Origin: Chloroflexota bacterium
GTDB taxonomy: Bacteria; Chloroflexota; Dehalococcoidia; JACPPT01
Assembly (NCBI GenBank): GCA_016190815.1
Contig: JACPPT010000041.1
Coordinates: 1-36,498, forward strand
DNA: 36,498 bases
Direction of reading: 5' to 3'
How positions within the stretch are numbered: position 1 is the stretch's first letter; every line of letters starts with the position of its first letter. The position numbers and the translations under genes were made by a program. The notes under the pieces are model-generated. The model was not told the origin of the DNA. It worked only from the letters and a program-made list of their open reading frames with translations, and searched no databases. Shown here piece after piece: positions 1 through 36,498 of this stretch.

Positions 1-129
1 AGAGACCATGCCATCCGCCGCTGGCTCACCTTCTACAACCACTCTAGGCCCCACTCCGCCTTGGGCTGGCTCTCTCCCATCCAGAAACTCCAGTCCTTCC
101 CTCTCTACCAGAGTGTTACCCATGTTTGA
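1..129 (+). pseudogene. C-terminal end of integrase-core (IS481/IS3-like) transposase, truncated by window edge
   Basis: Frame 1 reads RDHAIRRWLTFYNHSRPHSALGWLSPIQKLQSFPLYQSVTHV*. The 'FYNHSRPHSALG..SP' signature is typical of rve-type transposase C-termini. Whether the gene is intact outside the window is unknown. Confidence 0.75.
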
Positions 130-169
130 CAACAATACACTCAAGAGTAGACATAAAAAGGGCTTTTGA

Positions 170-1312
170 CTATCTATCTTTGCCTGCCCCTGCAAGCTGA
201 CCCTGAGGCTGGTATACACAACAAGGCTCTGCCTCCAGATAGTCGCCTGTCATAGCGTAGGCCCTGGCTCTTGATCCTCCACAGATGGTATTGAACTCAC
301 AGCGGCCGCACTTGCCCTTCAGTTTGGAGGGGTCCCGCAAGTCCCTGAAGATGTGCGAGTCGCGGTAGATTTCCACCAGTGACGTCTCCCGGACATTGCC
401 CGCCGGAAGGGGAAGAAAGCCGCTGGGGTAGACCTCACCTACGTGCGAGATAAAACATGCCCCGTTTCCTTCATTGGTACCTTTGGGGCTACTGCCTATT
501 CCATCGGTAAGGGCTAAGTGTGGCCCTTTCCATTGAGTCGATTCTGCCGTTGCAGCAAGCTCTGCTTTCCTCTCCTGCATCACTACTCTTCGGTATGGCT
601 GTCCCAGGGTGGTTTTCACGTTGTAGGGGACAGTCTTGGAGATGTGGTAGAGCCAGTGGAATATCCTTTCATGTTCTTCCGGGGAGAGGACATCGGCTAT
701 CTGGCCCCGCCCTGTGGGAACAAGGAAGAAGACATCCCACAACGCAGCCCCCAGGCCTTGCACCATCTCTGCCATGTTCTCCAGGTCTTGCACGTTGTGC
801 CTGGTTACCGTCGTGTTGATCTGGAGGGAAAGTCCAATCTCGCGAGCGTCCCGGATGCACTCCATGGCTCTCTGGAAAGATCCCTGGACCTGCCGAAATT
901 CATCATGGAGGGCCGGTGTAGAACCGTCCACGCTGAAGGATATTCGGGATATGCCAACATCTTTTATCGCTTTGAGAGATTTCTTCGTAACTAGCTTGGT
1001 GGCGCTGGGGGCCAGGGAGACCCTCAGCCCTTTGCGTATGCCGTAGCGTATGAAGTCCAGCAAGTCTCGTCGCATCATTGGGTCGCCGCCCGTAATCACC
1101 AGAATAGGGCTGCCGAACTCTGCCATCTGATCGAGGAGGCGGAACCCCTCCTGGGTGGAGAGTTCATTTGAGTTACGCTTGGGCTGGGCTGCGGCTCTGC
1201 AATGGCGGCAGACCAGAGCACATGCTCGGGTGATCTCCCAAAAGATAATGAAGGGGGCCTTATGAAAGTTGACTTCCTGGGAAGGCTGGCGCGGCTCTCT
1301 CGTGTGTTCCAT
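170..1312 (-). CDS. Radical SAM/SPASM protein, TIGR04053-like (related to AhbD heme synthase)
   Basis: CALVCRHC radical SAM motif, ITGGDPM, and SPASM C-term CGRCEFNTICGGSRARAYAMTGDYLEAEPCC. Confidence 0.85.
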   Translation of the reverse strand: MEHTREPRQPSQEVNFHKAPFIIFWEITRACALVCRHCRAAAQPKRNSNELSTQEGFRLLDQMAEFGSPILVITGGDPMMRRDLLDFIRYGIRKGLRVSLAPSATKLVTKKSLKAIKDVGISRISFSVDGSTPALHDEFRQVQGSFQRAMECIRDAREIGLSLQINTTVTRHNVQDLENMAEMVQGLGAALWDVFFLVPTGRGQIADVLSPEEHERIFHWLYHISKTVPYNVKTTLGQPYRRVVMQERKAELAATAESTQWKGPHLALTDGIGSSPKGTNEGNGACFISHVGEVYPSGFLPLPAGNVRETSLVEIYRDSHIFRDLRDPSKLKGKCGRCEFNTICGGSRARAYAMTGDYLEAEPCCVYQPQGQLAGAGKDR

Positions 1313-1339
1313 TCTATGGCACCTTTTCCAGTAGCTTTA

Positions 1340-1831
1340 TCATTGTTCGGCTGACATTTCTAGCAGGAACGCCAGAGCGTTCGCTTCACCGATGTTGTGG
1401 GATACCGGCGGCGTATCCGTTGGATTTCCGAATACGCTGTATTTGGCATCAATCAACTCTCTAATCTGCTTCACGCTTTTGCCCTCCTTGAGCCATCGGG
1501 CCGCATCCACGGCCTCCTTGCCGCAGAGGTCGCAGGTTGCGGCATGGTCGTCAAAGGAGCCATCGGCCTTTATGAAGCACTCCTTTAAGTTTTTGTGCTC
1601 AAGAGATGGGCCGCAGCCGCAGTAGCAAGGCAAAGATGAAAGAACATCCTGGTTTGCCACCGCAACTTTATAGGCGCTCAGGCTTGTGGAGGAGGTGTAT
1701 ACGAAGCTCGGAAACTCTGCTGAAGATGAGCGGGCACATCCGAGAGCCGCAGGCGCGAGGGCCAGTGCCAAAAGGAGGGACACTACGGCTCCAAGAGGTA
1801 GCTTCTTGTTGATAAATCTACTTTTCTTCAT
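1340..1831 (-). CDS. PCYCGC-motif (CYCXC family) lipoprotein
   Basis: LPCYCGCG motif, downstream HAATCDLCG, N-terminal signal with lipobox-like AALGC. Confidence 0.85.
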   Translation of the reverse strand: MKKSRFINKKLPLGAVVSLLLALALAPAALGCARSSSAEFPSFVYTSSTSLSAYKVAVANQDVLSSLPCYCGCGPSLEHKNLKECFIKADGSFDDHAATCDLCGKEAVDAARWLKEGKSVKQIRELIDAKYSVFGNPTDTPPVSHNIGEANALAFLLEMSAEQ

Positions 1832-1850
1832 AAACCGTATAATTATACCA

Positions 1851-3242
1851 TTAATGGGCGTGTCTTGGGTTCATGGGCAATGTGAACATCTGGATAAAGA
1901 GGACAGACAGCAAAAGCAAGAAAATCCAATGAGGGATTATAGAGGCCATGCCATTATCATTTCCTCTTTTCTTGCCTATTCGCCATGCGACATAGAACGA
2001 GCCAGCCACGCCTACCAGAACGATGGCCAGCGCAAGGGGATCGGCTGACGTGGAGGGTGACACCGGCTCGTTGATGGCGGGATAAGGAATTAACCCACCG
2101 GAAAGCTGCTCCGCTGCAACCCTCAAGGCTCGCATTCCTTCACTTTTGAGATGAGATAGGTTGTGTCCCAGATGCCCAGCCAGGGCCAGGGGTAGATAAG
2201 CGTATCCAAAGGAAGCGAAATTTCTCTGCCAGCTCTCTCCCATAGAAGCAGCGCTGGATGCTTGGACTACGAGTCTGTACAGCCCAAACATAAGCACTAG
2301 AGCCACCGCAAAAATCAGGGTCAACGTGAGGTTATAGCCTGTAATGGGTGTGCGCTCTAGTATCCATTTCATAAAGTCGCTCCACGCGAAGGTCATATCA
2401 ATGCTTTGAAGGTATACAAGCGCTACCATCAGAAGGGCCAGAAAGGCTTCGCCCATGTAGGGTGTGCGCAAGCTCCAGAGCTCTCCTCCTGGGGGTCTCA
2501 GGCGCAGCTCGAGGGTGTTTTTGGGGCAGACCTTAATGCACTGGGCGCACAGGTTGCAGTTCCGGTTGCTGTCCATCGTTCTTGGGAACTCATACATTGG
2601 GCATCCCTCGCCCCTTTGGTCGCCCCGATAGCACTCCTTCTGGCAGCCTTTGCAGAGCGTCCCTTTGGATTTGGAACGAAGCTCGACTATAGCTGTCATG
2701 GAGTAAAGGCCTGTCAGGGCACCTATAGGGCAGAGGTATCGGCAGAATGCCCGTCGCCGATATATGAGGCTTGCTGTGATAGCTCCAAAGAGTAAGAGTA
2801 GCAGGAATGCGCCTGTGAAACGTGGGGAGGTTGTGATGCCCCACATTCGCTCGACCCAGGTCAAGAAAAGAAGGCTCAGGCTCATGAACCACACGCCGTA
2901 GTTTCTCAAAAGATGTCCGGGCATCCTTTCAGGCTCTCCCACAGCTCTCTGTATGTGTGAGGCTGTGGAGGCAATAGGGCAAATGGCACACCAGGCACGC
3001 CCGAATAGTATGAGGAGGATGGGCAAGAGGGGCCACCAGATTGTCCAGGTCATCACTGTGGCGAAGTTCCTTCCTCCTCTGGTGGTGCCCAGCACGGAGA
3101 AGCCGAGAATGAGGCTGAAAATCACAAGAAGAGGTATCTCGAAGGCCAGGGGATACCAGCGGCTTCTAAGGAAGCTTGCTATCCAGGGAACCTGAAGAAG
3201 GTCGAACGTTTTCTCGCTGCCCAGCTCTTTGGTCAAAGACAC
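1851..3242 (-). CDS. NapH/polyferredoxin-like membrane 4Fe-4S protein
   Basis: Multiple TM segments, GRAWCAICPI and CRYLCPIGA motifs, CNLCAQCIKVCP ferredoxin motif. Confidence 0.8.
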   Translation of the reverse strand: MSLTKELGSEKTFDLLQVPWIASFLRSRWYPLAFEIPLLVIFSLILGFSVLGTTRGGRNFATVMTWTIWWPLLPILLILFGRAWCAICPIASTASHIQRAVGEPERMPGHLLRNYGVWFMSLSLLFLTWVERMWGITTSPRFTGAFLLLLLFGAITASLIYRRRAFCRYLCPIGALTGLYSMTAIVELRSKSKGTLCKGCQKECYRGDQRGEGCPMYEFPRTMDSNRNCNLCAQCIKVCPKNTLELRLRPPGGELWSLRTPYMGEAFLALLMVALVYLQSIDMTFAWSDFMKWILERTPITGYNLTLTLIFAVALVLMFGLYRLVVQASSAASMGESWQRNFASFGYAYLPLALAGHLGHNLSHLKSEGMRALRVAAEQLSGGLIPYPAINEPVSPSTSADPLALAIVLVGVAGSFYVAWRIGKKRGNDNGMASIIPHWIFLLLLSVLFIQMFTLPMNPRHAH

Positions 3243-3254
3243 CCGTGCCTCCCG

Positions 3255-3743
3255 CTATGGAACAAAGTCAGCCCTGATCTCGATCCTTTTTTCGGGCTCA
3301 ACTGGGTCGTTGGACCTCAGTAGAACGCCGAAAACGTGTTTCCCCCCCATCCCCTCTGCCATGGTGAAAGACGTTCTTACAAAGGTGGATTCCCCTGGTT
3401 CCAGAGTGGTTGTCCCCAGTTCCGGATTCAGGGGTGGACAGCACCCCTCTTCTACTCGAACCAAAGGCTCTTGCAGGACGAGAGGGGCATCGCCCACGTT
3501 CTGGAGGTGAAGTATTGCTTCCACCCATACATTGTAGTTCACCTGCCCGAAGTCCAGGGAGGCTTCCTGGGACGCAAGCCTGGGGCCTCCCTTGAACGGG
3601 GGCAACGGTGTGGCAAGAACAACGGAGTTGGGTTTAAGGGGTGTTGGGGTAGGTGTAGGCGTTGCCTTGCGTGAGGGTGAGCAAGCGATTGCCAGAAGCG
3701 CCAGGGCGAAGATTGCGGCCAGAAGAGCGCCTGTTTTGTTCAT
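3255..3743 (-). CDS. DUF1573-like lipoprotein
   Basis: Lipobox LAIAC; LDFGQVNYNVWVEAILHLQNVGDAPLVL...GESTFVRTSF...VLLRSNDP resembles DUF1573. Overlaps the stop of the upstream gene by 4 nt. Confidence 0.65.
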   Translation of the reverse strand: MNKTGALLAAIFALALLAIACSPSRKATPTPTPTPLKPNSVVLATPLPPFKGGPRLASQEASLDFGQVNYNVWVEAILHLQNVGDAPLVLQEPLVRVEEGCCPPLNPELGTTTLEPGESTFVRTSFTMAEGMGGKHVFGVLLRSNDPVEPEKRIEIRADFVP

Positions 3744-4933
3744 CTGTTCACCTCTATTCCTATTTCCGCATCAGTCAAATAGCAGGCGGGGTCTTCCGCC
3801 CAGGCGTCGCCATAAACAGCCTCCGCCCTGGCCCGGAAATTGCCATTGCAGATGTCCACATAGAGACACCTGCCGCAGCGCCCTTTGAGAAGCGACTTCC
3901 TGTTCTTCAGGCCTGCCATGACTTCGTTAGAGGTATCCATCCAGATTTCGCTGAACCTGCGCTCTCTCACGTTGCCAAAGGTGTGCTGCCGCCAGAACTG
4001 GTCGGGGTGTACGTAGCCTGTATGGTCTATTTCACCTATTCCCACACCTGAGCTGTTGCCCCCGTTCCATCTCAAAAGCTGCAGTACCTCTTGGGCGCGC
4101 TGGGGCTGCTCTTGACGCAACTTCAGGTATAAATAGACGCCGTCAGCGTGGTTGTCCACCGTTAGGATGTCTTTTTCTATATTCCGGCGGTGAAAATCCA
4201 GTGTTCGCTGGAAGATGAGGTCTACCGTGTTTCTTGTATTCTCGTGGCTCAGGTCTGCCTCCATGATTTTGCTCCCACGTCCGCTGTAAACCAGGTGATA
4301 AAAGCAGGCCCTGTCTATTCTCTCCTCCTCAATAAGGTCGAAGATGGATGGAATGTCCCCCGCGTTGTGTCTTGTTATGGTCAAGCGGAGGCCAACCCTC
4401 TGTCCGATTTCAATGCAGTTTCGTATGCCCTTCAGAGCATCCTCGAACGCACCTTTTTTCCCCCTGAACTTGTCGTTGTGGGCTCCTATTCCATCCAGGC
4501 TTACACCCACGTACCCGAGACCAGCTTTCTTTATCTGACGTGCAACGTCTCTGGTGATAAGGGTGCCGTTGGTGGAGAGGACAGCCCTTATACCCTTTTT
4601 TGATGCATAATCTGCAAGCTCAAAAAGGTCATCCCGCAAAATGGGCTCGCCGCCGGAGAAGAGGAGCACGGGGGCCCCGAAGGCGGCGAGGTCATCTATC
4701 ATGGCCTTGGCCTCTGTTGTGGTTAGCTCGCCGGGGTCGGGTCTATTTCGGGCCTCGTAATAGCAGTGGATACAGTGAAGGTTGCAGAGGCGGGTGGAGT
4801 TCCAGACGACGATGGGTCGCTTGTCGGTGGAAAACTGGAGAAGATGGTGTGGCATCCCGGGCGTTTGCCTGCCGTAGCGCAGGAGGTCGCCGGGTGTTAC
4901 TGTGCCGCAAAGGAGCTTGGTCACACCAATCAT
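3740..4933 (-). CDS. Radical SAM/SPASM protein, AhbC-like (12,18-didecarboxysiroheme deacetylase family)
   Basis: IGVTKLLCGTVTPGDLLRYGR..., CNLHCIHCYYEA, SPASM CGRCLYVDICNGNFRARAEAVYGDAWAEDPACYLTDAEIG; overall AhbC/NirJ-like architecture. Confidence 0.75.
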   Translation of the reverse strand: MIGVTKLLCGTVTPGDLLRYGRQTPGMPHHLLQFSTDKRPIVVWNSTRLCNLHCIHCYYEARNRPDPGELTTTEAKAMIDDLAAFGAPVLLFSGGEPILRDDLFELADYASKKGIRAVLSTNGTLITRDVARQIKKAGLGYVGVSLDGIGAHNDKFRGKKGAFEDALKGIRNCIEIGQRVGLRLTITRHNAGDIPSIFDLIEEERIDRACFYHLVYSGRGSKIMEADLSHENTRNTVDLIFQRTLDFHRRNIEKDILTVDNHADGVYLYLKLRQEQPQRAQEVLQLLRWNGGNSSGVGIGEIDHTGYVHPDQFWRQHTFGNVRERRFSEIWMDTSNEVMAGLKNRKSLLKGRCGRCLYVDICNGNFRARAEAVYGDAWAEDPACYLTDAEIGIEVNR

Positions 4934-5075
4934 ATAAATGCCTGCCTATACTATAAATTACCTGCCTATATTATAAACGCTGTCAGGATAAGTGTTTGAG
5001 CATGTTGAGCGTGAAAGGTGTTGGTGGTCATTAGAACGTTTGCAAGCAAGGGGGAAGCAGCCCTCTTCTAGTTGC

Positions 5076-5939
5076 TCATGGCTTGCCACCTGTGGTAGCC
5101 CCCTCCTCCTTGAAGGCCTCCAGATGGGCTTTGGCCTCCTTGGCTATGTTCGAGTCCGGAGCCAGTTGCATAACCGCTTCGAAATGCTTTTGAGAAAGCC
5201 CTGGGTCTGGTGGCGACCCGAAGGCGTATAAGAAACCCAGATTGTAGTGGGCCTGGGCATCGTTGGGAGCGAGTTCCAGCACCTTTTGCCAAGAGACCAG
5301 GGCATTGCCATAGCGGCCGAGGTTGAAGTTGGCTGTTCCCACGTCGGTGAGAGCATGGGTATTGGTGGGATCAACCTCCAGCAACCTGTTGAACCAGTAA
5401 ATCGTGGATTCCCAGTCTTCTCCTGTTATATGAATCTCTCCCAGGTCAAACAGAGCCTGCTTGTTGGTGGGGTCCTTAGCGACTGTAGCCTTGAGGTCAT
5501 CTATTGTTTTCTTCATAGAGGACAGATATTGAGCGCCGCCGGTATCTCCGGCAGATATGTCTGGAGGGGGTGTACCACGCCATGTTTTGATGGCCCAAGG
5601 GGCCGCCACCAGGGCTAAAAGGCCGATGATGGCACCCACGCCCAGACCCAGGAATACTATTGCAAATGGGGGCAGTCTACCCAGTTTGAGGAAAGGGGTT
5701 CGTGTTGATCCTTGCCGTAACGTTACGCCCTGCTCGTCTTCGTCTTCGTCCTCTTCCTCGATTAAAGCGCTGTAGGCTTCTTCGACCAGCACTCTTTGAT
5801 GCCTGGCCCAGCCGCGAAGATTATCGGGAATTTGGGATGAGCGCAGAAAAGCAACGAGTTCGTTGTAACGAGCCTCTATCTCCTCGGGGGAGGCGTCGGC
5901 CTTGACTCCCAGAAGGCGGAGGTAATCTTTTCCTTTCAT
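5076..5939 (-). CDS. J-domain-like N-terminus, TM helix and TPR-repeat protein
   Basis: DYLRLLGVKADASPEEIEARYNELV (J-like), hydrophobic segment IVFLGLGVGAIIGLLALV, TPR repeats. Confidence 0.7.
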   Translation of the reverse strand: MKGKDYLRLLGVKADASPEEIEARYNELVAFLRSSQIPDNLRGWARHQRVLVEEAYSALIEEEDEDEDEQGVTLRQGSTRTPFLKLGRLPPFAIVFLGLGVGAIIGLLALVAAPWAIKTWRGTPPPDISAGDTGGAQYLSSMKKTIDDLKATVAKDPTNKQALFDLGEIHITGEDWESTIYWFNRLLEVDPTNTHALTDVGTANFNLGRYGNALVSWQKVLELAPNDAQAHYNLGFLYAFGSPPDPGLSQKHFEAVMQLAPDSNIAKEAKAHLEAFKEEGATTGGKP

Positions 5940-5957
5940 ATCACCTGATTATCATAG

Positions 5958-6530
5958 CTATTCTGCTGGCCAGGGTGTATTTGTGCCTGGCCCCAGAGAG
6001 CTGTATTTCTGCTCGATATATGCTCTGACCGTTCTCAGTGACTTGCCTTGCTGAACCAATTTCTTAGCGTCACGCGCTATCTCGACACACATGTCTCAGG
6101 TATAAGCGTGGTTGTCCCATACTATAGGCTTGCCTTCGGGCATGGACTGGATGAAACAGTTCCAGTTGTTCATGTGTCCGCTGTGCTGACCACAGCCGCA
6201 GTAACACGGCATGTATTGGAGAACGTCGGGGCGCTCTGCTGCGAATTTGTATGCCTCCTGGACCTGGGCAGGTGAGTACAGGACGTATGAAGGGAGGGAA
6301 ACGCTTTGGTTAGAGCCGTCATCAGGGCTCTGGCTTTCACCTTTTCGGCTCTGCAAGTTTATTATTCCCACCGCCACTGCAACAACAACCAGTCCTGCAA
6401 TTATGCCGAAAAAGAGGTTCCACTTACCTCTGCCCTGGCTCTTTCTGCGTTTTGCTCGGGGAGCGACACGCCCCTTTTTCATTGCCCCGCCCATCCTTTT
6501 GCCCCTTTCTAGAAGGCGAGTAGAGAGCAC
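5958..6530 (-). CDS. Predicted PCYCGC/CYCXC-family selenoprotein with in-frame TGA (Sec) at 6096-6098
   Basis: The supplied ORF (6096..6530) ends ...MPCYCGCGQHSGHMNNWNCFIQSMPEGKPIVWDNHAYT then TGA. Readthrough gives DMCVEIARDAKKLVQQGKSLRTVRAYIEQKYSSLGPGTNTPWPAE*, collinear with paralog 1340..1831 CDLCGKEAVDAARWLKEGKSVKQIRELIDAKYSVFGNPTDTPP. TGA aligns with Cys. The TAG stop at 5958-5960 lies 18 bp before the next gene. The true start may be an internal ATG (MGGAMKKG or MKKG). Confidence 0.85.
6065..6079 (-). promoter_or_regulatory. Candidate bacterial SECIS hairpin
   Basis: Minus strand: TGA, 16 nt, then UAGCG-CGUGA-CGCUA (5-bp stem, 5-nt loop with G at position 2). Confidence 0.55.
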
Positions 6531-6878
6531 CCCTGGTGCTCAAACTACTTCTTTGCCCAATCCGAAGATTTTACCCCAAGTCCCATCACATTTCCATAAG
6601 CCGAGAGGCACATTTTCATCATGTGCGGAAACCACAAGGCATAGACCAGGGCACCCAATTGTTGGCGCTTACTCGCTGATATTATAATACACTGCGACAA
6701 GGTAAGTCCGATGTCCGAAGAACGTTTGATATGCTCTCCTCCAAACCCATACCCCCTGGGTGGGGGTTTATTCGAATATAATAGTTCCTGAAACACCTTT
6801 TGTCAAGGTGCATACTCAGCCCGAAATCAGCGATTGGCCCATAAAGAGCCATGACACAGGCTGACGAACACCCCTTCT

Positions 6879-6970
6879 GTCTCCCTCTTTTAGGTTTAAG
6901 AGGGAGAAGAAAAGAAGTTCAGGGGGACACCCCCTGGAACCCCTGGCAAAAGGGCTTCGCCCTTCTGCAC
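6879..6970 (-). repeat. Intergenic palindromic repeat family, copy D
   Basis: Minus strand: GGGCGAAGCCCTTTTGCCAGGGGTTCCAGGGGGTGTCCCCCTGAACTTCTTTTCTTCTCCCTCTTAAACCTAAAAGAGGGAGA; same layout as copies at 14560, 17986 and 31985. Confidence 0.65.
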
Positions 6971-7187
6971 TTCCCAGGAGGCGCAGGAGGGCCCTGGGAC
7001 TGCCGAAGGGGTATCCCCCAGACTTAATCTCACCCCATTCTCCCACGGGGGATGAGGTATCAGACTATACCCCGAGGTGGCTTATCGTAGGAACTCGCTG
7101 AGCCTGGGGTCCAACGAGCACCATACGGGTAAAGCTGAATCGCTGGTTTCGGGTTGCCCGGTTCTCTTGCATTTGGGTGTAACTATG

Positions 7188-7403
7188 TTATAGTGCCTTT
7201 GAGGTTTGTTGGCGTTTCGGGAAAGTAATAGGAATAAGAGCGCCATCCTCAGTTATGGCTTCAATTTGAGCTACCCTATAAGCCAGTTTCAATATGTCTT
7301 TAAGATACTTAAAGGACTCTGATGGCACTTTAAGTTTCAAGTGGTCATGTGGGAATAAAAGGTCATCACCTTCATACTCAATAATTAGTCTCTTGGTCTT
7401 CAT
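7188..7403 (-). CDS. Small hypothetical protein inside the IS
   Basis: 71-aa ORF MKTKRLIIEYEGDDLLFPHDHLKL..., between the TIRs and downstream of the transposase. Confidence 0.5.
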   Translation of the reverse strand: MKTKRLIIEYEGDDLLFPHDHLKLKVPSESFKYLKDILKLAYRVAQIEAITEDGALIPITFPKRQQTSKAL

Positions 7404-7418
7404 AAAGGATACCTCCTG

Positions 7419-7646
7419 ATGGATAGAATCTCTAGAGAATATAAGAACGCTGGCATGGTGGGGTATAGGCTAAAGGTTCTCTCGCTTTTGCCTCGCATAG
7501 GGGATAAGAGAAGGGGCAAAACTAGACAAGAGTTATTCCAAGAACTTGGTTGGCAGGATGCTACTTTTGTAGGAGAATGCCTACAAGCCCTAAAGAGAGA
7601 AGGCTTGGCGAAGTGTCTTCGGGGAAGGTTTTGGAGACAAACTTGA
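7419..7646 (+). CDS. Small hypothetical protein inside the IS, possible winged-helix
   Basis: 75-aa ORF on the strand opposite to the transposase: RKTRQELFQELGWQ-like helix-turn-helix appearance (TRQELFQELGWQDATFVGECLQALKREGLAK). Confidence 0.45.
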   Translation: MDRISREYKNAGMVGYRLKVLSLLPRIGDKRRGKTRQELFQELGWQDATFVGECLQALKREGLAKCLRGRFWRQT

Positions 7647-7655
7647 ATCGGCATT

Positions 7656-8669
7656 CTATCTTCTCACTACCTCCGTCCAATTCCTGAACGGACTACTTAT
7701 TCCTGCTACCTCAGCAGGAGTCCTACTCCCCAATGTCATATGTGGCCTGAAGAAGTTGTAGTGTATCAGGAAGCCCTGAAGTATCAGATATGCCGTAGCT
7801 TCCGTCTTGAAGCCTCGCATTACCTTCGTTCTGGCTTTTATCGTCCCGTGGAATCTCTCTATAAGATTGGTATTCAGTTCCTCGGTAAATCCTTGGGAGA
7901 GAATATGTCCTGTATCTGCTCCAAACACCCGCTCTATACCATCGGGATACGCTCTCATTCCATCTGAGATTATGTATCTGGGTATTCTGGTGGTTCTCTG
8001 GGCTGCCCTTGTCATCACAATCTGCACATCGTGTATGGTGCGCTTGCTGGACAGATGGGAGGCCAGAAGGAACTTTGTATCTCGGCAAATGATGTCCCAG
8101 AACCACAGCTTTCGTGGCTTTTTCCCACCTAACCCTATGACCGTCTCATCCACTACCCAAGTATCTGAGGCATTAGCCCGCAGAGAATCCAGATAATCTA
8201 GTGCCTTCTCCGTATAGCGTAATACCCAGCGATAGACAGACGAAGGATTTATATCTATGCCATGAGCTTGTTTGAGATTCCGAACTATCGCCGAAAGGGA
8301 AAGCCCGTCATAGAACATGGTCAAAGCAGAGCCTATTTGCTCTGTCGTATAGCGCATCCTCAGCGGGGTATCTTTGGGCGTGAACTTCCGCATACACTTC
8401 CGACATATGTAATTTTGGACTCCATTCCGTATCCCATATTTCATTACGTCATCTGAACCACAGTATTTACAGATTATCGGCTCTGGCTTAGTAAAATGCT
8501 GCTTCGCTAAGTGCATCACTCCAGAACTGGGAAGCTTCAGGGTAAGCTCGGGTCGTCCTTTCCGTAGTATTAGGTTTTGTGGTTTGTTTACTTCGCCTTC
8601 CATCTCTTTCTCCAAGAACTTCTGAAGCACCTTTTCAAATTTCCTGTCTCTTATCCATTCCTCTGCCAT
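7656..8669 (-). CDS. DDE transposase with N-terminal zinc ribbon (IS6/IS240-like DDE domain)
   Basis: CKYCGSDDVMKYGIRNGVQNYICRKCMRKF zinc ribbon, WVVDETVIGLGGKKPRKLWFWDII, ERFHGTIKARTKVMRGFK, NFFRPHMTLG. Confidence 0.85.
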   Translation of the reverse strand: MAEEWIRDRKFEKVLQKFLEKEMEGEVNKPQNLILRKGRPELTLKLPSSGVMHLAKQHFTKPEPIICKYCGSDDVMKYGIRNGVQNYICRKCMRKFTPKDTPLRMRYTTEQIGSALTMFYDGLSLSAIVRNLKQAHGIDINPSSVYRWVLRYTEKALDYLDSLRANASDTWVVDETVIGLGGKKPRKLWFWDIICRDTKFLLASHLSSKRTIHDVQIVMTRAAQRTTRIPRYIISDGMRAYPDGIERVFGADTGHILSQGFTEELNTNLIERFHGTIKARTKVMRGFKTEATAYLILQGFLIHYNFFRPHMTLGSRTPAEVAGISSPFRNWTEVVRR

Positions 8670-8797
8670 TATCCTGTAGCCTCTTGTTGTCTTTGACTAC
8701 AGGATAAAACTTAGCTACACCTCTATGCAAGAGAACCGGTTGCCCAAATCTCTTGACACCCATGCTATATTAACCTTCAGGTCAGGATTTTTGAGCA

Positions 8798-10063
8798 TTG
8801 GAACATACAGGCGTGAACAATTCCTCTAAGGCTCTTACCGACATAAAGGTTCTGGAATACGCCCAGTTCGTATCGGGGCCATATTGCACCAAGCTCTTAG
8901 CTGACATGGGTGCCGAGGTTATTAAAATAGAAGCCCCGGCGTCCGGGGACGAGGCGAGAACACGCGGCCCTTTCCTGGGTGACCTCCCTCATCCAGAGCA
9001 CAGCGGCCTTTTTCTTTATCTGAACACCGATAAAATGGGTATAACCCTTGACCCTACCACGTCTAGGGGGAAGAGGATATTCCGTGACCTGGTCAGGTGG
9101 GCTGATGTGCTGGTTGAGAACTATCCTCTGGGCTACATGAAGAAGCTGCGCCTTGACTTCGGCGCTCTGAAAAAGCTCAACCCAAAGCTTATCATGGCCT
9201 CAATCACGCCCTTTGGACAGAGCGGGCCATATAAGGACTACAAGTCCTACTACTTGAATACCTTTCACGCAGGGGGTGAGGGCTACTGCCTTCCAGGCCC
9301 GCCCGCCTGGCTCCTCTTTCCTGACCGTCCCCCTGTAAAAGGTGGGGGCTTTCTGGGAGAGTACGACAGCGGGCTGGCTGCTGCCAACGCTATTCTATTT
9401 GCCCTCCTTGCTCGCGAGGAGACAGGCCAGGGCGAGTATATTGATGTTTCCCAGCAGGAGGTGCTCATAGGTTGTATGCGCCACGAGTTGGGCGCCTGCA
9501 ACGATGGCTACATCGAGAGCCGGGCCAGTCGAGCCCTGCCGGTAGGTGGCCTCATGCAGTGCAAGGACGGCTTTGTGGACATCATCCCTCTGGAGGCTCG
9601 TCACTGGGAGGCCCTCATGGAGCTTATGGGCAACCCTTCATGGGCAAAAGAGGAAAAATACAGGTGGTCCAACTTCGTTTCACAGGTTTTTGGCGATGTG
9701 GAGGCCCGAATGCAGGCATGGCAGGATGTGAACGACTTCATCGAGGGCTGGATCGTAAAACATACCAAGGAAGAGATACACAAGGCCTCCCAGGACAGGG
9801 GCTGCCCTATGGGGCCGGTTTTCACCGCCGAGGAGGTGGTTAGCTCCGAGCAGCTCCGCGTTCGGGGGTATTTCTCAGAGGTGGAGCACTCCGAGGCAGG
9901 GAGGTTCAAGTACCCCGGGTATCCTTATAAATTCTCCAAAACCCCCTGGAGGCTCGAGCGCCCAGCTCCTCTGTTGGGCCAGCACAACGAAGAGGTCTAT
10001 TGCAAACGCATGGGCTACTCCAAGGAAGAGATGGTAAAGCTGAGACAAACAGGTGTGATTTAG
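8798..10063 (+). CDS. CaiB/BaiF family (class III) CoA-transferase
   Basis: VLEYAQFVSGPYCTKLLADMGAEVIKIEAP, VENYPLGYM. Start is TTG in the ORF track; an in-frame GTG at 8813 is an alternative. Confidence 0.9.
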   Translation: MEHTGVNNSSKALTDIKVLEYAQFVSGPYCTKLLADMGAEVIKIEAPASGDEARTRGPFLGDLPHPEHSGLFLYLNTDKMGITLDPTTSRGKRIFRDLVRWADVLVENYPLGYMKKLRLDFGALKKLNPKLIMASITPFGQSGPYKDYKSYYLNTFHAGGEGYCLPGPPAWLLFPDRPPVKGGGFLGEYDSGLAAANAILFALLAREETGQGEYIDVSQQEVLIGCMRHELGACNDGYIESRASRALPVGGLMQCKDGFVDIIPLEARHWEALMELMGNPSWAKEEKYRWSNFVSQVFGDVEARMQAWQDVNDFIEGWIVKHTKEEIHKASQDRGCPMGPVFTAEEVVSSEQLRVRGYFSEVEHSEAGRFKYPGYPYKFSKTPWRLERPAPLLGQHNEEVYCKRMGYSKEEMVKLRQTGVI

Positions 10064-10065
10064 GC

Positions 10066-11253
10066 TTGAGCAACCTTACGAATAATCTGCCAGTAAAAGG
10101 TATGAGGGTCGTGGACTTCAGCCAGGTCCTGGCCGGGCCTTACGCCGCCACCATGATGGCCTTTATGGGCGCTGAGGTCATCAAGATTGAAAGTAGGACG
10201 AGGGTAGATATAGTCAAGCGAGCCTCCCCCACTCGTTTCCACGACATCAACCTGAGCAAGATGAGCATAACCCTGAACATCAGGCAGCCGGGGGCCGTGG
10301 AGATTGTCAAGAAGCTGGTCTCTATAAGCGATGTGGTGATTCAGAACTTTCGGCCGGGCGTTATGGAGCGCCTGGGCCTGGGATACGATGTCTTGAGGGC
10401 GGTGCGCCCGGACCTGGTCATGCTCTCCCTTTCAGGCTTTGGCGCTGAAGGGCCGGAGCGCCATTACTCTGCCTACGCCGCCATTTTCGGCACCATGGGA
10501 GGGCTGGCCCACATCACGGGCTATCCCGATGCCCCACCCACCGAGGAAAGAGGCCCCCTGGACTTGAGGACAGGCCAGTTTGTGGCTTTCGCCATTCTGG
10601 CTGCTATCCTTCATCGTAGAAAGACGGGGGAGGGACAGTATATAGACCTCGCCGCCAGGGATGGCATAACCTCCCTCATCGGCGACGTCATCATGGATTA
10701 CACGATGAACCAGAGGAGCCAGTCCCGGAAGGGCAACCTGGACGATTTCATGGCCCCCCATAACTGCTATCCGTGCAAGGGGCAAGACAAGTGGGTCTCC
10801 ATTGCTGTGAAGACCGACGAGGAATGGGAGGCTCTCTGCAACGCCATGGGCATGCCCGAATTATCCAAAGACCCTCGCTTCGCCGACTCCTTTAGCCGCT
10901 GGCAGAATCAGGAGGATCTGGACAAAATCATCGGCGGCTGGACTTCAGGCTATACCCACTACGAGGTCATGCACATCCTACAGAAGGCAGGGGTCGCCGC
11001 TGTGCCCTCGTTCAACAGCGAGGAGCTTTTCAAAGACCCGCACCTTAACGAGCGGGGCTTCATCATAGAGCTGGAGCACCCGGAGCTGGGAAAGAGGAAG
11101 GTATTCGGCGCTCCGTGGAAGTTTGCCAACATAACCCCCCAGATCAAGCGAGGGCCGATGCTGGGACAGCACAACGAGTACGTTTTCTCCGAGCTCCTGG
11201 GCTTTTCAGAGGGGGAAATCGCTGAACTGCAAGAGAAAGAGGTCCTGAACTAG
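10066..11253 (+). CDS. CaiB/BaiF family CoA-transferase
   Basis: MRVVDFSQVLAGPYAATMMAFMGAEVIKIES...VIQNFRPGVMERLGLGYD. ORF-track start at 10000 overlaps the previous gene; TTG 10066 follows its stop. Confidence 0.88.
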   Translation: MSNLTNNLPVKGMRVVDFSQVLAGPYAATMMAFMGAEVIKIESRTRVDIVKRASPTRFHDINLSKMSITLNIRQPGAVEIVKKLVSISDVVIQNFRPGVMERLGLGYDVLRAVRPDLVMLSLSGFGAEGPERHYSAYAAIFGTMGGLAHITGYPDAPPTEERGPLDLRTGQFVAFAILAAILHRRKTGEGQYIDLAARDGITSLIGDVIMDYTMNQRSQSRKGNLDDFMAPHNCYPCKGQDKWVSIAVKTDEEWEALCNAMGMPELSKDPRFADSFSRWQNQEDLDKIIGGWTSGYTHYEVMHILQKAGVAAVPSFNSEELFKDPHLNERGFIIELEHPELGKRKVFGAPWKFANITPQIKRGPMLGQHNEYVFSELLGFSEGEIAELQEKEVLN

Positions 11254-11381
11254 AAGTCTCCCGGCAGTAGCTACCCGCGTGGGGGGGAACCCGAACTTTT
11301 GTGGGGATTTGGTTTATCACCTCAACCCCAAGTGTAGGCTCTAGGAAGCAACTTGGGCTGATCTCAAAGAATAAGGATGGC

Positions 11382-11603
11382 TTACAACAATCCAGAAAAT
11401 CTCCCGGGCGTTATTGCTGCCTGCCTCAATATGGAGCGTAACGTCTTTGGGGCGAGTTCATGCCGGTGATAGGGAATTGTTACTCTCCGACCTGTTTCGA
11501 GATGCTTAAGAATATAGTGACTACCTCGAACACGATGCACTGTAAAGCCTGCGCGTAGGAGTACCTCTACAGTTTGCTTGCCACTAACCCGTGGAAGCTT
11601 CAC
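11382..11603 (-). CDS. hicA: HicA-family mRNA interferase toxin
   Basis: LRAGFTVHRVRGSHYILKH...VTIPYHRHELAPKTLRSILRQA is the classic HicA/YcfA signature. Confidence 0.85.
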   Translation of the reverse strand: MKLPRVSGKQTVEVLLRAGFTVHRVRGSHYILKHLETGRRVTIPYHRHELAPKTLRSILRQAAITPGRFSGLL

Positions 11604-11821
11604 ACTGCAACCTCTACAACTGCCTCCTCAATAGATTCCTCGGAAGGTATTGGCTCACCATCTGCTTGAAGGCTCTCGATATAGAGCTCTATAGCTTCCT
11701 TAATATTAGCTAGAGCTTCCTCTCTGGTGTCGCCTTCGCTGATGCACCCAGGCAACAAAGGGACTGTAGCAGTATATCCACCCAACTCATTAGGCTCAAG
11801 GATTACGCGAAAACTCTTCAC
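11600..11821 (-). CDS. hicB: HicB-family antitoxin
   Basis: GGYTATVPLLPGCISEGDTREEALANIKEAIELYIESL; overlaps hicA start. Confidence 0.85.
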   Translation of the reverse strand: MKSFRVILEPNELGGYTATVPLLPGCISEGDTREEALANIKEAIELYIESLQADGEPIPSEESIEEAVVEVAV

Positions 11822-12050
11822 TTAATACCTCGCCTTTCGTAAACTCAAGAATCCCTGCATTATCGGTACATATTCTGTTAAACTGCGCTCATATGCAAAT
11901 TATAACAGAAAACTAGTCGGGGGAAAATCCGAACTCTCTTAGATATATGGTTCATCGCAGGTATAGCACGAGACAGACAGTCCATCATAAACTATGACTT
12001 TCATGGCCCTCGCTGTGTAAACGGTATTAGCGCAAGTTTAGGAATCTGAA

Positions 12051-13001
12051 TCAAGATACATTGGAAAACAATTGCCTAACTGAAACGTAGGCTTCGTTTG
12101 TCTCTGCCGCCCTTCTAACTTTTTGTTCGAGAACTGTGCGAAGGGAAAGCTTCGACTGCAATAGATCATTCAGGTCGAGACCGTCCATGCAAACTATATT
12201 TGTTGGCTTGCCTCGGATAAACGCCTCAAGCCCTTCCGAGCTGAATCCGGAGTAGCTCATGAACAAACCCCTTGACCATTTGGCTTTGCCACCAACTTTC
12301 CCTGAGAAAACCAAAAGACGTTCCTGCCCAACCAGTTCATTTTGCCACGTTGCTTCAACAAGGTAGGTTTCGTCTTGAAACTGCAAACTACCATCTATTT
12401 GCTCACCAACGAGTCTGAATGAGCTCCGGGGTGCCAAATTGAACACGTGAAATAGGTCATTGAGAAATTTCTCAAACTCGAATCCTCTTTCCTGTGGGGA
12501 GAGCGAGCTAAGCTTCAGAAGTTTAGTGCTCAATTCTAGGCGCACTTTGTGGGACAACGCCACAGCATCAGACATACCATCCGATTCGGATGGACTTCTA
12601 GGCAAACTACCAAGGAACTTCAAGTCGTGAAGTTCAGGAATCTTAAAGCCCACTTGAGCAATAAGCTCATTCAGCTTCTTCATTTCCTCGTAGGTAATAG
12701 AATCGCCTTTGTTTTGGCGATACATTATACCTTTTCGAATAAGTTCAACAAGAAGAGGGCAGAAGCTATTACTCTGATATTGGAGCGTAGCAGTTAGCAA
12801 CTGAGTGATAGCAGGAAGTTTACTGCCACCGGGCCAGAATTGGTTAAGACCAAGTAACTTAGCAACACCCTCAAAAGAAATGTTTTGGTCTGCGAACGGA
12901 TGGGCCTTGCCCGGTAGAAAAGGGTAAAGATGTTCAGCAAGTTTACTCAAAACTTGAGTCTGCGCAAGAGACAACATCATCTTAGAAGCCCATCTTGACA
13001 T
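12051..13001 (-). CDS. Predicted Mrr-like PD-(D/E)XK restriction endonuclease-fold protein
   Basis: C-terminal GFEFEKFLNDLFHVF...GEQIDGSLQFQDETYLVEATWQ...GKVGGKAKWSRGLFMSYSGFSSEGLEAF. Confidence 0.55.
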   Translation of the reverse strand: MSRWASKMMLSLAQTQVLSKLAEHLYPFLPGKAHPFADQNISFEGVAKLLGLNQFWPGGSKLPAITQLLTATLQYQSNSFCPLLVELIRKGIMYRQNKGDSITYEEMKKLNELIAQVGFKIPELHDLKFLGSLPRSPSESDGMSDAVALSHKVRLELSTKLLKLSSLSPQERGFEFEKFLNDLFHVFNLAPRSSFRLVGEQIDGSLQFQDETYLVEATWQNELVGQERLLVFSGKVGGKAKWSRGLFMSYSGFSSEGLEAFIRGKPTNIVCMDGLDLNDLLQSKLSLRTVLEQKVRRAAETNEAYVSVRQLFSNVS

Positions 13002-13073
13002 TCATTCGCATATTAACACAGGCAAGCCAAAACAGTCAAAGCAGTCTGTTCATCCTGAAGCTAGTCATGCGTT

Positions 13074-13154
13074 AGTTCGGGCCATTTTGAATCCATTAGG
13101 TTCAGAAATAGCCACCTTGCTCCCCGAGCCAGGGGAAAATCCGAACTTTTTGCG
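13074..13154. repeat. Dispersed repeat copy flanking ORF 13169..13678 (left)
   Basis: agttcgggccattttgaatccattaggttcagaaatagccaccttgctccccgagccaggggaaaatccgaactttttg; second copy at 13692. Confidence 0.7.
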
Positions 13155-13168
13155 ATGTGTGGTTCTTG

Positions 13169-13678
13169 TTAAATTTTGTCCATAGGAATTTTCTGTATAG
13201 CTTCTATTAGCGCCGGACACTGTTTGACAAGTAAATCATCCTTGTAGTTTTGAATTGCCTTCTTGAAATCATCGAAATACTTTTCAACGACAATTTCAAT
13301 CCAGCCGTCATCTTTTATTATGATGCCGCAAATGTCATCATGCCTTATTCCCATTCTTATTGTCCCTTGCTGATTCAGCAGATATTGATGGACTAACCCA
13401 GAGCGAACCCTGCCATAGATGTCAAAATTTGCATCCAAATCTAAATACGGCTTGCCTAAATATTTCAGAAAAGCTTTAAAATTACAGGTCTTCGGTCCAG
13501 ATATTAGTTTTCCTGTTACTAGCCCGCCAACAATTTCGGTGTAGTCTAGCAGGCCCAGCGCTGACAGAAAATTAGCTTTCCCACTGATAACAGTTTGCAG
13601 GTCATTGACCATAAACGCTTCGATTTTTGATACGAACTCTTGGACTTTCGCTAAGTCTGCGCTCATAGTCGCTTGCAC
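13169..13678 (-). CDS. Hypothetical protein
   Basis: 169-aa ORF with no family recognised; sits between two direct repeats. Confidence 0.65.
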   Translation of the reverse strand: MQATMSADLAKVQEFVSKIEAFMVNDLQTVISGKANFLSALGLLDYTEIVGGLVTGKLISGPKTCNFKAFLKYLGKPYLDLDANFDIYGRVRSGLVHQYLLNQQGTIRMGIRHDDICGIIIKDDGWIEIVVEKYFDDFKKAIQNYKDDLLVKQCPALIEAIQKIPMDKI

Positions 13679-13691
13679 TCTGTTACGTTGA

Positions 13692-13766
13692 TAGTTCGGG
13701 TCATTTTGTATCTGTCAGGTTCGAAAATAGCCACCGTGCTCCCCGGGCAGGACCAGAACATTTTTG
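13692..13766. repeat. Dispersed repeat copy flanking ORF 13169..13678 (right)
   Basis: agttcgggtcattttgtatctgtcaggttcgaaaatagccaccgtgctccccgggcaggaccagaacatttttgag; direct orientation relative to 13074 copy. Confidence 0.7.
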
Positions 13767-13788
13767 AGTCCCTCGCCTTCCAGTTCAC

Positions 13789-14535
13789 CTAACTTCTGGC
13801 TCTGGCCTTCTTCCTCCTTTTGGGCATGCCAATGGGGCAGATGTAAACACACATCCCGCAGGCCCTGGCCCCCAGGCGCCTCTCCTGCTCGTCCATGTGC
13901 TCGTAGCACTTGTCGGCATCCATGCGGACCTCCCGCGGCTCCGAGGCCACAAAGGGGACGCCGCTGAAGGCTTTGGACGGGCACTCCACTACACAGGCCT
14001 TGCACTTTCCGCATTCGTCCTCCATAAGCTGGCCCGGAGGAAGGGGCGCATCGGTCAGGACGGTCGCCCACCTGACCCGTGGCCCCATCTCGGGGGTTAT
14101 GAGGAGGCAGTTCTTGCCTATCCAGCCGTGCCCCGCCAGGTGGGCGGCTAGCTTGTGGGAGAAGAGTGCTGCGTGCCTCTTCCTGTCCAGGGTTTGCGAG
14201 GCGGACACGGGCAGTGCGAGATGTCCCCGCTCCTGAAGCATACGGCTCATCTCCAGGGCGATGCGGTCGAGATGGTGGTTCACGACATGGTAGATGTGGA
14301 AGTGGTATGTCCCGATGACCTTCGGATTGCTGTGCTGGTGCAGCTCGTCCACGATGCCGTGGGCCAGGGGCATGCCTATGGATATGGCGCTGGGGAACTT
14401 CTTCAGGAAAGGCCCGCCCTGCGCTGTGATAAAGTCCCTGGCCGGTCTGAGGTCGGCCGTCCCGAAGAAGGCGGCCCCCAATGTCTTCGAGCGTGCTCTC
14501 ATCTCGTTCACCAGGGCATCTATGCTTTCTCTCAT
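13789..14535 (-). CDS. QueG-like (epoxyqueuosine reductase-related) double 4Fe-4S protein
   Basis: AGHGWIGKNCLLITPEMGPRVRWATVLTDAPL, CGKCKACVVECPSKAF, CGMCVYICPIG. Start reassigned to MRESIDALV because the longer ORF start lies in an intergenic repeat. Confidence 0.75.
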   Translation of the reverse strand: MRESIDALVNEMRARSKTLGAAFFGTADLRPARDFITAQGGPFLKKFPSAISIGMPLAHGIVDELHQHSNPKVIGTYHFHIYHVVNHHLDRIALEMSRMLQERGHLALPVSASQTLDRKRHAALFSHKLAAHLAGHGWIGKNCLLITPEMGPRVRWATVLTDAPLPPGQLMEDECGKCKACVVECPSKAFSGVPFVASEPREVRMDADKCYEHMDEQERRLGARACGMCVYICPIGMPKRRKKARARS

Positions 14536-14559
14536 CTGCGTCCTCCTATCAGTTTCCCG

Positions 14560-14672
14560 GAATCCCTCACCCCCTATCCCCCTCTCCCTTGCCAAGGGAG
14601 AGGGGGAAAAGAACGCTGGGGGAACCCCCAGACCCCCACCAGAGGGGGTATCCCCTCTGGACTCTCAAGTGG
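14560..14672 (-). repeat. Intergenic palindromic repeat family, copy C
   Basis: Contains CCCCCTCTCCCTT-GCC-AAGGGAGAGGGGG hairpin plus GGGGGAACCCCCAGACCCCC; reverse complement of copies A/B layout. Confidence 0.7.
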
Positions 14673-14707
14673 AGGTTTTGGGACAGATTTTACACCCTGG
14701 AAGGGGT

Positions 14708-15913
14708 CTAATAAATAACCTTTTCCTCCATCAGCCTCTGGATTTCTTTTTGGGGAAGGCCGAGAATCTCCCCGAAGACGTAGTCGTTGTGCTGGCCCAG
14801 AAGGGGCGCAGGGCTTCGTATGCCCCCCGGCGTGGCGCTGAGCTTCCAGCTAAGGCCTGCGATGATGTCCTTCCCTATGGCAGGGTGCTCGAAGTCCGCG
14901 TAAATCTGGCGCTCCTGAAAATGAGGATCAAGGTATCTTTCCCCAACGTCGAGGACTGGAGCTGCCGCCACGCCCGCCCGCTGGAGGATTTCCGCTGCCT
15001 CGTAGTGGGTATGGTTTCTTGTCCACTGGGCCACGTATTCGTCCAGCTCTGCTACATTGGAAAGCCTGCTGGCGGCGTCTGCGAATCTCTCCTCACTAGT
15101 CCAGGGAGGGTTCCCTACGGCGTTGCAGAAGGCGCTCCACTCCTCCTCGGTCTTGACGGCTATGGAAACCCATTTGTCCTCCCCCTTGCAGGGGTAGTTC
15201 CCGTGAGGAGCCATGGTCGGATGGCGATTGCCACGGGGGCCGATAATTCGACCGTTTATGGTGTACTCCATGATGGCCTCCCCTATGCAGCAGGCGGCGG
15301 CCTCCCATTGGGGCACCTCTATGTGCTGCCCGAGGCCTGTGTTGTTTCTGTAGTATAGAGCGCTCAGGACGGCAAAGGCCGCGTGGATGGCCGAGGTCAT
15401 ATCGGCGTAGAAGCCCTGAGAGCCCAGTACCCTCTCACCGTAGTAGCCCACCATGCTGTCCAGCCCGGCCAGGCTGCTCACCGTTGGGCCGTAGGTTACT
15501 ATGTGAGACAGTGGGCCGTAGCTTCCTGCTGCGGGCAAGGAGACCATAATGAGGTCTGGCTTGATACGCCTGAGAGACTCGTAGTTCAGGCCGTGCTCTT
15601 TCATGACCCTGGGGGAGAAGTTCTCGGCTACGACATCGCAGGTCTTGACCATCTCTTTTAGAAGAAGCCTGCCCTCGGGGTGGCTCATGTCCACTGTGAC
15701 GCCCAGCTTGTTGCGATTTGTGGTGTGGAAGACTGGGTCTTTCTCAGGGTCTCTGGAGGTGTTCAGGGGGCTCTGCCTCATCTCGTCGAGGTGCTTTCTC
15801 GTCTCAACCTTTATCACCTCGGCCCCCATATCCGCAAGAACTTGGCCCAGGAGAGGCCCAGCGATGACCCATCCAAAGTCGAGGACCCTGTAGTCTCTTA
15901 GCGGGTACTGCAT
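14708..15913 (-). CDS. CaiB/BaiF family CoA-transferase
   Basis: VLDFGWVIAGPLLGQVLADMGAEVIKVET...VAENFSPRVMKEHGLNYE. Confidence 0.9.
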   Translation of the reverse strand: MQYPLRDYRVLDFGWVIAGPLLGQVLADMGAEVIKVETRKHLDEMRQSPLNTSRDPEKDPVFHTTNRNKLGVTVDMSHPEGRLLLKEMVKTCDVVAENFSPRVMKEHGLNYESLRRIKPDLIMVSLPAAGSYGPLSHIVTYGPTVSSLAGLDSMVGYYGERVLGSQGFYADMTSAIHAAFAVLSALYYRNNTGLGQHIEVPQWEAAACCIGEAIMEYTINGRIIGPRGNRHPTMAPHGNYPCKGEDKWVSIAVKTEEEWSAFCNAVGNPPWTSEERFADAASRLSNVAELDEYVAQWTRNHTHYEAAEILQRAGVAAAPVLDVGERYLDPHFQERQIYADFEHPAIGKDIIAGLSWKLSATPGGIRSPAPLLGQHNDYVFGEILGLPQKEIQRLMEEKVIY

Positions 15914-15971
15914 CTTTCTCCTGTAAGCAATACCTTAGCTGGACTCGTCTGTCCAGCAGGAGCGATACATA

Positions 15972-16610
15972 CTAACGCAGCCAGAGCACATCCCCGTACA
16001 GGTTGGAGTCCCACGGCCGCTGGCTGAAGACGGCGATCTCGGCTTTCTCCCTGCCCAGGACGGTATCCTCACCGTGTCCAGGATAGACGAGGGTGTCATC
16101 TGGCAAGGGCAAGAGGTGTTGACGAATGCTCTCCACTTCCTGTCGAAAGTCGGCTGGAGAGCGCGTGTGACCAGGGCCGTGGGGGAAAAGGGTGTCTCCG
16201 CTGAACAGATGACGCCCGGCCAACAGGCATATACTTCCTGGGGAGTGGCCCGGAGTGTGTATGACCCGGAAGGGTAGCGCACCTACGGAAAGAACATCCC
16301 TGTGATGCAGAAAGAGGTCCGGGGCCTCGAGGAGCCGGTCAGCCTCAGCGTGATGAATAGCCACGGGTGCCCTCAATCCTCGACGCACCTCCAGGAAGGC
16401 CCCCAGATGGTCGCTATGAGCATGGGTAATGACAATGTAGCGCACCTGGAGCCCCTCGCACGCCACCATGATCTTCTCGGGCTCATTGGGAACGTCTATG
16501 ACGAGAGCTTCTCTTGAAGGCAGGGATACCACCACATAACAGTTGGCCTGGTGGGGTCCCAAGGGTAGCTTGCGTATTGCAAGGTCGCGTCCTTGATAGT
16601 GCCACTTCAT
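15972..16610 (-). CDS. MBL-fold metallo-hydrolase (glyoxalase II-like)
   Basis: THAHSDHLGA, HTPGHSPGSICLL, GDTLF, YPGHGEDT. Confidence 0.9.
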   Translation of the reverse strand: MKWHYQGRDLAIRKLPLGPHQANCYVVVSLPSREALVIDVPNEPEKIMVACEGLQVRYIVITHAHSDHLGAFLEVRRGLRAPVAIHHAEADRLLEAPDLFLHHRDVLSVGALPFRVIHTPGHSPGSICLLAGRHLFSGDTLFPHGPGHTRSPADFRQEVESIRQHLLPLPDDTLVYPGHGEDTVLGREKAEIAVFSQRPWDSNLYGDVLWLR

Positions 16611-16656
16611 ATGCCTTCCTTCATCTTTTGTTTTTCAGGGCGGAGGTTTGGTCCTG

Positions 16657-17874
16657 CTAGATTATCCCTGCCCCTCGCAGGCGTATTAGCTCCTCCCTGG
16701 AATAGCCCAGCCGCTTGCAGTAAATTTCCTCGTTGTGCTCCCCCAGAAGGGGGGCGGGCCGCTCCACTCTCCAAGGAGTTTCGGAAAGCCTGTAGGGAGG
16801 GCCTGGATACTTGAATCGCCCGGCCCCGGGATGGTTTATCTCCACGAAGAAGCCTCGATCGTTGAGGTGAGGCTCGTTCACCACCTCCTCGATGGTGTTC
16901 ACCGGCGTGAAGGGGATGCGTCTCTCCTGGCACAGGTTGAAAATCTCCTTTTTGGTGTGCTTCATGAGCCAGGGCGCAAGAAGCGAGTCCAGTTCGTTGG
17001 CGTATTTCCAGCTCATCTCCAGCCTGTCCCTGAACCTGGGGTCGCGGGAATACCATTCGGGAACCTCGCCTCCGCCCACAAGCTCCAGGAAGCGCTTCCA
17101 CTGGTGCCCCCTGCCAGCAATCATGCTCACGTATCCGTCTTTGCAGGGAAGGATGGTGTATGGGTAGAAGCCGGGAGTCCTGTGTCCTGAGCGCTTTCTG
17201 ACCCTCCCCTCGAAGACGTAGGAATAAACTCCCTGTCCTCCATGAAAGGCGGCCCAGACATTGGCCTCGGCCACATCCACGTGCTGCCCCTTCCCCGTCG
17301 CCTGGCGGGCCAGCAGGGCAACCATTGTGGCGGAGGCGGCGTGGACGGCGCCCTGGACGTGGCTCTGGGAAACAGGAAGATTCAGAGGCTCCCTCTGGGG
17401 ATCTCCCACGCCGTAGCTTATCCCGCCCAGGCCAGAGGAGTTGATGTCGTACCCCTTCCAGTCCCTGTATGGCCCCGTCTGGCCGTAGGGCGTTATGGAG
17501 GTAACTATAAGAGATGGGCTCAGCCTGCTGAGGCTGGGGTAGTCCAGCCCCAGCTCTGCCATGACTTTCGGGGGGTTGTTCTCGACGAATACATCACTCC
17601 TCTTGAGCAAGTCCAGAAGCATCTGACGGCCTTTGGCGTTTCTTACATTCAGCGTTATCCCCAGCTTGTTGGCGTTGAGGTATAAAAAAAGCCCGCTCTT
17701 CTCTGGGTGAGGTATGTCGTCCGGGAAAGGGCCGTGCCGTCGGGACTCATCGCCTTCGGGAGGCTCCACCTTTATGACCTCGGCGCCCAGGTCGCCCATG
17801 AGCTTGGCGCAGTAGGCGGCCGAGTAGAACTGTCCATATTCAATGACCTTGAGGCCGGAAAGCGCCTTATCAGA
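16657..17874 (-). CDS. CaiB/BaiF family CoA-transferase
   Basis: VIEYGQFYSAAYCAKLMGDLGAEVIKVEPPEGDESRRHGPFPDDIPHPEKSGLFLYLNANKLGITL; close paralog of 8798..10063. Start MSDKALSG chosen over the 17958 ORF start. Confidence 0.88.
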   Translation of the reverse strand, partial: SDKALSGLKVIEYGQFYSAAYCAKLMGDLGAEVIKVEPPEGDESRRHGPFPDDIPHPEKSGLFLYLNANKLGITLNVRNAKGRQMLLDLLKRSDVFVENNPPKVMAELGLDYPSLSRLSPSLIVTSITPYGQTGPYRDWKGYDINSSGLGGISYGVGDPQREPLNLPVSQSHVQGAVHAASATMVALLARQATGKGQHVDVAEANVWAAFHGGQGVYSYVFEGRVRKRSGHRTPGFYPYTILPCKDGYVSMIAGRGHQWKRFLELVGGGEVPEWYSRDPRFRDRLEMSWKYANELDSLLAPWLMKHTKKEIFNLCQERRIPFTPVNTIEEVVNEPHLNDRGFFVEINHPGAGRFKYPGPPYRLSETPWRVERPAPLLGEHNEEIYCKRLGYSREELIRLRGAGII

Positions 17875-17985
17875 CATTAGGGAATCCTCCCACAGCTTTT
17901 CCGGGGCTGGCCCAAGGGGGCTTGCTGGTATGATAAACACCTGGGACAAGTGTGTCAATTTAGATTGTGGATGGGCGTAATATAA

Positions 17986-18086
17986 CAGGGGTTACAAGGG
18001 GACGAAGCCCCCTTGTCGGGGGTCTGGGGGGTGTCCCCCAACTTCATCATCCCCCTTCCTGACAGGAAGGGGGACAAAGGGGGATG
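17986..18086 (+). repeat. Intergenic palindromic repeat family, copy A
   Basis: aggggacgaagcccccttgtcgggggtctggggggtgtcccccaacttcatcatcccccttcctgacaggaagggggacaaagggggatggt. Confidence 0.75.
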
Positions 18087-18185
18087 GTTCATATGCCAAT
18101 TAAGTGCTCTCTACGTATCTCCTTGACCCTTCGGAGAGCGAAAGGCTATAATTGGGCGTCAACGGATTCAGGGGAAGGAGCGGAT

Positions 18186-19298
18186 ATGACGACCACGTTT
18201 CCCAGGATAACCGAGGAGGGGCTGGCGGAGCTGCGCAAGAAGATGGGCGTGGAGGCCCCCACGAGGGAGCAGTTCAACTGCTACGCCACCCCCGATAATA
18301 TAAAGCACTTCGCCTGGTCCATCGGCGATACAAATCCCCTCTTCACCGACGAGGAATACGGGAAGAAGACCAGGTGGGGCGCTGTGGTGGCCCCTCCAAC
18401 CTTCCTCTTCACGACCTTTGGACGAGGTGCTGTCCAGGGGCTCCCAGGCGTCCACGCCATGTGGTCGGGGGCAGATTTCGAGATGTACCTCCCTATAACG
18501 GCCGGCGATAGAATCACGTCTTCTGTCTATCTCAGCGCTCTGGACGAGAAGCTGAGCGCCTTCGCTCGAAGGACTGTCAGGCAGGAATGGACATACAACT
18601 GCCGGAACCAGCGGGGCGAGTTTGTGGCCAAGGTGAGGGAGTGGTCTATGAGGACGGAGAGGGACACTGCCAGGGCAAGGGGGAAATATAAGTATCTCAC
18701 CCCTGCCCACTACACGCAGGAGGACATGGAGCGAATATGGGCGGACTACGACAGGGAGGAGATACGAGGTGCCACCCCTCGCCACTGGGAGGACGTGAAG
18801 GAGGGGGAGGAGCTTGCCCCTGTGGTAAAAGGCCCTCTTCGGGTTACAGACTGCATCGCATGGAAGATAGGATGGGGGTTTTATCCCTTTGTTCTGGCCC
18901 ACAAGATATTCGTGGATTATGTGCGCCGTCATCCGGGCCTGGGCATACCCAATGAGTATGGGGTGCCCGATGTTCCGGAGCGGGTTCACTGGGACAGCGA
19001 GTTCGCCAGGCGTGTGGGGGTTCCCGCGGCCTACGACTACGGTCCTCAGAGGACGTCCTGGCTCTGCCAGGTCGTAACCAACTGGATGGGGGACGACGGC
19101 TTCATCAAGAGGTACAGGTCAGAGTGCCGCCGGTTCAACATCATAGGGGACACCACGTGGTGCAAGGGCAGGGTGAAGAGAAAATACGTGGAGGGTGACG
19201 AGCACCTGGTGGAGCTGGACCTCTGGTGCGAGGACCAGCGCGGCGAGACAACCCAGCCGGGCCTGGCCGTGGTGAGGTTGCCTTCAAAGGGCGGGTGA
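18186..19298 (+). CDS. MaoC-like/FAS1-like dehydratase (acyl dehydratase)
   Basis: N-terminal NIKHFAWSIGDTNPLFTDEEYGKKTRWGAVVAPPTFLF and C-terminal dehydratase half (RVHWDSEFARRVGVPAAYDYGPQRTSWL). Start MTTTFPRI selected. Confidence 0.8.
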   Translation: MTTTFPRITEEGLAELRKKMGVEAPTREQFNCYATPDNIKHFAWSIGDTNPLFTDEEYGKKTRWGAVVAPPTFLFTTFGRGAVQGLPGVHAMWSGADFEMYLPITAGDRITSSVYLSALDEKLSAFARRTVRQEWTYNCRNQRGEFVAKVREWSMRTERDTARARGKYKYLTPAHYTQEDMERIWADYDREEIRGATPRHWEDVKEGEELAPVVKGPLRVTDCIAWKIGWGFYPFVLAHKIFVDYVRRHPGLGIPNEYGVPDVPERVHWDSEFARRVGVPAAYDYGPQRTSWLCQVVTNWMGDDGFIKRYRSECRRFNIIGDTTWCKGRVKRKYVEGDEHLVELDLWCEDQRGETTQPGLAVVRLPSKGG

Positions 19299-19507
19299 TT
19301 AGATAAAAACACAGTGTTCGAGTCCCGCCCGGGGATGACCGGTTGGCTCGAATCTGAAATTTGCCCTCTGAACTAACGGCATGCGAACTCTCGGATATAT
19401 CTACTGGGCTTGTTAGAGGCATTGACAGCCACTGAGCAGGAGTCTCAACATAGCTGAACTAGTTCAGAAACACGCGAGACAGTAGACAAAGAAAGAGAAG
19501 GGAGGAA

Positions 19508-20335
19508 GTGATGGCGAAAATGCACCCGTATATAAGCAAACTCGGCTTCTCAATACTTATTCCGGACGGTTGGGACTACACTGAAAATCTAGATAAAATA
19601 GACATGGCAGAAAAAGAACGAGAGAGTCAGAAAAAATGGCTACTGATTAAAGATGGACCAGATTCACCTGAAAAAGCCGCAAAGATGTTCCTTGAAATGC
19701 TAGGGGGTATGAGTACTGGAATGCAGGTCGTCATTGCTACCAGTAGGAAAGTTTTTTACGAAGAACTTCTGATACTGGGTGTGGAGCGACCAAAAGGTAG
19801 TATCTTTGATAAGAGTACTGCCACACAAATTCAGTTTTTACTTTTACCACATGAGATTGCTTTGAAGGAATGGAGTGGAAAACTTACAGCAACTCGACTG
19901 TTAATTACACTACAAGAACTGACCGAAGAGGCGCGCTTACGAGCTAAGGAGCATTTGGGATTTCAGGAGGGCTATTTCATAGTGGCTAATGAAAAAAATC
20001 CAGACCATCCTGCTATGACTGTAGTCAAATTGAGTATGAGGGAAAATCAGACGTCATCGCAATTGTATTCAATATACCATCAGTGTTTACCAGTGTGGTT
20101 TTGGAGTGGTATTCCCGATAAGGTCAAAACTGTGAAGAATAAGACTGTTGATAATGGCGAGATGACTGTAGTTGAGAATTACTTGTCATTTAATGAAACA
20201 GACTCTCTTAGTATTTATGCAGCTAAAGGTATGACAGGGTGGGTTATTAGCTGCACAGGTTTAGGTTTCAATTTTCATCACCATAAGAGTCTGTTTGAAA
20301 AGATGATTGAGAGTTTTCGTGTTGAACAAAATTAA
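19508..20335 (+). CDS. Hypothetical protein
   Basis: 275-aa ORF preceded by gggaggaag; no family recognised; lower GC than neighbours. Confidence 0.65.
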   Translation: MMAKMHPYISKLGFSILIPDGWDYTENLDKIDMAEKERESQKKWLLIKDGPDSPEKAAKMFLEMLGGMSTGMQVVIATSRKVFYEELLILGVERPKGSIFDKSTATQIQFLLLPHEIALKEWSGKLTATRLLITLQELTEEARLRAKEHLGFQEGYFIVANEKNPDHPAMTVVKLSMRENQTSSQLYSIYHQCLPVWFWSGIPDKVKTVKNKTVDNGEMTVVENYLSFNETDSLSIYAAKGMTGWVISCTGLGFNFHHHKSLFEKMIESFRVEQN

Positions 20336-20603
20336 GAGATACAGGCGTATTGTTACCAACTGACCTTACCCCATTATTAGTGCTACCTGCATACCATCTG
20401 GACTCTTCCTAACAACAACTCTGATATCTCCGCAAGGTGGAAGCGAATTAAAGCAACCTTCAGCAGGCATTACCGGGGTTTTATTATTGAAGATGTTGAA
20501 AGGTCTCTACCGCCAAGACTGGGGGTAATCAGCAGCAAAAGAACTGCTTGAAATGGATTTTGAATGACAAAAGGTGGGTTCCGCTGGCTCCACCCACGCT
20601 ACA

Positions 20604-20633
20604 AACTGCGCCGTTAGCCCAGGGAGCTTATCA
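20604..20633. repeat. GCGCCGTTAGCCC...GGGAGCTT repeat copy (iv)
   Basis: ctgcgccgttagcccagggagctta; shares core with 33222, 35340 and 36090 copies. Confidence 0.5.
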
Positions 20634-20652
20634 GCCTGTTTAATAACTCACG

Positions 20653-20724
20653 GTCATTGCGAGGAGCGTTAGCGACGAAGCAATCCCACACGGATTGAGA
20701 TTGCTTCGCTTCGCTCGCAATGAC
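20653..20724. repeat. Palindromic intergenic repeat GTCATTGCGAGGAGCG...CGCTCGCAATGAC
   Basis: Inverted repeat gtcattgcgagg..gaagcaatc / gattgcttcg..ctcgcaatgac; matches a widespread bacterial intergenic repeat type. Confidence 0.75.
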
Positions 20725-20882
20725 AAGCAGGGGGTTGCTAAACACTCTCTGTCTTCTAGCTTGCGTCCCTCTGTTGGTCAAAGTATAATAAACCACAATC
20801 TACAGAAGTTCGGATTTCCCCCCAGGCTAGGACAGAGGGATTTTCACTACTCATTGTGTTATGATGTAACCGGAGGCAGACA

Positions 20883-21092
20883 ATGAAGGCAGTTGAATCG
20901 AGAGCCGAGGTTTATTTGATGGCGCTACAATCGCTTTCTAAGGCAGAGAGGGAAGCGGTAATTGCACGTCTGTTAGAAGACCCCGAGCTAAGGGAAGATA
21001 TTCTCGATTTAGCCATTATCCAGCAGCGCCAAGATGAACCTTCGCGACCTTTCAGTGAGTACCTGGCTGAAAGAGGGAAGCGGACCCGTTAA
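20883..21092 (+). CDS. Putative antitoxin partner of RelE-family toxin
   Basis: 69-aa ORF ending next to the RelE-like ORF; SLSKAEREAVIARLLEDPELREDILDLAIIQQRQ. Confidence 0.65.
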   Translation: MKAVESRAEVYLMALQSLSKAEREAVIARLLEDPELREDILDLAIIQQRQDEPSRPFSEYLAERGKRTR

Positions 21093-21350
21093 TTGGAGAA
21101 GTACCACGTCCGAATTATCCCTTTCGCTGAAAGGGAGATGAATAAGCTCCCAGCAGCAGTTCATACACGAATCAGCAGGAGGATCCTTTCATTGGAAGAC
21201 AATCCTAGACCTAGAGGCACAAAGAAACTCAGTGGTCGTGAAGAATACCGCCTTCGAGTCGGCGATTACAGAATTCTGTATGGTGTTGATGATAAAAACA
21301 GTGTTATTACCGTCTTTGCGGTGGGGCACCGTCGCGAAGTATATCGCTGA
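21093..21350 (+). CDS. RelE/ParE-family toxin
   Basis: YHVRIIPFAEREMNKLP...NPRPRGTKKLSGREEYRLRVGDYRILYGVDDKNSVITVFAVGHRREVYR. Start codon appears to be TTG. Confidence 0.85.
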   Translation: MEKYHVRIIPFAEREMNKLPAAVHTRISRRILSLEDNPRPRGTKKLSGREEYRLRVGDYRILYGVDDKNSVITVFAVGHRREVYR

Positions 21351-21390
21351 TCTAGCCTTGAGTGCTCTCATTACTTCCATAGCGCTAGCC

Positions 21391-22728
21391 TTATATTTTC
21401 AACGGATACGTAGGGGTTGACCTCGCATACGCCTCGTCCAGAAGCTCCACCAGATGGGCCACACGCACATTAAGGCCTGCCCTCTTCAGGCCCAGTCGTA
21501 GCTGGAGCATGCAGCCGGGGTTCGGCGCTACAACGACCTCGACCCCTGTGGCGGCGATGTTCCTCACCTTTCTCTCAAGGAGCCTGGTGGAAAGTTCGCT
21601 CTGAGTTATGCTGTAAATGCCTGCCGCTCCGCAGCAAAGGGAGGCGTCTTCCATCTCCACCAGCTCGATGCCGGGGATGGATTTGAGAATCTGTCGAGGC
21701 TCCTGGGAGATGCGCTGGGCGTGGGCCAGGTGGCATGGGTCCTGGTAAGTTACCCGTTTTTTTATCTCGCCGAGGCCAGGCTCTAAGGGCAGGGGTGTCA
21801 GAAGTTCAGTTACGTCTTTGACCATCCCGGCAAAATGTCTTGCCTTGTGGGCATAGAGGGGGTCGTCCTCCAGCAAGACCCCGTACTCCTTGAGCAACGC
21901 CCCGCAGCCCGCCGAGTTCACTACAACTGTATCTATTTCGGCCCCCATAAAGGCGTCTATGTTGCGTCTTGCCATATTCTTTGCTATGTCCCGCTCGCCG
22001 CTGTGAACATGGAGAGCGCCGCAGCAGACCTGTTCCCTGGGAACGACCACCTCGCAGCCATTCTTTGAAAGAACCCGAAGGGTTGCCTCGTTGACCTCTG
22101 CATAAATCATGGACATAACGCATCCTGAAAAGAAGGCCACTTTTCTCTGGGCCTTATTGCCCAATGAGGGAACTATGCGCGAGTCTGTGGAAAAGGGCTT
22201 TCCCGGCAGCGGCGGAAGGATCTCGTTCATTCGGGCAAGCCTGGGCGAGAGCAGGCGCAGAACCTGTGTCCGTTCCATAGCCCATCCAAGGCCGGAGCGC
22301 TGGTAAAAGCGTAAAAGAGTTGCCAGCAAGGCAAGCCTACGGGGATGTGGAAGAAGCCCCTGGAAGACGATGGATCGAACGAGTCTAGTGCCCAGAGACC
22401 CGGGCTGGTGTTGGACTATCCCGGCCCTTGCTGTCTCCATCAGCCTGCCAAAGGGGACACCCGAAGGGCATACAGCCTCGCAGGCCCGGCACTGGAGGCA
22501 AAGCCCCAGATGGCCGATGACACCTTTGGTCAGCTCCAGCCTGCCCTCCGACATCGCCTTCATCAGGGAGAGACGACCCCTGGGCGACTCCGTTTCCAGA
22601 CCCAGTTCGATATATGTGGGGCACTGGTTCAGGCAGAACCCGCAGTTGACGCACCGATACAGGCCCGATTCTCCCTGTGTTTGGAGGCCTTCCGAGAGGA
22701 GTGCCCTTGACTTAGTGACTTCAGCCAT
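21391..22728 (-). CDS. glcF: Glycolate oxidase iron-sulfur subunit-like (GlcF)
   Basis: CVNCGFCLNQCPTY, CLQCRACEAVCPSGVPFG, two CCG-type domains (SLCCGAAGIYS). Confidence 0.85.
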   Translation of the reverse strand: MAEVTKSRALLSEGLQTQGESGLYRCVNCGFCLNQCPTYIELGLETESPRGRLSLMKAMSEGRLELTKGVIGHLGLCLQCRACEAVCPSGVPFGRLMETARAGIVQHQPGSLGTRLVRSIVFQGLLPHPRRLALLATLLRFYQRSGLGWAMERTQVLRLLSPRLARMNEILPPLPGKPFSTDSRIVPSLGNKAQRKVAFFSGCVMSMIYAEVNEATLRVLSKNGCEVVVPREQVCCGALHVHSGERDIAKNMARRNIDAFMGAEIDTVVVNSAGCGALLKEYGVLLEDDPLYAHKARHFAGMVKDVTELLTPLPLEPGLGEIKKRVTYQDPCHLAHAQRISQEPRQILKSIPGIELVEMEDASLCCGAAGIYSITQSELSTRLLERKVRNIAATGVEVVVAPNPGCMLQLRLGLKRAGLNVRVAHLVELLDEAYARSTPTYPLKI

Positions 22729-22731
22729 TGC

Positions 22732-24081
22732 CTAGATGCCTCCCACGAATCGGCCGGGGTTGAGGATGCCCTTCGGGTCGAACTGCTCCTTGATGCGGCG
22801 CATGATGGCCAGATCAGCGCCCTCAGCGCCCCAAACGTCCAGCTTCTCCTTGAGCGAGGTGGGGCAAGACTCCACCACCAGACTTCCCTTTAAGTCAACA
22901 GCCAGGCCTCTGAGCTTCATAATCAAACTTGCGAGCATATCCATATTTTCGGGACGTCTTATTTCCCAGAAACCGCGCACGGTGCCGCTTCCTGGGGCTG
23001 CCACAACCCCTGTAGTAAGCCCTAGCTCCTCGCCCAACGCCTGCGTCGTGCCTACTAGTTGGAAGGCGTCCGATGGCAAAACGTTGGCCATAGTAACAAG
23101 CCTGGGGCTTTCTTTGTCGTCCCTTCCAAGGCCTCTTATCTCCCCCCAGATATTGTCGTTGGCCTCGCCTCGCAGGGTGACAAAAGACACAGCGCCTGTC
23201 CTCTGGCAGATGTCCTGGGACTCTTGTAGCTCTCGCTCCACCACTGAGGGGACGCCTCCGAAGAGAGCTGCAACAGCAATGCCCTTTTGAACTATATCTA
23301 TTCCCAACTTTAACCCGATGCTTTCCGTGGTGGATCCGGCGAGGCACTCCAGCGCCAGTGGGCGAAAGACACTGTGGAGAATGCGGTGTGCATAATCCGA
23401 TGCTTTTTCGATGGATTCGAATGTGGCGTAAAGTGTTGCCTTGACTCTGGGGATGGGAGCCACCTTAAATGTGGCCTCTACAATGACCCCTAGAGTTCCC
23501 AGGGAGCCTATGTAGAGCTTGTTCATGTCGTATCCGGCCACGTTTTTGACAACTCGCCCTCCAGCTTTGGTGACAACCCCTGAGGCGCTTACCACCTTGA
23601 TTCCCAGGAGCATATCCCTTGCCGTCCCGTACCGAAGGCAGAGGGGCCCGCTGGCATTGGTGGCGAGGATGCCCCCTATGGTGGCGCTTTCTGGCAGCAT
23701 GGGGTCGAGGGGGAGGAACTGTCTTGCTGGGGCAAGGGCAGAGTCTAGCTCCCCCAGGGTGATACCCGCCTCCGTCTTAACAGTGAGGTCTGCGGCGTGA
23801 TGCTCCAGAACCCGGCTGAGCCTGGATAGACCCACCACCATATCGACACGGCGAGGGATATTCCCCAGGCCCATCTGAGTGCCTCCGCCCCGGGGAATGA
23901 CAGCCACCCCCTCTTGAGTGGAGAGGGAAAGCAGTTTTGAGACCTCTTCCACCGTTTTCGGAAAGGCAACAATCTGTGGGGACTTCTCGCCAATGGCATA
24001 GCCTGTGTTTTCCTCGAAAGGCAATATACCTTCTTTGTCCAGGACGCTCCCAATGACATTTCTTAGGTCGTTCCTACTCAT
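22732..24081 (-). CDS. glcE: FAD-binding oxidase, GlcE-like
   Basis: VIPRGGGTQMGLG, PESATIGGILATNASGP, FDPKGILNPGRFVGG. Start MSRNDLRN overlaps the glcD stop by 8 bp; the longer ORF start was rejected. Confidence 0.8.
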   Translation of the reverse strand: MSRNDLRNVIGSVLDKEGILPFEENTGYAIGEKSPQIVAFPKTVEEVSKLLSLSTQEGVAVIPRGGGTQMGLGNIPRRVDMVVGLSRLSRVLEHHAADLTVKTEAGITLGELDSALAPARQFLPLDPMLPESATIGGILATNASGPLCLRYGTARDMLLGIKVVSASGVVTKAGGRVVKNVAGYDMNKLYIGSLGTLGVIVEATFKVAPIPRVKATLYATFESIEKASDYAHRILHSVFRPLALECLAGSTTESIGLKLGIDIVQKGIAVAALFGGVPSVVERELQESQDICQRTGAVSFVTLRGEANDNIWGEIRGLGRDDKESPRLVTMANVLPSDAFQLVGTTQALGEELGLTTGVVAAPGSGTVRGFWEIRRPENMDMLASLIMKLRGLAVDLKGSLVVESCPTSLKEKLDVWGAEGADLAIMRRIKEQFDPKGILNPGRFVGGI

Positions 24082-25465
24082 TTCTTGCTTTCCGTGGAGG
24101 AAATATTTTGCCAGGGTTGAGTGGAGCGCCGTGAGTAAAAGCGACCCGAAGCCTGACCATCGCTTCCAGGTCTTCGTCGCTGAATATCCAGGGCATGTAC
24201 TCCCTTTTCTCCAGGCCAACGCCGTGCTCACCCGTTATGGTCCCTCCAGCATCTACGCATGCTTTGAGAATTTCTGCTCCTGCCTGGAGAACTCGCTGAG
24301 TTTCTCCGTGCACCTGGGTGTTGAACAAGATGTTGGGGTGAATGTTGCCGTCCCCTGCATGGAAGACGTTGCAAATTTGAAAGCCAAAGCGTTGTCCCGT
24401 ATCTGCCATCTTTCGCATGACCTCTACAAGCTTTGTTCTGGGGACAACCCCATCCAGGAGGTAGTAGTTGGGAGAAAGCCTGCCGATGGCTCCGATGGCG
24501 TTTTTTCTTCCAGCCCAGAGGCGTTCTTTTTCCAGAGCGTTCTTTGCCCTCCTGACCTCCATAGCCCCCTCAGCGCTGCATATCCCTTCTATGTCGTTTG
24601 CCTGTTCTGCCACTTCTTCCTTCAACCCCTCAACCTCTATAAGAAGGACAGCCCCTGCCTCTGCTGGATAGCCTGCGTGTATAGCGGGCTCCACAGCCTG
24701 GATGGTGAGGCGGTCCATCATCTCCAGAGCTGCGGGTATTATTCCGCGGGCTATGATGGCGGATACTGCGCTTGCCGCCTTGTCCATCTCCTTGAAGATG
24801 GCCAGAAGGGTCTCTATAGACTCCGGGTCTGGCATGAGGCGAACGATGATTTTAGTTACCACCCCGAGGGTGCCCTCAGAGCCTACAATGATGCCCGTCA
24901 GGTCGTAGCCGGGCTTGCAGGTCTTGCCACCCAGCCATACTACGTCTCCGTTAGCCAGAACCACCTCTGTGCCGAGAACATGATTCGTAGTTACCCCGTA
25001 AGCCAGGCAGTGAGGCCCGCCGGCGTTCTCGGCCACGTTTCCGCCAATGGTACAGGCCCTCTGACTGGAGGGGTCCGGGACATAGTGAAGGCTGTATTTG
25101 CTTGTGGCGCTGGTCAGGTCTATGTTCACGACTCCAGGCTCCACCACCGCAAGCCTGTTTACGGGGTCAATCTCCAGGATGTGATTCATCCTGGTGAAGG
25201 CCAGTACAATCCCCCCTGATTCAGGCACAGACCCTCCACTGAGCCCTGTCCCCGAACCCCTGGGTACCACTGGTATGCCCTCCTGGTGGGCAAGGCGCAT
25301 TATTTTGGAGACCTCATCCACTGTGGACGGGAGGGCTACAACATCAGGCAGGCCACGGCTCACAGAGCCATCATATTCGAACACGAGGAGGTCTTCGGGG
25401 TTTGAGATAACCCACTTGCTGCCTACTATAGCGACTAGCTCCCTAACAAGCCTTTGTTTTTCCAT
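24074..25465 (-). CDS. glcD: FAD-linked oxidase, glycolate oxidase subunit GlcD-like
   Basis: VVPRGSGTGLSGGSVPESGGIVLAFTRMN, IGGNVAENAGGPHCLAYGVT, GEHGVGLEKREYM. Confidence 0.88.
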   Translation of the reverse strand: MEKQRLVRELVAIVGSKWVISNPEDLLVFEYDGSVSRGLPDVVALPSTVDEVSKIMRLAHQEGIPVVPRGSGTGLSGGSVPESGGIVLAFTRMNHILEIDPVNRLAVVEPGVVNIDLTSATSKYSLHYVPDPSSQRACTIGGNVAENAGGPHCLAYGVTTNHVLGTEVVLANGDVVWLGGKTCKPGYDLTGIIVGSEGTLGVVTKIIVRLMPDPESIETLLAIFKEMDKAASAVSAIIARGIIPAALEMMDRLTIQAVEPAIHAGYPAEAGAVLLIEVEGLKEEVAEQANDIEGICSAEGAMEVRRAKNALEKERLWAGRKNAIGAIGRLSPNYYLLDGVVPRTKLVEVMRKMADTGQRFGFQICNVFHAGDGNIHPNILFNTQVHGETQRVLQAGAEILKACVDAGGTITGEHGVGLEKREYMPWIFSDEDLEAMVRLRVAFTHGAPLNPGKIFPPRKARNE

Positions 25466-25548
25466 CTACTATCCCCGTATATTGTAGGGTTTACATTAAA
25501 CCAGTAAAGGACAAATTTCAACTGCATGAAGATATATAATAGTATGCC

Positions 25549-26691
25549 ATGAAAATAGTGGTGGCACCTCAAGGGTTCAAAGGCAGCCTTGGGCCAGTTG
25601 GTGTTGGAAAGGCCATCAAGAGGGGGATATTGAGGGTCATCCCCGGGGTCAGAGTGGAAATCGTTCCAATGGCTGATGGAGGCGATGGCACCCTTGAGGC
25701 GCTTTTGAAAGGCACCGGTGGCAGGCTCAGGTCCTGGTGGGTAACGGGACCTATGGGCGAGAGAGTTCGGGCGAACTGGGGTGTTTTGGGGGATGGCGAG
25801 ACGGCGGTGATAGAGCTAGCCAAGGCCTCGGGTCTGGCACTGGTTCCTGTGGGGATGTGCAATCCCTTGATCTCAACCACTTATGGCACAGGGGAGCTTA
25901 TTCGCCGCGTGCTGGATTTGGGATTCCGGAGAATTCTGATAGGCATCGGGGGGAGCGCCACCAACGATGGCGGGGCAGGAATAGCTCAGGCCGTGGGGGC
26001 AAGGTTGCTTAACAGAAAAGGAGCGGAGCTTGCCTGGGGTGGAGCTGCCCTGATCAACCTGGAACACATAGATATAGCGGGCGTAGACCGTCGTATTAAG
26101 GAATGCAGGATCGGAGTAGCTTGCGATGTCTCCAATCCCCTCTGTGGTCCAGAGGGTGCATCGGTTGTCTATTCCCCTCAAAAAGGAGCTACTCCCCAAG
26201 GGGTGGAGGTGCTGGAGAAGGCACTGCGCCGCTATGCCGAGGTGATTCAGAAAGAGCTGGGGCTCGATGTAGAGGATATGCCTTTTACAGGGGCTGCTGG
26301 TGGGGCTGGAGTGGGGGTGCTCGCCTTTCTAGGGGCAGAGCTTTTCTCTGGGGTAGAGTTAATAAGCGAGGTCCTCAGGCTTGGGGAGCGTTTTGAAGGT
26401 GCTTCCTTGGTCATAACCGGGGAGGGAAGGATTGATAGTCAGACTGCCTATGGTAAGACGGCTGTAGGGGTTGCGAAGAGGGCAAAAGCCCTTGGCATTC
26501 CTACAGTGGCTCTGGCCGGAACCCTGGGGGACGGCTATGAAGAGGTCTACAAAGCGGACATAGATGCTGTAACTAGCATCCTCTCCCGACCCATGACCCT
26601 GGAAGAGGCTCAGGAGAAGACAGCCTCCCTTCTGGAGGAGTCCGCCGAGAGATTAACTCGCCTTCTTATGACTGGTAAAAGAATGAAATGA
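25549..26691 (+). CDS. Glycerate kinase (GarK/GlxK-type)
   Basis: KIVVAPQGFKGSLGPVGVGKAIKRGI, PMADGGDGTLEAL, GIGGSATNDGGAGIAQA, VITGEGRIDSQTAYGKT. Confidence 0.92.
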   Translation: MKIVVAPQGFKGSLGPVGVGKAIKRGILRVIPGVRVEIVPMADGGDGTLEALLKGTGGRLRSWWVTGPMGERVRANWGVLGDGETAVIELAKASGLALVPVGMCNPLISTTYGTGELIRRVLDLGFRRILIGIGGSATNDGGAGIAQAVGARLLNRKGAELAWGGAALINLEHIDIAGVDRRIKECRIGVACDVSNPLCGPEGASVVYSPQKGATPQGVEVLEKALRRYAEVIQKELGLDVEDMPFTGAAGGAGVGVLAFLGAELFSGVELISEVLRLGERFEGASLVITGEGRIDSQTAYGKTAVGVAKRAKALGIPTVALAGTLGDGYEEVYKADIDAVTSILSRPMTLEEAQEKTASLLEESAERLTRLLMTGKRMK

Positions 26692-26771
26692 AACTTGACG
26701 CACCTACCCGGAAGATTTAAAATAAAATCGAAAGCTATTTTATGACATTCGTGTGGGGTTAAGGAGGAGAA

Positions 26772-27134
26772 ATGGCAGCAACAAGCAAGGAAGCCATGGT
26801 GAAAGGCCCGATTATCAATATCACTGAGAGGGCTGCCAGCAAGATAAAAGAGTTCGCTGCCCAGGAGAAGGTGGAAGAGTACGGCCTGCGAGTAGGAGTC
26901 ATGGGTGGTGGCTGCTCCGGCCTGTTGTATAAGCTAGCATTGGATAAGGGGCCCAGGCAGGATGACAGGGTGGTAGAGCAGCACGGGGTCAAGATCTTTA
27001 TCGATCTCAAAAGTGCCATTTATCTGACGGGCACCACCCTTGATTATACCGAGGGGCTCAATGGCAAGGGGTTTACATTCCAGAACCCCAACGCCAGCAC
27101 CACCTGTGGGTGCGGTACCTCATTCTCAGCATAG
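26772..27134 (+). CDS. Iron-sulfur cluster assembly accessory protein (IscA/ErpA-type)
   Basis: RVGVMGGGCSGLLYKL and NASTTCGCGTSFS conserved cysteines. Confidence 0.92.
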   Translation: MAATSKEAMVKGPIINITERAASKIKEFAAQEKVEEYGLRVGVMGGGCSGLLYKLALDKGPRQDDRVVEQHGVKIFIDLKSAIYLTGTTLDYTEGLNGKGFTFQNPNASTTCGCGTSFSA

Positions 27135-27234
27135 ACTATTTCAAGTTAGCATAAAGAGCGGGGTTCTTCCGGAAGCAGCCGGAAGGCCCCGTTTTTTCTC
27201 TGGGTGAAGTTCTGCGGTCATATGTGGGGAAGGG

Positions 27235-28326
27235 GTGAGGAACATGGAGCGCAGCCCCTTATATGAAATCCATAAAAGCCTGGGAGCGACCTTCTCGGAT
27301 TACAATGGGTTGGAGCTTCCCCGCGTGTATTCCAGCATAGGGGACGAGTACAGGGCGGCAAAGACCTCAGCGGTGGCGATGGACAGGTGCTGTGTGGGGC
27401 GTCTCCAGGTGGTGGGGAAAGACGCCCTGGACCTCCTTCACCGCCTCACAACAAACAACCTGAACCTCCTAAAGCCCGGCGAGGGAATGTCTGCTGCCCT
27501 GACATCGGCAAAGGGACGAATTGTTGAGCACCTTGTGGTTTATCTGGGCAAACGCACCGTTCTTCTACTGACAAGCCCCCAGAACCAGGAGAAGGTGGCT
27601 AAATGGATCGATCACTACACCTTCATCGAGGATGTGAAGGTTGAAGATGTAACCGATAAGTGCGGCATGATATCTCTATATGGGCCGCTGGCTCCTAAAG
27701 TAGCATCTGAGATTGCAGGACAGGACATACGTCAGCTACCACTTCATCACTATGTTTCCTTGGGTTCAGACGAGTGGGATTTGTGCTTTACGAGGGCCGA
27801 GGCCATAGGGGGCGATGGCTTCCATATCATCGCAAATAGACAGTCGCTTCAGGAGCTGTGGCGCACGGCCCTGAAAGTGGGTGCACGGCCCATGGGAGAG
27901 GCGGCCTTCGAGATTTTAAGGGTTGAATACGGCATACCCGTCTATGGGAAGGAGCTTAGCGAGGCCGTAAATCCGCTGGAGGCTCACCTGAACGACTCTG
28001 TAAGCTTTAACAAGGGCTGTTACATAGGGCAGGAGGTCATAGCCCGCCTCAACACTTATAAAAAGGTTCAGAAATACCTTGTCGGGCTTCTCTTTCTGCT
28101 TCTGGAGCAGGCCCCCAGGCCGGGAAGCAAGCTGGAGATAGATGGTCAGGAGGTCGGATTCCTTACGTCAGTCGCTCAAAAACCGGGCTTTCAAGTGACC
28201 ATGGCCCTGGGGTACATACGGGCCAAATACGCTTCGCCTGGAACAGGGGTATGTGCCGTAGAGGATGCTGGCAAAATCGAGGGAAAGGTGGTGGCCCCGC
28301 CTTTCCCCATCGCCGCTGAGATATGA
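27235..28326 (+). CDS. Aminomethyltransferase-fold protein (GcvT/YgfZ family)
   Basis: RLTTNNLNLLKPGEGMSAALTSAKGRIVEHL, KGCYIGQEVIARLNTYKKVQKYLVGL. No gcvH or gcvP is nearby. Confidence 0.85.
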   Translation: MRNMERSPLYEIHKSLGATFSDYNGLELPRVYSSIGDEYRAAKTSAVAMDRCCVGRLQVVGKDALDLLHRLTTNNLNLLKPGEGMSAALTSAKGRIVEHLVVYLGKRTVLLLTSPQNQEKVAKWIDHYTFIEDVKVEDVTDKCGMISLYGPLAPKVASEIAGQDIRQLPLHHYVSLGSDEWDLCFTRAEAIGGDGFHIIANRQSLQELWRTALKVGARPMGEAAFEILRVEYGIPVYGKELSEAVNPLEAHLNDSVSFNKGCYIGQEVIARLNTYKKVQKYLVGLLFLLLEQAPRPGSKLEIDGQEVGFLTSVAQKPGFQVTMALGYIRAKYASPGTGVCAVEDAGKIEGKVVAPPFPIAAEI

Positions 28327-28376
28327 GTTTTTTCCTCTTGTTTATTTAGCTGGGTTGGCCTAAAATCGAGCGTAAG

Positions 28377-29084
28377 ATGAGCACGTCTGAAAGAAACCCT
28401 GGTGACGCCCCAGCTATCGCTGACTCCCTGAAAGGTAAGACCCTGCCTGTTCTGGACAAAGGCTACGTGGTGCTTCTGGACTACATTGGCTCGGATGAAA
28501 GAATTGTAGAGGCGGCCAGGGTATCCACCGGGGCTAGTGCCGACCCCGAAAGGGATAGGAAGCTTCTGTTCTTCCTCATGGAGAACAGGCACGAGACGCC
28601 CTTCGAGCACGTTGTCTTTCAGTTTCTTATCAAGTGTCCCATATTTGTAGCCAGGCAGTGGGTCAGGCACAGGATCGCCAGCTACAACGAACGCTCGGCA
28701 AGATACAGGGTATTCGAGGAGGAATTCTACGTACCTTCTCTAGAAGACCTCCCCAGCGTCTTCACAAAAGAAGACCTTCAGGAGTATGAGGCCCTTTTGA
28801 AACAGGAACACGACTTCTACCTGAAGATGGTGGAAAAGAGCAAGCCCTTCAAGGAGATGAGGCAGAGGACCCGTGAGGTATTCAGAGGCGTCTTAGGCAC
28901 ATCCTACTATACCGAGTTCTACTGGACGATAAACTTCCGCTCCCTTATGAACTTCCTCCAGCTTCGGCTGGCCCCCAGCGCTCAACTGGAGATCCGTCGC
29001 TACGCCCAGGTCATCGCCTCCATAACCAGGTCCATAGTGCCTGCATCCTACGAGGCCTTTGAAAAGTATGTCCTCAAAGGTTAA
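28377..29084 (+). CDS. thyX: FAD-dependent thymidylate synthase ThyX
   Basis: ThyX motif RHRIASYNERSARY plus ETPFEHVVFQFLIKCPIFVARQW. Confidence 0.95.
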   Translation: MSTSERNPGDAPAIADSLKGKTLPVLDKGYVVLLDYIGSDERIVEAARVSTGASADPERDRKLLFFLMENRHETPFEHVVFQFLIKCPIFVARQWVRHRIASYNERSARYRVFEEEFYVPSLEDLPSVFTKEDLQEYEALLKQEHDFYLKMVEKSKPFKEMRQRTREVFRGVLGTSYYTEFYWTINFRSLMNFLQLRLAPSAQLEIRRYAQVIASITRSIVPASYEAFEKYVLKG

Positions 29085-29096
29085 GAGAGCGTCCTT

Positions 29097-29729
29097 ATGC
29101 CCTATACGAAAAAGCCTTTCTCGTCTCGCCTTCATCTGGTGAGCGATAGATCCCTCTGCAAGAAAATGACCCTGGAGGAGGCTGTTGCCCAGGCCATGGA
29201 GGGAGGGGTGGATGCGGTGCATCTACGGGAGCGTGACATGCCTTCCCGGGAACTATGGCAACTGGCCTGTCGCCTTAGGGATATAACTCGTGGGCAAGCT
29301 TTGCTAATAATCAATGACCGGGTGGATGTGGCTCTTGCCTCAAATGCCGACGGGGTTCAATTGGGAGCAATGGGACTTCCTGTCTCAGCGGCGAGGAAAA
29401 TTATTGGCAAGAGGCTTTTTATCGGCGCCTCTGTACACAGCGTCGAGGAGGCTGTGCAGGCGGAAAGGGAAGGCGCGGATTACATTCTCTTGGGCACCAT
29501 TTATGCCTCCCGCTCTCACCCCGATATAAAGCCAGCCGGCCCTGAGCTTGTCAAAAAGGCGAGTGAGGTGGTGCGCATTCCAATAATAGCCATTGGCGGG
29601 ATAGACGCGGGAAATGCTCCTGAGGTTATTAAAGCCGGTGCAGATGGCATTGCTGTCATCTCTGCCATCCTTGGCTCTGAGGATGTTCGGGGTGCGGCAC
29701 GCAGCCTGTTGGCTTCCATTGCTGGTTAG
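29097..29729 (+). CDS. thiE: Thiamine phosphate synthase ThiE
   Basis: VHLRERDM, LLIINDRVDVALASNADGVQLG, DYILLGTIYASRSHPD, IIAIGGIDAGN. Confidence 0.93.
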   Translation: MPYTKKPFSSRLHLVSDRSLCKKMTLEEAVAQAMEGGVDAVHLRERDMPSRELWQLACRLRDITRGQALLIINDRVDVALASNADGVQLGAMGLPVSAARKIIGKRLFIGASVHSVEEAVQAEREGADYILLGTIYASRSHPDIKPAGPELVKKASEVVRIPIIAIGGIDAGNAPEVIKAGADGIAVISAILGSEDVRGAARSLLASIAG

Positions 29730-29740
29730 AGATAGGCATT

Positions 29741-31030
29741 TTACTTTCTTACGGTTTTTGCCTGAGGAGGCTTTGCCACCAGGATAAGCAAGGCTGAGAT
29801 AAGGAATATCCCGGCAAAAATGAGGAAACTCGTCTGATAGCTTCCAGTTACGTCATGAACCCATCCTGCGAAGAAGGGTCCCACGGCTCCCATGAGGGCC
29901 TGGCCGGGCATGGTTGCCCCCCTTATAGTGGCAAGGGATTCCCTGCCAAAGTAGCTAGCCCAGGCAACCCCGATAAGGGCAAAAATGGCTCCAGAGGAGA
30001 TGCCAAAGTATATGGAGTAGGCAAAGGCCATGAGAGGTGTTGAGACAATCATAAGAAAGAGTACCCCAATAGCTGAAAGTGCCAGGGTAAGGGATATACA
30101 ATACCGCACTTTGACCTTTTCCGCTATGAAGCCCCAGACTACGGCCCCGATTCCACTTGTTATGGAGTACACGCTCAAAGCTGCAAAGGCTACGGCCGTT
30201 GAGAGGCCTCGGTCGCTCATATGTGGCACCTGGTGAAGATTGACTGAAGGCATCACTGGAAAGTAAAGATAGGTTGCAACCAGGAGAATCCAGAAAGAAG
30301 GTGTTCTAATGGCATCCCTGAGCTTCCATGAGAACTCCCCAGGCTGGGTTCTGATAGTGGTTGCTCCTTTGGGGTAACCAGGGTTGCTGGTTCCTGTAGG
30401 CGCTTCACCATCCGGCCTAAGCCCCATGTCCTCAGGCCTTCGACGCATATAAATGGCGCACGGTGCAACGCCCAGAACGAGCACGAAGATACCCAAAACC
30501 AGCCAGGCTGCCCTCCACCCTGTGGCTATAATGATGTAGCCGGCCAGGAAGGAGAAGAAAGCTACCCCAAGCCGCTGACCTAGAAGCGCTGCCCCAATGG
30601 CTCGCCCCCTCTTCTTTATGAACCAGTTGGCAACAGCAACCTGTATTCCCACCTCCAGAACGCCGATGCTTATAGCCCTTGCTGCGCCGTAGAAAATGTA
30701 GAATTGCCACAGGCTTTCTAGCCAGTAAAGGCTTGCAATAAGCGTCCCCAAAAGGAAGGTGCCCAGCGTGAGTGTCAGTCTTGTCCCTTTCTTATCGAGG
30801 AAAGGTCCCAGGGGGACTGCCACCAATCCGCCAACAACAACGCCCACACCTGCCACAGCCGATATCTGGGCGCGGCTCCATCCGAATTCCTCAGCCAGGG
30901 GCTTGATAAAAAGGGATAGCATGGGGTTGTATCCCATGATAGCCACAAAGTCGATGGCGAAAGCAGAGCCGAAAATAACCCAGCCGTAGTAGAATTTGGG
31001 TTTCTTCAAACTATTTATGAGTGAAACCAC
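29741..31030 (-). CDS. MFS transporter
   Basis: Around 12 hydrophobic segments, KPKFYYGWVIFGSAFAID. Start reassigned to GTG 31030 preceded by AAGGAGAG; the 31543 extension lies antisense to tatD. Confidence 0.85.
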   Translation of the reverse strand: MVSLINSLKKPKFYYGWVIFGSAFAIDFVAIMGYNPMLSLFIKPLAEEFGWSRAQISAVAGVGVVVGGLVAVPLGPFLDKKGTRLTLTLGTFLLGTLIASLYWLESLWQFYIFYGAARAISIGVLEVGIQVAVANWFIKKRGRAIGAALLGQRLGVAFFSFLAGYIIIATGWRAAWLVLGIFVLVLGVAPCAIYMRRRPEDMGLRPDGEAPTGTSNPGYPKGATTIRTQPGEFSWKLRDAIRTPSFWILLVATYLYFPVMPSVNLHQVPHMSDRGLSTAVAFAALSVYSITSGIGAVVWGFIAEKVKVRYCISLTLALSAIGVLFLMIVSTPLMAFAYSIYFGISSGAIFALIGVAWASYFGRESLATIRGATMPGQALMGAVGPFFAGWVHDVTGSYQTSFLIFAGIFLISALLILVAKPPQAKTVRK

Positions 31031-31213
31031 AAAGCTCTCCTTGTATTTTGCCTCTTCCCAGCCCAAGCGATGTAGTAATATAGCGTAATTAGGAGATAAA
31101 TAAAAGAGACTGTTTATAAATGGGGAGGGAAGATGGGCGAAGCCCATTTTCGGGGAACCGGCGGAATCCTCCAGCTTCAGTCTAAACAGTCTCATAAAGA
31201 AAGGGAACAAGTC

Positions 31214-31984
31214 ATGCTGTGCGATTGCCATACTCACCTTGACCAGTATGAAACAGAAGAACTGGATGGCCTTATTAAGCGGGCCAAAAACACTGGCGTC
31301 GGGCTGATCATCACCGCTGGCACCACTATCGATTCCTCTGGCGCAGGTATAGAAATCGCCGGTGCCTACGAGAGCGTTTTCGCTGGGGTTGGCATACACC
31401 CCATGGATATAAAAGGGCCTTTCACGGATGAGACCTATGAGAAGCTCAGGCAGATGGCACTGGAGTGCGAAAAGGTGGTAGTCATCAGCGAGATAGGCAT
31501 GGACTTCCTTAAAAGTGCGCCTGAAAGAAGGGTGCAGGAGCACGCCTTCCGTGAGCAGATAAGGCTAGCGAGAGAGCTTGCGCTTCCCATCGTCTTTCAT
31601 AGCAGAGAGGCCCATGCAGAGACCCTTCGCATTCTCAAGGAAGAGCATGCATACGAGGTTGGGGCTGTTATGCACTACTTCCAGGGGGACGAGCGCACCG
31701 CCCGGGAGTGTATGGATATGGGCTTCTACATTTCTTTGGCCAGGCCCCTCACTCGATTGCCATTATTGCAGGAGGTTGTCAAAAAACTCCCCCTGGAGAG
31801 CATGGTTCTGGAGACAGACGCATTCCCTCAGCCCTGGAAGAAGAGGGAGGACTGGACGGAGCCAGCCCACGTGAAGCTGGTGGCGGAGAAGCTAGCGGAG
31901 CTCAAAGGGGTAAGCCTTGAGGAGGTTGCCCATATTACCACCTCCAACCTCAAGTGCATCCTGAAGCAGAGGCTCCCTCTTTGA
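31214..31984 (+). CDS. TatD family hydrolase
   Basis: MLCDCHTHLDQYE, GVGIHPMDI, ISEIGMDF, PIVFHSREAH, VLETDAFP. Confidence 0.92.
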   Translation: MLCDCHTHLDQYETEELDGLIKRAKNTGVGLIITAGTTIDSSGAGIEIAGAYESVFAGVGIHPMDIKGPFTDETYEKLRQMALECEKVVVISEIGMDFLKSAPERRVQEHAFREQIRLARELALPIVFHSREAHAETLRILKEEHAYEVGAVMHYFQGDERTARECMDMGFYISLARPLTRLPLLQEVVKKLPLESMVLETDAFPQPWKKREDWTEPAHVKLVAEKLAELKGVSLEEVAHITTSNLKCILKQRLPL

Positions 31985-32088
31985 AGGGAATCCAGAGGGG
32001 CTAAGCCCCTTTGGCAGGGGTCTGGGGGTGTCCCCCAGACCTCCTCTTTTCCCCCTTCCTGTCAGGAAGGGGGCTAGGGGGATGGTCG
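31985..32088 (+). repeat. Intergenic palindromic repeat family, copy B
   Basis: agaggggctaagcccctttggcaggggtctgggggtgtcccccagacctcctcttttcccccttcctgtcaggaagggggctagggggatggt; very close to copy A. Confidence 0.75.
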
Positions 32089-32110
32089 AAAGGGTTTTCC
32101 CATCACTCTG

Positions 32111-33139
32111 CTATGGAACCAGCACGATCTTGCCGAAGTTCTTCCTGTCCATCATGAGCTGGTGAGCCTTAGCGGCATCCTTGAGGGGCAGGACGGCGTG
32201 CACCACGGGCTTGAGCTTGCCGCTCTGAAAAAAGGGCATAAGCTGTAAAAGCTCGCCCTTGCTTCCCATGTACGAGCCAAACAGGGTTAGCTGCCTGCTG
32301 AAGAGATAGCGAATATCCATGTTCACCGATGCGCCTGCGGTAACCCCGCAGGTAACAAGTCGCCCACCCGTTCCCAGCACCCTGAGGCTCTTTTCGAAAA
32401 CATCGGCACCCACGCTGTCGAAGACCACGTCCACACCCTTTCTCCCCACCAGCTTCCTGACCTCTTCGGCGAAGTCGGTGGCGCTGTAGTTTATGGCCTC
32501 GTCAGCGCCCAGGCTCCTGGCCTTGGTCAGCTTCTCCTCTGTGCCGGCTGTGGCGATGACCTTCGCCCCGAATAGCTTGGCTATCTGTATTGCAGCGATG
32601 CCCACCCCGCTTCCAGCAGCGTGCACCAGCACATCCTCGCCCGCCTTAACCCGGGCCTTGGCGACAAGCATATGCCAGGCTGTGAGGAAAACCAGCGATA
32701 CCGAGGCCACCTCCTCGAAGCTGAGGTTTTGAGGCTTTGGGATGATGTTCACGGTGGGGACCTTCACATATTCGGCGTAGCCGCCATCGGCCCGGGTGCC
32801 AATGATGTTGTAGGATGGGCATTTGTTGTCCTCGCCTGCCAAGCACCTTTCGCATCTGCCGCAGCTCAGACCGGGAGAGACGATGACCTCCTGCCCCGGC
32901 TGGACGTCTGCCACTCCTTCTGCGACAGCCTCCACAACGCCCGATATATCGGAGCCGAGGATGTGTGGCATGGCCAACTCCTGGCCACGAGAGCCTTGCC
33001 TAACCCAGATGTCCAGGTGGTTCAGGGCGCACGCCTTTACCCTGACCAGGACATCACCGTGGGAAATGGTGGGCTTTGGAGCGTCCTCATATTTTAGAAC
33101 TTCAGGCCCCCCGAATCCGTGCATTCTCACAGCTTTCAT
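32111..33139 (-). CDS. Zinc-binding alcohol dehydrogenase (MDR superfamily)
   Basis: GSDISGVVEAVAEGV, CGRCERCLAGEDNKCP, VHAAGSGVGIAAIQIAKLFGAKVIATAGTEEK. Confidence 0.92.
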   Translation of the reverse strand: MKAVRMHGFGGPEVLKYEDAPKPTISHGDVLVRVKACALNHLDIWVRQGSRGQELAMPHILGSDISGVVEAVAEGVADVQPGQEVIVSPGLSCGRCERCLAGEDNKCPSYNIIGTRADGGYAEYVKVPTVNIIPKPQNLSFEEVASVSLVFLTAWHMLVAKARVKAGEDVLVHAAGSGVGIAAIQIAKLFGAKVIATAGTEEKLTKARSLGADEAINYSATDFAEEVRKLVGRKGVDVVFDSVGADVFEKSLRVLGTGGRLVTCGVTAGASVNMDIRYLFSRQLTLFGSYMGSKGELLQLMPFFQSGKLKPVVHAVLPLKDAAKAHQLMMDRKNFGKIVLVP

Positions 33140-33216
33140 TGTGCATCCTTTCTATAGTGCATTAAGGGAGTATTATAACGTCCTTGGTTTTATGGGCACA
33201 GGGTCTTTGTAGACTC

Positions 33217-33290
33217 TCCGGGTTCAACTTCCCCGGGCTAACGGCGCCGAGAACACCACTGTGAGACAGGGTAAAGATTTGCCTTACTAG
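33217..33290. repeat. GGCTAACGGCGC...GAACAC repeat copy (i)
   Basis: cgggttcaacttccccgggctaacggcgccgagaacaccactgtgagacagggtaaagatttgccttacta; homologous to 35340..35429. Confidence 0.65.
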
Positions 33291-33338
33291 GAGGTTTGGC
33301 GGTTGTGCTAAAACGGGGATTGTTCACAACCAAGGTTT

Positions 33339-33581
33339 CTAGGTCTGATTATAAGCCCGTAAGAAGTCATCCCTTGAGATTCCTGCTTTTGTGCATATTG
33401 TCCGCAGTGTCGAACTCTTGATTTTGGAGCGGCCAGGCATTGTCAGAGGGGTTTTACTCCCGTCAGGGTTCTCGCGTATCATCGCAACATGTTCCCTTTC
33501 CCGAACCAGCCTGAAGCCCAGAATTTCAAAAGTCTTTATGACCCGAGACCTGGGTGCATCGACGGGAAACCTCCCGGTCAA
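33339..33581 (-). CDS. HicA-family toxin
   Basis: IKTFEILGFRLVREREHVAMIRENPDGSKTPLTMPGRSKIKSSTLRTICTKAGISRDDF. Confidence 0.75.
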   Translation of the reverse strand: MTGRFPVDAPRSRVIKTFEILGFRLVREREHVAMIRENPDGSKTPLTMPGRSKIKSSTLRTICTKAGISRDDFLRAYNQT

Positions 33582-33805
33582 ACATTTACCCCTGTTTCTG
33601 CGATAAAGGCCTCCAGAACCGGTGGCTCCAGTTCAAGCATTTCAGTGCCGAAGGTTTCAATATGAAACTGGATGGCTGACTTTACATCGGACAACGCTTC
33701 TTCGTAGGTGTCGCCCTGCCCCACTACAACACCGTTTAAGCCCAGCGGATATGCTACATACCCATCGGGGGTCTTTTCCACCACAATCTTAAATTGATGC
33801 ACCAT
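33578..33805 (-). CDS. HicB-family antitoxin
   Basis: KTPDGYVAYPLGLNGVVVGQGDTYEEALSDVKSAIQFHIETF; overlaps the toxin start by 4 nt. Confidence 0.75.
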   Translation of the reverse strand: MVHQFKIVVEKTPDGYVAYPLGLNGVVVGQGDTYEEALSDVKSAIQFHIETFGTEMLELEPPVLEAFIAETGVNV

Positions 33806-33940
33806 AAATCACGCCCTCCCTTATGCTCCCCATTATAGCAGATTTCATTAGGGAGCCTAATAGGCAGCATGCCCCGGGCTACCGACTTCTGCCTAGATGG
33901 AAGGAGTCAGTCTAGGAATCGACGCGAGACGTATACCAAG

Positions 33941-35239
33941 TCAGGTCAGGCGCCGTGCAACGGCCTCAATAGCCTTCAGCCCTTGGCCGAAGCGCGCCAT
34001 GGCCTCGCGATGCTTTTCAAGTTCACTGTACGGCAGGAAACGGACGTTCAGGTTTCCAATACCGCTAAAGGCAGGACGAAGAAGTTGTTCACGGACCTCT
34101 TCTATACGCTCGTCTGGTGCAACCAAGAAGAGCCTGCAGGGGAACTCCCCTGACAGTCCAAGCGCAAGATCAAGCATACGGACGATCCCAGAGTAGATGG
34201 ACGTTGTGTGTTCGATTTCAAACGCCGCTGCGACACGATCGTTTTCAAGACCAATCCAGAGTACGTCAATTAGAGCGATCGTGTCTGCGGCGGACATGTG
34301 TTGGAGGAAGTTCGGGAGTGCGTCTAAACAGCCGTCGGCAAGTCTGCTTCCCGTGTAGTGACGATTGCGGTCGTTGCTCGCTATCCAGACTTTGAAGCCT
34401 AGCGCTAGTCCCAAGTCCCGGAGCCAACCCTGAACTTCGGTATGGGTCTGGTCGCCGTGGCGGGCAGCTACCAAGGCCTTGTTCATCTGATCCGCTTGCT
34501 CATGAATTCGCTTCAGATCAGCTTCCCACCGCGCGATAGCCGAGGCATCAGACCCTCGGTGAGGGAGAGAATAGCGCCCAGTCCCGATGTCAAACAGTGC
34601 CCCCGCAATCGCACCGAGATCGTTTGAGAGAAGGTCGCGGTACTGTTCGTTAATGTCCAGGATGCCCCTGCGCATGGCAAGATATTCATCCCAACGGCCA
34701 AGCTTAACTTTGGACCCTGTGAGTTTATTGTAGCCTTTCACAATTGCCGTGTTGAAAGGATGCACCAGGGTGGGGTGAAGAAAGTATAGCAAGTTCGCCG
34801 CAGCTGGCCCAAGGCCTTTAATCGCCCGGCTGTCGAGCGAGTGTATTGCAACAAGCACTTGTGCTTCGGTAGTGCAGCATGCGCATTGGTGAAGGAAACG
34901 GCCGAACGCAAGTTGATTGTCCCGATTTTCGTAGATGTCGGGAATTCGGAGCTTCGGCTTCCACAAAAATGCATGGTCGGCGCCCTTGAAGATCTGGCGC
35001 TGCTCCGCGATGGATCCGACGACAGTTTCGAGAGACGACCCCTTGTAAACGTTGCCGAAAGCTCCATTGTCGATTTCAGCCACGACTGCCGCGATGCCTC
35101 GGCGGATTGACCGGAAGTTCTTGAGTCTCTCTTCCCACAGAAACCAGGACTGGTAAGTCCCCGCTGGGTCTTCTCGCCAGCGCTCCAAGAGTTGCCGAAT
35201 GGGATCGGGATTTATGGGCTTTGTTGTAGCAGCGATCAC
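33941..35239 (-). CDS. Predicted nuclease-like protein: helix-hairpin-helix-like middle region plus C-terminal PD-(D/E)XK-like region
   Basis: SRAIKGLGPAAANLLYFLHPTLVHPFNTAIVKGYN (HhH-glycosylase-like) and IDVLWIGLENDRVAAAFEIEHTTSIYSGIVRMLDLAL (restriction-fold-like). Confidence 0.5.
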   Translation of the reverse strand: MIAATTKPINPDPIRQLLERWREDPAGTYQSWFLWEERLKNFRSIRRGIAAVVAEIDNGAFGNVYKGSSLETVVGSIAEQRQIFKGADHAFLWKPKLRIPDIYENRDNQLAFGRFLHQCACCTTEAQVLVAIHSLDSRAIKGLGPAAANLLYFLHPTLVHPFNTAIVKGYNKLTGSKVKLGRWDEYLAMRRGILDINEQYRDLLSNDLGAIAGALFDIGTGRYSLPHRGSDASAIARWEADLKRIHEQADQMNKALVAARHGDQTHTEVQGWLRDLGLALGFKVWIASNDRNRHYTGSRLADGCLDALPNFLQHMSAADTIALIDVLWIGLENDRVAAAFEIEHTTSIYSGIVRMLDLALGLSGEFPCRLFLVAPDERIEEVREQLLRPAFSGIGNLNVRFLPYSELEKHREAMARFGQGLKAIEAVARRLT

Positions 35240-35339
35240 CTCGTTAGCACCCCCACGGCCGTGTAGAATCCCTGGCGTAAAAACCTACTCTGGCTTCCCA
35301 TTGTAGGCCGCAACCGCTTCCTTTTCAATGCCCGCGCAC

Positions 35340-35429
35340 CCCGCCGTTAGCCCGGCAAAATTAAAGCTCCCCCGGCTAACGGCGCAGCGAACACTGCTCT
35401 GGGATAGGGCCAAGATTCTCCTTACCAAA
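35340..35429. repeat. GTTAGCC...GGCTAAC palindromic repeat copy (ii)
   Basis: ccgccgttagcccggcaaaattaaagctcccccggctaacggcgcagcgaacactgctctgggatagggccaagattctccttacca; near-perfect inverted repeat GCCGTTAGCC/GGCTAACGGC. Confidence 0.75.
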
Positions 35430-35549
35430 GGACTCAAGTCGCACACGAATGTCCAAATTGCTCCAACTTAGCACCGAGCATCCATTCACATGAGCCCGAC
35501 ACGTTGGCGCTGCATACCGCAAACCACACAGTGGAACTGGCTGCTCGCC

Positions 35550-36053
35550 TCACTGGGAGAAGTCTCCGCCCAAGGTTCGCAGGTATTCTTCTGGTTTCAT
35601 GACCACGATGCCAAATTTATGCTTTAGCTCGCTCGACAAGCAATGTATCCCCTCATCCCAGGTGAGGAACACCTCCCTGTGAAGCAAATAGTGTGCATGG
35701 AGATGATCCCAATCGCGCCAATCTGGAGGCTTCTTTCCCCGCTGTTTGGCTAGCTTGTAAGCAGTGGACCGATAACTGTCAAATGCGTCATCTCCAAGCA
35801 TGTCACGTCCCAGAACCCAATAGCCTAGCCGAGTTACTGAGCCAGTCTCCTGAATATTTAACTCCGGTAGATTGTTGAGCTTCTGCGCCAATGGTAGCTG
35901 TGGAATGTCTTCGTGCACTCTTGCTGTTACAGCTAAATCCACCTTGCCTTTCTGGCCTAAAGCAAGTAACTGTTCAACAACTTGAACCTTATCTCGCCGT
36001 TTCCAATATTCGTGCAATAGGTTTGTATCTAGAGTCAGAGTTGGAATATCCAT
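35550..36053 (-). CDS. PIN-like domain protein (putative ribonuclease)
   Basis: LTLDTNLLHEYW near N-terminus, conserved acidic pattern (VHEDI, DWRDWDHLHAHYLL, FLTWDEG). Confidence 0.6.
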   Translation of the reverse strand: MDIPTLTLDTNLLHEYWKRRDKVQVVEQLLALGQKGKVDLAVTARVHEDIPQLPLAQKLNNLPELNIQETGSVTRLGYWVLGRDMLGDDAFDSYRSTAYKLAKQRGKKPPDWRDWDHLHAHYLLHREVFLTWDEGIHCLSSELKHKFGIVVMKPEEYLRTLGGDFSQ

Positions 36054-36089
36054 CCTATGCTCCGTGCAACCTAAGAGAAATTCCCCCTC

Positions 36090-36126
36090 CCCGCCGTTAG
36101 CCCGGTAAAGTTAAAGCTCCCCGGGC
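36090..36126. repeat. GTTAGCCCGG repeat copy (iii)
   Basis: ccgccgttagcccggtaaagttaaagctccccgggc; almost identical to 35341..35375, direct orientation. Confidence 0.75.
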
Positions 36127-36158
36127 AAGACTCGAATCGTGTAAGAGCAGGCCACACA

Positions 36159-36498
36159 TCATTTGCTGGTATCTGCGAATAGCGCTTTCTGGGCGGCGGA
36201 GATGCCCGCAGCCTCGGGCATTTCAAAGCCCTGCCTTCTCAGAAGCTGCTCCAGAGCGGAAAGAACCGCAAGGATGTTTCTTGCGGTGGAGGACTCGCCC
36301 ATGAGGCCGATGCGCCAGATTTTGCCACGCAGCGGCCCCAGGCCGCCGCCTATCTCTATACCGAACTCGTTGAGAAGGGACTGGCGCAGGGGCGCGTCGT
36401 TAACTCCATCAGGGATGTAGACCGTGGTGAGGGTATCGGCTGCATATTCGGGCCGGGCCAGGAGCTTAAGCCCCATGGCTTTCAGCCCTTCCCTGAGG
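36159..36498 (-). CDS. Aminotransferase class V C-terminal part (alanine/serine-glyoxylate aminotransferase-like), truncated at window edge
   Basis: LTTVYIPDGVNDAPLRQSLLNEFGIEIGGGLGPLRGKIWRIGLMGESSTARNILAVLSALEQLL. Confidence 0.8.
   Translation of the reverse strand, partial: LREGLKAMGLKLLARPEYAADTLTTVYIPDGVNDAPLRQSLLNEFGIEIGGGLGPLRGKIWRIGLMGESSTARNILAVLSALEQLLRRQGFEMPEAAGISAAQKALFADTSK

Follow-up and report, generated by a model that had tools for sequence, protein, structure and literature searches.

An In-Frame UGA, Very Probably Read as Selenocysteine, in a Chloroflexota PCYCGC-Family Gene with a Likely Distant Relationship to CcmH

Judging from its own sequence and from those of its homologs, the reverse-strand gene at 6494-5958 of the 36,498-nt stretch of Chloroflexota DNA analyzed here (the window) very probably encodes a selenoprotein of the PCYCGC family (PF13798). 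The UGA at 6096-6098 would be decoded as selenocysteine (Sec) by SelB and a Sec-tRNA(UCA), guided by a hairpin at 6079-6065. Sec at a UxxC pair in the PF13798 family is already on record, i.e., the selenoprotein biology is right and is not new. What is new here is a functional lead for this known selenoprotein family, namely a putative distant homology to CcmH suggested by profile comparison and a structural model. In addition, a covarying SECIS element that tracks the presence of Sec versus Cys across the family now supports the Sec assignment. Features of the gene and its operon are given in Table 1.

Table 1. Features of the Sec-containing PCYCGC gene and its operon in the window.
Feature	Coordinates	Strand	Basis
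Sec-containing PCYCGC (PF13798 / OS_HP4-type) protein, N-terminally membrane anchored (predicted)	5958..6494	-	PF13798 match across the in-frame TGA
Predicted N-in transmembrane anchor WNLFFGIIAGLVVVAVAVGIINL, preceded by a basic stretch	6354..6422	-	Inferred from the translation
PCYCGC motif, invariant Cys residues	6192..6209	-	Translation and alignment
Probable selenocysteine codon (UGA), opening the UDMC (UxxC) motif	6096..6098	-	Cys/Sec column in 62 homologs; TGA in 30 collected copies
Bacterial SECIS core hairpin, UAGCG-CGUGA-CGCUA	6065..6079	-	Folding, covariation, published bSECIS criteria
TPR membrane protein with J-domain-like N-terminus, next operon gene	5076..5939	-	Domain searches
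Radical SAM/SPASM protein close to AhbC/NirJ1 (heme pathways), just under curated cut-offs	3740..4933	-	
DUF1573/HYDIN-like lipoprotein, EGCCPP motif; recurs near PCYCGC genes	3255..3743	-	
NapH/MauN-like membrane ferredoxin-type protein (Fer4_5), candidate electron donor; recurs near PCYCGC genes	1851..3242	-	
Cys-containing PCYCGC paralog, CDLC at the Sec column	1340..1831	-	PF13798 match 1409-1729
Radical SAM/SPASM protein, TIGR04053 family, over cut-off	170..1312	-	

Mechanical ORF calling with translation table 11 gave an ORF at 6096..6530 that ends at the TGA; since UGA would code for selenocysteine here, automatic gene calling truncates the protein. When the reverse-strand frame was re-read from 6530 to 5958, it contained a single in-frame TGA (6096-6098) followed by 45 residues, DMCVEIARDAKKLVQQGKSLRTVRAYIEQKYSSLGPGTNTPWPAE, and a TAG at 5958-5960, as an earlier reading made from the sequence alone (hereafter, the sequence-only reading) had described. 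The 18-bp spacing that it gave between the extended gene and the next operon gene, which starts at 5939, was also reproduced. Translation probably does not begin at the GTG at 6530; the ATG at 6494-6492, with an AAGG-type ribosome-binding site just upstream, appears likelier and would give a protein of 178 aa. In a profile search of the organism's own genome with stops read through, the PF13798 match was continuous over the TGA (E = 6.4e-31), and the full-length readthrough product scored 112.8 bits, over the Pfam cut-off of 25. The protein is predicted to be membrane-anchored and extracytoplasmic.

Homologs were collected from relatives of the same class and by a scan of GTDB genomes, with alignment A2 used for the pattern scan because the broader alignment, A1, was too diverse for it. 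The sequence-only reading had proposed that either TGA or Cys should occupy the Sec column, and this proved to be so: TGA was present in 30 nucleotide-distinct copies and a Cys codon in 72 of the homologs collected. This pattern, in which an in-frame UGA stands where homologs have a conserved Cys, is taken as a criterion for selenoproteins. Copies with TGA came from Chloroflexota, Bacillota (Bacillaceae, Ammoniphilus, Paludifilum and Alicyclobacillaceae), Acidobacteriota and Gemmatimonadota; cultured organisms with TGA in this position include Cytobacillus oceanisediminis 2691, Neobacillus mesonae and Paludifilum halophilum. Across an alignment of 62 sequences, the P-C-Y-C-x-C motif, an additional Cys, the Sec column and the Cys that follows it were invariant, and a His was nearly so. 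Decoding of TGA as Trp was rejected since every aligned homolog has either Cys or Sec at this position. As claimed earlier, the TGA falls on the first Cys of a CxxC, making it UxxC, and across the UxxC/CxxC region the tail and the Cys paralog at 1340-1831 can be aligned with no gap. The tree requires three or more switches between Sec and Cys, seven at best fit, the tree being built from few columns and having many unresolved forks.

Sequence was conserved on both sides of the UGA, and the downstream tail was retained in relatives. Three findings had been named beforehand as speaking against Sec, a lack of Sec machinery, an assembly error and a true stop with no conserved tail; instead, machinery is present (below), the TGA recurs and the tail is kept. 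The same column carries TGA in many assemblies made independently, which rules out an error of assembly. More broadly, the view that the TGA is a true stop with a pseudogene remnant behind it, or an error of assembly, draws on the mechanical ORF call and on the missing selA (below), and is set against same-column TGAs in independent assemblies of four phyla, conservation beyond the codon, a covarying hairpin at synonymous sites (below), and a second TGA-containing paralog with the same column on another contig of this genome (C27; L003 1384-1821), where the motif is UPIC. We regard this view as extremely improbable, and both pseudogene and assembly error were rejected.

The sequence-only reading had also called for a SECIS search, and a hairpin that covaries and conforms to published constraints was found after the UGA. 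It has a 5-bp stem and a 5-nt loop, CGUGA, which starts 21 nt after the UGA, with a minimum free energy (MFE) of -7.8 kcal/mol for the first 37 nt. These values lie within all of the bSECIS criteria in PMC13188914 (stem of 4-16 bp, loop of 3-9 nt, G in the first two loop positions, spacing of 16-37 nt, and MFE <= -7.5). Since a loose form of the hairpin rule was passed by 129 of the 1067 TGAs in the window, the bare rule is unspecific, and weight was therefore placed on covariation and conservation. All five pairs were formed in 16 of 18 distinct Sec stem sequences versus 2 of 66 Cys sequences (Fisher p = 3.5e-13, an optimistic value as relatedness is ignored). One variable pair, which joins two third-codon positions, occurred as A-U, G-C, U-A and C-G and was paired in 18/18 sequences versus 6.5 expected on shuffling; none of 100,000 shuffles did as well, a probability that is likewise optimistic because the shuffles ignore relatedness. 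The loop in Sec copies was always CGUGA or CGGGA. Two Sec copies outside the 18-sequence count (L042 and L050) carried TGA at the same column and the same hairpin, and within a closely related pair (support 100/99) the hairpin was intact in the Sec member (L127) while two of the five pairs were lost in the Cys member (L062).

The genome (G000) is a metagenome-assembled genome (MAG) of 1.33 Mb in 81 contigs and is 71% complete. Of the four sel genes that the sequence-only reading wished to see, three were found. SelB is encoded at C19:40103-41956 (358.9 bits) and SelD at C2:946-1869 (L034; 384 bits), and a tRNA-Sec with a UCA anticodon lies at C52:62530-62623, as detected by both Rfam (68.6 bits) and ARAGORN. 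SelD holds an in-frame TGA of its own and, therefore, is probably a selenoprotein as well. The fourth gene, selA, was undetected in this MAG either by HMM or with a relative's protein as query. Among 25 genomes with SelB over the cut-off, selA was present in 13 of the 14 with a completeness of at least 90% and in 5 of the 11 of lower completeness. SelB was present and selA undetectable in seven genomes (G000, G001, G008, G014, G017, G022 and G029), one of them 95% complete. The absence of selA is best read as missing sequence, likely because the genome is incomplete, which falls short of proof. SelB was over cut-off in all five genomes carrying the Sec form within a set of 41 relatives. Thus, every test run supported the original selenoprotein interpretation, save for the selA undetected in an incomplete MAG. 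As separate observations, class mate G014 has, at the edge of a contig, 18 residues resembling the end of selA (E = 0.24), compatible with an assembly break at selA, and the tRNA-Sec gene (L004 1497-1594) adjoins genes that, as read from sequence, are thioredoxin reductase-like and thioredoxin-like.

The same inventory bears on whether UGA might be read through as Cys or another residue, e.g., by a tRNA-Cys with a UCA anticodon, instead of as Sec. The many homologs with Cys at this column and the failure to find selA would suit such readthrough, but this genome has SelB, a tRNA-Sec of canonical type, a SelD of the Sec type and the SECIS hairpin, and no Cys-type UCA tRNA occurred among the tRNA-Sec matches examined. 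We therefore give readthrough as Cys or another residue very little credence and retain selenocysteine as the residue encoded.

The family name that the sequence-only reading had offered, 'CYCXC family (seleno)protein', was correct and belongs to NCBIfam NF041379 (OS_HP4_CYCXC). Our protein scored 77.3 bits against this model, below the curated equivalog cut-off of 90, and is therefore a divergent member, to be filed under PF13798 with Sec and not as an NCBIfam equivalog. A hypothetical protein OS_HP4 with a UxxC motif is listed in two reviews (PMC9312934, PMC13188914), of which the later places it under PF13798; both attribute it to Zhang and Gladyshev (2007). The listed UxxC can correspond only to the Sec-column pair, as the remaining conserved motif reads CxCxC. 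The present protein shares with the OS_HP4/CYCXC family the PCYCGC domain, Sec in UxxC and the existence of Cys homologs, but it differs in its predicted N-terminal membrane anchor and in having a Cys paralog in its operon. Similarly, Bacillales PCYCGC proteins (PF13798) have the same domain at about 31-49% identity; however, many have Cys at the Sec column, and they are lipoproteins with different neighbors. PF13798 is still named 'protein of unknown function', and a full-text literature search found papers that assign no function to the CYCXC/PCYCGC family.

For the PCYCGC domain, an AlphaFold (AF2) model made from 62 sequences was confident, with a pLDDT of 93.2 and a pTM of 0.82. Its top two Foldseek matches in the PDB were the CcmH domains 2hl7 and 2kw0, both weak (E = 1.1 and 2.3, rmsd above 8 A), and a PDB sequence search with the PCYCGC profile returned matches at chance level only (Saposin-A, ferredoxin). 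Prompted by the fold matches, we compared a profile of 27 CcmH proteins of the class with the PCYCGC profile using hhalign, which gave P = 1.1e-6, a probability of 91% and a score of 43.1. In controls, 150 column shuffles reached at most 18.5 and reversal gave 14.6, while masking of all Cys still left a score of 26.6. CYCGC aligned with the MCPxC or MCQCGC of CcmH, and in the CQCGC type the second Cys lay close to the Sec column. The PF03918 (CcmH) model did not match the PCYCGC gene; within this genome it matched only C43, where a separate, true CcmH lies beside a CcmF-like gene. The PCYCGC protein is therefore an addition to CcmH, not a replacement for it. CcmH occurred in 11 of 12 PCYCGC-bearing genomes versus 13 of 29 others (p = 0.006), a difference that completeness and lifestyle could cause.

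From these comparisons, the PCYCGC domain and the CcmH thiol module are most likely related, though distantly. The PCYCGC domain would share with CcmH (PF03918; PDB 2hl7, 2kw0) distant profile similarity and a helical thiol module. In addition, Chloroflexota CcmH variants carry CQCGC, and the pairing of CcmH with a TPR protein (CcmI) resembles that of PCYCGC with its TPR neighbor, whose own link to CcmI is a weak cross-hit. In contrast to CcmH, the PCYCGC protein has CYCxC instead of LRCxxC and an extra UxxC. We also observed tandem CcmH-like domains with a CYCDC motif directly beside a PCYCGC gene in another genome (L028 / L167, G025:C10).

Several operon genes have counterparts near PCYCGC genes elsewhere (Table 1): a TPR gene adjoins PCYCGC genes in four other genomes too, and further neighbors include thioredoxin-like, rhodanese and cupredoxin-Fer4_5 genes. 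The operon, with its two heme-type radical SAM proteins, and these neighbors fit extracytoplasmic thiol or metal chemistry. On the tree, the Cys paralog of the operon falls in a separate, Cys-only subfamily, and the joint presence of Sec and Cys paralogs in one operon offers a natural setting in which to ask why this site retains Sec. The second Sec copy of the genome (C27) sits between genes read from sequence as sulfurtransferase (rhodanese)-like and TusA-like, and an IS6-like transposase lies at 7656-8669, upstream of the operon.

A CcmH-like thiol/selenol redox mechanism has, in our judgment, nearly even prospects, considering the sequence profiles and the modeled fold. In such a mechanism, the UxxC pair would exchange disulfides with, or reduce, the thiols of a partner (an apocytochrome, or a heme or metal carrier), and the CYCxC cluster would provide resolving or metal-binding cysteines. 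Electrons might come from the neighboring NapH-like membrane protein or a thioredoxin-like protein, and the TPR neighbor may hold the client. The CcmH resemblance, together with the recurring thioredoxin, TPR and Fer4_5 neighbors, makes this a testable extracytoplasmic redox factor.

Alternatively, the selenoprotein could capture metal (e.g., copper, mercury or arsenic) through CYCxC and UxxC, as might be suggested by its many invariant Cys and near-invariant His, the cupredoxin-Fer4_5 fusion beside a Cys form, the ArsR and YtkA-like genes beside a Bacillus Sec form, and a Bacillales PCYCGC lipoprotein that adjoins an Fe3+ substrate-binding protein (PMC13068155). However, the resemblance to CcmH in both profile and fold, as well as the thioredoxin-like, TPR and heme-type radical SAM neighbors, argue against metal capture, to which we assign a real but somewhat lesser chance. 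Neither body of evidence is decisive, and metal capture and thiol exchange could coexist. A bolder version of the CcmH-like mechanism is that PF13798 belongs to the CcmH superfamily as a remote branch, and that the Sec form with its TPR partner constitutes a selenium-dependent CcmH/CcmI-like module acting on the thiols of apocytochrome, or of a related heme or metal client, beside heme-type radical SAM enzymes; we consider this combination rather unlikely.

A further in-frame TGA was seen in another genome (L029 position 564, G021:C54), where a DUF1573 gene directly follows a PCYCGC gene and reads EGCUPPEP, with a hairpin that conforms to the SECIS rule. DUF1573 selenoproteins have been published as UGC, and in L029 the Sec would be at the second Cys (GCU).
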